A program made the translations under genes and the position numbers. Below, piece after piece: positions 1 through 64,000 of a stretch of DNA of 64,000 nucleotides. The DNA is from Eggerthellaceae bacterium (GTDB taxonomy: Bacteria > Actinomycetota > Coriobacteriia > Coriobacteriales > Eggerthellaceae): contig WRIR01000004.1 of NCBI GenBank assembly GCA_009782605.1, forward strand, positions 1-64,000. Reading direction: 5' to 3'. Position 1 is the first letter of the stretch; each line of letters opens with the position of its first letter. Below the pieces are notes generated by a model. The model did not search any database and had not been told where the DNA came from. It saw only the letters and a list, made by a program, of their open reading frames with translations.

Positions 1-68
1 GCCGCTGCAGTCAGGCCGCTTTCAAGGAAGGCCTCTGTTATCTGGATTTTCTCTTCCCTTGAATACAT
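1..68 (-). CDS. Partial transposase-like protein (N-terminus only)
   Basis: A leftward ORF starts with ATG at 66-68 behind a good AAAGGAG ribosome site and runs off the left edge. The visible residues (MYSREEKIQITEAFLESG...) resemble the first helix of the helix-turn-helix region of IS3-family OrfA transposases. That is recognition by eye over about 22 residues, so the family is tentative. Upstream, positions 84-125 carry a GTGCGGAC copy and a GGACCGAATCCACGGTCC palindrome, which fits an IS end. The element would then extend left of the window, with its right end in the gap before dxs. Confidence 0.5.
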   Translation of the reverse strand, partial: MYSREEKIQITEAFLESGLTAA

Positions 69-83
69 GGTGCGGACTCCTTT

Positions 84-125
84 CTGGACCGTGGATTCGG
101 TCCAACTTTTTGTCCGCACCCCCCT
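84..125. mobile_element. Probable right end of an IS3-like element
   Basis: Upstream of the partial transposase lie a short GGTCC/GGACC palindrome and the string GGTGCGGACAAAAAGTTGGA (minus strand). GTGCGGA recurs next to the start codon. The position, between a transposase start and an unrelated operon, suits an IS terminal inverted repeat. The partner end is not in the window. Confidence 0.35.
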
Positions 126-176
126 GTCCCATCAACCCTGCCGCACCCCACGGATGACAAGAGGGGGGACTGGCGG

Positions 177-2048
177 CTAGAGGCGCTTCTTGACGGCCTC
201 TGCGATGCCTTTCCCGTCGAGGCCCAGCTCGGCAAGGAGCACTTCCATGCTTCCTTGGGAGACGAATCGGTCGGGGATGCCCAGAACCACGGTCGGCACC
301 TGGATGCCTAGGCGGGCCATTTCCTCAAGCACGCCCTGTCCCGCCCCGCCATTGACGACGCCTTCCTCGACTGTAGCAACCAGCTTCATGCCGGCCGTTG
401 CCCTGATTGCCTCGCGGTCGAGAGGTTTCACCCAACGCATGTCGACGACACGGGCACCGATGCCCTGTTCACCCAGCAGCTCAGCGGCCTCACGGGCAGG
501 CGCGACCATGCGGCCGAAGGCAAGGAGCGCGACGTCCTTCCCCTTCCGGACGACTTTGCCCTTCCCGGTTTTTAGAACCTCGGGCACTTCGGGCAGGGCA
601 ACACCGGTCGCCTCGCCACGCGGGTAGCGGACCACAAAGGGCCCGGGCTTTACAAGCGCCGTGTGGAGCGCATGCACCAGTTCGGCTTCGTTGGAGGGGG
701 CTATCACCCTCATATTCGGGATCATACGGGCATACACCAGGTCGAACACGCCGTGGTGCGTGGGGCCGTCGTCCCCGACCAAGCCCGCGCGGTCGAGGCA
801 GAACACCACCGGGAGATCGGAGAGGGCGTTGTCGATTATCAGCTGGTCGACGGCACGTTGCATGAATGTGGAATAGATCGCGACGACCGGCTTCTTCCCG
901 CCCAGCGCGAGGCCTGCGGCCATGCCGACCGCATGGCCCTCCGCGATGCCAACGTCGACAAAGCGGTCGGGGTGGGCCTCGGCAAAACCCGCCAGCCCAG
1001 TCCCGTCCTTCATGGCGGCCGTGATTGCAACGATATCTTGATCAGCTGCCGCCTCGGCCATCAAGGCATCCGAGAACACCTTCGTGTAGGTTGGTGCCTT
1101 GGCCGCCTGCTTGATGACGGCGCCTGTTGCGATGTCGTAGGGGCCGACTCCGTGGAACACCTCGGGGGAACGCTCCGCGTGCTCGTAGCCGGTGCCCTTC
1201 CGCGTGACGACATGGACGAGTATCGGACCGTCCGTGTGCATGACCTTCTCGAATATCTCCCGCAGAGCAGCAATGTTGTGCCCGTCGATGGGGGCCGTGC
1301 ACATGATGCCCAGCTGTTCGAATATCATCGTCCGGGGGATGACGAGCTGCTTCATCGAGCCCCTCACGTTGCGCCCGAGGGAAACGAGCTGCTTGCCGAC
1401 GCGGCCGCGCCTCGTCAGCATCTCTTGCAGGGAGTCTCGTGTCTGCCGGTACTGGTCGGAGGCGCGCATATAACCGAAATGCCTCATCAGGGCACCGACG
1501 TTGCGAGATATCGACATCTCGTTGTCGTTGAGGACGATAATCATCCGGCTTTGCTCGTGCCCGATGTGGTTCAGCGCCTCGAAAGCCATGCCGCCGGCAA
1601 GCGCGGCATCCCCGATGACCGCGACGATGTTCTCATCGCTTCCCCGCAGGTCACGCGCTTTCGCGAGCCCCAGGGCAACCGACAGCGAATCGGAGGCGTG
1701 TCCCGAGGGATGCACGTCATGGGGACTCTCCTCGGGCTTCGTGAACCCCGATATGCCGCCATAAGTGCGCAGCGTGTCGAACTCCTGGAGCCGCCCGGTC
1801 AGTATCTTGTGGGCGTAGGCCTGGTGCCCCACGTCGAAGACGATCCGGTCGGTCGGGCTGTTGAAGAGGGAATGCAGCGCGACGATGATCTCGACGGCTC
1901 CCAGGCTTGAGGCGACATGCCCGCCTGTCTTCGCCGTGACCGACACGATTTCCTCGCGTATCTCGCAGGCAACGATCTCAAGCTCGTCGTTGCTGAGGTG
2001 TTGCAGGTCCTGGGGGGAGCTCAGTATGTCGATAATCCGCTGCGTCAT
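177..2048 (-). CDS. dxs: 1-deoxy-D-xylulose-5-phosphate synthase
   Basis: Thiamine-diphosphate enzyme joining pyruvate and glyceraldehyde-3-phosphate, the first step of the MEP isoprenoid pathway. At 623 aa it has the usual family length. Visible hallmarks are GGHVASSLG near residue 42, DVGHQAYAHK near 72, the ThDP/Mg motif GDAALAGGMAFEALN at about 146-160 with NDNEMSIS at 174-181, then the transketolase Pyr domain (GIAEGHAVGMAAG, YSTFMQRAVDQ) and a C-terminal transketolase domain. The ATG overlaps the xseB stop as ATGA, so it is translationally coupled as the last gene of a six-gene leftward operon. It is a likely source of precursor for the polyprenyl synthase at 48270-49322. Confidence 0.96.
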   Translation of the reverse strand: MTQRIIDILSSPQDLQHLSNDELEIVACEIREEIVSVTAKTGGHVASSLGAVEIIVALHSLFNSPTDRIVFDVGHQAYAHKILTGRLQEFDTLRTYGGISGFTKPEESPHDVHPSGHASDSLSVALGLAKARDLRGSDENIVAVIGDAALAGGMAFEALNHIGHEQSRMIIVLNDNEMSISRNVGALMRHFGYMRASDQYRQTRDSLQEMLTRRGRVGKQLVSLGRNVRGSMKQLVIPRTMIFEQLGIMCTAPIDGHNIAALREIFEKVMHTDGPILVHVVTRKGTGYEHAERSPEVFHGVGPYDIATGAVIKQAAKAPTYTKVFSDALMAEAAADQDIVAITAAMKDGTGLAGFAEAHPDRFVDVGIAEGHAVGMAAGLALGGKKPVVAIYSTFMQRAVDQLIIDNALSDLPVVFCLDRAGLVGDDGPTHHGVFDLVYARMIPNMRVIAPSNEAELVHALHTALVKPGPFVVRYPRGEATGVALPEVPEVLKTGKGKVVRKGKDVALLAFGRMVAPAREAAELLGEQGIGARVVDMRWVKPLDREAIRATAGMKLVATVEEGVVNGGAGQGVLEEMARLGIQVPTVVLGIPDRFVSQGSMEVLLAELGLDGKGIAEAVKKRL

Positions 2049-2461
2049 GACGGCGCCTGGTGTCCGTCGCGGGACTCTGCGGGCGCAGCAGCCGGCCCGT
2101 CGCCCGGCCCGTCGCCTGGCTCGTCGGCCGCCCCATCGCCCGGCCCTTCGCCCGGCGCATCCGTCGGTGCGTCCGTATCCACAGGTGTCCCGGCCTCGCT
2201 CATCTCCGTCGGAGTACCTACGGACGCAGGCCCCTCGAAGGTGTCGGCAAGCACCTCGGCATGCTCCTCAAAAACCGCGGCTATCTGTGATTCGGCGATA
2301 TCTTCCTCAAGGAGGTTGCTCACTTGAAGCCCCAGTTTGACGGCCTCTTCATACAGGTCGAGCGCGTCGTCGAGCGAGATGCCCTCGTCGCTGACCGCCT
2401 CGACTATCTCGTCGAGGCGTTCCTTCACCGACTCATAGCTTGCGCTGTCTTTATTTTCCAT
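2045..2461 (-). CDS. xseB: Exodeoxyribonuclease VII small subunit with disordered tail
   Basis: Small subunit of the single-strand nuclease ExoVII. The core (SYESVKERLDEIVEAVSDEGISLDDALDLYEEAVKL) matches the family. After residue about 75 comes an unusual tail rich in Gly, Asp, Pro and Ala with GDGPGDGP-type repeats, nearly doubling the usual length of about 70-80 aa. The start is taken at ATG 2459-2461, preceded by GAGGAAGG at good spacing. An in-frame TTG at 2476 is less likely. It overlaps nusB upstream and dxs downstream. No large subunit xseA is visible in the window. Confidence 0.85.
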   Translation of the reverse strand: MENKDSASYESVKERLDEIVEAVSDEGISLDDALDLYEEAVKLGLQVSNLLEEDIAESQIAAVFEEHAEVLADTFEGPASVGTPTEMSEAGTPVDTDAPTDAPGEGPGDGAADEPGDGPGDGPAAAPAESRDGHQAPS

Positions 2462-2885
2462 GGCTGCCTTCCTCAAGGGTCTTGGCGATGCGGCCTAACA
2501 CCCCGTTCACGAACCGGGGGGACTCGTCCTCCCCGCCGAAATCCTTTGCCAGCTCGACGGCTTCGTTGATGGAGACCGACAGCGGCACGTCCTCGACATG
2601 GAGCATCTCGTACACCGCAAGCCGCAGGATGGACCTGTCCACGATGGGCATGCGCTCAAGCGCCCAGTTCTCCGAGGTGTTCTTCAGGTAGTCGTCAATG
2701 CTTTCCCGGTGTGCCTGCACCCCGGCAAGGAGGGCCAGCGCGTAGTTATCGAGGATCCCCGCCTCGTCGATATGCTGTTCGCCTGCGGCAATATTTGACG
2801 GCGGCTCTTCGAGCACCTCGCTTTGGTAGAGCACCTGCAGGGCGCAACGGCGAGCCGACGTGCGTTCGTGTCGTTTGGCGGGCAT
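2451..2885 (-). CDS. nusB: Transcription antitermination factor NusB
   Basis: NusB binds boxA RNA with S10 in rRNA antitermination. The 144-aa sequence opens with the basic RTSARRCALQVLYQSEV segment typical of NusB and ends with INEAVELAKDFGGEDESPRF, the family's C-terminal signature. It sits between asp23 and xseB in the leftward operon and overlaps xseB by a few bases. No strong ribosome site is seen before its ATG, which suggests coupling from upstream. Confidence 0.94.
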   Translation of the reverse strand: MPAKRHERTSARRCALQVLYQSEVLEEPPSNIAAGEQHIDEAGILDNYALALLAGVQAHRESIDDYLKNTSENWALERMPIVDRSILRLAVYEMLHVEDVPLSVSINEAVELAKDFGGEDESPRFVNGVLGRIAKTLEEGSHGK

Positions 2886-2911
2886 GGAAAGGTCAGGCTT
2901 CGGTCGAGGGG

Positions 2912-3262
2912 TCAGCTGCCGAACTGGATGCCGTCGACATAGACATCGACGCTTGAGACGGGGATACCCACCTGGCTTGCCACGGCATCCGCGACTGAGC
3001 TGCGAATGCCCGACGCCACGTCAGGCAGCGAGGACCCGTATGCGACGTCGATCCTGACCGAGACATGCAGCTTGTCGTCGTCGGTCACCTCGATGTCGAC
3101 ACCCTGCGTCGTGTTCCGGGTTCCGAACATCGAACGGAAATTGCCCACGCCCGACGAGCCGACCGTAGCAACCCCCTCGACCTCCTGTGCGGCTATCGAC
3201 ACGATAGTCTCCACGACGCCCGGCGCAAGCGCCATCCCGTCAATGTTGAGGTTGGTCATCAT
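2912..3262 (-). CDS. Asp23/Gls24-family envelope stress protein
   Basis: 116 aa with the Asp23 layout: [29 protein letters not shown] at the start and a beta-rich middle ending [26 protein letters not shown]. Family members are membrane-associated or cytoplasmic envelope-stress proteins, and in actinobacteria and firmicutes they commonly lie in accC-nusB clusters, as here. The start ATG overlaps the accC stop as ATGA, with GGGAGA before it. A second ATG follows immediately. Confidence 0.88.
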
Positions 3263-4608
3263 ATGTCTCCCATCTGCGTTTCAAGGAAGTCGGTTGAAAA
3301 CACGCCTTTGTTGAACGCCTCGTTCTCTAACACCTTGAGGTGGAAGGGAATGGTCGTCGCAATCCCCTCTATCTTGAACTCCTGCAGCGCACGCCTGCCC
3401 CGGGCAATGGCCTCTTCGCGGTCCTGCCCGTACACGACGAGCTTTGCCACCAGGGAGTCGTAGAAAGGCGATATCCTCGAACCTGCTTGCACGTAGCTTT
3501 CCACACGAACCCCCGGGCCGGAAGGGGCCTCGAAGGCGGTGATCGTGCCAGGGCAGGGCCTGAAGTCGTGGGCGGGGTCCTCGGCGTTGACCCGGAACTC
3601 TATGGAGTGGCCCTGGGGCGCGAAGGGCGCCCGGGCCGCACACGAGATGGCCTCGCCAGATGCGATGCGCAGCTGCTCCTTGACGATGTCGGTGTTCGTC
3701 ACCTGTTCGGTCACGGGGTGCTCGACCTGGATGCGGGTATTCATCTCCATGAAGTAGAAATGCCCGCCCTCGTCAAGCAGGAACTCGACCGTGCCGGCGT
3801 TCTTGTAATCGGTGGCCCGAACCGCCTTGATCGCCGCAAGGCCCATCGAGCGGCGGATGGCGTTGGTCAGCGCCGGGCTCGGCGCCTCCTCGATGAGCTT
3901 TTGGTGGCGCCGTTGGATGGAACAGTCCCGCTCGCACAGCGATATGCTGTTGCCGAGGTCGTCGGCAAGCACCTGTATCTCCACGTGCCGGGGGCGCAGC
4001 ACCAGCTTTTCGATATAGACGCCGTCGTTGCCGAAGGCGGCCCCGGCCTCAAGCCGGGCTGCCTTGTACTGGGGTTCCAGTTCCTCGGCGCTGTGCACCT
4101 CGCGCATGCCCTTGCCGCCGCCGCCAGCAGTCGCCTTTATCAGCACGGGGAAGCCGGCCCGCTTGGCGAAGGCCTGGGCCTCCTCAACCGTGTCGACGCA
4201 GCCGTCGCTTCCCGGGACAGTGGGCACGCCGCAGCGCTTCATGGTCTCGCGCGCCTCGCTCTTGTCGCCCATCTGCTCGATGCTCTCAGGCGCCGGTCCG
4301 ATGAAGACGATGTTGTTTTCGGCGCAGGCCCGGGCAAAGTCGGCGTTCTCGGCCAGGAAACCATAGCCGGGGTGTATCGCATCGGCCTGCGTGTTGAGGG
4401 CCGCCGCAATGATGCTGGGGACGACCAGGTAGCTTTGGGAGGCAGGCGCGGGGCCGATACACACCGCCTCGTCGGCGTAATGCACCGGGTAGGTGTCGGC
4501 GTCCTCGGTCGAATAGACCGCGACCGTCTTGACGCCCAGCTCCCTGCAGGCGCGCATGACCCGCAGGGCTATCTCGCCGCGGTTTGCGACCAGCACCTTG
4601 CTAAACAT
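3259..4608 (-). CDS. accC: Biotin carboxylase subunit
   Basis: ATP-dependent carboxylation of the biotin carrier. About 449 aa, the standard AccC length. It opens [21 protein letters not shown]; the glycine-rich ATP loop ([14 protein letters not shown]), the [14 protein letters not shown] motif and the C-terminal biotin carboxylase domain are all present. The ATG (4606-4608) overlaps the stop of the upstream gene by one base (TAATG), so the two are coupled and probably form one enzyme. An in-frame upstream extension to 4701 lies inside the previous gene and is not used. The partner has a pyruvate-carboxylase-type carboxyltransferase, so this subunit may serve pyruvate carboxylase rather than, or as well as, acetyl-CoA carboxylase. 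Confidence 0.93.
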
Positions 4609-6518
4609 TACGCGGTCTCCGGCGCAGGCGCGGGCGCCCCGAAGGGCTCGAGGTAGAAGAGCACGGTGCCGAACTCCACCGGCGTCGCATCCTCGAGGCA
4701 AACCTCGCGGATGGTGCCGATCTCTTCAGAGGTTATCTCGTTCATCAGCTTCATCGCTTCGACGATACACAGGGTCTGGGTCGCCGTCACATCATCCCCC
4801 ACCTGCACGAAGGGGGGCTCCCCGGGGGCCGGGGACGAATAGAAGGTGCCGACCATCGGCGCGATGACGGCCTTCCAGTGCGGCGGGCGGTCTGCGCCCT
4901 CGTCGTCGGCAGCCGCCGGGGCCTCGTCCTTTGCGGCGCCAGGGGCGGCCGCGCCGGCGGCTTCCCCTGCCGGGGCTGCAAAGGCCACCGGGAGGGCGCC
5001 GTCGGCAATCACCGCGCTCGGCATACGAACCGAGATGCGGGTCCCCTCTTCTTCCACGACGATCTCGCCGACGCCGCTTTCCTCGGCGACGCGCACGAGC
5101 TCACGAATCTGATTGATGTCCACGTAATCATCCTCCTTGGTATGGCTCGACTCCTGCTCCATGAGGAAGTCGACCTTCTCTGACGTGCGGTGCTTGCTCA
5201 AATAGGTGCGCGCCTCGTTCGGGAAGAGCGCGTACATGAGGACGTCCTCCTCGGTCTTCGCCAAATCGCCTATCTCGTTCTTCATCTGCTCGTAGGTCGT
5301 GGTGACCAGCGAGCCGGGCGCGATATCGGGAGGCAAGACGTCGGAGTCGCCCACGACCTTCTTGACTATCTCCTTGTCCATGGGACCGGGCGCCTTGCCG
5401 TAGTATCCGCAGATGTAGTCCTTCATCTCCTTGGAGACGACGCTCCAGCGCTTGCCGGTGATGACGTTGAACACCGCCTGTGTGCCCACTATCTGGGACA
5501 TCGGGGTGACGAGCGGCGGGTAGCCCACCTCGGCGCGGACCTTCGGTATCTCCTTCATGACCTCTTCGAGGCGGTTGCTGGCGTTTTGCACCTCCAGCTG
5601 GGAGACCAGGTTGCTCATCATGCCGCCGGGCACCTGGTGCGAGTAGACCTGCATGTGGATGAGCGAGGAAACGCCGCGCTTGTAGTGGCCGCGGCTGCGG
5701 ACCTCTTCCCAGTATTCGGCGATCTCGAAAAGGAGCTCCAGGTCGAGCCCCGTGTCGTAGCTGCTCTCCTGCAGCGCCGCGACGATCATCTCGACCGCCG
5801 GGTGGCTGTTGCCGAAAGCGAGCGGCGCGTGGGCCGTGTCCGCGATGGCGGCGCCGGCCTCGGCCGCCTTCAGGATGTTCGCCGGGGCCATGCCGCCGAC
5901 ATAGTGGCAGTGGATGTGGACGGGCAGGCCGATCTCGGCGTTGAAGGCCTTCACCATGCGTTCGGTGCGGTAGGGTGTGAGCATACCCGCCATGTCCTTG
6001 ATGCAGATGGAGTCGGCCCCGAGGTTCTTCAGGGACTGACCGTACTCAAGATAGCTGTCAAGCGTGTGCACCGGGGACATGGTATAGGAGATAGCGCCCT
6101 CGAAGTGCCCGCCGTGCTCCTTGATGGCGTCGGCGTTGTCGACGACGTTTCTGATGTCGTTTAAGGCATCGAAGACGCGGAAGACCTCGATGCCGTTTCT
6201 GTGTGCTGTCTTGATGAAGTGGTTCACTATCTCGCGGGAGTAGTGCTTGTAGCCCACGAGGTTCTGGCCTCGGGAAAGCATGGAAAGCGGCGTGTTCGGC
6301 GTCTTCGCCTTGATAGAGCGGAGGCGTTCCCACGGGTTCTCGTCGAGGAAACGCAGGGAGGTGTCGAAGGTCGCACCGCCCCAGGCCTCGATCGCCCAAT
6401 ACCCGACGCGGTCCATCTTCGGCAGGATTGGAAGCATGTCGCCTATCTGCATACGCGTGGCCCAAAGGCTTTGCTGCCCGTCCCGGATGGTGGTATCCAT
6501 TATTTGAAGTCTCGGCAT
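4608..6518 (-). CDS. Pyruvate/oxaloacetate-type carboxyltransferase fused to an AccB-like biotin carrier
   Basis: 636 aa. The N-terminal part is a pyruvate carboxylase B / oxaloacetate decarboxylase alpha / transcarboxylase 5S domain: [30 protein letters not shown] with the active-site Lys, and the metal-binding HIHCHYVGG. From about residue 465 the sequence changes to an AccB-type N-terminus ([19 protein letters not shown]), then an Ala/Pro linker (about 505-545) and a biotinyl domain with EAMKLMNEI (biotin Lys about 590). With accC next to it this should make a two-subunit biotin carboxylase, most simply anaplerotic pyruvate carboxylase. No membrane beta subunit for Na+ export is present. 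The start has GAAGGGGGCG upstream. It is the first gene of the operon, about 150 nt downstream of a TTGGTT-18-TATAAT promoter. Confidence 0.9.
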
Positions 6519-6677
6519 GATCTCACGCCCCCTTCATTCGTTACAGTCAAAGAACATACCTTCATGCTTGAACAGGGCAAACCCTTTTCAGGACTACTCT
6601 TTATGCAGGAATGCGGGGACGTATGTACCGACGTGCCCAACCCGGAATCGGCGCTGCGTGCAAAAAGGTAATACGAC

Positions 6678-6707
6678 ATTATATAAGAAGGTTGCACGGC
6701 AAACCAA
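6678..6707 (-). promoter_or_regulatory. Promoter of the carboxylase-dxs operon
   Basis: On the minus strand, TTGGTT (6702-6707) and a perfect TATAAT (6678-6683) are separated by 18 bp. A start near 6671 would give a leader of about 150 nt before the carboxyltransferase ATG at 6518. This is the best sigma-70-like site seen in the 1-kb gap. Confidence 0.6.
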
Positions 6708-6832
6708 AAGTCGATATGAATTTCACGGATTCGCGGATATTCGCAGATATGGAATGTGCCGACCCCCTAGCTGTCGGCACATCCCATCACACCCACTTGT
6801 TCTTTCGCTCCTTGTGAAAGGGCTCCCGAAAG

Positions 6833-6931
6833 CCATCCCGGCGCACCCCTAGCACACCGGGATGGAGGCACCGGCGCACCCCGAGCGCGGCGGTACCTGG
6901 ATACCGGCGCACCCCTAGCACACCGGTACCC
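6833..6931 (-). repeat. Three tandem hairpins with a conserved loop
   Basis: Three stem-loops follow each other: 6833-6865 (perfect 9-bp stem), 6866-6898 (8-bp stem, one non-Watson-Crick pair) and 6899-6931 (9-bp stem, one such pair). Loops 1 and 3 are identical (minus strand TGTGCTAGGGGTGCG) and loop 2 shares GGGGTGCG. The stem sequences differ (CCATCCCGG, AGGCACCG, GGATACCGG) while staying paired. Read as minus-strand RNA, both odd pairs become G-U wobbles, which points to a leftward transcript. No protein-coding frame is credible here. The function is unknown. Confidence 0.6.
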
Positions 6932-7062
6932 GCCCTCGGGCCCTGCAGGCTTGGCGCCGCTCTACCTCCACACGCATCGCGGCACCAAGGCCTGCAAGGA
7001 CGCTGCCACAAAGGCGGCAAAGCTATTCGGTTTGAAAGATTTTGGATTATCGGTTCTTGGCA

Positions 7063-7086
7063 TAAAAAATGCCGCCCGGTGGCGGC
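7063..7086 (-). terminator. Intrinsic terminator of the riboswitch
   Basis: On the minus strand, GCCGCC-ACCG-GGCGGC (7071-7086) is followed by A and six T (7064-7070). It lies about 80 nt downstream of the c-di-GMP aptamer, as expected for an expression platform. Confidence 0.75.
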
Positions 7087-7159
7087 CTGAGAGGAAGCCT
7101 CTTCGCGTTCACCGTTTCCAAAACCTTTAATCCAGTTAGGAAAGAGTGAGTCCCCCGAA

Positions 7160-7252
7160 GGAATTTCCCTCATCTTTGCAACTGGCTGCCTTTCCGTTTC
7201 CGGGGAAGGCCCTATAGCTTTGCGCCGCTGCCTTTCGACAGGTTTGCCCATT
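7160..7252 (-). ncRNA. Cyclic di-GMP-I (GEMM) riboswitch aptamer
   Basis: Read leftward, the sequence carries the GEMM-I landmarks in order: GGGCAAACC, a P2 stem CUGUC/GGCAG closed by a GAAA tetraloop, the joining string GGCGCAAAGC (consensus GACGCAAAGC), a P3 stem (GCCUUCC/GGAAAGGC with one bulge), then GGCAGCCAGUUGC closing P1 with GGCAA. A promoter lies upstream and a terminator downstream. The next leftward gene is the carboxyltransferase 550 nt on, and no small gene intervenes, so the regulated gene is unclear. Recognition is by pattern; no covariance search was run. Confidence 0.75.
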
Positions 7253-7267
7253 TCTTTTTAAGGTGCG

Positions 7268-7285
7268 TGTCAACCCTTGTTGACA
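7268..7285. promoter_or_regulatory. Operator-like palindrome at the riboswitch promoter
   Basis: A perfect 7-bp inverted repeat, TGTCAAC-CCTT-GTTGACA, placed at the predicted transcription start of the leftward riboswitch transcript. Its position suits a repressor site. The same GTTGACA/TGTCAAC words also form the ends of the RAYT-linked palindromes, so it could instead be a repeat fragment. Confidence 0.4.
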
Positions 7286-7291
7286 GTGCAC

Positions 7292-7320
7292 ACCATACTC
7301 CCTTTCACAGGCGAATGCAA
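7292..7320 (-). promoter_or_regulatory. Promoter upstream of the c-di-GMP riboswitch
   Basis: Minus strand TTGCAT (7315-7320), 17-bp spacer, TATGGT (7292-7297). The predicted start near 7285 is about 35 nt upstream of the aptamer. Confidence 0.5.
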
Positions 7321-7541
7321 GGCTTTTCCCAAAAAAATTTTCTGGTGTTTTCCAGCGCTTATGGCCTGTTGCCGACTTTAGGCGGCCAGGAGTCCTCCCC
7401 TGAAATCCCGCGTATCGACCCCAGTGAATCAAAGCCTTTTAGGATGAGAAATAGTGCATAATCCTGGCGGCTTATGACGTTTCGGGATTATGGTAGAATG
7501 GGCCGGAGAGGCACACGAGCGCTCCGAGGGGTTTACAGGCT

Positions 7542-8303
7542 ATGAAAAAAAACATTACGGAAAACCCCTCCCCTCCCCGACGATTAGTGCGTATCCGAAG
7601 GGCCGCGTCGATGCTGCTGGCGGCCGTCGGGCTGCTGGCGGCCATAGAGGCGGTGTCGCTGGTTGCATCGGTGGTGTCAGGCGGCGGGCGCGGCGGCCCC
7701 TCGGTGCCTGTCGGCGAGGGTGCCCCGGCAGGAGCCATCCGGCCAGGAGCCGAGACCGTACCCGAGATCACTCCCCTTTTCGCGACGCCCGACATCCCCA
7801 GCTGGGTGTTCCTGGTCGCCGCCTTGGGCATACTGGGGGCCGCCCTCCTGGGCTATGCGGGAATCAAGACGCTCTCACGGCTGCCCCGGGGCGGAAAACC
7901 CGCGGGCCGCACGGCTGACGGCGGAGAGACCGAGGGCGTTGAGGACGGGGATACCGAAGACGAGGTGCCTGAGGGCGAAGCGCTCGACAGCGAAGGGATC
8001 AGCGGCTGGGAGGTGGCCGACGGCTGGGAGGCTGGCGATGGGGAGGTTGGGAGCGAGGGGGCTGGCGGGGAAGCGCCCGGCAGCCGGAAGGTTGACGGCA
8101 CGGTGGCCGAGAGCGAGGAAGCTGGCGGCCGGGAGGTTGACGACAGCGAAAGGGCTGGTGGCAGGGAGGCTATCGGCAGGGCTCCCGGAGGCACGAGGCA
8201 CGGCAAGGCGAGACACAGCAGCAGAGAGCTCAGCAAGGTCCCCGATAGACCCGCTGTAAGCAGAGGAAAGCACGCACGCAAGGGCCGCCACGAAAAGATA
8301 TGA
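7542..8303 (+). CDS. Two-pass membrane protein with repetitive Gly/Glu-rich tail, function unknown
   Basis: 253 aa; I do not recognise the family. Two hydrophobic segments lie at about residues 20-45 (after a basic N-terminus) and 86-108, then from about 115 a long, low-complexity hydrophilic region built from variants of GWEVADGWEAGDGEVG and EEAGGREVDD, ending in a basic His/Lys/Arg stretch (SRGKHARKGRHEKI). The tail is acidic then basic and is likely to be disordered. GAGGGG lies 13 nt before the ATG. It is transcribed away from the riboswitch region and followed at once by the RAYT palindrome. The coding repeats make slippage or recombination likely. Confidence 0.6.
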   Translation: MKKNITENPSPPRRLVRIRRAASMLLAAVGLLAAIEAVSLVASVVSGGGRGGPSVPVGEGAPAGAIRPGAETVPEITPLFATPDIPSWVFLVAALGILGAALLGYAGIKTLSRLPRGGKPAGRTADGGETEGVEDGDTEDEVPEGEALDSEGISGWEVADGWEAGDGEVGSEGAGGEAPGSRKVDGTVAESEEAGGREVDDSERAGGREAIGRAPGGTRHGKARHSSRELSKVPDRPAVSRGKHARKGRHEKI

Positions 8304-8315
8304 TGTAAAGGTAGG

Positions 8316-8435
8316 TGACAAGGGAAAGTTTGACAAGGGGACGGGGCGTTTGTCAACTTTCGGGACGTTCGGGGACAAGTATGCCTGTCAAAAGTTGACA
8401 AACGCCCCGTCCCCTTGTCAAACTTTCCCTTGTCA
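8316..8435. repeat. REP-like palindrome, left flank of RAYT
   Basis: A perfect 45-bp inverted repeat (8316-8360 against 8391-8435) surrounds a 30-nt loop. The inner arm contains TGACAAGGGGACGGGGCG and TTTGTCAAC. The outermost three bases of the right arm are the stop codon of the RAYT gene. The loop is the reverse complement of the loop of the right-flank palindrome at 9263-9358, so the two elements lie in opposite orientation. Outside the common core this copy carries an extra TGACAAGGGAAAGTT arm extension. Confidence 0.9.
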
Positions 8436-9200
8436 ACTTTTACACTTTGCTACGATGCCCCTGGAAACGCCTGTCAGCCTTTCTATCTGGCGTATCGAAA
8501 AACCCCTATCTCGTAATACGGCCAAGATGGCATCCCGCTGGTTCTTGGGCAACCCCGCAATGGTGCTCGACTCTATTCCCCCAAGGGCGGAAAGGAACTC
8601 CTGCCGAACCTCCTCCTTGGTCTTTTTGACCTCTTCGGAATAGGAGTAGTCGTTGCTTTCCAGGGTATCGTGAAATGCTGCAAACTCCCTGGCTGCCACT
8701 TCGGGATCCAAGGAGAACATCCCAAGCACAAGACGCGTGTCGGTCAGAAGGGAATGCCCCTTTATGTAATCGCAATAGCTGTTCCATCGATATCCGTCAG
8801 CCGCTCGGCTTAAGCCTGCAAACAGGGGGTTTTGATGGATGTAGCGGACAAGCGTGAGAAGGTACTCGTCGCTCTCAACGGCTTCGCTTCTGTAGCGGTT
8901 CGCGATGAGGGCGCCGCTTCGCCCGTATTTCCTATTGAACCAATAGGCGTAAGGAGCTAGCATCTTTGCCATTATCTTGGTGATATCACCCGGGGAGCGC
9001 TCATTGAGCAGGAGATGCACGTGGTTGTCCAACATGCAGTATGCCAACACCTTGAATCCCAGTTCTGCTTTCACGTTTGCAAGAAGATCGAGCAGTTTTG
9101 CAAAGTCTTCCTCTTCCTCAAACAGATTGCAGCGGTTCACACCACGGAATATGATGTGGTAGATGCCGCTCTCGCTTAGCTGTCGCGCATGTCTTGGCAT
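8433..9200 (-). CDS. REP-associated tyrosine transposase (RAYT, TnpA_REP / Y1_Tnp)
   Basis: 255 aa from ATG 9198-9200 (GGATGGGGGC before it); an earlier in-frame start at 9251 is possible. The opening MPRHARQLSESGIYHIIFRGVNR, the metal-binding DNHVHLLL (HUH motif), the YAYWFNRKYGRSGALIANRY helix with candidate catalytic Tyr, and RYIHQNPL are standard for RAYTs, the domesticated IS200/IS605-like single-strand transposases. An added C-terminal helix-turn-helix (FSIRQIERLTGVSRGIVAK) resembles DnaA/terminal HTH extensions. It is bounded by two palindromes in opposite orientation, the classical RAYT-REP arrangement. The gene is leftward and isolated from both neighbours. Confidence 0.93.
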   Translation of the reverse strand: MPRHARQLSESGIYHIIFRGVNRCNLFEEEEDFAKLLDLLANVKAELGFKVLAYCMLDNHVHLLLNERSPGDITKIMAKMLAPYAYWFNRKYGRSGALIANRYRSEAVESDEYLLTLVRYIHQNPLFAGLSRAADGYRWNSYCDYIKGHSLLTDTRLVLGMFSLDPEVAAREFAAFHDTLESNDYSYSEEVKKTKEEVRQEFLSALGGIESSTIAGLPKNQRDAILAVLRDRGFSIRQIERLTGVSRGIVAKCKS

Positions 9201-9262
9201 GTTGCCCCCATCCATGGGAATCATATTGTCGCCAATATTGTAGCAGAGCACAGGTGATTAGA

Positions 9263-9358
9263 GGTTGACAAGGGGACGGGGCGTTTGTCAACTTTTGACA
9301 GGCATACTTGTCCCCGAACGTCCCGGAAGTTGACAAACGCCCCGTCCCCTTGTCAACC
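9263..9358. repeat. REP-like palindrome, right flank of RAYT
   Basis: A perfect 32-bp inverted repeat (9263-9294 and 9327-9358) with a 32-nt loop. Arm and loop match the left-flank copy in reverse orientation. It lies 60 bp upstream of the RAYT start, so the transposase with its two palindromes spans 8316-9358. Confidence 0.9.
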
Positions 9359-9489
9359 CCTAATGAGCAGAAAAACAACATACTTTGACGGTGCATCGAG
9401 GGGGGTTTGGCGGTATAATGAGGCATCTTATTTAGTGGTCTTTGAGGGTTCCTTGCTAAATATAGTGGTTCGTGAAGGATTATTGCTGC

Positions 9490-10560
9490 ATGCAACACCG
9501 TATCGTGAAAAGAGGCAAAGCCTTTTCCCTGACAGCCGTCCTGGCGTGTGGGGCGCTTGTCTTTTCCCTCGGTGGCACGGGCATGGCCTATGCCGACAAC
9601 ACCGAGATTGAGGAACTCCTTACCGAAACCGGCGAGCGACTTGAGCAGACCGCCAAGGATTATGACGAGGCCGCAGAGAAGGTGAAGGCCCTCCAGACGC
9701 AGGTCGAAGAGAACCGGCTCAAGATAGAAGTGCTCGAACACGACATCCCCGTGCAGGAAGAGAAGGGTGCCGTCGCCATGGTCGCCCTCTACAAGATGCA
9801 GCAGGAGGGCTTCTCCCTCATCAACATGATACTTGACGCGTCGAGCCTCGACGAGTTCATCTCCTCTATCGAATACCTCAACACGGTCCACCAGATAAAC
9901 ATGAACGAGGTCGTCAGGCTGCGCGTCATGAAGACGGAGCTGCAAGAGACCCGGGACGCCTTGCAGGAGAACAAGAAGGCTGCCGACGCCGAAATGCTGC
10001 GTGCCGAGGAAGCCTTGGAAGAGGCGAAGGCCGCCCGCGAGGAAGCACAGCGCAAGGCCGAGGAAGAGGCTGCCCGTATCGAGGCTGCCCGCCTAGCAGA
10101 GCTTGCCTGGCAGGAGCAGCAGGCAAACGGCGGCACCGGGGACGGCTCCCCGCATATGTCGGGGCCCTCTTCACTGAGTGGAATCGACTGGACGCTTGAC
10201 AGGGATACCTTCGTCTCCCTGTGGGCAGGCCGAATAGACGCATACCTGGCCGGCTCCCCGCTCACCGGGCAAGGGTATACCTTTGCGGAGGCCGCCTGGA
10301 GGTATGGCGTCGACCCCCGCTTCTCTCCGGCAATCTCGTGTATCGAGAGCTCCAAGGGAAGGTACTGCTTCCTCCAGCACAACGCCTGGGGCTGGGGCAA
10401 TATCAGCTGGCCCAATTGGGAAACAGCGATAGACACCCACGTCAGGGGCCTCGCGAACGGCTACGGGGGCACGGTGTCGGTCTGGGGGGCCCAAAAATAC
10501 TGCCCGCCCAACTGGCAGCACTGGTACAACACGACCCTCAGCGAAATGGGCCGGATTTAA
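9490..10560 (+). CDS. Secreted coiled-coil peptidoglycan hydrolase
   Basis: 356 aa. A signal peptide (basic start, hydrophobic core, cut near AYA-DN) is followed by a long coiled coil (about residues 40-200, ending in an Ala/Glu-rich EEAQRKAEEEAARIEAARLAE run) like the N-terminus of PcsB/CwlO-type proteins. A linker then leads to a C-terminal domain of about 120 aa with FAEAAWRYGVDPRFSPAISCIESSKG and NAWGWGNISWPNW, which resembles glucosaminidase/lysozyme-like muramidases with a catalytic Glu. It probably cleaves cell-wall peptidoglycan outside the cell. ATG 9490 is chosen because GAAGGA precedes it; an in-frame GTG at 9472 is an alternative. A TATAAT lies at 9414-9419. Confidence 0.8.
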   Translation: MQHRIVKRGKAFSLTAVLACGALVFSLGGTGMAYADNTEIEELLTETGERLEQTAKDYDEAAEKVKALQTQVEENRLKIEVLEHDIPVQEEKGAVAMVALYKMQQEGFSLINMILDASSLDEFISSIEYLNTVHQINMNEVVRLRVMKTELQETRDALQENKKAADAEMLRAEEALEEAKAAREEAQRKAEEEAARIEAARLAELAWQEQQANGGTGDGSPHMSGPSSLSGIDWTLDRDTFVSLWAGRIDAYLAGSPLTGQGYTFAEAAWRYGVDPRFSPAISCIESSKGRYCFLQHNAWGWGNISWPNWETAIDTHVRGLANGYGGTVSVWGAQKYCPPNWQHWYNTTLSEMGRI

Positions 10561-10649
10561 CCTTAATCCAGCGCCCCGCTCACACTCCCAAGTCTATATC
10601 TGCCAGCGAAGAGGCTTTCCGTAATGAAAGAGTTTGGCTTTTGTCCCAC

Positions 10650-10810
10650 AGGTCCATATCAGCCAGCGAGGGTTTCTGTGATGCCCGAGATTGCCCCGTT
10701 GCACGGCTGAGCGTACTTGAGTACGCGAAGGTAAGCGTAAAAGGGGTAAGATCGGGTGCCACAGGAAGCCGCAGCGTCGAGCAGTTACGCTGATTGTAAA
10801 TCAGCGTAAC
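10650..10810. repeat. Structured dispersed repeat, copy 1
   Basis: About 160 nt that recurs at 30790-31000. Its core (10673-10767) folds into one long hairpin: outer TTTCTGTG/CACAGGAA, then CCCGA/TCGGG, TTGCCCC/GGGGTAA, and a terminal GCGTAC-TTGA-GTACGC. It is followed by a second hairpin, GTTACGCTGATT-GTA-AATCAGCGTAAC (10784-10810). The copy lies between the convergent genes for the hydrolase and guaB, directly after the guaB stop. A decayed partial copy of the repeat's left edge precedes it at about 10591-10623. Confidence 0.75.
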
Positions 10811-10816
10811 CCACAA

Positions 10817-12343
10817 TCAGCGTAACCCGATGGAACTTCCTACATAGGGAGTCTTGTCCTTGAGCAGGACGTCGTGTGCGCCGCCCTCGACGATGGAGGT
10901 CGAGCTGACCGTCGTCAGCTTCGCTTTTGCCTGGAGCTCGGGGATAGTCAGGGCGCCGCAGTTGCACATGGTCGACCTCATCTTCGCAAGGGTCAGGGCG
11001 ACATTGTCCTTCAGGCTCCCGGCATAAGGGACATAGGAGTCGACGCCTTCCTCGAAGGTGAGGCCCGTCTTTTCGCCGCCGAGGTCGTAGCGCTGCCAGT
11101 TGCGGGCACGCGCCGAGCCTTCGCCCCAGTATTCCTTCATGTAGCTGCCGTTGATGTTGACCTTGTTGGTCGGGCTCTCGTCGAAGCGGGCGAAATAGCG
11201 GCCGAGCATGAGGAAGTCCGCGCCCATGGCAAGGGCGAGCGTCATGTGGTGGTCATAGACGATGCCGCCGTCGGAGCAGAGGGGGACGTAGACGCCGGTC
11301 TCCTTGAAATAGGCGTTGCGGGCCTGGGCCACCTCGATAAGGGCGGTTGCCTGGCCCCGCCCGATGCCCTTCTGCTCGCGCGTGATGCAGATCGAGCCGC
11401 CGCCAATGCCGACCTTGACGAAGTCTGCGCCCGCCTCGGCGAGGAAGCGGAAACCTTCGGCATCGACCACGTTACCCGCGCCCACCTTCACCCCTTCGCC
11501 GAACTGGGCGCGTATCCAGCCAAGCGTCTGTTCCTGCCAGGCCGAATGCCCCTCGGAGCTGTCGATGCACAGGAGGTCCGCCCCCGCCTCGACGAGCGCG
11601 GGCACCCGCTCGGCATAGTCGCGGGTGTTGATGCCGGCGCCCACCATGTAGCGTTTCTGGGAGTCGAGCATCTCAAGCGGGTTCGACTTGTGCGAGTCGT
11701 AGTCCTTCCGGAATACCATGTGGACCAGGTGGTCGTCCCCGTCGACGATGGGGACGGAGTTGAGCTTGTTGTCCCAGATGATGTCGTTTGCGACCTTGAG
11801 GCTCGTTTCCAGGGGTGCCGCGACCATCTTTTCGCGCGGCGTCATGAAGTCGGCGACCCGCTCGCTTGCGGCCGTGCGGGTGATGCGGTAGTCCCGGCTG
11901 GTCACGATGCCAAGCAGCTTGCCGTTGGCGGAACCGTCCTCGGTGACCGGCATCGTCGAGTGGCCGAGCCGTTCCTTGAGCTCCAGCACCTCGGCCAGGG
12001 TCATGTCGGGGGAAAGGTTCGCGTCACTGTCCACGAAGCCCGCCTTGTAGTTCTTGACGCGCGCGACCATGGCGGCCTGCTGCTCAAGCGGCTGGGAGCC
12101 GAATATGAAGGAAAGGCCCCCCTCGGTCGCAAGGGCGATGGCCATGCCGTCGTCGGAGACCGACTGCATGATGGCGGAGACAAGCGGGATGTTCAGCGAG
12201 AGTTCGGGCTCGGCACCTTTGCGGTGCTTGGAGAGGGCGGCTTTCAGGCTTACCTTTGAGGGAATGCATTCGGACGACGAATACCCCGGAACTAGAAGGT
12301 ATTCGTTGAAGGTCCGAGACGGTTCGTCAAAGTAGAAAGCCAT
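10817..12343 (-). CDS. guaB: IMP dehydrogenase
   Basis: NAD-dependent oxidation of IMP to XMP in guanine nucleotide synthesis. 508 aa from ATG 12341-12343, which has AAGGGG seven bases upstream (in-frame GTG/ATG codons lie just before it). It has the TIM barrel with two inserted CBS domains (about residues 95-210), the catalytic loop GSICIT (Cys about 319), [28 protein letters not shown] and a mobile flap. The last codons are GGG TTA CGC TGA, and this end lies inside a copy of the GTTACGCTGA repeat word. It is transcribed leftward, 55 nt after the M18 peptidase. Confidence 0.93.
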
Positions 12344-12397
12344 GGACATGCCCCTTCGATTCACGGCGAAAAGCCTGGGATAGTGGCTTGTATTGTA

Positions 12398-13969
12398 CTA
12401 CGCATCCCGCAAAAAGGCTTGGTAACCCTTATAGGCTTCATAAATATCCGCTTTCGAGGCGACCTCCCACGGGGAATGCATCGAAAGCACGGCGACCCCC
12501 GAGTCGATGACGTTCATGCCGTACTCGGCGGAGATGTAGGCGATGGTCCCGCCGCCGCCCGCATCGACGCGCCCGAGCTCTGAGGTGTGGAAGGCAACAC
12601 CAGCCCCGTCCAGGATTGCGCGGACCTTCGCGACGTACTCTGCGGAGGCGTCGTTGCTGCCGTTTTTTCCCCGCGCCCCCGTATACTTGGTAAGTACGAG
12701 GCCTCGCCCCAGGTAGGCGGCGTTCTTCGCCTCGAATACCGAGGGGTAGAGCGGGTCGAATCCGGCGCTCACGTCGGAAGAGAGCATGTGCGAGGCAGTA
12801 AGCGCCCGGCGCAGGGCCAGACCCGAGCCCTCGCCGGCAAGCTCCATGACTTCGGCGATGGTGTTCTCGAAGAAACGGGACGCCATGCCGGTGGCCCCGA
12901 TGCTGCCCACTTCTTCCTTGTCGGTGAAGATGCAGACACAGGTCCTCTTCGGCTTCTTCTGGGCGAGCTGGGCGCGGAGCGAGGGGTATGCGCACACCCG
13001 GTCGTCCTGGCCGTAGCCTATCACCATGCTGCGGTCGAAGCCGCAGTCACGCGCAGGCCCGGCGGGCACCACTTCAAGCTCGGCGGAGAGGAAGTCCTTT
13101 TCCTCGATGCCGTAGTGCTCGAAGAGCAGCTTGAGCAGCATTGCCTTGACCGGCTCCTTTTCGGCGAGCTTTTCGATGCCTGCCACGACTTCTTCTTCGG
13201 GGGTGCTGGCTGCGGCGGGCTCGGCGGCGGGCTCGGCTGCATCCTCGGCGGCAGCTGCGGCACCCTTGGCTGCGGGGGCGGCTGTTGCGACAGGCTTGGT
13301 ACCTGCTGCGGCGGGCTCGGCGACGGGCTCCTTTCCTGGGGCCTCGTCGTCCTTCTCGACGACGAGCGGGCGGTTACCGACGAGCACGTCGAGGTTTTCC
13401 CCTTCGACGACCGTCCGCGCCTTCTTGTCCATCTGCTCGGCGGCAAGGTGGGGAAGCAGGTCGGTGACGCAGAATACCGGGTCGCCCGCGTCCTCACCGA
13501 CGACGACCTCGACGCTCTCCCCCGTCTTCTTGGTGACGACGCCGTGGATGGCAAGGGGCGTGGTGACCCACTGGTAGTGCTTGATCCCCCCGTAATAGTG
13601 GGTGTCGAGCAGGGCGAGGTCGTTGGACTCGTAGAGCGGGTTCTGCTTGACGTCGAGCCGCGGGGAGTCGATGTGCGCGCCAAGGATGTTCAGGCCCGCC
13701 TCGATGGGCTCCGTGCCGACATGCACGAGGATGAGCGCCTTGCCCTGCGCGTGCGCCCACACCTTGTCACCCGGCTTGAGCCTCTTTTTGTCGGCGATTG
13801 CCTCGTCAAGGCTGGAATAGCCCTGCTCCTTCGCGCACGACAGCGCAAAGGAGGCGCACTCACGCTCGGTCTTGCAGGTCGAGATAAACCCGATATAGTC
13901 CTCGGCAAAGGCCTCAAGCGCACCGAGGCCTTCTTCCGTGTAGTTCTTCCAGACGCTTTTGTATTCCAT
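12398..13969 (-). CDS. M18-family aminopeptidase with Ala-rich insertion
   Basis: Zinc aminopeptidase (aspartyl aminopeptidase type), cytosolic. 523 aa. Family motifs: LGAHIDSPRLDVKQNPLYE (metal His/Asp), HYYGGIKHYQWV, CIFTDKEEVGSIGATGM (catalytic Glu pair) and the C-terminal DSGVAVLSMHSPWEVASKAD. Between about residues 205 and 260 is a low-complexity insertion of Ala, Pro, Lys and Glu (AAPAAKGAAAAAEDAAEPAA) that most M18 enzymes lack. It falls in the region of the dimerisation domain and is probably a flexible loop. Leftward, first of a pair with guaB. Confidence 0.9.
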   Translation of the reverse strand: MEYKSVWKNYTEEGLGALEAFAEDYIGFISTCKTERECASFALSCAKEQGYSSLDEAIADKKRLKPGDKVWAHAQGKALILVHVGTEPIEAGLNILGAHIDSPRLDVKQNPLYESNDLALLDTHYYGGIKHYQWVTTPLAIHGVVTKKTGESVEVVVGEDAGDPVFCVTDLLPHLAAEQMDKKARTVVEGENLDVLVGNRPLVVEKDDEAPGKEPVAEPAAAGTKPVATAAPAAKGAAAAAEDAAEPAAEPAAASTPEEEVVAGIEKLAEKEPVKAMLLKLLFEHYGIEEKDFLSAELEVVPAGPARDCGFDRSMVIGYGQDDRVCAYPSLRAQLAQKKPKRTCVCIFTDKEEVGSIGATGMASRFFENTIAEVMELAGEGSGLALRRALTASHMLSSDVSAGFDPLYPSVFEAKNAAYLGRGLVLTKYTGARGKNGSNDASAEYVAKVRAILDGAGVAFHTSELGRVDAGGGGTIAYISAEYGMNVIDSGVAVLSMHSPWEVASKADIYEAYKGYQAFLRDA

Positions 13970-14112
13970 GGTAGGCCTTTCAAAGTTCCTGCCGCAGGCT
14001 TGGGAGCCCCGCGGCTTGCTTGCCTCCTTACTGTATCACGTGACCTCCCTGCCTGGGAAAGATTACCGGAAGGTAACAGAAGGAATATTTTTTAAAAAGA
14101 TTAAAAATAGTA

Positions 14113-14141
14113 TTGACTTAATAAGGAATCAGTACTATTAT
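14113..14141 (+). promoter_or_regulatory. Strong rightward promoter of the small RNA
   Basis: TTGACT (14113-14118), exactly 17 bp, TATTAT (14136-14141), in a notably AT-rich patch. It points away from the M18 gene into a stretch with no ORF that ends in an intrinsic terminator. Predicted start about 14148. Confidence 0.75.
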
Positions 14142-14147
14142 TTAGAA

Positions 14148-14310
14148 AAAGAAAATTCTTGATGGGAATTTTTAGCGGGATAGCAAGACAGCAGGACCTA
14201 AGAGCATACTCCGCCCACTCTTATGCCCTGAAGACCAGCCCACCACCATCATCCTGGTCTTCAGGGGGCTCCGAATGAGGCACCCTTCTTGGGTGCCTCA
14301 CTTCTTTTTG
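14148..14310 (+). ncRNA. Candidate stand-alone small RNA
   Basis: A region of about 160 nt between a near-consensus promoter and a terminator, without a plausible ORF or Shine-Dalgarno site. Predicted helices are TAAGAG/CTCTTA (14199-14223), a perfect 13-bp stem CCCTGAAGACCAG/CTGGTCTTCAGGG (14226-14238 with 14254-14266) with a 15-nt loop CCCACCACCATCATC, and the terminator stem. The gene to its right is on the opposite strand, so this is not a leader. I cannot match it to 6S, SRP, RNase P or tmRNA by sequence. The unpaired C/A-rich loop would be free for base pairing. Confidence 0.65.
14276..14309 (+). terminator. Intrinsic terminator of the small RNA
   Basis: A 10-bp perfect stem, TGAGGCACCC-TTCTT-GGGTGCCTCA (14276-14300), followed by CTTCTTTTTG. 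The T tract identifies the rightward strand. Confidence 0.85.
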
Positions 14311-14322
14311 TTTACGCTATTT

Positions 14323-14619
14323 TCATTCTTCGGCATTATCTTCTAGTGCCGTGAGGGCGCGTTCGTAGCCGCCTGAGCCGTGGCTGAGGCATTTCGACAC
14401 CCGGGCTATTGTGGTTGCCGAGGCGCCGGTTGCCTGTTCGATGGCGATGTAGGACCTGCCCGAGGCGAGCATGCGTGCCACCTCAAGGCGTTGCGAGGTT
14501 TCCTTTATCTCGCGGATGGTGAACAGGTCTTCGAGCAGGCGGTACAAGTCGTCGCAGTCGTCCAGCTTCGAGAGCGCATAGAGCAGGTTCTCTACCTCAC
14601 GGGTGCGAAGGCCTTCCAT
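14323..14619 (-). CDS. TrpR-like protein of the YerC/YecD family
   Basis: 98 aa. The helix-turn-helix arrangement of Trp-repressor-like proteins is clear: LEDLFTIREIKETSQRLEVARML then YIAIEQATGASATTIARVSKCLSHG. YerC/YecD proteins are common in Gram-positives and are of uncertain role. The sequence does not show which ligand, if any, is bound. It lies 85 nt downstream of ilvE in the same direction, so it may be co-transcribed and might sense an amino acid. Confidence 0.88.
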   Translation of the reverse strand: MEGLRTREVENLLYALSKLDDCDDLYRLLEDLFTIREIKETSQRLEVARMLASGRSYIAIEQATGASATTIARVSKCLSHGSGGYERALTALEDNAEE

Positions 14620-14704
14620 CTATCTCCCCATTCTCATCAAGCCGTAGCCGAGCGCGCCGGCCAGGGCATTCCACGATGCCTCACGATTCTTGGCCGTGCC
14701 TCGC

Positions 14705-15631
14705 CTAAGAGACCTCGGTCAGCCAGTCCAGGTAGTCTTCGGCCTGCCCGTAGGCGACCCTGAAGAAGTTCTCCTGCAGGGAGCGCGTCACCGGGCCCGG
14801 TTCGCCGATCGGGCGGCCGTCGACGCTGTTGACAGGGACAACCTCGGCAGCGGAGCCGGTCAGGAAGACCTCGTCGGCGAGGTAGAGGTCCGTGCGCGTC
14901 AGGCTTTCTTCGATTGACGGTATGTCCAGGTCGCTGGCGATGCAGAGGATGGTGTCGCGGGTTATGCCCTCCAACACGCCGTCCGACAGGGGGGGTGTCG
15001 ACAAGATGCCGTCGCGCACGACGAACAGGTTCTCGCCCGTGCCCTCGCAGACCATGCCGGCCTCGTTGAGCATGATGGCCTCGGCATACCCGTTGGACCT
15101 CGCCTCAAGCTTCGCGAAGATGGCGTTCATGTACGACGCGGTCGCCTTCATCGCGGGGGGTATGGCGTTGACCGAGCGCTGGCGCCAAGACGAGACCCCG
15201 GCCGCAATACCCTTCTCGGAGGCCTCGTCGCCCAGGTAGGCGCCCCAGGGCCACGCGGCAATGGCGACATCGACCGGCGCCCCCGTCGGGTCGATGCCCA
15301 TCTGGCCGTAGCCGTAATACACGATCGGGCGGATATAGCAGGAATCCAGCTTGTTCTTCTGTATCAGGTCGATTGCCGCGTCGCAGAGGTCCTCGACGGA
15401 AAATTCGAGGTCGATCATCGCTATCTTGCAGCTGCGGTGAAGGCGCTCCATATGCTCCCGCAGGCGGAACACGTAGCTCTTCTTCGAGCCGAGGTCCCGG
15501 TAGCACCGGATCCCCTCAAAGACCGCCGAGCCATAGTGCAGCGAGTGCGACAACACGTGGGTGGTCGCCTTGTCCCACGCAATCATCTTCCCATTCTTCC
15601 AAATGTAGTCAACCGAGGTAAGTGCCATCAT
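14705..15631 (-). CDS. ilvE: Branched-chain amino acid aminotransferase
   Basis: PLP enzyme interconverting Leu/Ile/Val and their 2-oxo acids. 308 aa, class IV aminotransferase fold: HSLHYGSAVFEGIRCY, the PLP lysine in PPAMKATASYMNA (Lys 162), EAIMLNEAGMVCEGTGENLF and ITRDTILCIASDLDI. Two ATG codons stand in tandem at the start behind GAAGGGACGC; the first is used here. Leftward, followed by the TrpR-like gene. Confidence 0.93.
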   Translation of the reverse strand: MMALTSVDYIWKNGKMIAWDKATTHVLSHSLHYGSAVFEGIRCYRDLGSKKSYVFRLREHMERLHRSCKIAMIDLEFSVEDLCDAAIDLIQKNKLDSCYIRPIVYYGYGQMGIDPTGAPVDVAIAAWPWGAYLGDEASEKGIAAGVSSWRQRSVNAIPPAMKATASYMNAIFAKLEARSNGYAEAIMLNEAGMVCEGTGENLFVVRDGILSTPPLSDGVLEGITRDTILCIASDLDIPSIEESLTRTDLYLADEVFLTGSAAEVVPVNSVDGRPIGEPGPVTRSLQENFFRVAYGQAEDYLDWLTEVS

Positions 15632-15876
15632 GCGTCCCTTCTCTTCGTAACGGCTCCTTTTTCAATGCCACCACCAGCATCTAAAACCAACATGCACCGA
15701 CGAGGCTATCCCTTCGCGGGCAGTGTCCAGTATCTCATATCGCCGCACCAGCGGGCGCCCTCGCACCCACATCCACACCCGGCCCGCATATTCGCGCCGA
15801 CCGTGCAGGCCGTGCAGGCCGTGCAGGCCGCGATGCCATTATCCCACAGCGTGGCGCCGGGCGGCCCGTCATGCTC
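15632..15876. other. Intergenic stretch with three 9-bp tandem repeats
   Basis: 245 bp between glnN and ilvE. Positions about 15803-15829 hold GTGCAGGCC three times in tandem. No convincing promoter, terminator or ORF is seen. Confidence 0.5.
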
Positions 15877-17967
15877 CTAGGAATAGAACAGGAGGTCGTT
15901 GTAGGTCGGCACCGGCCAGTGGGCGCGGTCGGTGATGATCTCAAGCCCGTCGATTGCGGCACGCAGAGCCCCCATCGCAGGCAGCACCTCGCACGCATAG
16001 CGGTCGGCCTTTTCCTGCTGGCTTTCGATGGACGCGACCTCGCGGTGGAGGGCATCAAGCGCCTGCAGAGCCTCGTCCGCGTCACGGACGCCGGTCAGCA
16101 GCTTGTCGAGCAGCGTCGTCTGCTGTACCAGGTCGGCATGGGGCATCGCCTCCCTGACCGCGTTCACCTCCTGCGCAACCCGGCAGGCGTACTCGTTGAT
16201 GGCAGGCAGGAAGACCCGGCGGGCCATGCGCTTCATGACGCGGCATTCGATATTGAGCAGCTTGTTGTACTTCTCAAGCTTCACCTCGTAGCGGCTGTAC
16301 ACCTCGGGCTCGTTCAGCACGCCGAACTCCCCGAAGAGGTCGAGGCTCTTCTGCTCGATGAAGCAGCGGAAGGCCTCAGCGGCGGTGCGGTAGTTTGAAA
16401 GGCCGCGGCGGCGGGCCTCCTCCTCCCATTCCGAGCTGTAGCCGTTGCCGTCGAAGATGATGCGCCGGTGGTCGGAAAGGGTTCTTTTCACGTAGGCGAT
16501 AGCGGCCTTGCCGAACTTCTCGCCCTTCTTCCCGTCCAGCTCGTCGGCGAACTCCTTGAGGCTCTTTGCCATAGCGGTGTTGATTATCATGTTCGCGTCG
16601 GAGAGGTTCCCGCCCGAGCCCGGCATGCGGAACTCGAACTTGTTGCCGGTGAAGGCGAAGGGGCTCGTGCGGTTGCGGTCGGTGCTGTCCTTGAGGAAGT
16701 TCGGCAGCACCGTGACGCCGAGGTCCATGGCGACCTTGTCGGCGTTCTCGTAGTCGTGGCCGGTGACGAGCGCGTCGACGATTGCCCCCAGCTCGTCGCC
16801 GAGGAAGATGGAGACGATGGCGGGGGGCGCCTCGTCGGCGCCGAGGCGGTGGTCGTTGCCCGCCGACGCGATGGACATGCGCAGCAGGTCCTGGTAGTCG
16901 TCGACCGCCTTGATGACCCCGGTCAAAAACACCAGGAAGCGCAGGTTGTCCATGGGGGTGTCGCCGGGGTCGAACAGGTTCGTCGTGCCTGCCGCAATCG
17001 ACCAGTTGTTGTGCTTGCCCGAGCCATTGATGCCTTCGAAGGGCTTTTCATGCTGCAGGCACACCAGGCCATGGTGCGAGGCTAAAAGGCGCATCTTCTC
17101 CATGGTGATAAGGTTCTCGTCGATTGCACGGTTGGCGTTGGTGAAGATGGGCGCCAGCTCGTGTTGGGCGGGGGCGACCTCGTTGTGCTTCGTCTTTGCG
17201 GCGATGCCCAGCGCCCACAGCTCGTCGTCGAGCTCCTTCATGAACTCGTTCACGGTGGGGCGTATCGCGCCGAAGTAGTGCTCTTCCAGCTCCTGTCCCT
17301 TGCAGGGCGGCGCACCGAAGAGGGTGCGGCCCGTGAGCACGAGGTCCTGGCGGCGCTCGTAGGACTTCTCGGAGATGAGAAAGTACTCCTGCTCGGAGCC
17401 GACCGTGGCGCTCACGTGGCGCTCCGGTTCGCCGAAGAGCCTCAAGACCCGCTTGACCTGTTCCTCAAGGGCGCCCATGGAGCGCAAAAGGGGGGTCTTC
17501 TTGTCAAGCGCCTCGCCCGTGTAGCTGCAAAACGCGGTGGGGATGCACAGCACCTCGTCTTTGATGAAGGCGTAGCTTGTCGGGTCCCAGGCGGTGTAGC
17601 CCCGCGCCTCGAAGGTGGCGCGCAAGCCTCCGGAAGGGAAGCTCGAAGCGTCGGGCTCTCCCTGGATGAGCTCCTTGCCGGTGAAGGTCATGAGCGCCCG
17701 GCCGTCCCCGAGGGGGTTTAAGAAGCTGTCATGCTTCTCGGAGGTCATGCCCGAGAGCGGCTGGAACCAGTGGGTGTAATGCGTCGCCCCGAGCCCTATT
17801 GCCCACTCCTTCATGGCGTGGGCAACCGCGTTGGCCACCTCGGGGTCGAGCGGCTTGCCTTCCTTGATGGTCTTCTCAAGCAGCTTGTGGGTCGCAGAAG
17901 GAAGGCGTTCCTTCATGGAGTCCTCGCTGAAAACCAGTGTGCCGTACCTCTCGGAAACCGTTGCCAT
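15877..17967 (-). CDS. glnN: Type III glutamine synthetase
   Basis: ATP-dependent synthesis of glutamine from glutamate and ammonia, for nitrogen assimilation. 696 aa, the large GSIII size (against about 450 aa for GSI). Diagnostic strings: [59 protein letters not shown], and a long C-terminal domain. The start is ATG 17965-17967 with AAGGAG nine bases upstream; an ATG at 17991 lacks a site. It follows rpsI by 57 nt, and a stable hairpin (17993-18014) sits between the two, so co-transcription with attenuation or processing is possible. Confidence 0.94.
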
Positions 17968-17992
17968 GCGCTCGTGCTCCTTCAGATTCATC

Positions 17993-18014
17993 AGAGCCCG
18001 CTTGCGCGGGCTCT
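17993..18014 (-). promoter_or_regulatory. GNRA-capped hairpin between rpsI and glnN
   Basis: A perfect 9-bp stem AGAGCCCGC/GCGGGCTCT closed by GCAA on the leftward transcript. There is no T run, so it is not a standard terminator. It lies immediately after the rpsI stop and may serve as a processing or stabilising element that lets glnN be expressed differently from the ribosomal genes. Confidence 0.55.
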
Positions 18015-18023
18015 TCTTGGGAA

Positions 18024-18416
18024 TTAACGTTTGCTGAACTGGGGACGCTTGCGGGCTTTTTTCAAGCCGTATTTCTTTCGCTCCACCATGCGGGCGTCGC
18101 GGGTCAGGTACCCCGCCTTCTTCAGCTCGTCGCGGTAGTCGCCTGCCGCAAGCAGGGCGCGGGCGATGCCGTGGCGCAGGGCGCCGGCCTGGCCCGATAT
18201 GCCCCCGCCGTTGAGCGTGGCGAGCACGTCGAAGTGGTCGAGGGTGTCGGTCACCTTGAAGGGGGTCTTGGCATAGTCGACCAGGGCCTCGCGGCCGAAG
18301 TAGTCAAGCCCTTCGCGGCCGTTGACCGTCACTTTCCCGGAGCCCGGGACAAGCCGGACGCGGGCGACGGCGTTCTTCCTACGGCCGGTGCCGTAATACA
18401 ATGCTTCGCCTGCCAT
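18024..18416 (-). CDS. rpsI: 30S ribosomal protein S9
   Basis: 130 aa, the family length. Opens [22 protein letters not shown] and ends in the conserved [29 protein letters not shown], the basic tail that reaches the ribosomal P site. Its ATG overlaps the rplM stop by one base (TAATG). The standard L13-S9 operon order is kept. Confidence 0.97.
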
Positions 18417-18853
18417 TAGTTGTCCTCCATCTTGATCTCGCGGGGCTTCTGGGCCGCATGCGGGTGCTCGGCACCGGCATAGACCTTGAGCTTCCTGCCC
18501 TGGGCGCGCCCCAGGGTGTTCTTCGGCAGCATGCCCTTCACCGCGTGCTCGATGACGCGCTCGGGGTGCCTTTCCATGGCGCGGGCGAAGGTCTCCATCT
18601 TGAGGCCGCCCGGATAGCCGCTGTGGCGGTAGTATTCCTTCGTGGCCGCCTTCGCGCCGGTCACCCTGATCTTCTCGGCGTTGACTATGACGACGAAGTC
18701 GCCCGTGTCGATATGCGGCGTGTACTGCGGCTTGTGCTTGCCCTTCAAGATGTGGGCAGCCTTGGTGGCGACACGGCCGAGCACCTGGTCGGTCGCGTCG
18801 ATCAACACCCACTCGCGTTCAACCTCGTGGGGTTTTGCGTAATACGTCTTCAC
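18416..18853 (-). CDS. rplM: 50S ribosomal protein L13
   Basis: 145 aa. Characteristic strings are [47 protein letters not shown] and [26 protein letters not shown] ribosome site precedes the start. First gene of the rplM-rpsI(-glnN) transcript. Confidence 0.97.
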
Positions 18854-19036
18854 GTTGTTCCTCCATTAATAGCGCACCGCGCCTGCCCTTGCGGCCACGC
18901 GGCGTGTTTGTTTTCAAAAGTTGCAGGGTCTTGGCGGGTGCCGGGTTCCTACGCCGACGGTGCACGCAAGGTCTGGACTCCTTGCGGGTAACACCTCCCG
19001 CCCGCACGCTGCTACACGGGGCTTCTGAAAGCGAAC
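18854..19036 (-). promoter_or_regulatory. Long leader of the rplM-rpsI transcript
   Basis: About 180 nt between the predicted start site and rplM, G/C-rich with possible pairing of GGTGCACGCAAGG against CCTTGCGTGCACC (minus strand). L13 operons in Gram-positives often carry an autoregulatory leader. No known motif was matched here, so this is positional inference. Confidence 0.3.
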
Positions 19037-19042
19037 CTTCAT

Positions 19043-19072
19043 ATTGTAGCCGCTCGCCCCCGGTCAAGTCAA
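19043..19072 (-). promoter_or_regulatory. Promoter of rplM-rpsI
   Basis: Minus strand TTGACT (19067-19072), 18-bp spacer, TACAAT (19043-19048). Confidence 0.65.
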
Positions 19073-19119
19073 GGACACCCTCCAAAAAGAAGGGGTGTGA
19101 CAGCTAGGGTGTGCCCTGC

Positions 19120-19548
19120 CTATCGAATGGCGGCGGGGCGGAGGTTTTCCGTGAGGTAGGCGGTCAGGCGCTTGAGCGTGTCGTCGCTGATCGCGTGCTC
19201 CATCCTGCATGCCTCGTCGGCGGCCCGGGTCGGCTCGACCCCCAAGACGTCAGAAAGGAAGTGGTAGAGCATCTGGTGGCGCTCGAATATCCCCGACGCA
19301 TACTCCGCGCCCTTCCCGGTCAAGGTGATGCCGCCGTAGAAGGGCTGCTCGGCGAAGCCAGCCTGCTTGAGGTTCTTGAGCGCGCCCGACACGCTCGCCT
19401 TCGACACCCCGAGCCTCGCCGCCAGGTCGACCAGGCGGACCGCGCCGGCGGCACCGCCCAGTTCGAGGATGGCCTCAAGATAGTCCTCGTTTGCCGGGGT
19501 GAGCGGCCTTTTTTCCCTTTCCTTCCCTTCCTCGTGCCGTGCCGTCAT
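19120..19548 (-). CDS. DtxR/MntR-family metal-dependent repressor
   Basis: 142 aa. N-terminal winged HTH (EDYLEAILEL, VRLVDLAARLGVSKASVSGALKNLKQAGF) and the dimerisation/metal-binding helices (ITLTGKGAEYASGIFERHQMLYHFL, DEACRMEHAISDDTLKRL) are present; the SH3-like third domain of DtxR/IdeR is absent, giving an MntR-like length. ATG 19546-19548 has AGGGGG upstream. An in-frame ATG at 19569 overlaps the feoB stop. As the last gene of feoA-feoB-dtxR it is the likely iron sensor acting on the two boxes at 22365 and 22430. Confidence 0.9.
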   Translation of the reverse strand: MTARHEEGKEREKRPLTPANEDYLEAILELGGAAGAVRLVDLAARLGVSKASVSGALKNLKQAGFAEQPFYGGITLTGKGAEYASGIFERHQMLYHFLSDVLGVEPTRAADEACRMEHAISDDTLKRLTAYLTENLRPAAIR

Positions 19549-19568
19549 GTGCAGCCCCCTTTCAGGCA

Positions 19569-22010
19569 TCAGGCAAACAGGCTTCCGACCTGGAAGACCA
19601 CGAGCGCGGCCCCGTAGGCGACGGCCGTCGAGAGGGCCGCCTGGCCGATGGCCCACTTCCAGGAGCCGAATTCCTTCTTCAGTGTGGCGAAGGCTGCCAC
19701 ACAGGGGATGTACAGCAGGCAGAACACCATGAAGCTCAGTGCGGCCACGGGGGTGAACCCGGCCGTTGCAAGCAGCGCCGCGCTGAGACCCGAGCCGCCC
19801 AGGGCAGCCCCTGTCTCGGCGTTGAGCAGCACGCCGAGGGTGCCCACCACCGACTCCTTCGCAATGAAGCCGGTGAGCACCGCAACGACCGCGATCCAGT
19901 TGCCGAAGCCAAGCGGGGCGAACAGCGGCGCGATAAGGCTCCCGAAGGCCACCAGCAGCGAGTCTTCCATGGCGACGTAGGCGAAGCCCCCGCCGCTCAC
20001 CCCGAAGTTGGAGAGGAACCAGACGAAGACGCACATGGCGAAGATGACGGTGCCGGCGCGGACGAGGTAGTCCCGCAGCTTGTCCCACAGGGTCAGGAGG
20101 ACCGAGCGTGCGCGGGGGGCGCGGTAGCGCGGCAGCTCGATGATGAAGGGGACGAGCTCACCCTTGAACAGCAGCTTGCGCAAGGCGATGCCCGCAAGGA
20201 CGGCGACCGCGATGCCCAGCAGGTACATCGAGAAGACGACGATGTCGGCAGCCTGCGGGAAGAAGGCGGCGGCAAACACCAGGAATATCGGCGCGCGGGC
20301 CCCGCACGACATGAAGGGGACCAACATGAGCGTCAGCTTCCGGTCCTGCTCGTTTTCCAGGACGCGGCAGGCCATGGCGGCAGGGACCGTGCAGCCAAAG
20401 CCCATCAGCAAAGGGAGGAAGCTCTTTCCGCCCAGCCCGAACTTCTTGAGCAGGCGGTCCATGACGAAGGCGGCGCGCGCCATATAGCCGCAGTCTTCGA
20501 GCAGGGTCAGGAAGAGGAAGAGGAGCAGTATCTTCGGGAGGAAGGTGAGCACGATCCCCACACCGCCGATAATGCCGCCGACGACCAGGCTCTCTGCCCA
20601 GCTGCCCGGCTCGAAGAGCAGCGACACCATGTTGCCGAAGGCCGCAACCCCCCCTTCCACCAGGGATTGGAGGAAGACGCCGGGGCTAGGAAGCCCAGGG
20701 ATGCCGAATAGGCTCTCGGAGAAGGTCAGGTGGAAGACGGCGAAGATGACCACGAGGAACACCGGGATCGCGCCGATGCGGTGCGTCACGAGCCGGTCGA
20801 TCCTGTCGGAGAGGGCGAGCTGCGCGTCGAGCCGGGCGGGGCCTTCGTCGTTGGGGTGCCATTCGTCGTTGGGGTGCCATTCGTCGTTTGAGTGCCATTC
20901 ATCGTCCAGGAGCTTTTCGTGTGGGAGCCGCCCGCGTGGGAGGTCCCCGCCCGAGAAGCCCTCGCCGGCAGGCCCTTCGCCGTGGGCGCCGTAAAGCGTC
21001 TGGGCCATGCAGGTGCCGCAGTCGTGGTGCGCGCGGCTGTCGTGCCTGTCGCGGGTGTGGGCGTCGCAGGTGTGGGTGTCGCGGGCGTCGTACCTGTCGC
21101 GGGTGTGGGCGCGGTCGTCGCGGCCGTGGCGGTCGTGGTGTTTCCGGCCGCGGTGGAAATTCTTGTGGGCGTGGCGCAGGTGTTTGTGCCTCGTCCCGTC
21201 GGTCGACCAGATGGTGACCCCGTGGTAGACGACATGGTGGATGAGCCGGTAGCGGGCATCCGCAAAGGCCGTGCACAAGAGGCCGTGCTCCTTCTCGAAC
21301 GAGGTCTTGAGGTCGTCAACCCGGCGCTGCGTCGCCTCGTCGAGGGTCAGGTGCCCCAACACCAGCTCGTCGCTTTCCAGCACCTTGATGGCCGCCCAAT
21401 GCAGGGGGTAGCCCTGCGCGGTGAGGTCCCCCAGGTGATGCTCCCGCACCAGGTGTTCGTTGAGCAGGGCCTCGACGAGCGCTATCAGGCGCTCCAAGTG
21501 GGGGTTGGGCAGCTCGTGGCGCTTAGGCTCCCGCGCCTCGGGAAGCGCCTGCACCAGTTCGTCCAAGCGGCTCTTCTTTGCGGCCGAGATGGGGACGACC
21601 GGCACACCCAGGTCGTGGCTGAGGCGTGCGGTGTCGATGTGGTAGCCCTCCCGCTCAAGCTCGTCCATCATGTTCAGGGCGATAATGAGCGGCACGTTGA
21701 GCTCGATGAGCTGGATGGTCAGGTACAGGTTGCGCTCAAGGTTGGTCGCATCGACGATGTTGACGACGACGTCGGGGGTCTCGTCGATCAGGTAGTCTCG
21801 GGAGACGACCTCTTCCATGGAGAAGGGGGAGAGCGAATAGATGCCCGGGAGGTCGACGATCTCGCCCTGGCCATAGGCGGGGCGGACGGTGCCCTCCTTC
21901 TTCTCGACCGTGACGCCCGGCCAGTTGCCCACATGCTGGTTTGCACCGGTCAGTTCGTTGAACAGCGTCGTCTTCCCTGAGTTGGGGTTGCCGATAAGTG
22001 CGATCCGCAT
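19569..22010 (-). CDS. feoB: Ferrous iron transporter FeoB with a His/Asp-rich insertion
   Basis: 813 aa from ATG 22008-22010 (AAGGGG upstream). N-terminal G domain: GNPNSGKTT (G1, about residue 7), DLPGIYSL (G3), NMMDE (G4), ISAAK (G5). The C-terminal half is the Gate-type membrane domain (SLLFEPGSWAESLVVGG, MGFGCTVPAAMACR, FIAKESVVGTLGVL). Between the G/GDI part and the first membrane helix, about residues 265-395, is a long insertion dense in His, Asp, Arg and a few Cys (RHKHLRHAHKNFHRGRKHHD, DCGTC), with a tandem six-residue repeat DEWHPN encoded by 18-bp DNA repeats at about 20845-20895. This insertion looks like a cytosolic metal-binding loop and is not a usual FeoB feature. Confidence 0.93.
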   Translation of the reverse strand: MRIALIGNPNSGKTTLFNELTGANQHVGNWPGVTVEKKEGTVRPAYGQGEIVDLPGIYSLSPFSMEEVVSRDYLIDETPDVVVNIVDATNLERNLYLTIQLIELNVPLIIALNMMDELEREGYHIDTARLSHDLGVPVVPISAAKKSRLDELVQALPEAREPKRHELPNPHLERLIALVEALLNEHLVREHHLGDLTAQGYPLHWAAIKVLESDELVLGHLTLDEATQRRVDDLKTSFEKEHGLLCTAFADARYRLIHHVVYHGVTIWSTDGTRHKHLRHAHKNFHRGRKHHDRHGRDDRAHTRDRYDARDTHTCDAHTRDRHDSRAHHDCGTCMAQTLYGAHGEGPAGEGFSGGDLPRGRLPHEKLLDDEWHSNDEWHPNDEWHPNDEGPARLDAQLALSDRIDRLVTHRIGAIPVFLVVIFAVFHLTFSESLFGIPGLPSPGVFLQSLVEGGVAAFGNMVSLLFEPGSWAESLVVGGIIGGVGIVLTFLPKILLLFLFLTLLEDCGYMARAAFVMDRLLKKFGLGGKSFLPLLMGFGCTVPAAMACRVLENEQDRKLTLMLVPFMSCGARAPIFLVFAAAFFPQAADIVVFSMYLLGIAVAVLAGIALRKLLFKGELVPFIIELPRYRAPRARSVLLTLWDKLRDYLVRAGTVIFAMCVFVWFLSNFGVSGGGFAYVAMEDSLLVAFGSLIAPLFAPLGFGNWIAVVAVLTGFIAKESVVGTLGVLLNAETGAALGGSGLSAALLATAGFTPVAALSFMVFCLLYIPCVAAFATLKKEFGSWKWAIGQAALSTAVAYGAALVVFQVGSLFA

Positions 22011-22027
22011 ACGGGGCGCCCCTTGGC

Positions 22028-22240
22028 CTAAGACACGACCAGGCAATGCGCGAGGTCGCGCGAGATTGCCAGCCGGGATTGCTTCACTTCTATGATGAGG
22101 CCCGCCCTGGTGCTTTGGACCACCCTGATGCGCTCCCCCGGCACGAGTCCGAAGGTCTCAAGCTTGCTGCGCGTCCTCGGGGGGGCGTCACAGCTGACCA
22201 GCCGGCACCCCTCGCCGATATCTACCGCGTCGATCGTCAC
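22028..22240 (-). CDS. feoA: FeoA-domain ferrous iron transport protein
   Basis: 70 aa, SH3-like FeoA fold: DIGEGCRLVSCDAPPRTRSKLETFGLVPGERIRVVQ. It is thought to assist FeoB. Directly upstream of feoB (17-nt gap) in the same leftward operon. Confidence 0.9.
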   Translation of the reverse strand: MTIDAVDIGEGCRLVSCDAPPRTRSKLETFGLVPGERIRVVQSTRAGLIIEVKQSRLAISRDLAHCLVVS

Positions 22241-22245
22241 TGCTT

Positions 22246-22350
22246 CCCTCCCGACTGCCTTCCGGTTGCCTTCCGGTTGCCTTCCGGTTGCCGCACGCGC
22301 ACCTTCCGGCTGCTGTACGATTGCCTCCCGACTGCCTTCCGGTTGCCTTC
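22246..22350. repeat. Imperfect tandem CCTTCCGGTTG repeats in the feo leader
   Basis: CCTTCCGGTTG and CTTCCGACTG variants occur about seven times between the feoA start and its promoter. They would form the 5' leader of the feo transcript (rich in CAACCGGAAGG). The function is unknown; slippage in a leader could alter expression. Confidence 0.55.
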
Positions 22351-22364
22351 CGACTGCGCAAAAT

Positions 22365-22380
22365 GTTAGGCTTGCCTTAC
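22365..22380. promoter_or_regulatory. DtxR-type operator, feo side
   Basis: GTTAGGCTTGCCTTAC is a near-perfect dyad (GTTAGGC / GCCTTAC) close to the known iron-box pattern TTAGG-N-CCTAA. It lies just downstream of the feo -10 box, where a repressor would block elongation or open complex. Confidence 0.65.
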
Positions 22381-22393
22381 TTTTACTGAGACC

Positions 22394-22422
22394 ACTATAC
22401 CACCCCCGCGGCGCCTTGTCAG
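22394..22422 (-). promoter_or_regulatory. Promoter of feoA-feoB-dtxR
   Basis: Minus strand CTGACA (22417-22422), 17-bp spacer, TATAGT (22394-22399). Confidence 0.55.
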
Positions 22423-22429
22423 CAAAAAT

Positions 22430-22445
22430 GTTAGCCTTGCCTTAC
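22430..22445. promoter_or_regulatory. DtxR-type operator, rhodanese side
   Basis: GTTAGCCTTGCCTTAC, a second copy differing by one base from the box at 22365. It overlaps the -35 region of the rightward rhodanese promoter, whose TATAAT is at 22458-22463. Both divergent transcripts may be iron-controlled. Confidence 0.6.
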
Positions 22446-22511
22446 TTTTTGATGGGTTATAATGTCGAAGGCACGACCCACCGGTTCGCTACAAAAACAC
22501 GAGGTGAAGAG

Positions 22512-23090
22512 ATGTTCCGTCAAGTAATCCAAGGAACCCACGGGGATAGGTCCCGCAGGTCCTTCAAGGGGCAGCGCATCCAAGGAACCCGCGGGGCCTG
22601 TCCCCGCGAGTCGAGCGCCCCCAGCCGCACGCCCAAGAAACTGATGGCTGCCTGCCTTGTCCTGCTGTTAGGCCCGAGCCTCCTGGCGGGCTGTTTTGGC
22701 GGCGAGGCGCCTGACGCGAACAGAACCCCGAGCTCGGAGGAGGCCCCCGTGCAAGGCTCAACGAACAGCCCCGAGGCACAGTACCGCAGGATCACCGCCG
22801 CCCAGGCCAGGGACATGATGGATTCCGGCGACCCCTACATCCTGCTTGACGTGCGCAGCGTCGAAGAGTACCACGAGGGGTATATCGCCAACGCCATCCT
22901 CATCCCCCACGCAGAAATCAAGGGCCGCGCCGCAGGCGAGCTTGCGGACCTCGATGCCACCATACTCGTCTACTGCCGCAGCGGGGTAAGAAGCTCTGCT
23001 GCTGCCCACGACCTGGTCGCACTCGGATACACCGGGGTCTACGACATGGGCGGCATCATGGACTGGCCCTACGGGACCGTGCAGGACTAG
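22512..23090 (+). CDS. Rhodanese-domain lipoprotein
   Basis: 192 aa from ATG 22512 (AGGTGAA upstream), or 148 aa from the in-frame ATG 22644. A hydrophobic segment ending in the lipobox LLAGC (near residue 60 of the long form) suggests a membrane-anchored extracellular protein. A single rhodanese domain follows: AQARDMMDSGDPYILLDVRS, with the active-site loop YCRSGVRS (Cys nucleophile) and GYTGVYDMGGIMDW. The first 40 or so codons are unlike a signal peptide and contain a GGAACCC(A/G)CGGGG word twice plus a CGCGGGG/CCCCGCG palindrome, so the long form may be a repeat insertion before the true start. Possible sulfur-transfer or iron-related role from its divergent, box-sharing promoter. Confidence 0.82.
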   Translation: MFRQVIQGTHGDRSRRSFKGQRIQGTRGACPRESSAPSRTPKKLMAACLVLLLGPSLLAGCFGGEAPDANRTPSSEEAPVQGSTNSPEAQYRRITAAQARDMMDSGDPYILLDVRSVEEYHEGYIANAILIPHAEIKGRAAGELADLDATILVYCRSGVRSSAAAHDLVALGYTGVYDMGGIMDWPYGTVQD

Positions 23091-23159
23091 GCAATCCCCC
23101 GCCCCCCAACCTGCAGCTTGCAGCCTGCGGACCTGAGACTTGCGGGTTTGCAGCCAGGC

Positions 23160-23525
23160 CTACAGCTTGCGGACCTCGGTGCCGAAGGGCATCAGGGCAA
23201 GCTTTGCCTGCTTGAAGCACTGTATGCCGAAGGGGATGCCGATGATGGTAACACACAGGACAAGGCCGTTGAGAACTGCCTCGACGGCAAGCACCAGGCC
23301 CCCGAATACCACCCAGAGTATATTCAGGATCGCCGAGGGGGCCCCTCCCCCGTATTCGACCTCTTTCCCGAAGGGGAAGAAGGCCAGCCCCGCCATCTTG
23401 AAGCATTGGAGGCCGACAGGGATGCCGACCACGGTGACGCACCAGAGAAGGCCGACAAACAGCCAGCTCAACCCCTGCCAAAGGCCCGCAAAGACAAACC
23501 ACACTATATTCCCCAAAACACTCAT
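23160..23525 (-). CDS. YccF-domain membrane protein
   Basis: 121 aa with two internally repeated halves, each with hydrophobic helices and a CFKMAGLAFFPFGKEV / CFKQAKLALMPFGTEV motif, typical of the YccF (DUF307) family of small inner-membrane proteins of unknown function. Leftward and monocistronic, and downstream (convergent) of the rhodanese gene. Confidence 0.88.
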   Translation of the reverse strand: MSVLGNIVWFVFAGLWQGLSWLFVGLLWCVTVVGIPVGLQCFKMAGLAFFPFGKEVEYGGGAPSAILNILWVVFGGLVLAVEAVLNGLVLCVTIIGIPFGIQCFKQAKLALMPFGTEVRKL

Positions 23526-23701
23526 GCCGCTTCCTTCTTACAGGAGTAAAAAACCCCCGATATGACGATTGCGCAAGCAGCACGGATGACGTGTTCAAGC
23601 TCTAGCCTGTTCACAACGGTGCCCTTCCTTTCAGGATAGCCCAGCGTTCTTGGGGTGTAAAGACCCCCAAGATTTCTTGCCCATAGGGCGGATTATACCA
23701 T

Positions 23702-23734
23702 GGCCCCTGTCCACGCAGGGCATGGACAGGGGCC
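23702..23734. terminator. Hairpin 3' of the AAA ATPase gene
   Basis: A perfect 12-bp stem GGCCCCTGTCCA/TGGACAGGGGCC with a 9-nt loop lies 33 nt past the ATPase stop. There is no clear T tract. It may terminate or protect the leftward transcript. Confidence 0.45.
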
Positions 23735-23766
23735 GGTGCGCGGACAGAAGGTGCGGCGGGGAAGCC

Positions 23767-25050
23767 CTAAGCACCCAGGCAAGCAGCTGGAATCAACACT
23801 ACGTCGTCGGAGTCTCTTTTCACTAGATACTCCCCTGTATAGACCACCACTTTCATAACTTTTCTGTCAGGCACAAAGCTCTCGAACCAGTTAAGTTGTT
23901 TCGTGTCGTCGTTAGAGACATGCGGAGAAAACTTGACCTCGATAGCAACAAGGGTGTCCCCTTTTTCCACAATGAAGTCAATCTCGTGGTCACCACGCGA
24001 AGTTCTTAGGTGCCGTACCTCGGTGCTATTCGCATCCGCATAGACCTTCAGGCTTTGAGCAACCAGTCCCTCGAACAGCCTTCCAAGAACCGTCTTTGCC
24101 TGGTTTCCCAAAACATGGACATTGCCCCTAGCGTCAAGGAGCCTTTGTTCCGTAATATCGAGCAACCTTGCCGTAAGCCCGGGGTCTACGAGATAGTGTT
24201 TCGGAGACTTGCCAAGATTGGCATACAAATTCCCCTCCGAAAGCCATGGGGCAACCGGGTCAAGTATCCATAATGCAGCCAAAGTGTCTCTATACACCAT
24301 TGTGGTAACCTTCGACGGCTTCTTATCTTGACCAGGCGTGGCAGCGTTGAGGATGCTCTCATAGCTTGTTGTTGAACCTTCGGCAGCGGCATAGGCCTTA
24401 AGCCAAGAACGCAAGGTTTCTGGACGGCGCACCTCTATGCCCAGTTCTGCAAACTCTCTTTCAACGGTATTGTCGATATAGCCGTTAAGCACTTCTTCTC
24501 TCAGAGCGTCGGGGATGCCTCGAACGCCCGGGAAGCCGGATTTTAGTATCTCCCTCACATATTCTTGCTGAGACACCTCTACCGTTTGCGGACGCACGCA
24601 AATATCCCCCGACAGTAATTCTGCAAGAGAAACGAGCGGCTGCGACATTTGGCGCTCGGCAAGCGAAAGGGGCCGCATCCTTATGCGGACAATCCTGCCT
24701 GAACCGCTATGCAGCTTCGCTTTTTTTGGCACAGCGCTGCCTGCAAGAATAAACTGCCCGGGCGACATATCGTCGTCGACAAAATGCCTGACGGTGTTCC
24801 AAATTGATGGGACGGTTTGCCACTCATCGATAAGAACAGGTTTCGCGGCTTCTTGCAGGATGGCGGGGGTGCCGGCTATCAGGCTCGCCGTTGTTTCATC
24901 GTCCATCCTGAATACGGTTTGCGCATAGCGCTTCGCCAAGGTTGTCTTGCCGACACCTTTTGCACCCTCAAGTGAAAAAGCTGGCAGCCCCTTGAGAAAG
25001 CTTTCGAGCTTTTCCTCTTGGATTCGCTTTAAGTACCCTACGCTGTCCAT
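23767..25050 (-). CDS. AAA ATPase with DUF4143 domain
   Basis: 427 aa. P-loop GAKGVGKTTLA near residue 30, Walker B-like KPVLIDEWQ near 72, ILAGSA sensor, then a DUF4143 C-terminal part ending in a restriction-like fold (HLRTSRGDHEIDFIVEKGDTLVAIEVKF, a PD-(D/E)XK-like arrangement). Such proteins are common mobile accessory genes of unknown role. The gene is visibly less GC-rich than its neighbours, which fits horizontal acquisition. Three 14-bp direct repeats at 23-bp spacing stand upstream. Confidence 0.85.
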   Translation of the reverse strand: MDSVGYLKRIQEEKLESFLKGLPAFSLEGAKGVGKTTLAKRYAQTVFRMDDETTASLIAGTPAILQEAAKPVLIDEWQTVPSIWNTVRHFVDDDMSPGQFILAGSAVPKKAKLHSGSGRIVRIRMRPLSLAERQMSQPLVSLAELLSGDICVRPQTVEVSQQEYVREILKSGFPGVRGIPDALREEVLNGYIDNTVEREFAELGIEVRRPETLRSWLKAYAAAEGSTTSYESILNAATPGQDKKPSKVTTMVYRDTLAALWILDPVAPWLSEGNLYANLGKSPKHYLVDPGLTARLLDITEQRLLDARGNVHVLGNQAKTVLGRLFEGLVAQSLKVYADANSTEVRHLRTSRGDHEIDFIVEKGDTLVAIEVKFSPHVSNDDTKQLNWFESFVPDRKVMKVVVYTGEYLVKRDSDDVVLIPAACLGA

Positions 25051-25090
25051 AAGCTTGTGACCTGCCTTTCTCCAAGCTATTTCTGCCTAG

Positions 25091-25150
25091 TATACCATTT
25101 TACGCGTTTATACTATACCGTTTTACGTGCTTCTCGTATACCGTTTTACG
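25091..25150. repeat. Three direct repeats at 23-bp spacing upstream of the ATPase
   Basis: TATACC(A/G)TTTTACG occurs at 25091-25104, 25114-25127 and 25137-25150, a constant 23-bp period. The array starts 41 bp upstream of the leftward ATPase ATG; read leftward each copy ends GGTATA, so -10-like sequences fall within it. It looks like a cooperative operator or iteron set. Confidence 0.7.
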
Positions 25151-25151
25151 G

Positions 25152-25283
25152 CGTGGGCAGGGGACGGAGCACTATGCCGAGAAGCCCTACCTGGGCTTTG
25201 CGGGCTCCCTTGCCGACAAGGACTATCGCGGGATTGCCGAAATCCTTAAAGAGACCGAAAGGGTAGACCATGGCGAGTGGTAG
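25152..25283 (+). pseudogene. Remnant antitoxin (C-terminal half)
   Basis: An open frame ending TAG at 25281-25283 encodes HYAEKPYLGFAGSLADKDYRGIAEILKETERVDHGEW, which has the form of the C-terminal toxin-binding part of a small antitoxin paired with PIN toxins. No start codon or N-terminal DNA-binding part remains; the frame runs up into the direct repeats. Its end overlaps the PIN-like start as in intact toxin-antitoxin pairs. Confidence 0.5.
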
Positions 25284-25398
25284 CGTCGTCGACACCAACG
25301 TCATTGTAAAAATGCTCAACGGGGACGAATCCGCACGTGTCCCCGTTGACACGTTGGCATGCAAACCCGCAGGTCAGCGAGGTTGGGGGTCATTATGA
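25270..25398 (+). pseudogene. Remnant PIN-domain toxin (N-terminus)
   Basis: ATG at 25270, overlapping the antitoxin end by 14 nt, opens SVVDTNVIVKMLNGDESA, the first strand and catalytic Asp of a PIN (VapC-like) RNase. The remaining PIN motifs are missing: the frame passes into a hairpin CAACGGGGAC/GTCCCCGTTG and stops at 25396-25398. It is therefore a truncated toxin gene. Confidence 0.55.
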
Positions 25399-25440
25399 CC
25401 CTCAACCTCGCGTTAAGGGGAGGGAGGCATGGCGTCCCCC
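25317..25440. repeat. Cluster of hairpins between the toxin remnant and the ChW gene
   Basis: Palindromes follow in series: CAACGGGGAC/GTCCCCGTTG (25317-25351), CGAGGTTG...CAACCTCG (about 25379-25412) and GGGGAGGGAGG/CCGCCTCCCC (about 25418-25450). The last two are also 3' of the leftward ChW gene and may terminate it. Confidence 0.5.
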
Positions 25441-25457
25441 GCCTCCCCCTGGGTTCC

Positions 25458-26627
25458 CTAGCGCCGCTGGTAGAAGTAGCTTGAGTTCAGCCCCGGGGCG
25501 GCACCGCCCTTGGGCAGGACCATGACCTGCATGGCCTCCATGCGGTAGGCGTAGCCCGCGCTCCCGCAGCTCTGGCCGTTCTTGGCCCAGCCGGTCCAGC
25601 CGATGTTCTGCACGTGTGCGCGGTAGTACACGTCGTAGTGCTTGGCCATGTCCCCGGTGAGGGAGATTCGCAAAGCCTCCAGACGAAGGCCCTTGCCCGA
25701 AGTGCCCGATATCGCCCCATCGGTCTTTGCTCCTTGCCAGCCGATGTTTTGGATGTGGGTCTCATATTTGATAGAGCCCGAATAGGGGGCGCTCTTGAGC
25801 TTTAGGGTCATCGACTCAAGCCGCAGGCCTTGCCCCAGGGTGCCCAGGACAGTCGAGCTGTCGGCAGCTGAATAGGCCTTGTCCCCCACGTTTTGGATAT
25901 GGATGGTCGACGAATAGCCGAGCGCCGCCGCAGCGGGCGGCTTCGGGTCTATCATGCGGGGAGTGCCGGCAGCTGTTGTGACCCCTTTGTAGGCGTTGGC
26001 CGGAGCGGCGGCCCCCTTCTTCACGAGCACCACCTGCAGGGCCTCAAGGCGGAAGGCGTGCCCTGCCGTGCCCGCCTGCTCGCCGTTCTTGGCCCAGCCC
26101 ATCCAGCCGACGTTCTGGGCGTGCACCCTATAATAGATGTCGTAGTGCTTGGCCAGGTCCCCCGTCAGGGTCATCGTCATGGCCTCAAGGCGCAGCGCCC
26201 GGCCCTCGGTGCCCGAAAGCGTGCCCTTGGCCTCGGCCGTCGACTTGCCGGTGGTGCTCACGCTGGCCGCCTTCTGCCAGCCGATGTTCTGGATATGGGT
26301 GGAGTAGCTGATGCCCCCGGCGTAGCCCGTCGTGTTCGTGAGGTTGACCTTCAGGCCCTCAAGCCGCAGCGCGCGCCCGGAGGTGCCCGATATGGCGCCG
26401 TCCTTCACGGCGGCCTGCCAGCCGACGTTCTGCACGTGGGTGGAGTAAGACACCGAAGGCGGAGTTGCAGGGGCGGGGGTCGCAGCAGCAGCGATTTTGA
26501 TGGAGAGCTGCTTTGTGGCGCTGCCGCCTGCATTGGTGCGCTGTTGGCAACTTGAGCCTGTCCGTCCTTCTTGAAGAAGGACATCTGCCCTAAGTCGCCA
26601 AACATGCAAAAGACTACTAGAAGACAC
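25458..26627 (-). CDS. ChW-repeat surface protein, probably 5'-truncated
   Basis: About 390 aa to a GTG at 26625-26627, but the start is doubtful. From about residue 58 there are six ChW (clostridial hydrophobic-Trp) repeats, each with a form of YSTHVQNVGWQ...GTSGRALRLEALKV. Repeats 3 and 6 carry the YDIYYRVHAQNVGWMGWAKNG variant. ChW repeats occur in exported surface or wall proteins. No signal peptide precedes them in any frame, there is no ribosome site, and the 5' region contains a 15-bp inverted repeat and short direct repeats, so an upstream secreted part seems to have been lost. A reading-frame change near 26450-26550 is possible. Confidence 0.7.
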   Translation of the reverse strand: MSSSSLLHVWRLRADVLLQEGRTGSSCQQRTNAGGSATKQLSIKIAAAATPAPATPPSVSYSTHVQNVGWQAAVKDGAISGTSGRALRLEGLKVNLTNTTGYAGGISYSTHIQNIGWQKAASVSTTGKSTAEAKGTLSGTEGRALRLEAMTMTLTGDLAKHYDIYYRVHAQNVGWMGWAKNGEQAGTAGHAFRLEALQVVLVKKGAAAPANAYKGVTTAAGTPRMIDPKPPAAAALGYSSTIHIQNVGDKAYSAADSSTVLGTLGQGLRLESMTLKLKSAPYSGSIKYETHIQNIGWQGAKTDGAISGTSGKGLRLEALRISLTGDMAKHYDVYYRAHVQNIGWTGWAKNGQSCGSAGYAYRMEAMQVMVLPKGGAAPGLNSSYFYQRR

Positions 26628-26664
26628 TACTAGAAAAACGCCTAATGCGGCAGATGTCCTTCTG
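26575..26664. repeat. 15-bp inverted repeat at the 5' break of the ChW gene
   Basis: AGAAGGACATCTGCC (26575-26589) is repeated inverted as GGCAGATGTCCTTCT (26650-26664) around 60 bp containing two GACTACTAG/CACTACTAG copies. This looks like the footprint of an insertion, deletion or inversion event at the start of the ChW gene. The flanking sequence up to 26950 holds no ORF and is partly AT-rich. Confidence 0.5.
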
Positions 26665-26899
26665 CCCGCGTTTTTCCAGAAATACTTCCAGAGCTTCTAG
26701 TTTTTCAATAAGTCACTCACACGTTTGGCATCTGTTATTGCACCACAATAATTTCTCCCCTCCTGCCCAAACAGGGCAACGGGGAAAAATTTGTATAACC
26801 GGGTGACCGAATGGAATGGACGGGATGTAGTGGGGGGCATGCGCGAGCAGTGGACGACACTGTGTCCGCTTTGCCCCTTCGTCGGTGCGCTTCCGGCAG

Positions 26900-26948
26900 A
26901 GCACAAAAGGGACGTTCCTTTTGTGCTTTTGTGCTCCCTTTTGTGCTT
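26900..26948. terminator. Hairpin 3' of asd, with repeated words
   Basis: AGCACAAAAGG-GACGTT-CCTTTTGTGCT forms a perfect 11-bp stem (26900-26927), and parts of the right arm (TTTTGTGCT, CCCTTTTGTGCTT) are repeated just after it up to the asd stop. It probably acts as the asd terminator. The AAAGGGACGTTCCTTT-type stem is reminiscent of widespread palindromic repeats. Confidence 0.55.
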
Positions 26949-26949
26949 C

Positions 26950-27990
26950 CTAGGGCAGGAGCAGGAGGGCTATCTGGGTGGCGTTGAGGGCGGCGCCTTT
27001 GCGGATTTGGTCGGCTACGACCCAGAAGGCCAGGCCGTGGGGGACGCTCGGGTCCTTGCGCAGGCGGCCGACATAGGTCGCGTCCGTGCCCTCAAGGAGG
27101 CCGGGCATGGGGTATTCGGCGCTTGCGGGGTCGTCCATTATGACGATCCCAGGGGCGGCCGCCAGGGCCGCGCGCGCGTCGGCGACGCTTACCTCGCTCG
27201 CGAACTCGACGTTTATCGACTCGGCATGGCAGCGCAGCACCGGCACCCGCACGCAGGTAGGCGCGACCGCGAGGCTTTCGTCGCCCATTATCTTCTTCGC
27301 CTCGACGACCATCTTCCATTCCTCCTTGGTGGAGCCGTCTTCCAGGAAGACATCGATCTGCGGGATGCAGTTGAAGGCGATTTGGTGCTTGAAGTGCTCG
27401 ACCGTCAAGGCCCTTCCCTCAAGGAAGTCACGGGACTGGTTGTAGAGCTCGTCCATCGCCGGGGCGCCTGCCCCGCTCGCTGCCTGGTAGGTCGAAACGA
27501 CCACCCGCGTTATCCGCGCAAGGTCGTAGAGCGGCTTTATGGCGACCATCATCTGGATGGTCGAGCAGTTCGGGTTGGCGATGACGCCCGCATGCGCGAA
27601 AGCGTCGCCCGGGTTGACCTCGGGGACGACGAGCGGCACGTCGGGGTCCATGCGAAAGGCGCTTGAGTTGTCTATCATGACCGCGCCGGCTCCGACCACC
27701 GCCTCGCGCATCTCTTTCGAGACCGAGGCCCCGCAGGCGAAGAGCGCGATATCGACCCCCTCGAAGGCCGCAGGGGTCATCTCCTGTACCACCAGGTCGC
27801 CGGCGGGCACCAGCCCGCAGCCTTCAAAGGCAAGCTTCTTGCCGGCAGAGCGCGCCGACGCCAAGGCACGTACTTCGGCAGCCGGAAAGGCCAGGTCATG
27901 CAGCACCCGCAGGAACTCCTGCCCGACGGCACCCGTGGCACCCGCCACCGCAACAACAGGGTTCGCAGGTATTTCCTTGTTCCAGCTCAT
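26950..27990 (-). CDS. asd: Aspartate-semialdehyde dehydrogenase
   Basis: NADPH-dependent reduction of aspartyl phosphate, shared by lysine, threonine and methionine synthesis. 346 aa: VAVAGATGAVGQEFLRVL nucleotide loop, catalytic Cys in NPNCSTIQM (Cys 142), SGAGAPAMDEL, and the C-terminal VRVPVLRCHAESINVE with active-site His. It lies downstream of lysC in the same direction, separated by 240 bp of palindromic repeats. Confidence 0.94.
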   Translation of the reverse strand: MSWNKEIPANPVVAVAGATGAVGQEFLRVLHDLAFPAAEVRALASARSAGKKLAFEGCGLVPAGDLVVQEMTPAAFEGVDIALFACGASVSKEMREAVVGAGAVMIDNSSAFRMDPDVPLVVPEVNPGDAFAHAGVIANPNCSTIQMMVAIKPLYDLARITRVVVSTYQAASGAGAPAMDELYNQSRDFLEGRALTVEHFKHQIAFNCIPQIDVFLEDGSTKEEWKMVVEAKKIMGDESLAVAPTCVRVPVLRCHAESINVEFASEVSVADARAALAAAPGIVIMDDPASAEYPMPGLLEGTDATYVGRLRKDPSVPHGLAFWVVADQIRKGAALNATQIALLLLP

Positions 27991-28074
27991 AGGTCATCAC
28001 TCTTTCTTTTTCCAAGGCCCTGCCGACCTGATTGGCAGCTATCGGGCATTACGCCATTGCGCCTAACATTACGT

Positions 28075-28146
28075 CATTGCGGGCTTGACCCGCAATCTAA
28101 CCAGAAACCTTACAGATTGCGGGTCAAGCCCGCAATGACGGGACGG
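28075..28146. repeat. Nested ATTGCGGG palindromes between lysC and asd
   Basis: ATTGCGGG-CTTGA-CCCGCAAT and its inverse copy (GATTGCGGGTCAAGCCCGCA) stand about 20 bp apart, so each is a hairpin and together they form a larger 23-bp inverted repeat. The same unit recurs at 30673-30696. This word family is a widespread intergenic repeat in bacteria. Confidence 0.75.
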
Positions 28147-28233
28147 GGCTTCTTTTGGGCTGCGGTCGGTTCCGCAGGCAAGAGGCGGCTTCTTTTGGCT
28201 GCGGGCTTGACCGCAGCAAACCAGCGTAACCTA

Positions 28234-29514
28234 TTATCGCCCCTTTTCCATCTTGGCGGCGAGCTCTTCTGCGGAAAGCTGGGTTTCTTTGAAGACGCTG
28301 TCCGCATCGAGGTCGAAGGCGGTGTGGAGGCAGCGTACCGCGGCAGCCGTCTGGGCGCCGTCGACGACGACGGACAGGCGTATGGGGGAAGTCGATATCG
28401 CCAGGATGTTGATCTCGTTGTCGCCGAGGGCCTTGAACATCTTCGCCGCAACGCCGGGGCTTGACTTCATTCCCGTGCCGACGATGCTCACCTTTGCGAT
28501 GTCCTCGTCGATGTCGTATTCGCGCGCGCCGATTTCGGGCAGCACCTTTATGACGGTTTCCTGCGCCCGCTTCAAATCGGCGTCGGGGCAGGTGAAGCTG
28601 ATGTCGGTGATGCCGTCTTCCGAGATGTTCTGGATTATCATGTCGGTGTTGACCATGCTGTTCGCCAAGGCTGAGAACACCTTGGCCGCAACGCCGGTCA
28701 TGTCGGGCACGCCGCGGATGGTCACCTTCACTTCCGAGGTGTCGTGTGCAATGCCGGTTATCACCGCTTCTTCCATCTTTGGGGTCGCCTCCTTAATATA
28801 AGTGCCCGGCGCGTCGGAGAAAGCCGAGCGAGCATGAATGACCACCTTGTACTTGCGGGCGAACTCGACGGCACGCATCTGGAGCACGCCGGCGCCCACC
28901 GAAGAGAGCTCAAGCATGTCGTCGTAGTTGATTGCGGCAAGCTTTCGGGCGCGGGGGGCGACACGCGGGTCGGCGGTGTAGACCCCGTCGACGTCGGAGT
29001 ATATCTCGCAGGCATCGGCCTCTATCCCCCAGGCGATTGCAACCGCAGTCGTGTCCGACCCGCCCCGCCCAAGCGTCGTGATGTCGCCGTTCTGGTCGAT
29101 GCCCTGAAACCCTGCGATGACCGGGATATAACCCTGGGACAGGGCTTTGCGGATGCGCTTGGTGTTCACTTTGACGATCTTCGCCTTCTCGTGGATCCCG
29201 TCGGTCTCGATGCCCGCCTGGCGGCCCGTGAAGCTCATGGCCTTGTAGCCCCGCGCCGAGAGCGCCATCGCCAACAGGGTCATGCTGATCTGCTCGCCAG
29301 TCGAGAGCAGCCGATCCATTTCACGTGCTGGAGGGTCGGTGTTGAGGGCGCGCGCGAGGCTGACCAGCTCGTCGGTCGTCTTCCCCATCGCGGATACGAC
29401 GGCAACGACCTCGTTTTCCGCCTGCTTGAGGGCGACGAGGCGCTGGGCGACCATCTGGATACGGTCGGGTGACGCGAGCGAGGTTCCGCCGAATTTTGCA
29501 ACTATTAAGGACAT
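28234..29514 (-). CDS. lysC: Aspartate kinase
   Basis: Phosphorylates aspartate, entry to the Lys/Thr/Met pathways. 426 aa from ATG 29512-29514 (an in-frame GTG at 29547 is an alternative). KFGGTSLASPDRI at the N-terminus, LGRGGSDTTAVAIAWGIEADACEIYSDVDGVYTADPR, and two C-terminal ACT domains (VTIRGVPDMTGVAAKVF and VSIVGTGMKSSPGVAAKMF), which imply feedback control by lysine and/or threonine. A -10 TATAGT lies at about 29556-29561. Confidence 0.94.
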   Translation of the reverse strand: MSLIVAKFGGTSLASPDRIQMVAQRLVALKQAENEVVAVVSAMGKTTDELVSLARALNTDPPAREMDRLLSTGEQISMTLLAMALSARGYKAMSFTGRQAGIETDGIHEKAKIVKVNTKRIRKALSQGYIPVIAGFQGIDQNGDITTLGRGGSDTTAVAIAWGIEADACEIYSDVDGVYTADPRVAPRARKLAAINYDDMLELSSVGAGVLQMRAVEFARKYKVVIHARSAFSDAPGTYIKEATPKMEEAVITGIAHDTSEVKVTIRGVPDMTGVAAKVFSALANSMVNTDMIIQNISEDGITDISFTCPDADLKRAQETVIKVLPEIGAREYDIDEDIAKVSIVGTGMKSSPGVAAKMFKALGDNEINILAISTSPIRLSVVVDGAQTAAAVRCLHTAFDLDADSVFKETQLSAEELAAKMEKGR

Positions 29515-29672
29515 CGGGGCATGGTGCTCTTTCTGCTTGGATACCACAGCCTTACACTATAACAAAGAGAGCCGCAAAGGGCAGGAAAAAGCGGAATTGC
29601 GCCATTTGTGGTGCCCTGTGATATGATAAGCGGCGCAAACCCTGCGAGACTACCACTGAGAGGGGGCGTCGC

Positions 29673-30635
29673 ATGCCGGCGATCATCACCCATGATTCCT
29701 TCGGACGAGACGCGTATGAGGTCCTTCACGAGCACGTTGGCGAGACACTTGAGGAAAACCATGCCTTCCTCCTGGGCAACCAGGGCCCCGACCCCTTGTT
29801 CTACCTCGGGCCCCTTCCCCGCCTCCGTCAGTTCGGCAGCCTCGGATCCACCATGCACCGCGAGAAACCCAACGAGCTGCTTGCAGCCTTCAAGAAGTCG
29901 CTCTCGATCCTCGATGCGGACGAGTATCCGATTGGCCGTGCCTACCTCTTCGGCTTCGTGTGTCACCACTCCCTGGATTCCTCCCTGCACCCGCTTGTCT
30001 ACATGAATCAATACCAGCTCTGCGACGCCGGCATCGATGGGCTTGACCGAAGCAATGGGCGCGAGGTACACGCCCTTATCGAATCCGAGTTCGACGAAAT
30101 GGTGCTCTACCGGAAGCGAAACCAGACTGTGGCGACCTTCTCCCCCGCCTTCGAGATACTTCTGGGCAGCGACTTTATCCTCAAGACGGTCGCGAAGATG
30201 TATGCCTATGTTGCCATGACCGTATACAGCCGCTTCATCCCCAACAGCCTGTTCGTCTCGGCCGTCAGGGCATATCGCTTCACCGAGCCCTTCTTTCATT
30301 CCCGTACCGGGCTGAAACGCGCTTTGCTGGGACGCATCGAGGAGATTTTCAAGCCCTATTCCTACATACGCTCGATGAGCCCGCGGGCGCGGGAAACCAC
30401 GACAAGCAGCTTCGACAATCATGAGAAGAATACCTGGGAGAACCCCTTTACAGGCGAGACCACCACGGCGAGTTTCTGGGACCTCTACGAGCTGGCCTTG
30501 AGCGAGGTTCCCACCCATGTCGAAATGATCGACCGGACAGACTTCGACAAGGCAACCGCAGTCCACATCACCGAAAACCTCAACTTCAGCGGTGCTCCAA
30601 CCGTCGCAATCCTCACCATCGAGGACGCCACCTGA
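29673..30635 (+). CDS. Zinc-dependent phospholipase C-family protein
   Basis: 320 aa. Begins MPAIITHDSFGRDAYE with LGNQGPDPLFY and GYVCHHSLD-like FGFVCHHSLDSSLHP, the spaced His/Asp metal ligands of the zinc-dependent PLC family (Zn_dep_PLPC). No signal peptide is visible, so it is probably cytosolic, and the substrate is unknown. GAGGGGG precedes the ATG. Rightward and isolated, followed by a dense repeat cluster. Confidence 0.8.
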   Translation: MPAIITHDSFGRDAYEVLHEHVGETLEENHAFLLGNQGPDPLFYLGPLPRLRQFGSLGSTMHREKPNELLAAFKKSLSILDADEYPIGRAYLFGFVCHHSLDSSLHPLVYMNQYQLCDAGIDGLDRSNGREVHALIESEFDEMVLYRKRNQTVATFSPAFEILLGSDFILKTVAKMYAYVAMTVYSRFIPNSLFVSAVRAYRFTEPFFHSRTGLKRALLGRIEEIFKPYSYIRSMSPRARETTTSSFDNHEKNTWENPFTGETTTASFWDLYELALSEVPTHVEMIDRTDFDKATAVHITENLNFSGAPTVAILTIEDAT

Positions 30636-30672
30636 ACCCAGCGTAACTTTTGTGGCAAGGCAACAAGAGAAA

Positions 30673-30696
30673 GATTGCGGGTCAAGCCCGCAATGA
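30673..30696. repeat. Third copy of the ATTGCGGG palindrome
   Basis: GATTGCGGGTCAAGCCCGCA followed by ATGACGG, same orientation as the copy at 28118-28140. Confidence 0.7.
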
Positions 30697-30729
30697 CGGC
30701 GGGGAGCCGTGTGACACATTTTGTCGCCC

Positions 30730-30789
30730 GAGTGACAAGGGGCCGTATAACCTGTCACGTGTGACAGGTTATACGGCCCCTTGTCACTC
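30730..30789. repeat. REP-like palindrome, type B copy 1
   Basis: A perfect 29-bp inverted repeat (30730-30758 and 30761-30789) with only two central bases. The arm contains GTGACAAGGGGCCGTATAAC and ends in GTCAC. It abuts copy 2 of the structured dispersed repeat. Its outer word TGACAAGGGG is shared with the RAYT-flanking type A palindromes. Confidence 0.85.
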
Positions 30790-31000
30790 AGGTCCACATC
30801 AGTCAGCGAGGGTTCCTGTGGTGCCCGGAATTGCCCCGTTGCGCGGCTGAGCGTACTTCGGTACGCGAAGGCAAGCGCAAAAGGGGCAAGGCCGGGTGCC
30901 ACAGGGAGCCGCAGCGTCGGGCAGTTACGTCGGCTGGCAAGCCGGCGTAACCGAAAAGCCGCAGCGTCGGCCCGTTACGCTGATTGTAAATCAGCGTAAC
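30790..31000. repeat. Structured dispersed repeat, copy 2 (with an extra hairpin unit)
   Basis: Homologous to 10650-10810. The core hairpin (about 30813-30907) keeps every helix with changed bases: CCCGG/CCGGG, TTGCCCC/GGGGCAA, TTGCGC/GCGCAA and GCGTAC-TTCG-GTACGC. The downstream unit (GCCGCAGCGTCGG plus a GTTACG hairpin) is present twice. The inner hairpin GTTACGTCGGCT-GGC-AAGCCGGCGTAAC differs from the outer one by paired substitutions. It ends one base before the stop codon of the leftward gene at 31002, again between convergent genes. Confidence 0.75.
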
Positions 31001-31001
31001 T

Positions 31002-31748
31002 TCAATTCCCCACAGGGAAGTACCTGCCCGTCTCCGGGTCGACCAGGTAGCGCAGCGACGCTCGGGGGAGGTTGGTGGCAAGGGGCCTGATGCGGCGCAG
31101 CTCGGCCTTGGTCTGTGCCCTGTTGTTGCCTTGTCCCCGCCCTTCAAAGCATGTGAGGCTCCCGTCCGGCGCAATCAGATAGATGCTCTTATAGCGCAGG
31201 ATCTCGGTGGCCGACACGTCCCCTATCTCCCTCAGGTTCGCAGGGTCGCCTGAGAGGTGGTTCGGGTCGACGGCCTCGCTGTTGGGATGCGTGTGGACAA
31301 GCGAGGGCTTCCCGCAGAGCATGAACAGGCGGCGCAGGAGGCCGAGCGCGCTGCCCGCGATGGCGATGGCCACCACGTCGCCATGCCTGCCCGCGACGAC
31401 CCCGCTCGTGCGGTACCGGGTGATGCGCACCCTCTCGCCGCCGACAAGCTCCCTTCGCCTGACGGCCGTCACAACTGCGGCGAACTCCCGGTTGTAGCGG
31501 TCGGTCAGGCGCCTCATCGCAGGCACAAGCGACAGGACCGCCTCCATTTCAGTCCCATACACCCCGCCGTGCCGGAAGAGCCCGAGGGCGTTCTTGAAGA
31601 ATCCCAGGTCATGGGGGTGAAGCTCTCTGTGGTAGCGCAGGATGAGGTCGATGTCCTCCTGGACGACCCCGCGGCCCCGCCGGACGCCCCGGTGCCTTCT
31701 CATAAGGAAGTCGAATACCGCCTGCTTAAACTCCTTTTCCTGCTCCAT
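31002..31748 (-). CDS. Protein with a JAMM-like HxHP motif, function unknown
   Basis: 248 aa. The N-terminal 90 residues are helical and basic (RRHRGVRRGRGV). The centre carries PSLVHTHPNS followed after about 20 residues by GDVSATEILRY, recalling the JAB/MPN HxHP...SxxD metal site with Glu in place of the last Asp. YLIAPDGSLTCFEGRG follows, as in JAB-like proteases where the substrate strand ends. The assignment rests on these motifs only. It is leftward, downstream of the pit-DUF47 pair, and its stop lies against the structured repeat. Confidence 0.55.
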   Translation of the reverse strand: MEQEKEFKQAVFDFLMRRHRGVRRGRGVVQEDIDLILRYHRELHPHDLGFFKNALGLFRHGGVYGTEMEAVLSLVPAMRRLTDRYNREFAAVVTAVRRRELVGGERVRITRYRTSGVVAGRHGDVVAIAIAGSALGLLRRLFMLCGKPSLVHTHPNSEAVDPNHLSGDPANLREIGDVSATEILRYKSIYLIAPDGSLTCFEGRGQGNNRAQTKAELRRIRPLATNLPRASLRYLVDPETGRYFPVGN

Positions 31749-31876
31749 GCCCTCTCATCCGTCTTTCAGGTGCCGGGGTGCCGAAGGTGGCGGGGGTGGA
31801 GGGGGCAGCGGTGACAAAGGGACAGCGGAACCGCCCCTGCCCCCTGTCGCCTTCGCCTTGCCACCTGCCCGTGCCC

Positions 31877-32500
31877 CTACGAGTTCTTCAAAACGACGGT
31901 GCCCATCATGTCGGCGACGTTCTCGCAGGCGTCGATGCAGCGCTCCATGCGTGCGAACACGTTGCTCCAGGCCATGATGTAGACAGGCTCGTCGGTGTGG
32001 TTCACATACAGGTCGCGGATGGACTTGAGGTAGAGCTTGTCGGCCTCTTCCTCAAGGTCGTTGATCTCGATGACATGGTCGGCGAGGGCACGCGACTTCC
32101 TGAAGTTCCTGAACTCCCGCAGCGCATCCACGAGCCGTGCGGTCGCCTGCTCGATGATCTCGGCCATCGCGAGCGCGTGCGGGTAGATGTCCTGGATGTC
32201 GTACATGTAGAGCTGCTGTGTCACGTCGTCGATATAGTCGCAGATGTCGTCGAGGCGATGCGCCAGCTCGACGATGTCCTCCTTTTCAAGGGGTGTCAGG
32301 AACTCCGTGGCAACATGCGTGAATATCTCATGGTTCTGCTGGTCGGCAGAGTTCTCGACCGCATGCATGGCATCGAGCTTCTCCGGCAGGGTCGCCGGGT
32401 CGAAGTCCCTGAACAGCTCGACAAGCATCAGCGCCTCTTCGCATGCATACTTCCCCTGGCGTTCCAACGCACCGAAATAATCAAACTTCTCACGTGCCAT
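31877..32500 (-). CDS. DUF47 (PhoU-like) phosphate transport accessory protein
   Basis: 207 aa, all-helical PhoU-like fold: FDYFGALERQGKYACEEALMLVELF, HAVENSADQQNHEIFTHVATEFLTPLEKEDIVELAHRLDDICDYID. DUF47 proteins are encoded with low-affinity Pit transporters and are thought to modulate them. The pit gene lies 43 nt upstream. Confidence 0.9.
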   Translation of the reverse strand: MAREKFDYFGALERQGKYACEEALMLVELFRDFDPATLPEKLDAMHAVENSADQQNHEIFTHVATEFLTPLEKEDIVELAHRLDDICDYIDDVTQQLYMYDIQDIYPHALAMAEIIEQATARLVDALREFRNFRKSRALADHVIEINDLEEEADKLYLKSIRDLYVNHTDEPVYIMAWSNVFARMERCIDACENVADMMGTVVLKNS

Positions 32501-32542
32501 AACTATCCTTCCTCGCGCCGCCTTTTTGCCAAGCGCCTGCTC

Positions 32543-33544
32543 TTAGGAGACCTGCAAGATGAAACGGATGAGATACACGAACGCCGCCCCAAGCAGCATC
32601 GCGGAGGGCGGGGTGACGACCCAGGTCATCACGATGTCTTTCGCCTTCCCCCACTTGACGGCCGAGAGGCGCCGTGCGCTTCCCACGCCCATGACCGAAG
32701 TGGTGATGGCATGCGTCGTGGAGATGGGGGCATGCAGCGCCGTCATTATCTGGATGACTATCGCCGACGAGGTCTCGGCGGCAAAGCCCCTAACGGAGTC
32801 GAGCTTGGTCACGCCGTGGCCCATGGTGCGCATGATGCGCCATCCCCCCACCGAGGTCCCCGCCGCCATCGTGGCGGCGCAGAGGAGCTTGACCCACAAA
32901 GGGATATGCCCGGCATCGGCAAGGAAGCCGCCCGTGAAGAGGGCAAGCGTGATGATGCCCATCGTCTTTTGCGCGTCGTTGGTGCCGTGGGCAAAGGCCA
33001 CCGCCGCCGCGGACAGTATCTGGAGGCGGGAGAACACCCGGCCCGCCTTGCGGCGGTTCACCGACGCAAAAAGCTTGTAGATGAGCTTCATGAAGCAGAA
33101 GGCCATGAAGAAGCCGAGGAAGGGCGAGGTGAACATGGGGATGACGACCTTTTGCAGCACGCCGCTCCAGATGATGCCGTCAAGCCCTGCCGTATAGGCG
33201 ATCGTCGCGCCGAGCAGGCCGCCGATAAGCGCGTGAGACGACGAGCTGGGGATCCCCTTCCACCATGTGAACAGGTTCCAGGTGATGGCACCGAGCAGGG
33301 CGGCGAGGATGACGTAGTCGTCGAGGGTGACCCCGACAAGCCCTTTCGAGATGGTCTGGGCGACGCCTTCGAAGACGAGCGCGCCGAGGAAGTTCATGGA
33401 GGCGGCCAGGGCTATCGCGCCCGCAACCGGCAGCGCCTTGGTATAGACCGTCGTCGCAATGGAGTTCGCGGTATCATGGAACCCGTTGATGAACTCAAAG
33501 GCAAGGGCGCTGATAACAACCAAAAAAATGATAAGGAGGCTCAT
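32543..33544 (-). CDS. pit: Inorganic phosphate transporter, PiT family
   Basis: 333 aa, polytopic membrane protein with the duplicated PiT signature: FINGFHDTANSIATTVYTKAL near the N-terminus and FAHGTNDAQKTMGIITLAL in the second half. Low-affinity, ion-coupled phosphate uptake. First gene of the pit-DUF47 operon. Confidence 0.93.
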   Translation of the reverse strand: MSLLIIFLVVISALAFEFINGFHDTANSIATTVYTKALPVAGAIALAASMNFLGALVFEGVAQTISKGLVGVTLDDYVILAALLGAITWNLFTWWKGIPSSSSHALIGGLLGATIAYTAGLDGIIWSGVLQKVVIPMFTSPFLGFFMAFCFMKLIYKLFASVNRRKAGRVFSRLQILSAAAVAFAHGTNDAQKTMGIITLALFTGGFLADAGHIPLWVKLLCAATMAAGTSVGGWRIMRTMGHGVTKLDSVRGFAAETSSAIVIQIMTALHAPISTTHAITTSVMGVGSARRLSAVKWGKAKDIVMTWVVTPPSAMLLGAAFVYLIRFILQVS

Positions 33545-33767
33545 ACCTTCCCAACTTCATCCTGTCGCGGGCTCCACGCGCGGCCACTGCGGATACGCAA
33601 GGCATAATTCTATCGCAAGTTCAGCTGCGCGAGGGAGAGAAATACCGCTATTATCAAGGGATTACACGCCTTAGTGTAAAATCTTTGTAAAATGTCCCTG
33701 CCAAAGACGGCCGCAGTCCCCGCCAAAGACGGCCGCAGTCCCCGCCACAGGCGGGCAAGGTCCCCGC
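33545..33767. repeat. Tandem repeat CAAAGACGGCCGCAGTCCC between the MBL and pit genes
   Basis: About 220 bp without a gene. At 33701-33760 a 19-bp unit (CAAAGACGGCCGCAGTCCC plus CCGC) occurs twice, then a degraded third time. No firm promoter is seen. Confidence 0.5.
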
Positions 33768-34439
33768 TTATGCATAGCGCCTAAACACGCGGTCCCGCTC
33801 GGCGGCGATGGTCGTCAGGCGGTCGTGCCCGGGAAGCACGATGGTGTCGTCGGGGAGTGCGGCGAGCTTCTTGAGCGACCGCCGCATGTCGGGCATGCTG
33901 CCGTCCTCAAAGTCGGTGCGCCCGGTCGAACCGAAGAACAGGGTGTCCCCCGCAAGGAGCACGGGCGACCTGTCCGGGTGGGGCGCTGTGGCGGGGTCGA
34001 AATAGAAGCAGACGCTCCCCGGCGTGTGCCCCGGGGTCCCCATGACCTTCCAGGCCATGCCTTTGAGCTCTACCGTGTCGCCGTCGGCGACCTGGCGGTC
34101 GACCGGGCAGGGCCTGGCCTTCCATATGTCCCCGACCACGTTGTTCGCCTTTTCAATCTGGGGGGTGTCGATAGCCGAGGCGACCACGGCGGCACCCGTA
34201 GCCTCGCGCAGGTCGCACGCGGCCCCGGTGTGGTCGTAGTGGTGGTGGGTCAGGAATATCATGTCGAGGCTCCGGCCCCCCCACTCCTTCAAAGCCTCCA
34301 TGATAACCTCAGGCTGGCCCGTGGGATCGACCACAGCCGTCGCCTCGTCGTTCCCGACGAGGTAGACGTTGTTCTCCAGCATACCCAAAACCAGGTACCG
34401 TATGTCCACGCACCCCGCCTCAACCGTGTACAGCTTCAT
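33768..34439 (-). CDS. Metallo-beta-lactamase-fold hydrolase (glyoxalase II-like)
   Basis: 223 aa. The binuclear metal motif THHHYDH (His65, His67, Asp69, His70), GTPGHTPGSVCFYF, LLAGDTLFFGSTGRTDF and VLPGHDRLTTI are typical of small MBL hydrolases acting on thioesters. The substrate is unknown. It lies 66 nt after relA in the same direction; a RelA-MBL pairing is frequent in related bacteria. Confidence 0.9.
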   Translation of the reverse strand: MKLYTVEAGCVDIRYLVLGMLENNVYLVGNDEATAVVDPTGQPEVIMEALKEWGGRSLDMIFLTHHHYDHTGAACDLREATGAAVVASAIDTPQIEKANNVVGDIWKARPCPVDRQVADGDTVELKGMAWKVMGTPGHTPGSVCFYFDPATAPHPDRSPVLLAGDTLFFGSTGRTDFEDGSMPDMRRSLKKLAALPDDTIVLPGHDRLTTIAAERDRVFRRYA

Positions 34440-34505
34440 CGTCCCTCTCTCCTTCTTCCTTCTGAGTCAAGAACCACCGGCGGGCCGTTTCCTGCGGGCC
34501 CTCCC

Positions 34506-36941
34506 TTATTCCTCTGTGCTGCCCACGCCCTTCTTGCGGCTCCCCCCCGACATCATGCGGCGGGCCTCGAAGACGCCCTCGACGCTCTTGATCCGCGCGA
34601 TGACCCTGTCAATCACCGCGGTGTCGGAGACCTGGAACAAGAAGCGCATCTCCACGATGCCGTCACGGTGCGATGCGCCCGACCACGACACGATGTTCGC
34701 CGCAGAGTCCGACAGCACCCGCACGACGTCGTGCAGGAGGTCAAGCCTGTCCGTTGCCTCAACGTAGACCTCGACCTTGTAGGAGGCCCCCTTTGAGGGG
34801 GCGTTCTCCCAGAAGACGTCGATGATCCTCTCGGGGGTCAGCATGAGGTCTTGGGCGTTGGGGCAGTCGGCCCGATGCACGGACACGCCGCGGCCCCGCG
34901 TCACGAAGCCGATGACGTCGTCCCCGGGGACGGGGTTGCAGCACAGCGACAGGCGCACGAGCACGTCGTCTATGCCCTTCACCACGATGCCGCTTGAGCT
35001 GTGGGTCTCGTGCTTCTTGGGGCGCTGGACGCTCGTCAGCATAGGCGGCATGATGCCCGTTGCGGCATCCGAGAACCCGAGGCCCGGCATCTCCGCCTCT
35101 TCGGTCCCGCGGTCGACCAGTATCTTCAACAGGCGGTTCGCCACATGGGTGGCGCTCTCCTTGCCGGTGCCGATGTTGACGAGCATGTCGTCGGCGTCCC
35201 TGAAGCCCAGGTGCTCCGCGACCCTCTTGATAGCGCGCGTGGACTGGGCGTTCGAGATGCCGAGCGAGTGCTTCTTCATCTCCCGGGTGAGCTTGTCGCG
35301 GCCGTTTTGCAGATCGTCGCTGCGGCTGACCTTCGAGAAGTAGGACCTGATCTTCGAGCGGGCAGATGGGGTCTTCACGATGTTGAGCCAGTCACGCGAG
35401 GGGTTGGCGCTCTTCTGCGTCATGATGTCGATGCGGTCCCCCAGCTGCAGCTCGTAGGTCAAAGGGACGATCGAGCCGTTCACCTTCGCCCCCACACAGT
35501 GGTTGCCGACCTCAGTGTGGACCGCATAGGCGAAATCGACCGGCGTCGAGCCGGCGCGCAGGCTCATGACCTCGCCTTTCGGCGTGAAGACGAAGACCTC
35601 GTTCGGCGCAAGGTCAACCTTGAGCGACTTGAGGAACTCCCGCGAGTCCTGCGTCTCGTCCTGCCAGTCGACCATTTGGCGCACCCAGGCCATCTGCTGG
35701 TCAAAGTTGTCGGCCTTGCCGTTCTTTTCTTTGTAGCGCCAGTGCGCCGCCACGCCGTATTCGCTCGTCCTGTGCATCTCCTCGGTCCTGATCTGCACTT
35801 CGAGCGGGCGCCCGGCAGGGCCGATGACCGTGGTATGCAGGCTTTGGTACATGTTGTTCTTCGCCATGGCGATGTAGTCCTTGAAGCGGTCGGGCATCGG
35901 CATCCACAGCGAATGGATGGCCCCGAGCGCCGAATAGCACTCCTCAAGCGAGTCCACTATCAGGCGCACGGCAATAAGGTCGTATATCTCTGAGAAGCCC
36001 CGGCCCTTCTCGGTCATCTTCTGGTAGATGGAGTACAGGTGCTTGGGGCGGCCCATTATCTGGGCCTGGATGCCGAGCCTGTCCATCTCGACGCGGGCGG
36101 CGTCGATGATGCCCTGCAGGTACTTCTCGCGCTCTTCACGGCTGTCGGCCACCATGCGGGAGACCTGCTTGAACTTGTTCGGCTCAAGGTGGTAGAAGCT
36201 CAGGTCCTCAAGCTCCCACTTGATAGAGTTGATTCCCAGGCGGTGCGCTATGGGCGCGTATATCTCAAGGGTCTCGCGCGCCTTGAAGATGCGGCGGTCC
36301 TCGTTGAGCGCCGCGAGGGTGCGCATGTTGTGGAGGCGGTCGGCGAGCTTGATGACGATGACGCGGATGTCCTTGTTCATCGCCACGAACATCTTGCGTA
36401 TGGGCTCGGCCTGCTTGTCGCTGAGGCTTTCCACCTCGATCCGCGTGATCTTGGTGACCCCGTCGACCAGCTCGGCAATCTGCGGGTTGAACTCCTCCTC
36501 GATGGCCGAAAGCTCCACGCTGGAATCCTCGACCGTGTCATGGAGCAGGGCCGCGCAGATGGTCTCGACGTCCATGCGCAAATCGACAAGGATGAACCCG
36601 ACCTCGACCGGGTGCGCGATGAAGGGCTCGCCGGTCTTGCGGCACTGGCCCTCATGGGCGTCGCCGGCGAAGTCGAAGGCCTTTGCAACCAGGGCCTGGT
36701 CGGCATCGCTCAGGTAGGCGGCGATAAGCCCTTGGAGCTCCTGGAAGCGGATGCCCGGCGTGTCCGCGTCGCTTTGCGCCGTGTTCTTCACCCGCGCCTT
36801 GGTCGCGAAGCTCCTCTCGGAGGGGCGGGCGCGGCCAAGCAGCTCTGCCTTCTCGTCCTTGATGCCAGGGCTGTCCGAGGCAGGGATGACCAAGGCCTCG
36901 CCAAGCAGCTCTTCCTTCACGGCCTTCGTGTTCTTTTTCAT
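34506..36941 (-). CDS. relA: Bifunctional (p)ppGpp synthetase/hydrolase (RSH)
   Basis: 811 aa long RSH protein. After a 65-residue N-terminal extension come the hydrolase HD domain (FIAHPVEVGFILVDL, AALLHDTVEDS), the synthetase (LHTTVIGPAGRPLEVQIRT, with YDLIAVRLIV), TGS (VFTPKGEVMSLRAGSTPVDF), zinc-finger-like (CCNPVPGDDVIGFVTRGRGVSVHRADCPN) and a C-terminal ACT domain. The intact HD motif suggests that it both makes and degrades the alarmone. It follows recJ/recQ by 21 nt, so the two are probably co-transcribed. Confidence 0.94.
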   Translation of the reverse strand: MKKNTKAVKEELLGEALVIPASDSPGIKDEKAELLGRARPSERSFATKARVKNTAQSDADTPGIRFQELQGLIAAYLSDADQALVAKAFDFAGDAHEGQCRKTGEPFIAHPVEVGFILVDLRMDVETICAALLHDTVEDSSVELSAIEEEFNPQIAELVDGVTKITRIEVESLSDKQAEPIRKMFVAMNKDIRVIVIKLADRLHNMRTLAALNEDRRIFKARETLEIYAPIAHRLGINSIKWELEDLSFYHLEPNKFKQVSRMVADSREEREKYLQGIIDAARVEMDRLGIQAQIMGRPKHLYSIYQKMTEKGRGFSEIYDLIAVRLIVDSLEECYSALGAIHSLWMPMPDRFKDYIAMAKNNMYQSLHTTVIGPAGRPLEVQIRTEEMHRTSEYGVAAHWRYKEKNGKADNFDQQMAWVRQMVDWQDETQDSREFLKSLKVDLAPNEVFVFTPKGEVMSLRAGSTPVDFAYAVHTEVGNHCVGAKVNGSIVPLTYELQLGDRIDIMTQKSANPSRDWLNIVKTPSARSKIRSYFSKVSRSDDLQNGRDKLTREMKKHSLGISNAQSTRAIKRVAEHLGFRDADDMLVNIGTGKESATHVANRLLKILVDRGTEEAEMPGLGFSDAATGIMPPMLTSVQRPKKHETHSSSGIVVKGIDDVLVRLSLCCNPVPGDDVIGFVTRGRGVSVHRADCPNAQDLMLTPERIIDVFWENAPSKGASYKVEVYVEATDRLDLLHDVVRVLSDSAANIVSWSGASHRDGIVEMRFLFQVSDTAVIDRVIARIKSVEGVFEARRMMSGGSRKKGVGSTEE

Positions 36942-36962
36942 CTCCCTCCCTCCTTTCCTTCC

Positions 36963-39900
36963 TTAAGCATCGGGCGCACCCGGCAGGATTGCCTTCGAGA
37001 TACGTCCTTTGAGCAGGCTTTTCGTGCCCTGCATCACCCAGTCGCAGAATATACGGAACACCTCGCGCTCGCCCAGTCCCTCGCAGTAGCGTATGCTGTC
37101 GATCAATTCTACCTTGGTTTTGGCGTCCCGGACATGAATAAAGCGCTTGATTTCCCCGGATTCACAGCTTGTCCTCGTTTCCACCAGGCCCAGCTCCCGG
37201 AAAACCGCCACTGCGCACGCAGCCGACGCAACAGGGACGGAAACGCGCTTGTTGGCGCTTGCCGCCTGCGCCAGCTCGGCGTTGCTCAAGGCGAAGAAGC
37301 TCTCCGCGCTCTGGCCTTGGAGCCGCCGCAGCTCCCGGTAGACCTGCGCCAGGCAGTCGTGGCTCGGGGTCATGTCATAGAGGATCTGCTCGTTGATGCC
37401 CGCATCCGCACGCCCGAAAAGCAGGTGGACGGTCGCCGGCTGCCCGTCACGCCCGGCACGCCCGCTCATCTGGTTGAACTCGATCTCGTTGAAGGGCAGG
37501 TGGTAGAGCACCACGTGCCGGACATGGGGGATGTTGACCCCCTCCCCGAAAGCAGAGGTCGAGACGAGCACGCACAGGGCGTCGGTGCGGAAAAGGTCCT
37601 CGACATGCCGGCGCTCGGCCCGCGTCAGCCCCGCGTTGTAAAACCCGATCAGCGAGGCCATCTGGGGCACGAGCTTGCGCAGCATGCGGGCAAGGGCAAC
37701 GGACTGCTCGCGGGAATTGACGTAGACGACCGTCTTCTCGCCGCCTGCGACAAGATTTGCCAGGTAGCTCGCGCGGTCCTTGAGGTTGCGCTGGTCGTCG
37801 ACGGCAAGGTTCTCGCGGACCGTCTCGTCGCACACGCAGCGCTCTATCCCCAGCGTCGCCTTGATGGCGTCTGCGACCTCGCGATCCGCCGTTGCGGTCG
37901 AAGCGAGCACCGTCGGGCTGCCCAGGCGGGCGACAGCCTTTCCCAGCCGCAGGTAGGCCGGGCGCTGCCCCGCCTTCGCGAGGCCGATGTGGTGGGCCTC
38001 GTCGACCACCACGAAGCCGATGTCGGCCGCATCGCAGAGGGCGTCGGCGTGCCAGTCCAGGAACTCCGGCGTGGCAAGCACGATGTCGCAGGCCCCCTCC
38101 GCAATCGACGCGAAGGCCTCGCTGCGCTTCTGTGGCCCCATCCCCCCGGTCAGCACGGCCGTCGCGATGCCGAAGCCCTCAAGCGCCTCGCCGATGTGGA
38201 AGGCCTGGTCGGCGATGAGCGCCCGCAGGGGGTAGACGAACAGGCTCGTCGTGCCCCGAAGGAGGGCCTGGCAGGCCGCATGCACGTGGAAGATGAGCGA
38301 CTTGCCCCGCCCCGTCGGCATGACCGCAAGCACCGACTGCCCGCGCGCAAGGCAGTCCAGCGCCTCGGCCTGCGAGTCATGGAGCTGCCTATCCCCGATG
38401 AGGGCGGCGATTATCTGGGCCTGCAGTGCTGCGGGGTCGGCCTTGGCCTGCCCCTCCCAGAAGGCGCGGTTCTTCTTCCGGACGGCAAAACGGGCCTCTT
38501 CGGCCTGCTCGGCCTTTTGGCGGGAGGCATCCGGCCTGCTCCCGCCCGCCGTGTAGAGGTCCTCCATAAAATCGAGGTCAAGCGGGTCGAGACAGGCCTC
38601 CAGGGCGGCACAGGCCTGCGGCGGCGTGAAGGATTCGATTACCGCCTTCACCGTCTTGCGTCCGTTCCATTCGTCTATCTGGAGCCTAAAGGCCGCGTTC
38701 ACCACCGTGTCGTAGCGCATGATGGCCTCGATGTCGGAACAGTGGAACTTGATGGAGGCAAGCGAGTGCTTCCCATCGGAAAGCGTACAGGCGAGGTGGC
38801 TCTTGTCAGCACCGACCGCCTTGCAGTTGGTCAAGGTGACGTTTAGGGCGAGGAAGCAAGGGGTGGGGTTCTCCTGCCCGAAGGGAGCGAGCTTCTCAAG
38901 CTGCACGACGTTTTTCAAAGTGAGCTCGTCCAAGGCGACGCAGGCGTCTATCTCGGTATGCGAGCGGAAGCTCTCGGCGGGAAGCCCATCCATATAGGCA
39001 GACAGGCGCTCGGCGAACTCCGTCAGCCGCGCCGTCGGCACCGTCACGCCGACGGCGGCCTCGTGCCCCCCGAAGCGGACCAGCATGTCGGACAGGCTCT
39101 CGACCGCCTTGAAGAGGTTGACCTGCCCGACACTGCGCCCAGATCCCCGCGCCACATCCCCGTCGATGGTGAACAGCAAGGTCGGCACCGCGTAGGTGTT
39201 CACCAGGCGGCTGGCAACGATTCCCTTCACGCCCTCGTGCCAGCCCTCGCCGGAAACGACCAGCACGCGCTGCCCTTGGTAGTGCAGGACGGCCTGCTCC
39301 TTCGCGGCCTCCGAGAGTTCCGCCTCGATGACGCGGCGGCGGTCGTTTATCTCCTCAAGCTCTGCCGCAAGCGCCTGCGCCTCGGCGAAGTCGTCGCTCA
39401 GCAGCAGGTCGAGCGCCAGCCGGGCATCGCCCATGCGTCCCGCGGCATTCAGGCGCGGGATGAGGGAGAAACTGAGGTTGATGGCGTCAAGTGCCGTGCC
39501 TTGGACGCCGGAGATGCCGAGCAGCGCGGCGATGCAGCCCCGCGGGGCCTGGTTCATGCGGGCAATCCCGTCGGCGACCAGCGCCCGGTTCTCGGACAGC
39601 ATCGGCATGAGGTCGGCCACGGTGCCCAAGGCCGCAAGGTCGGTGTAGTCGCGCCACAGGTGCGGCTTGCCGAAGCGGCCTCCCAGCACCTGGACGAGCT
39701 TCAAGGCGACGCCGACGCCGGCAAGCGCTGTCGACGGACACGCAGCGTCCAGCTTCGGGTCGGCGACCGGCACCTCTTCGGGCACGAGGTCGACCGGCTC
39801 GTGGTGGTCGGTGACCGCCACCTCGACGCCGGCTTCGCGGATAAGGGCCACCTCATGCTTGCTTGCTATCCCGCAGTCGACGGTCACCACGAAATCGGGC

Positions 39901-40304
39901 TTGAGCTCCAGCAGGCGGCCTATCGCCGCCTCCGTCAGCCCGTAGCCTTCCTCGACGCGCAAGGGGACGAAGGGCGTCACCTGTGCGCCAAGCGCCCGCA
40001 GGCCATAGGTGAGCGTGGCCGTCGCCGAGATGCCGTCAAGGTCGAAGTCGCCGAACACGACGATGTGCCGGTCCGCCCTGACTGCCTCTTGCAGGGCATC
40101 GGCGACATCTGCCAAGCCGGGGATGAGGTAGGGGTCGAGCCAGTCGCGCTCAAGCGAGGGCGCAAAGAAGGCCTGCGCCGCCTTGGGCGTCTCGATACCC
40201 CGCGCCACCAGGGTCGCGGCGATAAAGCGCGGGAGGCCGAGCTGCTGTTGCAGGCATGCGACTAAAGCAGGGTCGGCTGCCTTTATGTTGAACTGCGCAG
40301 ACAT
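36963..40304 (-). CDS. recJ: RecJ single-strand exonuclease fused to a RecQ-like helicase
   Basis: 1113 aa, about twice RecJ. The first 570 residues are RecJ: GDFDLDGISATA (motif I, about 85), TVDCGIASK, TDHHEP (about 165), SFSLIPRLNAAGRMGDA, SGEGWHEGVKGIVASRLV and an OB-like part (EKLAPFGQENPTPCFL). After a linker, residues about 640-1000 are a superfamily-2 helicase: MPTGRGKSLIFH (Walker A, about 661), VVVDEAHH (about 768), LASTATADREV, and the C-lobe VSTSAFGEGVNIP...FNQMSGRAGRDG. RecQ and RecJ act together in recombination and at stalled forks, so the fusion joins unwinding and 5'-3' degradation. Motif I reads DFDLDG where DYDADG is commoner. Confidence 0.92.
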   Translation of the reverse strand: MSAQFNIKAADPALVACLQQQLGLPRFIAATLVARGIETPKAAQAFFAPSLERDWLDPYLIPGLADVADALQEAVRADRHIVVFGDFDLDGISATATLTYGLRALGAQVTPFVPLRVEEGYGLTEAAIGRLLELKPDFVVTVDCGIASKHEVALIREAGVEVAVTDHHEPVDLVPEEVPVADPKLDAACPSTALAGVGVALKLVQVLGGRFGKPHLWRDYTDLAALGTVADLMPMLSENRALVADGIARMNQAPRGCIAALLGISGVQGTALDAINLSFSLIPRLNAAGRMGDARLALDLLLSDDFAEAQALAAELEEINDRRRVIEAELSEAAKEQAVLHYQGQRVLVVSGEGWHEGVKGIVASRLVNTYAVPTLLFTIDGDVARGSGRSVGQVNLFKAVESLSDMLVRFGGHEAAVGVTVPTARLTEFAERLSAYMDGLPAESFRSHTEIDACVALDELTLKNVVQLEKLAPFGQENPTPCFLALNVTLTNCKAVGADKSHLACTLSDGKHSLASIKFHCSDIEAIMRYDTVVNAAFRLQIDEWNGRKTVKAVIESFTPPQACAALEACLDPLDLDFMEDLYTAGGSRPDASRQKAEQAEEARFAVRKKNRAFWEGQAKADPAALQAQIIAALIGDRQLHDSQAEALDCLARGQSVLAVMPTGRGKSLIFHVHAACQALLRGTTSLFVYPLRALIADQAFHIGEALEGFGIATAVLTGGMGPQKRSEAFASIAEGACDIVLATPEFLDWHADALCDAADIGFVVVDEAHHIGLAKAGQRPAYLRLGKAVARLGSPTVLASTATADREVADAIKATLGIERCVCDETVRENLAVDDQRNLKDRASYLANLVAGGEKTVVYVNSREQSVALARMLRKLVPQMASLIGFYNAGLTRAERRHVEDLFRTDALCVLVSTSAFGEGVNIPHVRHVVLYHLPFNEIEFNQMSGRAGRDGQPATVHLLFGRADAGINEQILYDMTPSHDCLAQVYRELRRLQGQSAESFFALSNAELAQAASANKRVSVPVASAACAVAVFRELGLVETRTSCESGEIKRFIHVRDAKTKVELIDSIRYCEGLGEREVFRIFCDWVMQGTKSLLKGRISKAILPGAPDA

Positions 40305-40344
40305 GGAATCGGTGCCTAACGTGCGGCTTCTCTTGTTTCGTCCC

Positions 40345-41973
40345 CTATTGTCTCACAACCGGGTTTTCCTGGGAAGCGTCTCTTGGGGATTCCGGGGATT
40401 CGGGCACCGGCCCAGGCATGGGCACCGGCGCGGGCCCGCGGGATTCCGGCGGCAGCCCGTAGGATTCCGGGGATTCGGACGTCGGCCCGGGCATGGGCGC
40501 CGGCACCGGCTCCGGCTCCGGCGCCCGTATAGGCACCGGCACGGGCTCCGGCACCGGCCCCAGCTCCGGCCCCGGTTCCGACCCAGGCTCCGCGCCGTAG
40601 TCGACGCCCTGCCGCTCTTCGCGTTTTGCCTGGATGTAGAGGAACATGAAGCCGAGTACGCCCGCAATCGCCGAGGCGCTCAAGATGCCGAGCTTCGCGG
40701 TGACGACGATTGCCGGGTCGCTGAACGCGAGGTTCGCAACGAAGATCGCCATGGTGAAACCGACGCCGCCCAGGATGCCGGCCCCGAGCATGTGGGTCCA
40801 GGTCGTGCGGTCGGGCAGGCTCGCTATCTTGAGCTTCGTGACGATGAAGCTGAACAGCATGATGCCGAGGGGCTTGCCGAAGAGCAGGCCGAAGAACACG
40901 CCGTACAGGGCCGAGTCGGCCCAGACGCCCCCCAGGCTGCCGCCCACGAAGCGCACGTCGGCGTTCGTCAGCGCGAACAGCGGCAAGACGCCGAAGTTCA
41001 CCCAGGGGTAGAGCGCGTGCTCAAGGCGGGTCGCCGGGGGCACCACCTGGCGCGCGACGCGGCTCAGGCTCTTCACCGTCCTGATGTAGTCCTGCTGGAC
41101 CATGACGTGCTCGTCGGGGTTGAATATCTCGGTGGCGGTCTTCACCTTCTCACCTGACCAGGTAAGGAAGCTCTTGAGGTTGACCCGCGATCCCGAGGGG
41201 ATGGTGAAGGCGAGCAGGACGCCGGCAAAGGTCGCGTGGATGCCCGACATGAAGACGCAGTACCACAGGATCACGCCGAGGATCAAATAGGGCACGAGCG
41301 AGTAGACGTGGCTGCGGTTCAAGGCGATGAGGACGACCATGACGAGCACCACGGCGACAAGCCAGAACACCGAGGGGTTGTGGCCGTAGAAGACCGCGAT
41401 GACGATGATGGCGATGATGTCGTCAGCGACGGCGAGCGTGGTCAGGAATACCCGGACGCCGTTGGGGACCCGCTTGCCGAGCAGCGTCATGATGCCGAGC
41501 GCAAAGGCGATGTCGGTCGCAGTCGGAACGCCCCAGCCATGTGCGGTCGCCGGGTTGCTGGCGTTGAAGGCGACGTATATCGCAATGGGGACGGCAACGC
41601 CGCCGATAGCCGCAAAGATGGGGAGGAAGGCTTGGCGGATGTTGGTCAGTTCGCCGACCGTCATCTCGTATTTTATCTCAAGCCCCACCAGCAGGAAGAA
41701 GATAGCCATAAAGATGTCGTTGATGATGTGGGAGAGCGACATTTCCGCAACACTGTCGCCCATGGCAAAGCCGACCTCGGTGTGCCAGAAGGCCTGGAAG
41801 TGCTCGTAGAGGCTGCCGTTGGCGACGATCAGGGCGCAGATGGCGGCAACGAGCATGACGGCCGCCGCCCGTGTCGACGAGGCGGTGAACTGTACCAGCT
41901 TTTGGTAACGGACCTGACGCCTCTCCACCTCTTCGATGAAGGGGGAGCCGTTCGGGGTCTCACCCTGTGCCAT
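40345..41973 (-). CDS. nhaA: Na+/H+ antiporter NhaA with Pro/Glu-rich tail
   Basis: 542 aa from ATG 41971-41973 (AAGGAA upstream). Membrane antiporter: FFLLVGLEIKYEMTVGEL, the WGVPTATDIAFALGIMTLLGKRVP region with paired Asp residues, and FSDPAIVVTAKLGIL. The last 90 residues are an unusual tail of Pro/Glu/Gly repeats (EPVPVPIRAPEPEPVPAPMP) not needed for transport and presumably cytosolic and disordered. Expected role: pH and sodium homeostasis. Confidence 0.92.
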   Translation of the reverse strand: MAQGETPNGSPFIEEVERRQVRYQKLVQFTASSTRAAAVMLVAAICALIVANGSLYEHFQAFWHTEVGFAMGDSVAEMSLSHIINDIFMAIFFLLVGLEIKYEMTVGELTNIRQAFLPIFAAIGGVAVPIAIYVAFNASNPATAHGWGVPTATDIAFALGIMTLLGKRVPNGVRVFLTTLAVADDIIAIIVIAVFYGHNPSVFWLVAVVLVMVVLIALNRSHVYSLVPYLILGVILWYCVFMSGIHATFAGVLLAFTIPSGSRVNLKSFLTWSGEKVKTATEIFNPDEHVMVQQDYIRTVKSLSRVARQVVPPATRLEHALYPWVNFGVLPLFALTNADVRFVGGSLGGVWADSALYGVFFGLLFGKPLGIMLFSFIVTKLKIASLPDRTTWTHMLGAGILGGVGFTMAIFVANLAFSDPAIVVTAKLGILSASAIAGVLGFMFLYIQAKREERQGVDYGAEPGSEPGPELGPVPEPVPVPIRAPEPEPVPAPMPGPTSESPESYGLPPESRGPAPVPMPGPVPESPESPRDASQENPVVRQ

Positions 41974-42310
41974 AGCATTCCTTGAAGTCGTAGCGATCGC
42001 GGGCCCACGCCCGCCATGAGCCCGTGCAAAGGCATCGGTGCCTTGCGTTTCCCATGAGGGTATTATCCTGCAAAAGCCCCTCCCCCTGTTTCCTGAGCCG
42101 CCTGACTCCATAATCTGTTTACATTTTTCCGGGTCTTGTGTGAAGAGGACATTACAAAACGGGGGTTTTACGGTATCCTTGTATGCACCAGCTTGATGAA
42201 AGGAAGCAACTGAGGGTTGTCCGTATGAGCAAGCATACCGAGCGACACAGCCCCAAGATGCCGAACGCAAGCTGTTTTTTTATCCGCCGCGATTGTAAGA
42301 GGTGATTGCT

Positions 42311-42886
42311 GTGAGCATAACCGTCACTGGCCGTAAAATGCCTGTAACCGACGCGCTGCGCGAGTATGCCGAGGAAAAGATCGGCCATTCGATGAAGGTG
42401 ATGGACATCCATCCGCTCGATGCCGAGGTCGTGCTACTCGCAGAGAAGAACCCGGCGAACCCGAACCCCGCCGTCTGCGAGGTGACCCTGCGCACCAAGG
42501 GCCACATCATCCGCGTCGAAGAGAGCGAAGAGGACATGTACGCGGCAATCGACGTGGCTGCCGCGAAGGTAGTCCGCCAGATGCGGAAGTACAAGACCCG
42601 CGTCATCGACCGCAAGATACGCGCCTCCATCGAGGCCGTTGCGTCCCAGCCGGCCGCGGCCGACGGGACCGACCTTGACGAACTGATGGACGAGCTGGCG
42701 GGCGAGGACGAGATCGTCCGCGTCAAGGAGATAGAGTTCGTCCCCATGACCGAAGAAGAAGCCCTCATCAACATCGACCTGCTGGGGCACGACTTCTTCG
42801 CCTTCACCGACCGCGACACCAACCTGGTCAACGTCCTCTACCGCCGCGACGACGGCGGCTACGGCCTCTTGAGGCAGGTTGATTAG
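42311..42886 (+). CDS. hpf: Long-form ribosome hibernation promoting factor
   Basis: 191 aa from GTG 42311, behind AGAGGTGA; an in-frame GTG at 42302 overlaps that site. N-terminal S30AE domain (ITVTGRKMPVTDALREYAEEKIG) binds the 30S subunit, and the C-terminal domain (EIEFVPMTEEEALINIDLLGHDFFAFTDRDTNLVNVLYRRDDGGYGLL) mediates 100S ribosome dimerisation. Its stop overlaps the convergent aspS stop. Confidence 0.93.
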   Translation: MSITVTGRKMPVTDALREYAEEKIGHSMKVMDIHPLDAEVVLLAEKNPANPNPAVCEVTLRTKGHIIRVEESEEDMYAAIDVAAAKVVRQMRKYKTRVIDRKIRASIEAVASQPAAADGTDLDELMDELAGEDEIVRVKEIEFVPMTEEEALINIDLLGHDFFAFTDRDTNLVNVLYRRDDGGYGLLRQVD

Positions 42887-44673
42887 CGTAACCCGAGATT
42901 CACCTCTTTAAGCTGGCGGGCGCTTACGGTGTCGGGGGCGCCGGTCATGGGGCATGAGCCGGAGCTCGTCTTCGGGAAGGCTATCACATCGCGGATGGAG
43001 TCCTTCTGCGCAAGCAGCATGACGAGCCTGTCGAGGCCAAGCGCGATGCCGCCGTGGGGGGGTGCGCCAAGGCTTAAGGCCTCGATGAGGTAGCCGAACT
43101 TCTCGTTGACCTCGTCGTCACCGAGCCCGATGCGCTTGAGCACCCGGCGCTGGAGCTCGGCCTCATGGATACGGATGGTGCCGCCGCCTATCTCGTACCC
43201 GTCCATGACCAGGTCGTAGGAATAGCTCCCGCATTCGAGCGGGGCTTCCTCTATCTTGTCGATGTCCCCGTCGGGCATCCGGGTGAAGGGGTGGTGCTCG
43301 GCGGCATAGCGCTTCTCGGCCTCGTCGTACTTGAACATCGGGAAGTTCACGACCCACAGCAGCGCATGCCCCGCGCGCTCGACCCCCAGGGCGTCTGCCA
43401 TGTGGAGGCGCAGGGCCGAAAGGACGGCGTTTGCCACTTCGGGCGTGTCGGCCGCAAACAAGACGAGGTCTCCCGGCTGGGCGTCGACGGCCTCCTTCAA
43501 GGCGCGGTATTCCTCGTCGCTGAAGAACTTGACGATGGGGCTTTTCTCCTGGCCGTCGCTCGTGAACGCTATCCAAGCCATGCCCTTGGCGCCGTTCTCG
43601 GCGGCGATGTCGGCGAGCTTCTCGATGTCGCCGCGGCTCCAGTCCCCCGCACCCCGCGCGTTGACGGCCTTCACGGCGCCGCCGGACTGCGCGACCGCCG
43701 AGAACACCTTGAAGCCGCAGTCCCGCACGATATCGGTGAGGGTCACGAGCTCCATGCCGAAGCGGGTGTCGGGGTGGTCGTTGCCGAATCGCTCCATCGA
43801 TTCCGCGTATTCCATGCGGGGCAAGGGGAAGGTATGGCTTGCCCCGGCGGCCGCGAAGACCTCGGCCATGGCATCCTCCATCAGCGCCATGACCTCGTCC
43901 TGCCCGACAAAGCTCATCTCGATGTCGACCTGGGTGAACTCGGGCTGGCGGTCGGCACGCAGGTCCTCGTCGCGAAAGCAGCGGGCTATCTGGTAGTAGC
44001 GCTCGACGCCGGCCACCATGAGCATCTGCTTCAAGAGCTGCGGGCTTTGCGGCAGGGCATAGAACTTGCCCGGGTTGGGGCGGGAAGGCACGATATAGTC
44101 GCGCGCGCCCTCCGGTGTGGACTTGGTGAGGATGGGGGTCTCGACCTCCAAAAAGCCGCGTGCGTTGAGCGCCGAGCGCATGGCCTGGGCAACCGTATGG
44201 CGCAGCCGGAGGCTTTCCATCATCTCGGGCCGGCGGATGTCGAGGTAGCGCCACTTCATGCGGGTGGCCTCGTCGGTCTCGATGCCGTCCTCGATAGAGA
44301 AGGGCGGAGTCGCGCTTGGGTTCAAAACGGCAATCGCCGAGGCAAGCACTTCGACCTCGCCCGTCGCCATATTCGGGTTGACAGCTTCCTCCATGCGGGC
44401 GCGAACCGTGCCGCGCACCTTGACGACCCACTCGCGGCCCAGATGCTCGGCCTTGGCAAAATCGTCCATGCTCACGCAGTCCGGGTCGAACACGCACTGG
44501 GTGTAGCCGGCGCGGTCGCGCAAGTCGACGAAGATCAGGCCGCCGTGGTCGCGGTTGTGCCACACCCAGCCCGTCAGCACCACTTCCGTGCCGGCGTCAG
44601 GCAGGCGCAGCTGCCCGCAGGTGTGCGTGTGTGCGCAATACTCGTTCATGTAATCGATCGTCTGCCCTGTCAT
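42883..44673 (-). CDS. aspS: Aspartyl-tRNA synthetase (bacterial type)
   Basis: 596 aa. N-terminal OB fold (VVLTGWVWHNRDHGGLIFVDLRDR), motif 2 (ARCFRDEDLRADRQPEFTQVDIEMSFV), the bacterial GAD insertion domain (about 290-420) and motif 3 (GIALGLDRLVMLL), ending CPMTGAPDTVSARQL. It may charge tRNA-Asp only or also tRNA-Asn; this cannot be told here. The first ATG (44673) has GGAG upstream; ATG 44649 is an alternative. It ends GGG TTA CGC TAA, sharing the GTTACGCT word seen at the end of guaB. Co-directional with hisS, 30 nt apart. Confidence 0.95.
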   Translation of the reverse strand: MTGQTIDYMNEYCAHTHTCGQLRLPDAGTEVVLTGWVWHNRDHGGLIFVDLRDRAGYTQCVFDPDCVSMDDFAKAEHLGREWVVKVRGTVRARMEEAVNPNMATGEVEVLASAIAVLNPSATPPFSIEDGIETDEATRMKWRYLDIRRPEMMESLRLRHTVAQAMRSALNARGFLEVETPILTKSTPEGARDYIVPSRPNPGKFYALPQSPQLLKQMLMVAGVERYYQIARCFRDEDLRADRQPEFTQVDIEMSFVGQDEVMALMEDAMAEVFAAAGASHTFPLPRMEYAESMERFGNDHPDTRFGMELVTLTDIVRDCGFKVFSAVAQSGGAVKAVNARGAGDWSRGDIEKLADIAAENGAKGMAWIAFTSDGQEKSPIVKFFSDEEYRALKEAVDAQPGDLVLFAADTPEVANAVLSALRLHMADALGVERAGHALLWVVNFPMFKYDEAEKRYAAEHHPFTRMPDGDIDKIEEAPLECGSYSYDLVMDGYEIGGGTIRIHEAELQRRVLKRIGLGDDEVNEKFGYLIEALSLGAPPHGGIALGLDRLVMLLAQKDSIRDVIAFPKTSSGSCPMTGAPDTVSARQLKEVNLGLR

Positions 44674-44703
44674 CTGTCGCTCTATCTCCTTATCCGGGGG
44701 TTG

Positions 44704-46047
44704 TCATACCGGGGGCTGCCCTATCCCGGCCAGGCCCAAGAGCCCGCCACAGCCTTTGTCGGCTATCCCTTCCAGGCTCACCTTTGCTTCCTCGTGGGTC
44801 TCCATGTTGCGTACCGTGACGCTGCCTTCGGCGAGCTCGTCAGGCCCAAAGATGAGCACCAGCGATGCCCCTTGCCTGTCCGCGAGCTTGAACTGGCTTT
44901 TCAGGCTGCGGCCCTGGTGGTCCATCTCGCAGCTCAACCCGCTGTCACGCAGGGTCTGCACAGCCTCGAAGGCGGCGTCTTGCACGGTGCCGTCAACGCA
45001 GGCGACGAAGACGTCGCAGGTCGAAGCGGAGGGGAATTCGTATCCGGCGGCCTTAAGGGCAAGCACGCAGCGCTCATAGCCGATAGCGAAACCCAGGCCC
45101 GGGGTCGGGTTCCCGCCCACCTCTTCGGCCAGCTTGTCATAGCGCCCCCCACCCCCGATGGCATTTTGGGAGCCGAGGCCTTCGGTCACCTGCGCCTCGA
45201 AGACGGTGCGGGTGTAGTAGTCGAGCCCGCGCACGAGCCGCGGCTCTTCCCTGTAGGGGACGCCGGCAATGGCAAGGTAGGACTTCACCTGTCCGTGGTG
45301 TTCTTGGCACGCGCCGCACAGGCTCTCGGTAATCATCGGCGCCTGCTCCATCGCGGAGGCGCACTGGGGGTTCTTGCAGTCGAAGGCCCGCAGGGGGTTC
45401 GACTCCGCACGGCGCAGGCATTCCTCGCAGAAGAGCGCCGCGTTGTCCTGGAGGTGGCGGTACAGCCTCTCGCGGTAGGCCGGGCGGCACTCGTCGCAGC
45501 CGAGCGAGTTGACAAGCAGGCAGGTGGCCTCGGCCGGGATGCCTATCGCCTCGAAGAAGCGCATGAGCATGATAATGGCCTCGGCATCGGCGCTCGGCGC
45601 CTGTGCGCCCAGGCACTCGATACCCACCTGGTTGAACTGGCGCTGGCGGCCCTTCTGAGGGCGTTCCGCGCGAAACATCGGGCCGGCATACATAAGCTTT
45701 ACGGGGGCGGCACCCGGGGGAACCAGGTTGTGCTGCACCGCCGCCCGGACAACGCCGGCCGTCCCTTCGGGGCGCAAGCTCAGGCGGCTCTTGCCCTTGA
45801 TGGCCTCCCCGGCGACGAGCCTTTTCAGGTTCTCGCCCGAAACGGCCTGGAACATCTCCTTGGACACGACGTCGGTCGCCTCGCCGATGCCCCGCACAAA
45901 AAGCTCCGTCTGCTCGAAGACAGGCGTGTCGATGAGCACATACCCGTACCGGCCGAACACCTCAGCTGACATGCGCTTGAAATCCTCCCAGTGCTGTGCC
46001 TCTCCGGGAAGGAGATCCTTAGTGCCTTCGGCGGCCTGTATCGTCAT
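44704..46047 (-). CDS. hisS: Histidyl-tRNA synthetase
   Basis: 447 aa from ATG 46045-46047 (AAAAGGAAG upstream). Class II motifs: GTKDLLP, SLRPEGTAGVVRA, the HisRS signatures LVRGLDYYTRTVFEA and GGGRYDKL, and a C-terminal anticodon-binding domain. hisS-aspS is a common tandem. Confidence 0.95.
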   Translation of the reverse strand: MTIQAAEGTKDLLPGEAQHWEDFKRMSAEVFGRYGYVLIDTPVFEQTELFVRGIGEATDVVSKEMFQAVSGENLKRLVAGEAIKGKSRLSLRPEGTAGVVRAAVQHNLVPPGAAPVKLMYAGPMFRAERPQKGRQRQFNQVGIECLGAQAPSADAEAIIMLMRFFEAIGIPAEATCLLVNSLGCDECRPAYRERLYRHLQDNAALFCEECLRRAESNPLRAFDCKNPQCASAMEQAPMITESLCGACQEHHGQVKSYLAIAGVPYREEPRLVRGLDYYTRTVFEAQVTEGLGSQNAIGGGGRYDKLAEEVGGNPTPGLGFAIGYERCVLALKAAGYEFPSASTCDVFVACVDGTVQDAAFEAVQTLRDSGLSCEMDHQGRSLKSQFKLADRQGASLVLIFGPDELAEGSVTVRNMETHEEAKVSLEGIADKGCGGLLGLAGIGQPPV

Positions 46048-46395
46048 GGGCTTCCTTTTCTTCTTGGGCCGGGGCCTTCCCCAACCACGACACCGTATTG
46101 TAACGCATAGCCGCCCTACCCGGGCACCTGAGCTTGCCCAATCGGCAAACAACAGGAAAAACAATGCACGTATAGGGGCCTTATCGAAAAAACAGGGGAT
46201 TTTCCAGCAAAAAACCCATATTTCATACCAAAAGGATGAGACGAAAACACCATAAATAGTCGAATCGACCGATGTGTCATCTGCTACGAAGCACTACGAT
46301 GGCACAATCATAATCTAATGTGAGGGATGCGTCCTGTGGATAATCGTGTATAATTATAATCACAGACACACCAACACCCGAAAGGAGCTTCGACT
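46048..46395. other. Divergent promoter region, hisS and zinc-ribbon gene
   Basis: About 350 bp, markedly more AT-rich than the rest. Two overlapping TATAAT boxes (46349-46354 and 46355-46360) stand 36-42 bp upstream of the rightward mini-protein gene. No clear -35 is seen. For hisS a leftward TATACG near 46170 is only suggestive. No ORF or riboswitch was found. Confidence 0.45.
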
Positions 46396-46641
46396 ATGTG
46401 TTTTAGACCAACCGCAGTGGACCTTGAGTTGAAATGTTTGAAGTGCGATGGCGAGATCGCCGCTGAGGATACCGTGTGCCCCCATTGTGGCGCTACGGGA
46501 GACGATCTGAGGAAAGACGAACCCGGTGCCCCTGGTGCCCCCGGTGCCCCGAAGGCCCCCGGCGCTCCTGGTGCCCCCAAAGCTCCCGGCGCCCCCAAGG
46601 CCCCTGGTGCCCCTGCTGCCCCGAAGGCCCCCGGCAAATAG
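46396..46641 (+). CDS. Zinc-ribbon mini-protein with collagen-like GAP repeats
   Basis: 81 aa. The first 45 residues form a zinc ribbon (CLKCDGEIAAEDTVCPHCG, two CxxC pairs). The rest is a run of GAP/KAP triplets (GAPGAPKAPGAPGAPKAPG) reading as Gly-x-y collagen-like or Pro-rich. AAAGGAGC stands at good spacing before the ATG. The DNA repeat makes the tail length variable. Function unknown; there is no signal peptide or membrane segment. Confidence 0.75.
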   Translation: MCFRPTAVDLELKCLKCDGEIAAEDTVCPHCGATGDDLRKDEPGAPGAPGAPKAPGAPGAPKAPGAPKAPGAPAAPKAPGK

Positions 46642-46666
46642 GGAGCCCAAAGAACCACCATCTTTG

Positions 46667-46708
46667 AAAAAAAACCGGTCGAGCTACAGAAGGTTCGACC
46701 GGTTTTTT
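46667..46708. terminator. Bidirectional intrinsic terminator
   Basis: AAAACCGGTCGA (46671-46682) and TCGACCGGTTTT (46695-46706) form a 12-bp stem with A run before and T run after. It separates the convergent mini-protein and mscS genes. Confidence 0.9.
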
Positions 46709-46767
46709 CGATTGCCCGGGGTTGGATTGGAGGGCCCGGGGTTACCCGGGGTCGGGAGGCTCGAAGG

Positions 46768-47289
46768 TCAGCGCTTTGCCTTTGAGCCCTGTTCGTCCTT
46801 GAGCTTGATGAGCGCCGCCTTGTTGATGGAGGCATTGGGAATGACCACCGTCTCGCCCTTGTCGTTGAGCAGGGTCACGTGGCGCCACGTGATGTCGGTG
46901 ATGACTCCCGAGTCGGTGCCGACCTGAATCTTGTCTCCTGGCTGTATGAGCTTCGTCAGGCTGACCTGCAGGCCGCCGACCAGGTTGGCAATGGTGTCTT
47001 GAAGCCCCAGCGACAGGGCGATGCCGCCGACGCCCAGGGCGGCGATGACCGCAGTTACGTTGATGCCGAAGCAGGCATCGAGGATGACGCAGACTCCTAG
47101 TATCCACACAACCGCACGAGCGATGTTCAAGAAGATGGAACTTGAGCTCAAAACGCTGTCTTCACGCATCAGTATGTGTTTGAGAAACCGGGTGACCAGC
47201 CATGAGACAATGGCTGTGGCGACGATAATCGCAAGGGCGGTAAGCGCTATCATCACCCACTTTTCCTGGAACAACGAATCAACCTGCAT
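46768..47289 (-). CDS. Short MscS-family mechanosensitive channel
   Basis: 173 aa, much shorter than E. coli MscS (286 aa). Two or three membrane helices lead into the pore/beta-domain signature ALGVGGIALSLGLQDTIANLVGGLQV, then a beta domain (DKIQVGTDSGVITDITWRHVTLLNDKGETVVIPNA). It stops there, lacking the C-terminal vestibule domain. AAAGGAG upstream. Likely osmotic release valve. Confidence 0.9.
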   Translation of the reverse strand: MQVDSLFQEKWVMIALTALAIIVATAIVSWLVTRFLKHILMREDSVLSSSSIFLNIARAVVWILGVCVILDACFGINVTAVIAALGVGGIALSLGLQDTIANLVGGLQVSLTKLIQPGDKIQVGTDSGVITDITWRHVTLLNDKGETVVIPNASINKAALIKLKDEQGSKAKR

Positions 47290-47333
47290 TGTGTACTCCT
47301 TTCACTTTGTATGTCCACCTCCAAAAGGGACAA

Positions 47334-48233
47334 TCACGACAGGGCAGCGCAAAGCGCGTCAAGCAGGGCAATGGCGAAGTGCTGGGCAGACCTGCCAGCG
47401 CCTGCGTCCATCCAAACCGTCCCAGGCAGCTCAAGCGCCACACGGGGCGGGTCGAAGGCCGTCACCTTGATGGCGGTGCTCAGGCGCAGGGCAAGCGTCG
47501 CCTCTTCCTCGAAGCCCACCCGGGGAACCGCTTCGCGGACCTCGTCGCCGGGAAGCACGATATGCACGAGCAGCATGTCCTTGTCCGGGGCCACGAGCAG
47601 GGACTCCGCGCTGAGTATCTTCGAGGCGGGGTTCGTCGCAAGGGCGAGGTTCGACATGCGCGACGCGACGCTGCGTGTGAACTCGGAGGTCCCGAAAAGG
47701 CAGAGCGTGTGCTGTTCGAGCACGTCGGCGGCGCGGGCGAAGCCGAGCGTGGCGACACCCGGTATCGCCGTCTTCTCCTTCCCCTTCCACGAATGCCGCA
47801 GGTGGTGCAGGGTCGCATAGGTGAAGGCCCCGGCGATGCCGTCTGAGGGCAGGCCCAGGTTCAGCTGGAACTTCCGCAGGGCAGACTCTGTGTGGGCCCC
47901 GAAGATGCCGTCGAGCGGCCCGCAGGCAAAACCGAGCGCGGCCAAGGCCTGCTGGGCCTCAAGCACGTCGTTCCCATGGAAGTAGGGCATGCGGAGGTAC
48001 AGGGTGCGGTCGCCCAGGCAAAAGCTCGCATCGACCAGCGCCGACCAGACCTTCTCGGTCACATCGGCGCCTTTTGCAAGCCCCGATGCCGCGCAAAAGG
48101 CCCTGACGGCTCCAGCGGTGTCCTCGTCGAAGATACTCGTGACCTGATCCCTTTGGAGGTAGCCCAGCATGGCAAGGCGCTGCTGCACATCCTCGACAGC
48201 AAGGCCTTGGTCGTTTTTCCGAATTGTTTTCAT
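47334..48233 (-). CDS. Protein with two peptidoglycan-binding repeats
   Basis: 299 aa. Two PG_binding_1-type repeats occur at about residues 5-70 (GLAVEDVQQRLAMLGYL...) and 82-150 (VLEAQQALAALGFACGPLDGIFGAHTESALRKFQ). The rest (about 155-299) is an alpha/beta domain I do not recognise with confidence; its end (AQHFAIALLDALCAAL) recalls amidase-like or CHAT-adjacent folds. No signal peptide is seen, which is odd for a wall-binding protein. Confidence 0.7.
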   Translation of the reverse strand: MKTIRKNDQGLAVEDVQQRLAMLGYLQRDQVTSIFDEDTAGAVRAFCAASGLAKGADVTEKVWSALVDASFCLGDRTLYLRMPYFHGNDVLEAQQALAALGFACGPLDGIFGAHTESALRKFQLNLGLPSDGIAGAFTYATLHHLRHSWKGKEKTAIPGVATLGFARAADVLEQHTLCLFGTSEFTRSVASRMSNLALATNPASKILSAESLLVAPDKDMLLVHIVLPGDEVREAVPRVGFEEEATLALRLSTAIKVTAFDPPRVALELPGTVWMDAGAGRSAQHFAIALLDALCAALS

Positions 48234-48269
48234 CCTCTACATTGTAGCCTATGGGCCTTGAGGGGCAGG

Positions 48270-49322
48270 CTATTTCAAACGATTAACAAACCAGTCCGCC
48301 ATCGAGACAAGAAGGTCCCGCGCGTCCGAGGGCCTTACCTGGTCGATAAGCCGGCTCTTCGCGAGGCTTGTAAGGTTCTCGGCATAGGTGCGCGCGTAGT
48401 CGACGCTGCCCGAGGCCTCCATGATGGCAACCGCCTCCTCAAGGACTGCCGGGTCCTTCTCCTTCGAGGACAGTATCCGTATCAGGCGGTCGGCCTCAGG
48501 CGAGTTCAACAGGGCATGGACAACCACGAGCATGCGTTTGCCCTCGGTGATGTCGCTGCGGAAGTCTTTCTTTGTGCTTTCCTCGGACCCGACGAGGTTC
48601 AGGAGGTCGTCTTGTATCTGGAAGGCGAGGCCTGTGTCGAGGCCGTAGCTGCGCAGGGCCTCCACCTCGCCCTCGGTGCCGCCTCCCACGATGGCGCCGA
48701 CGGCAAGCGGGACAGCCCCGGAATAGTGCGCCGTCTTGTGAGTCGCCATCACCAGGTAGTCTTCCACAGTGATGTCGTAGCGCCCGTCGCGTGCCCAGCC
48801 GATGTCGAGCGCCTGGCCCTCGATGGTGTGGCGGGTCATCTTCTCAAGCTCGGCCATCACGCGTATCTTGAGGGCGTCGTCGAGCCGCTGGTCATAGAGC
48901 ACCGTGTTGTTCACGAGGGAAAGCGCAAGGTCGCCGGCGTTGATGGCAAGCCCGACCCCCTCCCTCAGGTGGAGGCTCGGCTCGCCGCGGCGCAGCTCGG
49001 CCTCGTCGGCGATGTCGTCGTGGATCAGCGCCGCCGTGTGGAAGTGCTCGATGGCCGCTGCTGCTGTGGTTGCCTGCTCCATGTCGCCGCCCACGGCACG
49101 GCAGGCCGCGAAGCAGATGAGCGGGCGGTGCCGCTTCCCCCCGTTCTTGCTGTACCCGACCAGGGGGTCGTAGAGGTACTTCCCCATGTCGGGATGCGAC
49201 CCTGTGGGGATGTAGGAAACGATAAGGTCGCCCACTTCCTCCGCGTAGGCGCTCAGGTATTCCTCAAATGTCTTCGGCGAGTCTTTTGCCAGCGTGATGA
49301 TTTCTCGTATGGTCTTCTTCAT
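48270..49322 (-). CDS. Polyprenyl diphosphate synthase (trans-prenyltransferase)
   Basis: 350 aa from ATG 49320-49322. First Asp-rich motif LIHDDIADEAELRRG, GKRHRP before it, and second motif QIQDDLLNLVGSEEST. It condenses isopentenyl diphosphate with an allylic diphosphate; product length cannot be read. It would use precursors of the dxs pathway. A tRNA-Leu gene on the same strand lies just upstream. Confidence 0.88.
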   Translation of the reverse strand: MKKTIREIITLAKDSPKTFEEYLSAYAEEVGDLIVSYIPTGSHPDMGKYLYDPLVGYSKNGGKRHRPLICFAACRAVGGDMEQATTAAAAIEHFHTAALIHDDIADEAELRRGEPSLHLREGVGLAINAGDLALSLVNNTVLYDQRLDDALKIRVMAELEKMTRHTIEGQALDIGWARDGRYDITVEDYLVMATHKTAHYSGAVPLAVGAIVGGGTEGEVEALRSYGLDTGLAFQIQDDLLNLVGSEESTKKDFRSDITEGKRMLVVVHALLNSPEADRLIRILSSKEKDPAVLEEAVAIMEASGSVDYARTYAENLTSLAKSRLIDQVRPSDARDLLVSMADWFVNRLK

Positions 49323-49386
49323 GGGTTTTCTTTGCAAGGTTCTCTCTACTGTAGGGTTCCTAAGGTTCTCTCCACTGTTCACAAGC

Positions 49387-49471
49387 TGGTAGGAGCGGAG
49401 GGACTCGAACCCTCAATCCCGAAGGAGGCGGATTTTAAGTCCGCTGCGTATGCCAGTTCCGCCACGCTCCC
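49387..49471 (-). tRNA. tRNA-Leu (anticodon UAA)
   Basis: Read leftward: acceptor GGGAGCG pairs with CGCTCCT, anticodon stem GCGGA/TCCGC with loop CTTAAAA (UAA), long variable arm (CTCCTTCGGGATTGAG), T arm GAGGGTTCGAGTCCCTC and an encoded CCA. 85 nt. It reads UUA/UUG codons, which are rare in this GC-rich genome. Confidence 0.95.
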
Positions 49472-49583
49472 CCTTGCCCGCTTCGTGCCTTTGTTCAAGG
49501 AACTGCATCATGATAGCAAAGAATAGGCCTGACGAGGCCGTCTATTTTGTATCCGAGCCGGAATCCGTGCCGAGATAGGCCCG

Positions 49584-51041
49584 CTAGGCCCGTTTCACGC
49601 CGAAAAGCATGTCGAGGAACGAAGTATACCAAACCCGAGGCGGCTCGACGCTTCCCGGAGCGATGCTCTTGGTGCGGTCGGCCTCCTCGCGTGACGCCTC
49701 AAGCCCCACGACCGTGCCGCTGTGCTCGCCTTCCTTGGTCCAGCCCAACTCCTTGCGCGCGCGCTCTTCGAGGCCGTCCGGCGACGACAGGGAGTCCACC
49801 TGTTTTTGGATCGTCTGGTTGCGGTCCCGCAGCGCCACATACTCCGCTTCCAGCTGGTCATAGTGCCGCAGGGTCAGGTAATACTGCTTCGTCGGGGCAT
49901 AAAGGAAACAGCACGAGAAGAAGAGGCAGGTCGCAAGGATCATGCCCGTCATGAGTCGAGGGGAGCCGCTCAAGCCGAGCTTGGCCGACCACCCGCTGAT
50001 GCTGGCCGACCACCCGCCGGTCAAGGCCCCTTTTGCGGAAAAGTTTTGCTGGAGCTGCGTTATCCGCTTATGCTGCCGGCCCATCTCGCCCTTGTACACC
50101 GCCGCACGCGGCCCCGAGCTTGCGGCCTGCGAGGCTGTGTCCCCGTATTGCTTGGTGAAGGCCTTCCCGGCCTTGTCTTTGGAATACTCGCGTGCCAGCT
50201 CGCCAAGCCGCAAGGCTATGGCCCGCACCTTGCTCTCCCAGTTGCGGGAAGCCTCTTGGCGGGGGGCTTTCTGGGGGTCCTTGTCCTTTTCCGGGGAAGC
50301 CTCAGGGGTCGGGGCCCTCAGGGAGTCCTCCTGCTTTCTCCGGGAGTCCCTCGCCTGCCTGCCTTCTTGCTGATGTGCCCTGAACCGGGTATCCGTCGGC
50401 CATGCGGGGGCCGAACAGGCCTTTGCCGGGCGATCGCCTGCTGCCGGGCTGCCTGCCAGTCGGCTGTCCGGGGGCTGCGCTGCCTGCGGGCCCCTCAGCG
50501 TCGGCCACGCGAGTGCCCCCTGCTTGTGCGTCAGTCGCTCGCTTGTCGGCTGCTCGTTTGTCGGGCGGTCGTTTGTCGGGCGGTCGCCCGAGAGCTGCCA
50601 GAGGTTCTGCCTGCGGGGGCTCCGCTCGCCTGAGGGCTGTCTCGGCGGTCGTCGATCCTCCTGTTGCCTGCGGCCCTTCCAGTCTGTCGGCTTCCAGTCC
50701 GGCAGGTGCCGGTCCGATGCCTGCTTGCTCGACGGCTGCCTTGAAGGCTGCCGGCCCTTTGCCTGCTTGCCGCCCGCCCGTCGGTCCTGCGACTGGCGGT
50801 CTGCCGCCTTCCTGCGGCTTTGCCGGGACATTTCCTCGCCCTGCCGGGTGGCGCCTCTCTTTGCCGCCTCCTTCTTTTTGGCTGCGTTGCCTGCATCCGC
50901 AGGGCCTGCCGGAGCGGTATGCCGCTCAGGCTGCCGCTGGGCCTTCCTCGGAGCTGTCTCGGGCGCGGCAAAAGGCGACCGGGATTGCCGGGCCGTCTTT
51001 CTTACCTCTTCAAACGAGTATATATTCCCTTGTATCGCCAA
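49584..51041 (-). CDS. FtsB/DivIC-type cell-division protein with long disordered N-terminus
   Basis: 485 aa. The C-terminal 130 residues are a septum-formation-initiator: a membrane helix (MTGMILATCLFFSCCFLYAP), a coiled coil (HYDQLEAEYVALRDRNQTIQKQVDSL) and ERARKELGWTKEGE. The preceding 350 residues are highly charged and low-complexity (Arg, Gln, Lys, Pro, Ser with DRPTNDRPTNEQPTSER repeats) and probably cytosolic and disordered. Usual DivIC/FtsB proteins are 100-200 aa. Likely role: the FtsQLB complex at the septum. Confidence 0.8.
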   Translation of the reverse strand: MAIQGNIYSFEEVRKTARQSRSPFAAPETAPRKAQRQPERHTAPAGPADAGNAAKKKEAAKRGATRQGEEMSRQSRRKAADRQSQDRRAGGKQAKGRQPSRQPSSKQASDRHLPDWKPTDWKGRRQQEDRRPPRQPSGERSPRRQNLWQLSGDRPTNDRPTNEQPTSERLTHKQGALAWPTLRGPQAAQPPDSRLAGSPAAGDRPAKACSAPAWPTDTRFRAHQQEGRQARDSRRKQEDSLRAPTPEASPEKDKDPQKAPRQEASRNWESKVRAIALRLGELAREYSKDKAGKAFTKQYGDTASQAASSGPRAAVYKGEMGRQHKRITQLQQNFSAKGALTGGWSASISGWSAKLGLSGSPRLMTGMILATCLFFSCCFLYAPTKQYYLTLRHYDQLEAEYVALRDRNQTIQKQVDSLSSPDGLEERARKELGWTKEGEHSGTVVGLEASREEADRTKSIAPGSVEPPRVWYTSFLDMLFGVKRA

Positions 51042-51194
51042 AGAAATGCGCCCCTTACAGCATCGTTGTGTGTTTTACTAGTACGGTTAAATGCTTTGAA
51101 GCCCTCCCAGAATACCACAAGTACCCCGGGAAGCAAGCGGGGCTCCGTTAAAATACACGAAACGGGCGGCCCAGGCCGAAGACAGGGCTCAAGG

Positions 51195-51746
51195 CTAGAG
51201 AGGCGGGGCCTGCCCCGGGGGCCTGCCCCCCTGGACCTGGGCCTCAGGCTCGTCGGGCTCCTTGCGCTTTTCCTTGGTCAGGACGCTCAGTATGCTGTAG
51301 AGCAGGTACAGCGCGATGATCCCTGTGGCCGCGACTATCTTTCCTTGGAGAGTGGACAGCCAGGTGAACAGCATGCCCGCGCCCGGTATCTTCAGCCTTA
51401 CCACCCCGATTATGTTCTCGTACCTGCTGGGGGCATCGGTCGCATTGCGGGCGTTGGCTATCCCCCAGGTGGTGAACTCGTTGGCCTCCCGGTCGATGGC
51501 GATGACCCGGTGGGTGACGACCACGTCCCCCTTGGTCACGAAGGTGATGTCGTCCCCCACCTTGATGTCCTCTGCCTCGGTGGGGACAACGACCACCAGC
51601 GAGCCTACGGGGATGTCGGGCGTCATGCTCCCTGTGGCCACGGCAAAAAACCCTACCCCCATCAGCCTTGTCGCCACAATAGCGGCGACCACCACCACCA
51701 AGACAACGGTGGTCAGCCAAAACAGGATGTTCTTAGCAAGTCTCAC
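51195..51746 (-). CDS. sipW: SipW-type signal peptidase I
   Basis: 183 aa from GTG 51744-51746 (GAAGGGTGG upstream); the frame is open to 51854 but without a better start. N-terminal membrane helix, catalytic Ser in ATGSMTPDIPVGSLVVV, GDDITFV, and the His of THRVIAID in place of the usual Lys, which marks the ER/archaeal-like SipW subtype. A second membrane helix follows near the C-terminus and then a charged tail. It may process special exported proteins such as pilins or TasA-like substrates; none is adjacent. Confidence 0.88.
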   Translation of the reverse strand: MRLAKNILFWLTTVVLVVVVAAIVATRLMGVGFFAVATGSMTPDIPVGSLVVVVPTEAEDIKVGDDITFVTKGDVVVTHRVIAIDREANEFTTWGIANARNATDAPSRYENIIGVVRLKIPGAGMLFTWLSTLQGKIVAATGIIALYLLYSILSVLTKEKRKEPDEPEAQVQGGRPPGQAPPL

Positions 51747-51924
51747 GGTTCCACCCTTCTTTGAGCCCTTCTTCCCCAATGCTGTTATGATAAGGCTAAC
51801 ACATCCGGCGGGGCAATGGTAGCCTTGAGGGGGTTTCGTACAGGCCCTTTCCATGCCGCCCCGTGCCGCGCCCCGTGCCGCAGCAGGCCTTCCCTCCTGG
51901 GTTCCCCCGCCCCCTTTCCGCCCC

Positions 51925-52515
51925 CTATTCGATGAGGCTGTACCAATATCCCATGGTCCATTTGATGTAGAGCTCGGAAAAGGCCTTAGCGGGGATGGGC
52001 ATTCCGTCGCGGATCCATTTTTGGACGATCATGGCCTGTGCAGCCGCATGGTAATACGCCGAGTATTCCTTCTCGGGGGCGCTTCCCTTGAAGCCCAGCT
52101 CGTCGAATATCCTGAGGTTGAGCTTGAATATCGAGCTTGTCACCAGCTTGACGAACGCGGTTTCCGGCCACATCTCATTGATGACGACGTTCTTGAAGAA
52201 GGCCCGCTCGTCATAGAGGGACTGATAGAGCCGTTCGGTGACGATGGAGGCGAGGTCCTGCACTTCCGTGTTCGGGTCCCTGTCCACGACAAGGTCCGTG
52301 CCCGTGATGAGGCTGCGCAGGCTTTCCATCGGGGCGATGACCGTCCTCATGAAGATGCTTTCGATTATGGCGTCCTTGTTGTCATAGTTCGCATAGAAGG
52401 TCTTGCGGGACACGCCCGCCATTTCACAGATGCTGCGGACGGTGATCTTGTCGTAGGGGGTTGCCTCCAACAGGGCCTTGAAGCTTTGCTCGATCAGCTC
52501 TTGCGAATTCTTCAA
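51925..52515 (-). CDS. TetR-family transcriptional regulator
   Basis: About 196 aa from TTG 52513-52515, with GGAGAGGA close before it. The HTH reads ITVRSICEMAGVSRKTFYANYDNKDAIIESIF. The rest is a helical ligand domain with no recognised specificity. A single leftward gene with no obvious target operon beside it; the nearest divergent DNA is the type B palindrome. Confidence 0.85.
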   Translation of the reverse strand: MKNSQELIEQSFKALLEATPYDKITVRSICEMAGVSRKTFYANYDNKDAIIESIFMRTVIAPMESLRSLITGTDLVVDRDPNTEVQDLASIVTERLYQSLYDERAFFKNVVINEMWPETAFVKLVTSSIFKLNLRIFDELGFKGSAPEKEYSAYYHAAAQAMIVQKWIRDGMPIPAKAFSELYIKWTMGYWYSLIE

Positions 52516-52652
52516 CGATCCTCTCCGTCCTCTTGGATGCCATCCACGACTCAAGGGCCCCCATTGTACCAAGAACAACCCTCGAAGGGAACACAGGGCC
52601 GTACCGGTGACGGTCCGCGACAGGCCGGGCCGGCCGGCCGGCCGCCGTGTGC

Positions 52653-52747
52653 GTGTGACAAGGGGCCGTATAACTTGTCACACCATGTATGTGACAGGGA
52701 ACCGTATGACAGTATGGTGTGACAAGTTATACGGCCCCTTGTCACAC
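52653..52747. repeat. REP-like palindrome, type B copy 2
   Basis: A perfect 34-bp inverted repeat (52653-52686 and 52714-52747) with a 27-nt loop. The arm contains GTGACAAGGGGCCGTATAAC. The loop holds a decayed copy of the same word (TGTGACAGGGAACCGTATGA), as if a palindrome had been inserted within a palindrome. Confidence 0.85.
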
Positions 52748-52912
52748 GGCGGGCCCCCCTCCGCAGGCATTATCACCCCTTATTATCACCCGGTGAAGGC
52801 TTTGTTTTTGGAAACACGTGTCGTAGAATGGCGGGGTAGGCCATTAAGCGGCCCGGGGCTGACCCCAGCCGGTCGTGACCGGGCTTGAGACCATCTCTGA
52901 AAGGAGATAGAC

Positions 52913-53128
52913 ATGGGTTTGTCAAAATCATCGAAACTGAAAGACATCATGAAGAACCCCGAAGCAATGGCTATCCTGGATGAGTACCTCCCCGGCGCGA
53001 GCAATGAGCCCAAGCTGAAGCTGGCTGCCAGCCTGTCGCTCGTGAAGATCGCCGCCGTCGCCCCCAACAAGCTCAAGGCGGAATGGCTCGACGACATCGA
53101 CGCAAAGCTCCAGGCCCTCGGCGACTGA
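52913..53128 (+). CDS. Small conserved-looking helical protein, function unknown
   Basis: 71 aa with a strong GAAAGGAGATAGAC site. The sequence (KLKDIMKNPEAMAILDEYLPG...PKLKLAASLSLVKIAAVAP) resembles short helical domains found at the ends of larger anaerobe proteins, here stand-alone. No membrane segment or signal. The function is not known to me. Confidence 0.65.
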   Translation: MGLSKSSKLKDIMKNPEAMAILDEYLPGASNEPKLKLAASLSLVKIAAVAPNKLKAEWLDDIDAKLQALGD

Positions 53129-53184
53129 TACGGCAGGCGGCAGGCGGCCGAGTGTCCCCGTGACACCCGGGACACCCAGGATCC

Positions 53185-54411
53185 TTACGAGCCGCTGAGA
53201 AAAACATCCCCCATGAAGGCGTGCCCCGGGTCGATGAGGACACCGGTGCGGGCTGCCTGCGCCTCGGTCATGCGGCGCGCCCCGTTGTGCGCGATTCCCG
53301 GGCCCGCCACCACGAAGGGCACCGGCTCGTGCGAGTGCTTGCGCGTCGAGAGCGGGGTCGGGTGGTCGGGCATGACCGCGATGCGGAGCGGGTGCGTCTT
53401 CGCGTACTCGCGCAGCGCCCCTAAAACGTGGCGGTCGCTCTCTTCGATGGCTCTCTTCTTTTCTGCGGAACACCCGTCATGCCCTGCGGCATCGGGGGCC
53501 TCGACGTGGACGATCACGACCTCGTTGCCGTCCTCAAGCATCGTGATGGCCCCGGCAGCCTGTGCGGCAAAGTCGTTCGTCGGCCCGTCGGTGACACCCT
53601 CGAAGCGGTACACTCTCATACCCGTCATGCGTGCGAGGCCAACCAACAGGTCGACCGCCGAGTTCAGCGCGACGGTCTTTTGATAGCTTTCCTGGAAGGA
53701 CCTCATGGCGCCTGGCCTCATGCCGGGCCAGAACACCCATGCCTGGTTCGCGGGCAGCTTCCCTTCGCACAGGCGGCGGGCGTTGACCGGGCTTTTCGCA
53801 AGGACCTCGTTTGCGGCGCACATGTACCCGACCAGCAGGTCGGCGACCTGCTGCGCTGCCGTGTCGCCCGGGGGCGCCTTCGGCTTGAAGGCCTCGCTGA
53901 CATCGAGGCCGGCGTTGTCGTGCGGCAGCCCGTAGGCGAGGCCAAGCGCGTGCGTGCCCCTCTCCATGACGAGCACCTGCCGAAACGAGATGCCGGGGTA
54001 CAGGGTGAAGGCCTCGTCGTCAAGGGCGCTCTTCAGCTCAAGGGCGAGCGCGTGCCCGTCGGCGGTCGGGAGGTTGTCCGTCGAATAGCTCTTCAAGATG
54101 CCGTCCGCAACCGAGCTGAGGTTCATGCGGAAGGCCACCTGGCCGGGTGCCAGGTCGATGTCGAGGGCCGCCCCCTCGATGGCGCCGCGTCCGACTTGAT
54201 AGAGCGCGGGGTCAAAGCCCATGATGGAAAGGCAGGCCACGTCCGAGCCGCTTACCATGTGCGGCGGGACGTTCTGCATGAGGCCGACCATGCCTGCCTG
54301 CGCGAGCGCGTCGAGGTTCGGCGTCGCGCTTTCCTCAAGGCTCGTCCTGCCCCCGAATTCCGGCACCGCATCGCCCGAGGCCCCGTCCAAGATCACAAGT
54401 GCGTATTGCAT
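53185..54411 (-). CDS. aPGAM-family protein (phosphoglycerate mutase-like; candidate alternative homoserine kinase)
   Basis: 408 aa from ATG 54409-54411 (GGAGGATTTC). Alkaline-phosphatase superfamily: VILDGASGD, SGSDVACLSIMGFDP (nucleophile Ser), HVEAPDAAGHDG and VMPDHPTPLSTRKHSHEPVPF are archaeal-type cofactor-independent phosphoglycerate mutase motifs. It is divergent from thrC. Paralogues of this family next to thrC have been proposed in genome-context work as replacements for ThrB homoserine kinase. No classical thrB is in the window. Both roles remain possible. Confidence 0.8.
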   Translation of the reverse strand: MQYALVILDGASGDAVPEFGGRTSLEESATPNLDALAQAGMVGLMQNVPPHMVSGSDVACLSIMGFDPALYQVGRGAIEGAALDIDLAPGQVAFRMNLSSVADGILKSYSTDNLPTADGHALALELKSALDDEAFTLYPGISFRQVLVMERGTHALGLAYGLPHDNAGLDVSEAFKPKAPPGDTAAQQVADLLVGYMCAANEVLAKSPVNARRLCEGKLPANQAWVFWPGMRPGAMRSFQESYQKTVALNSAVDLLVGLARMTGMRVYRFEGVTDGPTNDFAAQAAGAITMLEDGNEVVIVHVEAPDAAGHDGCSAEKKRAIEESDRHVLGALREYAKTHPLRIAVMPDHPTPLSTRKHSHEPVPFVVAGPGIAHNGARRMTEAQAARTGVLIDPGHAFMGDVFLSGS

Positions 54412-54443
54412 GAAATCCTCCGCATGCCGACCCTGTCCTCCTT

Positions 54444-54472
54444 TTGCTTCGTGCATAGTATAGGGGTATTAT
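54444..54472 (+). promoter_or_regulatory. thrC promoter
   Basis: TTGCTT (54444-54449), 17-bp spacer, TATTAT (54467-54472). The same bases read leftward give TATAAT for the aPGAM gene, so the two divergent promoters overlap. Confidence 0.6.
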
Positions 54473-54484
54473 ACTCGCACATCC

Positions 54485-54515
54485 TTACCAGAAGGAACAT
54501 TACCAGAAGGAACAT
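54485..54515 (+). repeat. Duplicated Shine-Dalgarno segment before thrC
   Basis: TTACCAGAAGGAACA occurs twice in direct tandem, placing two AGAAGGA ribosome sites before the thrC ATG (54520). Only the second is at normal spacing. Confidence 0.8.
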
Positions 54516-54519
54516 CTCG

Positions 54520-56064
54520 ATGACTGACAACCTCTATATCGACACGCGGGGGCTCCACAGGGCGCCCATCCCCTTCACCGAGGCGGTCATCTGCGGGCTG
54601 GCAGACGGCGGCGGGCTCTTCGTGCCGGAAAAGCTGCCCAGACTGCCCCTCGGCGACATCCTGGCCCTCGGCGACATGCCCTATGCGCAGCGCGCGGCCT
54701 TCGTCTACAAGGCTTTCGGGGTCGATATGCCCGGCCCGACCATCGACGCACTGATGGGGCAGGCCTACGGGGGAAACTTCGACGAGGCGGACATCTGCCC
54801 GATCGTGTCGCTCGACGCCCAGACCCATCTGCTGGAGCTGTGGCACGGCCCCACGAGCGCCTTCAAGGACATGGCCCTGCAGTGCCTGCCGCTCTTCTTC
54901 GCCGAAAGCGCACGGCGCCTCACCGAGCAGGGGAAGCTCGACCACGGCTTTATGATACTCGTTGCCACCTCGGGCGATACCGGCTCGGCCGCCCTTGAGG
55001 GCTTCAAGGACAAGGAGGGCATCCGCATCGGCGTGCTCTACCCCCACGGCGGCGTGAGCGACATCCAGTTCAGGCAGATGGTCACGCAGGCCGGCGCAAA
55101 CGTCATGGTCTGGGGCGTGGACGGGAACTTCGACGACTGCCAGACCGTGGCAAAGGCCGTCTTCAACGACGAGGGCTTCGCACGCACGCTGCTTGAGGAA
55201 GAGCGGGTCGCCCTCTCAAGCGCGAACTCCATCAACTGGGGGCGCCTGCTGCCCCAGGTCGTCTACTACGTTTCGAGCTATGCGGCCATGGTGCGCGACG
55301 GCGCGGTTGCGCCCGGGCAGCCGATCGACGTGTGCGTGCCGACCGGGAACTTCGGCAACATCCTTGCCGCCTGGTATGCGAAGTCCATCGGCACCCCGAT
55401 AGACATGCTCTTTTGCGCAAGCAACGAAAACCGCGTGCTCACCGACTTCATCAACACGGGGACCTATGACATCTCGGGCCGGGACTTCGTGCTCACGCCC
55501 TCGCCTTCCATGGACATCCTCGTGTCGTCGAACCTTGAGCGCCAGCTCTTCGAGCTGGCGGGCCGCGACGCAGGGGCTGTCCGCACCTGGATGGGCGACC
55601 TGCGTGTTGACGGTGCCTTCCGCGTCGATGCAGGCACCTTCGCCGAGCTGCGCCAGCACTTTGCCGCCGACTCCGTCGACAGCGCGGCCTGCCTTGCGGC
55701 CATCAGGCAGGTCTTCGACACCTGCGGCTACCTGCTCGACCCGCACACCGCCGTCGCCTGGCAGGTGGCCGAGCGCCTGAGGGGCGACAACCCCGTGCTC
55801 ATCGCCGCGACCGCCCATTGGGCGAAGTTCGGCGCGAACGTGTACCGCGCCCTGCACGGGATAGAGCCCGGCGGGGCCCTGCCGGAAGGGGCCTCATGCC
55901 TTACCGACTGCGCGCTGAACGCCCTCATCGCGAAGGAGTCGACGTGCTACAATATCCCCGATGGCCTGGCTTCCCTCGACGAGGCAGAGATCCGTTTCAC
56001 CGAGGTCGTCGGCTCGGACCCCGCCGACGTCAAGGAAGCAGTCCTCCGGTTTTTGGGGTCGTGA
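54520..56064 (+). CDS. thrC: Threonine synthase
   Basis: PLP enzyme converting O-phosphohomoserine to threonine. 514 aa, the longer fungal/bacterial subtype: FTEAVICGLADGGGLFVPE, the PLP Lys in HGPTSAFKDMALQ (Lys 116), ATSGDTGSAALEGF, FRQMVTQAGANVMVWGVDGNFDDCQ and VPTGNFGNILAAWYAK. The frame is open far upstream but the duplicated ribosome site fixes the ATG. With lysC and asd in this window it completes all but homoserine dehydrogenase and the homoserine kinase step. Confidence 0.95.
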   Translation: MTDNLYIDTRGLHRAPIPFTEAVICGLADGGGLFVPEKLPRLPLGDILALGDMPYAQRAAFVYKAFGVDMPGPTIDALMGQAYGGNFDEADICPIVSLDAQTHLLELWHGPTSAFKDMALQCLPLFFAESARRLTEQGKLDHGFMILVATSGDTGSAALEGFKDKEGIRIGVLYPHGGVSDIQFRQMVTQAGANVMVWGVDGNFDDCQTVAKAVFNDEGFARTLLEEERVALSSANSINWGRLLPQVVYYVSSYAAMVRDGAVAPGQPIDVCVPTGNFGNILAAWYAKSIGTPIDMLFCASNENRVLTDFINTGTYDISGRDFVLTPSPSMDILVSSNLERQLFELAGRDAGAVRTWMGDLRVDGAFRVDAGTFAELRQHFAADSVDSAACLAAIRQVFDTCGYLLDPHTAVAWQVAERLRGDNPVLIAATAHWAKFGANVYRALHGIEPGGALPEGASCLTDCALNALIAKESTCYNIPDGLASLDEAEIRFTEVVGSDPADVKEAVLRFLGS

Positions 56065-56126
56065 GGGTATGCAGCGAGTCAGGGGCCTGCGGGCCTGGGG
56101 AACACAACAGGAACGAAGATGCCGCC

Positions 56127-56468
56127 ATGAGTAAACTTTCAAAACTCCAGCCGAACGTTCGCATCAGCATCACCAACCCGGAAAGCGAAAGCGGCTCGCT
56201 CTTCGGCCGGGGCGTTGCCGACCTCTGCCTGGGGGTACGGAGCACCGGATCGCTCAATGCGGCGGCGAAAGGCATGGGGATGGCCTACAGCAAGGCATGG
56301 CGTATCGTGAAAGACACCGAAGAAGCGCTCGGCGTGCAGCTGCTCAACCGCGACGGAGCACACGGCTCCACCCTCACCGAGGAAGGCGACAGGATACTCG
56401 ACGCCTACAACACCCTCGACGAGCACATGGCGCGAGCCGCCCAGAAAGCCTTCGAGGACCTGATCTAG
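56127..56468 (+). CDS. ModE/LysR-type HTH protein
   Basis: 113 aa consisting only of the winged HTH of the ModE N-terminal/LysR type: SGSLNAAAKGMGMAYSKAWRIVKDTEEALGVQLLNR and GSTLTEEGDRIL. The molybdate-binding MOP domain of full ModE is absent. Such single-domain proteins often accompany molybdenum genes, but none lies nearby. It is 62 nt after thrC in the same direction. Confidence 0.82.
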   Translation: MSKLSKLQPNVRISITNPESESGSLFGRGVADLCLGVRSTGSLNAAAKGMGMAYSKAWRIVKDTEEALGVQLLNRDGAHGSTLTEEGDRILDAYNTLDEHMARAAQKAFEDLI

Positions 56469-56489
56469 GGCCTGCGTTGGGTGGTTGGT

Positions 56490-57380
56490 CTATCTTTTAG
56501 CAGCATAGGTGGAAAGGAAGGCCTTGGTGCGCTGGTGGCGGGGGTCGTTGATGAGGTCGCTTGCCCGGCCTTCCTCGACGATGGCGCCGTCCTCCATGAA
56601 GATGATGCGGTCGGCCACGTCGCGGGCGAAGAACATCTCATGGGTGACGATGACCATGGTCATGTGCTCGGCCGCCAGGTTGCGGATGACCGTCAAGACC
56701 TCCCACGTAAGCTCCGGGTCAAGCGCACTGGTGGGCTCGTCGAAGAAGAGCACCTCGGGATTCAGGGCCAAGGCACGCGCGATTGCCACGCGCTGCTGCT
56801 GCCCGCCGGAAAGCTCACAGGGCATCATGTCCTCTTTGCCGGAAAGGCCCATCTTCGCAAGGAGGGCGCGCGCCTGCTCATGGACCTCTTCCTTGGGGCG
56901 CCTTTGCACGCGCATCGGGGCAGAGGCGATGTTGCGCATGACGGTGAAGTGGGGGAACAGGTTGAAGTTCTGGAACACGAGCCCGAACCTCGCCCTTGCC
57001 TGCTTCTGCACGTGCTTCGAGGCATAGACGGCCTGTCCCTGGGCGTTGTCCTCGGCGATAACGAGGTCGCCATAGGAAAGCCGTCCGCTCTCGAAGCTCT
57101 CAAGCAGCGTGGCACAGCGCAGGAGCGTCGATTTCCCCGATCCCGAAGGCCCGATGACTGCAAGCACTTCCCCCTTGGAGACCTGCACGCTGATATCTTG
57201 CAGCACGCATACGTCGTCGAAGCTCTTCCGGATGTGCTCCAGGCTCAGGAGGGGCGCGGCGTTTTCCTGCGCCGGGCTGTCCGTCTGCGCTGGGCTGCTC
57301 GCGGCCGCCCGTTCCAGATTGCCTATAGCCGCCCGTGCCGGGCCCTTCACCTGCCTGGGGGTGTTCGCCGGGCTATTCAT
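56490..57380 (-). CDS. Polar amino-acid ABC transporter, ATP-binding protein
   Basis: 296 aa. After a 45-residue Ala-rich extension comes a complete ABC ATPase: Walker A GPSGSGKST (77-84), Q-loop VFQNFNLFPHFTV, signature LSGGQQQRVAIARAL, Walker B VLFFDEPTSALDP and switch His (VTHEMFF), matching the GlnQ/ArtP group. It overlaps the permease end by eight bases. Co-transcribed after the binding protein and permease. Confidence 0.93.
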   Translation of the reverse strand: MNSPANTPRQVKGPARAAIGNLERAAASSPAQTDSPAQENAAPLLSLEHIRKSFDDVCVLQDISVQVSKGEVLAVIGPSGSGKSTLLRCATLLESFESGRLSYGDLVIAEDNAQGQAVYASKHVQKQARARFGLVFQNFNLFPHFTVMRNIASAPMRVQRRPKEEVHEQARALLAKMGLSGKEDMMPCELSGGQQQRVAIARALALNPEVLFFDEPTSALDPELTWEVLTVIRNLAAEHMTMVIVTHEMFFARDVADRIIFMEDGAIVEEGRASDLINDPRHQRTKAFLSTYAAKR

Positions 57381-58026
57381 GGTAGTAGCTCATCTTCTTC
57401 TCGAAGAGGTTCATAGCGGCCGCAACAACAAGGTTGAACAGGTAGTAGAACACCCCGGCGACCACAAAGGAGGTCATCGCCTTTTGTGCCGCCGCGATGG
57501 CCCGTGCCGTCGTGAACATCTCGGGCACGCTGAGCACGAACGAGAGCGAGGTGTCCTTCACAAGCGTGATCACCTCGTTCGTCACCGGTGGCAGTATCCT
57601 TTTGACGACCTGCGGGAAGATGACGATGAAGAAGGTCTGTGCCTGCGAGTACCCCAACACGCCGGATGCCTCATACTGCCCGCGGGGGATGGATTGGATG
57701 CCGCTGCGGTATATCTCGGCGAAATAGGCCGAGTAGTTGATGATGAACGCAATGATGGTCGCCGTGAAGCGGTATCCGTCCCCCATCGAGACGCCAAACC
57801 CGAAATAGGGCACGTAATAGACCACCATAAGCTGGAGCATCAGGGGGGTCCCCCGCATGATGGAGATATAGAACTGGACCAGCAGCGAGAGGGGCTTGAA
57901 CGTGCTCATGCGTCCAAAGGCGACGACAAGGCCGAGCGGCAGCGACCCGAGCAGGGTGAGGAAGAATATCTGCAAGCTGACGAGAAAGCCCGATCCGAGC
58001 ATCGCCAGCATGGTAGAAAGCTCCAT
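57373..58026 (-). CDS. Polar amino-acid ABC transporter, permease
   Basis: 217 aa from ATG 58024-58026 (GAAAGG upstream). Typical HisM/GlnP permease: PLSLLVQFYISIMRGTPLMLQL and the EAA loop QYEASGVLGYSQAQTFFIVIFPQ, with five or so membrane helices. Leftward, 89 nt after the binding-protein gene. Confidence 0.92.
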   Translation of the reverse strand: MELSTMLAMLGSGFLVSLQIFFLTLLGSLPLGLVVAFGRMSTFKPLSLLVQFYISIMRGTPLMLQLMVVYYVPYFGFGVSMGDGYRFTATIIAFIINYSAYFAEIYRSGIQSIPRGQYEASGVLGYSQAQTFFIVIFPQVVKRILPPVTNEVITLVKDTSLSFVLSVPEMFTTARAIAAAQKAMTSFVVAGVFYYLFNLVVAAAMNLFEKKMSYYHE

Positions 58027-58115
58027 GCGCCGCCTTTCAAAGAGAGGGTGCCCGCGACAGCGGAAGCGGGGGCGGGGGGCCTGTGGCAGCACCCCCCTTC
58101 CCGGCAGAAATCAGG

Positions 58116-58943
58116 CTATCGCAGTATCCACATGTCGTAGCTGATGCCCTGGTCGGCATATGCCTTGCATATCTTCTCGACCGTGCCGTCGGCCACCATT
58201 TCCCTCAGGGTGTCCTCGATTATGTCGCGCAGCTCGGTATTGCCCTTCAGAAAGCCGACGCCATAGTGCTCGGAGGAAAGCGGGTCGCTCTCAAGGATGA
58301 GGAAGGTGCTCTCCTTGCCGACGACCTGGAACCGCGCAACCGGCAGGTCCATGGCAACCGCGTCGATCGTCCCGCTCTCAAGCTCCATGAAGGCGCTGTT
58401 GTAGTCGGCGACGGTCATCAGCTTCCCGAAGGTCGCTGCCAATTCCCCCTGGTCGCCGTCCGCCTCAAGGAGGTAGAAGGCCGCGCTGTCAACCTGTGCC
58501 ATGACTGTCTTGCCGGACAAGTCGCCGAGCGCCTTGATGCCCGAATCAGCTTTTACGACAATGACCTGGCTGTTGTCCATGTAGGGACTGGTGAAGGTGT
58601 AGTCGTCTTCGCGTCCCTGGATGGTAAAACCGTTCCAGATGCAGTCGATTGCGCCGCTGGATATCTCAAGATCCTTGGTATCCCAGTTGATGGGCTTGTA
58701 CTCCACTTCCCAGCCAAGGCGGTCGCACACCTCTTTGGCGAGGTCGAGGTCGAATCCGGTGAACTCGCCGTCGTCGCCCACATAGCCGTAGGGCGGAAAA
58801 TCCTGGTCGAACCCGACGATCAGGGCCGAGCGCTCTGCCGCTGTGCCCCCGCCACCCTGTGTGCCGCCACACCCTGCCAGCATGAAAACCGCCAGGCAAA
58901 AAGCGAGGCCCAGGCCTATCGTCGTGATTAACTTCCTTTTCAT
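58116..58943 (-). CDS. Polar amino-acid ABC transporter, substrate-binding lipoprotein
   Basis: 275 aa from ATG 58941-58943 (AAGGAGGG upstream). Lipoprotein signal MKRKLITTIGLGLAFCLAVF...LAGC, then a family 3 solute-binding fold: VGFDQDFPPYGYVGDDGEFTGFDLDLAKEV, NWDTKDLEISSGAIDCIWNG, FTSPYMDNSQVIVV and GVGFLKGNTELRD. The ligand is probably a polar amino acid; which one is not decided by sequence. Confidence 0.93.
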   Translation of the reverse strand: MKRKLITTIGLGLAFCLAVFMLAGCGGTQGGGGTAAERSALIVGFDQDFPPYGYVGDDGEFTGFDLDLAKEVCDRLGWEVEYKPINWDTKDLEISSGAIDCIWNGFTIQGREDDYTFTSPYMDNSQVIVVKADSGIKALGDLSGKTVMAQVDSAAFYLLEADGDQGELAATFGKLMTVADYNSAFMELESGTIDAVAMDLPVARFQVVGKESTFLILESDPLSSEHYGVGFLKGNTELRDIIEDTLREMVADGTVEKICKAYADQGISYDMWILR

Positions 58944-59100
58944 ACTTCTTCCCTCCTTCTTGCGCTCCCCTTGAGCGCTCCCTTTGGTTGTGCCTTGCAC
59001 TCCATAACGGTATCGTGCTAAAGCACTACCCAGTATATCACAGTCCTGTACGCAACCGGGAAAAGAAGCAGCTGACAACTCATGGGGACAGGGGGCCAAG

Positions 59101-59262
59101 TGTGACAAGGGGCCGTATAGCTTCCACGTTTCCTTTGGCTTCTTAACAGGAGTGGGTGACAGGGGGACGGGGCGTTTGTCACGTTTTGGTGTACTCAGGG
59201 ATAGGCATGTTTATCAAAACGTGACAAACGCCCCGTCCCCCTGTCACCGTCCCCCTGTCACC
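59101..59262. repeat. REP-like palindrome type A copy 3 with half-repeats
   Basis: A perfect 33-bp inverted repeat (59156-59188 and 59215-59247) with a 26-nt loop. The arm contains GACGGGGCGTTTGTCA as in the RAYT flanks, but begins GTGACAGGGGG. On its left (59102-59118) is half of a type B arm (GTGACAAGGGGCCGTAT). On its right (59248-59262) the end CGTCCCCCTGTCACC is duplicated. The loop shares AGGCAT with the RAYT-flank loop but is otherwise different. Confidence 0.85.
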
Positions 59263-59278
59263 CAATGACGATAGGAAT

Positions 59279-59347
59279 AGGCCGCCTCAGGCGGCAGGGT
59301 ATCGCCTGAGGCGGCCTTCCTGCAAGGAAACGGGATGCCCTTGCAGG
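59279..59347. terminator. Two stem-loops 3' of the giant surface protein gene
   Basis: A perfect 15-bp stem AGGCCGCCTCAGGCG/CGCCTGAGGCGGCCT (59279-59293 and 59303-59317) is followed by CCTGCAAG/CTTGCAGG (59319-59347). A third, CCTGAAACGA/TCGTTTCAGG, lies at about 59380-59420, nearest the gene. None has a long T tract. Together they probably end or stabilise the leftward transcript. Confidence 0.5.
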
Positions 59348-59453
59348 AAGCCCTCACACTTCAAGGCCAGGCTTTGGGACCTGAAACGAACTAAAAAGGT
59401 AGGGTAGGAGTCGTTTCAGGCCCCTTCATCGGCCGTGGGAATACAAACTATGT

Positions 59454-62400
59454 CTAGCAGTCCTCCTTGTCTGCCTTCAGCGACCTGCGGCGGTAGAGTG
59501 CCCCCGCGCCGAGCGCGGTTGCGCTCGCGGCCATGAGGAGCAGCAGGCTCCACGCGTTGGTGTCGTCGCCCGTCTTCGGGCCTGCCTTCGGCTGCTCGAC
59601 CGGCGTCGGCGTCGGCGGGGTCGGAGGCGTGGGCTCGGGCGCGGGCGGGTCGGGGAGCTTGGTCCACTGGGCGTAGACGGTCATGTCGCTCAAGACCGGC
59701 GTATCCACGGTGAACTCGGTGCCGCCCTCGGGCGTGGTGGCCCAGTGCACGAAGGTGTAGCCCTCGCGCACAGGCGAGCTGGGCAGGTAGCTCAAGGTCG
59801 TCGCAGGCTCCTGCACGTAGATCACCGCAGGCCCGGTCAGGGTGCCGCCGTTCGGGTCGAAGTTGACTGCGAAGCGGTCGTACTCCTCGGGTTCGGGCTC
59901 GGTGACGGTCGCGGTTATCTCCTTGGTCGTCGCGGGCTCTTCCACCACCGCTATCACCGGGTGGTACTCACCGGCGGCGTTGGTGTAGCCGCCCTGGTCG
60001 GCGACCATGACAGAGGCTGGCGTGCCGTCGAAGCTGGCGGCGACTGCCATCGAGTGCAGGATTATCTGGTCTTCCGCGGACATCAGGGCCATCTGGCCCT
60101 CCACGGCCGCAGCGCTAAGGCCTGCGGTATCGACGTCTGCCGCGGCGATGGTGAAGTCGTAGGCAGACAGGATGTAGTCCTCGCCGAAGACGAAGCTGCC
60201 GTCGTCGACCACTACCGCGGTGTACTCTATGGCCTCGTTGCCGTCGGAGTCCACGACGCGCAGGGCGACCTTGTAGATGCCGGGCACGTCGCCGGGCACG
60301 TCGCCCTCGACGGTGATCTGGCTGGTGAGGTCGCCGTCCTCGGCGTCATAGGCAGTCGAGGTGCCAATCCTCTGGGCGTCGGTGAGGTTGCCCGGGGTCG
60401 AGGACACCGGGACGACAACCGGGCGCTGGGGGGTGATCGTCGGGGGCTCGCCCTCGACGACTTCAACGTTGAGCGTGATCTCGACATAGCCTTCTGCGTC
60501 AGATATCTTCACGACGTAGTTGCCGGGCTCTGCCGCAAAACCGCCGTCGTCGACTATCTTGACATCCTTGAGGGTCTCGCCCGTGCCCGGGTGGACAAGG
60601 GTGGCCCCGCCGAGGATAGCCTCGATAAGCGCGTCGTCAGATATCAGGCGGTCGTTCTCAAGCAGGCTCATCGTGCCCGCGTCCATCGGGCGCAGGGCGA
60701 CGATAAGGGCAGCCTCGGAAACCTTCATCGTGACGTTCTGGCCGAAGACATACATCCGCGGGCCGAAGGGGTCGTCGGGGTCGAGCGGCGCGCTCGCCAG
60801 GGCATCGGCTTCAACGACGATGCCCTTCACCAGCTCCGTGACCGTACCCGAGGGCAGGTCCGGCGCGCTGATGCTTATGTCGTAGCTGTCCACGACGTTC
60901 GTGTAGCCGCCCGTGTCTGCAACCGACAGCAGCGACGCGGGAAGCTCTTCCCCGGTCTCGCCGTCGAAGAGGCGGGCGTTGGTCATGCTCAAAAGATGCG
61001 CCGGGATGGCCGCGGCAGAGGCCGGGACGTCCACGGTCCTTATCATGAAGGAGTTGGCCTGGATGATGCGGCCCGCACCCACGATGTAGCGCCCGTCGTT
61101 GACGATGACGCTGCGTTGGGCCGTTGCCGTGCCGTTCACGTCGGAGACCTCGTAGGTGAGCTGGTAGATGCCGGCCTTGGAGGTGTCGACTGGGCGCGCC
61201 GGGTCGGTCGGGGCATAGGTGACCTGGTCGATGAGGTCGCGGCCACCCTCGTCGGTGGCGGTGACACCGTCCATAGCAGCTGCCTCGTCCCAGGTGCTCC
61301 CTATCGCGACCTCGACAGGCGTCGTCACGGTGAGCGTGGGAGGTGCGGTGCCGACAACCGTGCCGGTGATGTCGCGGACAGGGTCGCCGCTGTAGCCGGG
61401 CTCGGCGGCCGAGATGCCTATCTGGATCGGCGTGTAGGCCTTCGGGGCAGACGAGTAGCCGGCATTGTCTTTCACGACAAGCAGGTGGTCGACCGCGATG
61501 GGAAGCAGCGCTTCCTCAGCCGGGTCGTTGGCGGCGATGCGCCAGGCATGGGCCTGGGCGGCCTCCAGCACCTCGGCGTCGGTGCCCGTCACGTCGCGGG
61601 CCAATATGGTGAAGTCCTGGGCCTCGACGGCGTAGTCGCCGTCGATGACGAAGCGCCCGTCGTTGACCAGCACCCTGTCAGTCTTGACGGCAGTGTTGCC
61701 GTCGGAGTCGGTCACGGAATAGGCAATCGTGTGGAACCCGATCCGGCCCATGTCGATGGGGTCGGCCTTCTCGACGAAGTCGCCGGATGCGTCAGGGACG
61801 CCCCAGACCAGAAGCGCGGTCAGGTCGCCGTCCTCGACATCGGTGGCCGTGACGGCGGGAGTGTTGCCGGGGCCGTACACGTAGTCCCACTCGGCGGGCA
61901 GGACTGCGCCTGCCGGCTTGTCGGCCGCGTCTCCCGTCCATATGACGCGCATCGGCGGCAGCGATATCTCGGGATGGTTGCCCTGCGACACGATGGCGTT
62001 GACAGTCACCGTGGCCGTGTGGTCCTCGTCCACCCAGAAGGTGACCGGGACGACGGTCGGGTAGCCCGGCTCGCCTTCGCGGGCGAAGTCGGCCGTCTTA
62101 AAGCCGCCGTCGTCGGTGAGGGCCGGAGTGCCGTCCGACGCGAGGTTGGAGCCGGTGCGCAGGAAGCTTGCCGCCCCCGAGCGCGCAACGAACTCGTCGC
62201 CGTAGGCAGGCATGTCCTTCGCCTGCAGGGCAAGCGCGTCGGCGATGTTGATGCGGAAGTCGGATGCCGTGATGGAGTAGAGCTCCCCGTTGCCGGCCGC
62301 GACGCCCTCGGGCAGCACGCGGGCGGTGATGTCCTTGGTCAGGGCTGCCCACTCTTGTATGCCGATCGTCGGGTGGTAGTCGGTCGGGACGGCGGAGTAG

Positions 62401-64000
62401 CCGCCGTCGGCCAGGACAAAGGCCGTTGCCGGGGTTCCGTCGGCCTTCCAGGCCTGGGCCTTCGAGAGGTCCATTATCTGGGCTGTGGTGCCTGCCACGA
62501 CATCGGCGGACTGGATGATGAAGGAGCTTGCCTGGATGACGTAGTTGTCGTCATAGGCTATAGAGCCGTCGTTGACGATGAAGGCACGGGTCACCTGGGC
62601 GGTATTGCCGTCGGAGTCGGTGACGAAGTAGGTGACCGGGGTCACCGAAGCCGCATTCAAGGGAATCGTCGGCAGAACTTCTGCGCCGTCGGCATCCGGG
62701 TTGACAACGACCCAGTCGGTGATGTCGCCGTCCTCGTCGTCGTCGGCCACAACGCCTTCCATGAGCATGTCGCGGGTCGCAACATCCGTGCTCGCCGGGT
62801 CGGCTGCGACCTCAAGCGGCGTGGGGGTGGCGGTTATCGTCGGTGCGGCGCCGTCGGTCACCTGGACGGTGAGCTCGACACGGGCCATCTCGTCGGGGTC
62901 TTCCGCCGTCACGACCACGGTATAGGTGCCTTGCGCGGCCATGAAGCCGCCATCGTCGGCCAGGGTCGGGGCGAGCACCTCGACCATGCTGGTCGGCGTG
63001 GTCTTCAAGGCGCCGGCGCCCAGGGCCTCAAGCAGGGCCACGGTCGGGTCAGCCTCGGCCAGGATGGCCTCGGCCTCGCCGGTGCGCAGCGTGATGTCGT
63101 TGCCGAATACGTAGTAGTTGTCCTTGTCGGGGTCGTTGGGGCCCGAATCGATGAAGGCCGCGTCGACGACCACGCCGGTGATGGCGCGGTCAAGGGTGCC
63201 GCTCGGGTCGTCGTTGCCGCGGACCGTGATGCCGTAGCTGCCCGCAACCGGGCCGTAGCCGCCGTCGCTTGCAACAAAGGGTGCGACCGATGCCGCCTCG
63301 CCGGTGTCGCCCTCATAGAGCGCGGCGTTCGACTTGGCAAGGATATCCTGGTCGTAGGGAGCCGCAACGTCCTTCACAAGGGTCACGAAGGAGTTTGCCA
63401 TGAGGATGCGGCCGTCGCCCACTGTGTAGCGGCCGTCGTTGACCACGACGACACGCGAACCTTCGACGGTGTTGTCGTCGGAATCGGTCACGGAATAGTG
63501 CACCACATAGCGCCCGACCGTACCCGTGTCAACGGGGCCAGTCGCCGCGTCGGGGGTCACCACGACGAAGTCGATCAGGTCGCCGTCCTCCACGTCGGTG
63601 GCCGTGACGGCGTAAAGGTCGTCAGTGTAGGCGCTCGGCAGGATGGAGCCCGCCGGTTGCGGCAGCGATGCGTCGCCGACCCATATCTCAACCGGGGTCT
63701 TCACGGTAAGGACCGGCATCTCGCCCTGGGTGACCAGGCCGTCTATAGTCGCGCTCTGCATATCTGCCGGGATGGTGTCGATGCTGAATGTGACAGGATA
63801 GGTGTCCGCCACAGCGTCGAAATTGCCGGTGTCTTCCACAAGCGGCAAAAGCACGGGCAGGCCCGGCACAAGCGGGATAACCCGGGCACGGGCCCAGTCG
63901 ATGTAGCTTTGCGGGGCACCGGCAAGTATCTCGGCCGCCTCGCGCAGGTTGGCGCGGAAGTGGTTGGCCACAAGCGCGTAGCTTGAGTCCTTGCCGCCTG
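59454..64000 (-). CDS. Giant Ig-like-repeat surface protein with InlB repeat and sorting signal (5' end outside window)
   Basis: More than 1510 residues are visible, and the frame is open through the right edge, so the GTG at 63971 is not a real start. Five modules of about 270 aa recur, each with TATDVEDGDL, YSVTDSDGNT and a VVNDGRY-like landmark followed by ANSF/ASSF, as in bacterial Ig-like (DUF5011/HYR-type) domains. Near the C-terminus are an InlB/Listeria-Bacteroides repeat (VNFDPNGGTLTG...GYTFVHWATTPEGG...YAQWTK), a Pro/Thr spacer, and a sorting-type end GPKTGDD, hydrophobic helix, RRRSLKADKEDC. This looks like sortase anchoring with G in place of L in LPxTG. Likely adhesin or stalk. 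Confidence 0.88.
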   Translation of the reverse strand, partial: GGKDSSYALVANHFRANLREAAEILAGAPQSYIDWARARVIPLVPGLPVLLPLVEDTGNFDAVADTYPVTFSIDTIPADMQSATIDGLVTQGEMPVLTVKTPVEIWVGDASLPQPAGSILPSAYTDDLYAVTATDVEDGDLIDFVVVTPDAATGPVDTGTVGRYVVHYSVTDSDDNTVEGSRVVVVNDGRYTVGDGRILMANSFVTLVKDVAAPYDQDILAKSNAALYEGDTGEAASVAPFVASDGGYGPVAGSYGITVRGNDDPSGTLDRAITGVVVDAAFIDSGPNDPDKDNYYVFGNDITLRTGEAEAILAEADPTVALLEALGAGALKTTPTSMVEVLAPTLADDGGFMAAQGTYTVVVTAEDPDEMARVELTVQVTDGAAPTITATPTPLEVAADPASTDVATRDMLMEGVVADDDEDGDITDWVVVNPDADGAEVLPTIPLNAASVTPVTYFVTDSDGNTAQVTRAFIVNDGSIAYDDNYVIQASSFIIQSADVVAGTTAQIMDLSKAQAWKADGTPATAFVLADGGYSAVPTDYHPTIGIQEWAALTKDITARVLPEGVAAGNGELYSITASDFRINIADALALQAKDMPAYGDEFVARSGAASFLRTGSNLASDGTPALTDDGGFKTADFAREGEPGYPTVVPVTFWVDEDHTATVTVNAIVSQGNHPEISLPPMRVIWTGDAADKPAGAVLPAEWDYVYGPGNTPAVTATDVEDGDLTALLVWGVPDASGDFVEKADPIDMGRIGFHTIAYSVTDSDGNTAVKTDRVLVNDGRFVIDGDYAVEAQDFTILARDVTGTDAEVLEAAQAHAWRIAANDPAEEALLPIAVDHLLVVKDNAGYSSAPKAYTPIQIGISAAEPGYSGDPVRDITGTVVGTAPPTLTVTTPVEVAIGSTWDEAAAMDGVTATDEGGRDLIDQVTYAPTDPARPVDTSKAGIYQLTYEVSDVNGTATAQRSVIVNDGRYIVGAGRIIQANSFMIRTVDVPASAAAIPAHLLSMTNARLFDGETGEELPASLLSVADTGGYTNVVDSYDISISAPDLPSGTVTELVKGIVVEADALASAPLDPDDPFGPRMYVFGQNVTMKVSEAALIVALRPMDAGTMSLLENDRLISDDALIEAILGGATLVHPGTGETLKDVKIVDDGGFAAEPGNYVVKISDAEGYVEITLNVEVVEGEPPTITPQRPVVVPVSSTPGNLTDAQRIGTSTAYDAEDGDLTSQITVEGDVPGDVPGIYKVALRVVDSDGNEAIEYTAVVVDDGSFVFGEDYILSAYDFTIAAADVDTAGLSAAAVEGQMALMSAEDQIILHSMAVAASFDGTPASVMVADQGGYTNAAGEYHPVIAVVEEPATTKEITATVTEPEPEEYDRFAVNFDPNGGTLTGPAVIYVQEPATTLSYLPSSPVREGYTFVHWATTPEGGTEFTVDTPVLSDMTVYAQWTKLPDPPAPEPTPPTPPTPTPVEQPKAGPKTGDDTNAWSLLLLMAASATALGAGALYRRRSLKADKEDC

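Follow-up and report, generated by a model that had tools for sequence, protein, structure and literature searches.

The window, as we call the 64,000-nt stretch of DNA analysed here, carries what is probably a mobile RAYT transposase unit of the TIRYT type together with reduced, dispersed copies of its ends. We put at roughly 0.75 the probability of the following explanation: the locus is a REPIN-RAYT-REPIN unit of a Coriobacteriia-like bacterium, with its two REPINs in opposite orientation; the RAYT has a cognate 27-nt REP; and the REPINs scattered through the genome are non-autonomous, MITE-like derivatives moved in trans. The result bears on the origin of REPINs and on whether RAYT genes are mobile.

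A direct check of the window sequence gave perfect 45-bp arms at 8316-8360 and 8391-8435 and perfect 32-bp arms at 9263-9294 and 9327-9358, so the inverted repeats described in an earlier, sequence-only reading of this DNA were exact to the base. That reading was also right that the loops are mutually reverse-complementary, the 30-nt loop at 8361-8390 recurring intact and inverted within the loop of the second hairpin, and that the palindrome forms the stop codon of the RAYT gene, which falls at 8433-8435 within the outer arm. With one mismatch allowed in each, the arms grow to 48 nt on the 3' side and 38 nt on the 5' side, and the two hairpins together make up a 95-nt inverted repeat (98% identity) that encloses the gene. 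Against shuffled sequence, the single-strand folds have z-scores of -15.3 for the 3'-side hairpin and -14.5 for the 5'-side hairpin. The 3'-side REPIN occupies 8313-8438, with inverted REPs at 8330-8356 and 8395-8421; the 5'-side REPIN occupies 9257-9364, with REPs at 9265-9291 and 9330-9356. Between them, on the minus strand, lie the RAYT gene (8433-9200) and its 5' leader (9201-9256), which contains TACAATATTGGCGACAATATGATT, a sequence that, judged by eye only, resembles a portion of the sister RAYTs' leader.

The most likely start of this RAYT, hereafter RAYT1, is the ATG at 9200, which is conserved in relatives and gives a protein of 255 aa; a longer 272-aa version of the ORF (8433-9251, minus strand) starts at 9251. 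RAYT1 matches the Pfam family Y1_Tnp at 53-55 bits and the NCBIfam family REP_Tyr_transpos at 59 bits, under the latter's cut-off of 80. In an alignment of 26 proteins, H60, H62 and Y120 are invariant, corresponding to an HUH motif (H60-x-H62) and a single catalytic tyrosine, and conservation extends to the C-terminal motif GFSIRQIERLTGVSRG. The AlphaFold model (mean pLDDT 88.5) has as its top structural match in the PDB 4er8, which is E. coli TnpAREP with a REP hairpin (E 1.4e-7), and a sequence-profile search of the PDB returned 4er8 as its sole match. That motif and the confident helices at 211-252 of the model point to an additional C-terminal helix-turn-helix (HTH), where Pfam HTH matches are weak and sub-threshold. 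Taken together, the family matches and the best fold agree with the earlier identification of the gene as a RAYT. The protein is a RAYT-type HUH/Y1 transposase other than the proteobacterial GTAG type.

The 27-nt REP, TTGACAAACGCCCCGTCCCCTTGTCAA, has six matches in the window where none are expected. In the assembly of the host genome (G000; 1.95 Mb, 83% complete), we found 12 matches with at most three mismatches, all in inverted pairs at an offset of 65 nt, at six places: C4:8325, C4:9260, C4:59151, C16:7708, C19:10180 and C19:17002. The third of these is the dispersed REPIN at 59151-59252 of the window, between the minus-strand ORFs 58116-59108 and 59454-63971. The palindromes thus do occur elsewhere in the genome, a check that the sequence-only reading had proposed. 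Because all 12 matches fall in inverted pairs, the long palindrome is a REPIN, that is, two short REPs around a spacer; what had been taken for arms longer than the usual 20-30 nt REPs is a short REP of 27 nt paired with its inverted copy, and that REP has a 7-bp stem capped by a G/C-rich loop of 13 nt. When the six copies are aligned, the core is near-invariant, the positions outside and inside it vary yet stay paired, and the loop is conserved among copies. Nine stem pairs are changed on both sides, a count that none of 500 shuffles reached and that slid versions of the alignment fell far below, with the proviso that six sequences are few and that kinship among copies can inflate such counts. 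Rfam held no matching family, the 18-nt core had no exact match in viral contigs, and searches of phage and plasmid records gave distant relatives only.

Hairpin pairs of other classes are also present in G000; one such family, GTGACAAGGGGCCGTATAACYTGTCAC with its near variants, occupies five places (C12:300, C14:54327, 56379 and 57205, and C25:4011). A RAYT with matching ends was not found in the 83%-complete assembly; this is either an orphan family or one whose RAYT is missing from the assembly.

The link between repeat and transposase was examined in a comparison set of 397 genomes of the order, in which exact patterns were used to look for cognate pairs. The exact REP is confined to G000 and two other genomes, G385 and G386, and RAYT relatives 69-70% identical to RAYT1 mark exactly the same group, the next best elsewhere being 54% identical. 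The genus mates of G000 in the set, G001 and G002, have neither a RAYT1-like gene nor the exact repeat. G385 and G386 share one genus, in a family other than that of G000, so they and G000 count as two independent occurrences, not three. Since the repeats are dispersed and occur only in genomes with a RAYT1-like transposase, they look like the RAYT's own mobile, stripped-down copies, and the hairpins are likely the cognate repeats of RAYT1. Palindromes equally common in relatives without a RAYT would have spoken against such a tie; across the 397 genomes, the exact repeat does not show that pattern.

We also searched with a covariance model, R1, representing any similar long hairpin pair. Because the long, G/C-rich palindromes that R1 matches fall into many sequence classes, its matches in relatives serve for a coarse association only: 20 of 43 genomes had such matches where a RAYT-type gene was present, and 11 of 57 where it was not (Fisher p 0.005), with RAYT-type status judged by score among the matches listed. 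A genome in which no RAYT is seen can therefore still contain hairpin pairs. The connection drawn in the sequence-only reading between palindrome and RAYT thus stands for the exact repeat, while related hairpin pairs of other classes are found, less often, in genomes with no RAYT detected as well. One complete genome, G030 (one contig, 99% complete), has 20 R1 matches with both strands counted (for example, C1:73220), the pair at the one place inspected being of the GTGACAGGGGGACGTACCTGCTGTCAC type, and lacks a Y1_Tnp match altogether.

In both G385 and G386 the sister RAYT has REPs at its two ends in inverted orientation, and the genes are intact, the stops reported within them lying upstream of the start codon. 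The G385 unit is the same as that in the public MAG Lab288P1bin85, where the sister RAYT lies in another gene neighbourhood yet is flanked by the same inverted REPs. In the RAYT tree, RAYT1 groups with the G385 and G386 proteins (0.995), and a second RAYT of G000, RAYT2, stands beside them (0.971); both are nested in a clade otherwise made up of the G385/G386 family (support 1.0). The simplest reading of this tree is that RAYT1 would have reached G000 by horizontal transfer, the alternative origin being ancestral presence followed by loss.

RAYT relatives are present in 211 of the 397 genomes, and units of this kind turned out to be common in the order. Flanking inverted repeats scoring at least 15 occur at 31 of the 36 distinct RAYT loci with usable flanks, as counted by hand after removal of duplicates and one truncated locus; 20 shuffles per locus peak at 9-14. 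An automatic, cruder version of the count gave 25 of 41 RAYT loci versus none of eight IS200-type genes. Most of these repeats share the pattern TGACA-n-GGGGAC[GA]G...TGTCA. RAYT2 (C4:96965; 54% identical to RAYT1) is bounded by an inverted repeat of its own, GACAAAGGGGCCGGGGCATTTTGTC, whose three matches across G000 at up to two mismatches are all at the RAYT2 locus, with no dispersed copies found. Being restricted to its own locus, this repeat is uninformative as a second test of cognate pairing.

By its HTH domain and its ends, the unit fits the TIRYT/TIRtron kind described by Di Nocera et al. (2013, PMC3733652), which Quentin et al. (2018, PMC6006769) provisionally equated with TnpAY1 subclass 2.1. 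The likeness consists of a RAYT-like HUH/Y1 protein whose C-terminus carries an HTH, terminal inverted repeats (TIRs) in place of GTAG REPs, a GGGG-rich core, TIRs that are partly self-complementary, and moderately abundant, dispersed TIR families that are often dimers. The inverted-repeat ends of the window unit have a GGGGAC core. The fuller core, however, is GGGGACGG here (GGGGCCGG at RAYT2), at least one base off GGGGWSAS: GGGGACGG agrees with that motif at seven of eight positions, and several relatives in the order carry an exact GGGGACAG. GGGGWSAS was reported for some TIRs and is not strict, TIRs without the motif also being listed (PMC3733652). Further differences are that a complete REPIN forms each end here, its 30-nt loop resembling the RAYT leader of sister elements, and that the unit is hosted by a Coriobacteriia-like actinobacterium. 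In Actinobacteridae, Quentin et al. (PMC6006769) reported subclass 1.1 alone; they saw no REPs next to genes of subclass 2.1, and called for further analysis of the TIRYT link. The contrast with proteobacterial REPs that the sequence-only reading singled out is to be expected, since a non-GTAG class to which this system belongs had been described before. The locus is thus mostly explained as a TIRYT/TIRtron member in a lineage without a description in the cited TIRYT literature; what is new here are intermediates tying REPINs to internal deletion of a RAYT unit, and signs that the unit moves.

Other known systems resemble the locus in part. Like the REPIN/RAYT systems (REPtrons) of Pseudomonas and E. 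coli, it has genome-scattered inverted pairs of short REPs around a short spacer and one cognate RAYT whose gene is flanked by the repeats; unlike them, it has a 7-bp REP stem with a 13-nt loop, a RAYT of another class, and hairpin feet that lack a conserved GT[AG]G guide. GT[AG]G lies 5' of the foot in one of six hairpins (just before 8314), and no conserved guide tetranucleotide was found at the six G000 hairpins. As in MITEs, short elements seem to keep both ends after internal deletion and to be mobilised in trans, although the ends here are hairpin-forming REPs of a single-strand transposase and not the terminal repeats of a DDE transposase.

The loops of the REPINs carry a further sign of their origin. 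The leader that follows the 5' REP in G385 is CAACTTTGATACAATGTATGACAAGTAAAGACTACCAAAG, and the loop of the REPIN at C19:10180/10185 is CATCTTTCGATACGCTTGAGAACAAGTACGTCTACCAAAAG; the two align in the same register after the REP with a score of 28, which none of 2,000 shuffles equalled. Over the six REPINs, likeness to the G385 leader is strong in this one, moderate in two (p 0.003 at C16:7708/7713 and 0.0125 at C19:17002/17007), marginal in the two that flank RAYT1 (p 0.02-0.06) and not significant in that at C4:59151/59156. The inner end of the 3' REP of the sister unit (CAAAAGATGACAAACG) matches the right side of the REPIN, and REPIN ends are identical to the ends of the RAYT unit. Because the loop resembles the leader and the 3' REP end matches, REPINs can be read as REP-RAYT-REP minus the interior from leader to 3' end. 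They look like internal-deletion, MITE-type derivatives of the unit; the reverse direction would be the gain of a RAYT gene inside a REPIN.

Intermediates of the kind such a derivation would leave exist in G385, where C48 carries the full unit and we found four further copies consisting of REP, leader, the 3' part of the RAYT and 3' REP (C31:1405-1837, 2682-3120 and 7557-7988; C49 about 9967-10401, reversed). These deltaRAYT copies share one common deletion junction, are 93-95% identical, and end at the REPs, with unrelated flanks. The simplest reading would be that a deletion happened once and that the shortened unit then multiplied, which suggests that the whole REP-RAYT-REP unit can move. 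The contigs C31, C48 and C49 share a perfect repeat of 113-123 nt at their ends, so the deleted copies are probably in one neighbourhood, close to the full copy and an Rhs gene, and local hopping or cassette shuffling could contribute to them. On C48, the full sister unit comes after an Rhs-repeat gene and a small ORF; the deleted units on C31 sit between small ORFs, and all three contigs break at the shared repeat. For empty sites of the deleted units, matching flanks were absent in G386, G072, G387 and G388.

The RAYT locus itself is variable within the genus. G002 keeps the genes on either side, with a gap of about 0.5 kb versus 2.2 kb in the window; both the RAYT unit and the ORF at 7542-8303 are missing, and the intergenic DNA has diverged. 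The edges in G002 are unreadable, and a clean empty site with exact boundaries was not found at this locus; around the REPIN at C4:59151, neither G001 nor G002 preserves the gene order on the two sides. The proposal of a self-contained mobile element in the sequence-only reading thus gains comparative support from the G385 copies and lacks a clean empty site. That REP-RAYT-REP is a true single-strand transposon moving as a unit, with REPINs arising by internal deletion, is a stronger claim, to which we give even odds. The series would run from the full unit through the deltaRAYT unit (about 430 bp, G385) and the REPIN with a leader remnant (about 100 bp, G000) to REP dimers with 10-20-nt loops (G385 and G386). 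Were it true, it would give REPINs a direct origin and contradict the view that RAYT genes do not move.

By analogy with IS608/ISDra2 and E. coli TnpAREP, an inverted REP pair on an exposed strand, probably the lagging-strand template, would fold into a long hairpin; the HUH/Y1 protein would bind the folded single strand and cleave it through Tyr120, forming a 5'-phosphotyrosine, before strand transfer elsewhere. Such cutting and rejoining may spread the repeats and, occasionally, the whole unit. The scattered REPINs, which retain the two ends plus a short stretch of the RAYT leader, would be mobilised in trans by the RAYT; what the genome comparison shows is that repeat and gene occur together. 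With a GT[AG]G guide at one of six hairpin feet, recognition must differ in detail from that of canonical REPs, and our guess is that specificity may come from the C-terminal HTH.

RAYTs have been regarded as domesticated, evidence of tnpAREP mobility being said to be lacking (PMC8266576), and this published view favours an account in which the RAYT does housekeeping, the repeats are immobile, and the hairpins are kept as RNA or DNA structures acting as transcription stops, mRNA-stability elements or fork-pausing elements. Stem covariation would follow equally from selection on RNA hairpins, and the intergenic position of one REPIN and the stop codon within a hairpin fit as well. We nevertheless consider domestication unlikely, given the absence of the unit from the corresponding G002 locus, the two sister units in different neighbourhoods, the multiplication of a deleted unit between unrelated flanks in G385, the nesting of the RAYT in a clade of another family, and the lack of a matching Rfam family.

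Less probable still is an account in which the RAYT is a passenger and the repeats spread because long palindromes recombine or slip during replication, or because Rhs/immunity-like cassettes are shuffled. The clustering of the G385 copies near an Rhs gene, on contigs broken at a shared repeat, would suit it, as would the many tandem copies of the outer arm module GTGACAAGGGGACGGGA next to a REPIN at C4:81518-81584 of G386; but it leaves unexplained both the tight pairing of the exact repeat with the RAYT in the 397 genomes and the near-generality of inverted repeats at RAYTs, which IS200-type genes lack. That the unit is an ordinary IS200/IS605 insertion sequence (such as IS608 or ISDra2) with subterminal hairpins is very improbable. 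It shares with that family the Y1 HUH catalytic domain and fold and hairpin ends, and differs by score, length and end structure: against the 53-55 bits of RAYT1 with Y1_Tnp, IS200-type proteins of the order score about 89-139 and the class of RAYT1 mostly about 30-64; the protein is longer and has a C-terminal HTH; the unit has no tnpB-like ORF; and it has long inverted repeats at both ends, which none of the eight IS200-type genes counted in the order has. The TIRYT-type unit with REPINs moved in trans remains the best explanation.

The experimental work cited here concerns proteobacterial GTAG systems. At least one genome, G385, holds intermediates between full unit and REPIN, and these, with the RAYT loci of the order, are natural substrates for tests of binding, cleavage and unit transposition.

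Two neighbouring genes in the window deserve mention. The plus-strand ORF at 7542-8303 encodes a 253-aa product that has membrane-like segments and ends in an acidic tail rich in repeats (direct repeats at 7985-8172). The minus-strand ORF at 59454-63971, next to the dispersed REPIN, encodes a repetitive, surface-type protein of 1,505 aa that ends in a sorting-signal-like GPKTGD motif, a membrane segment and a basic tail.
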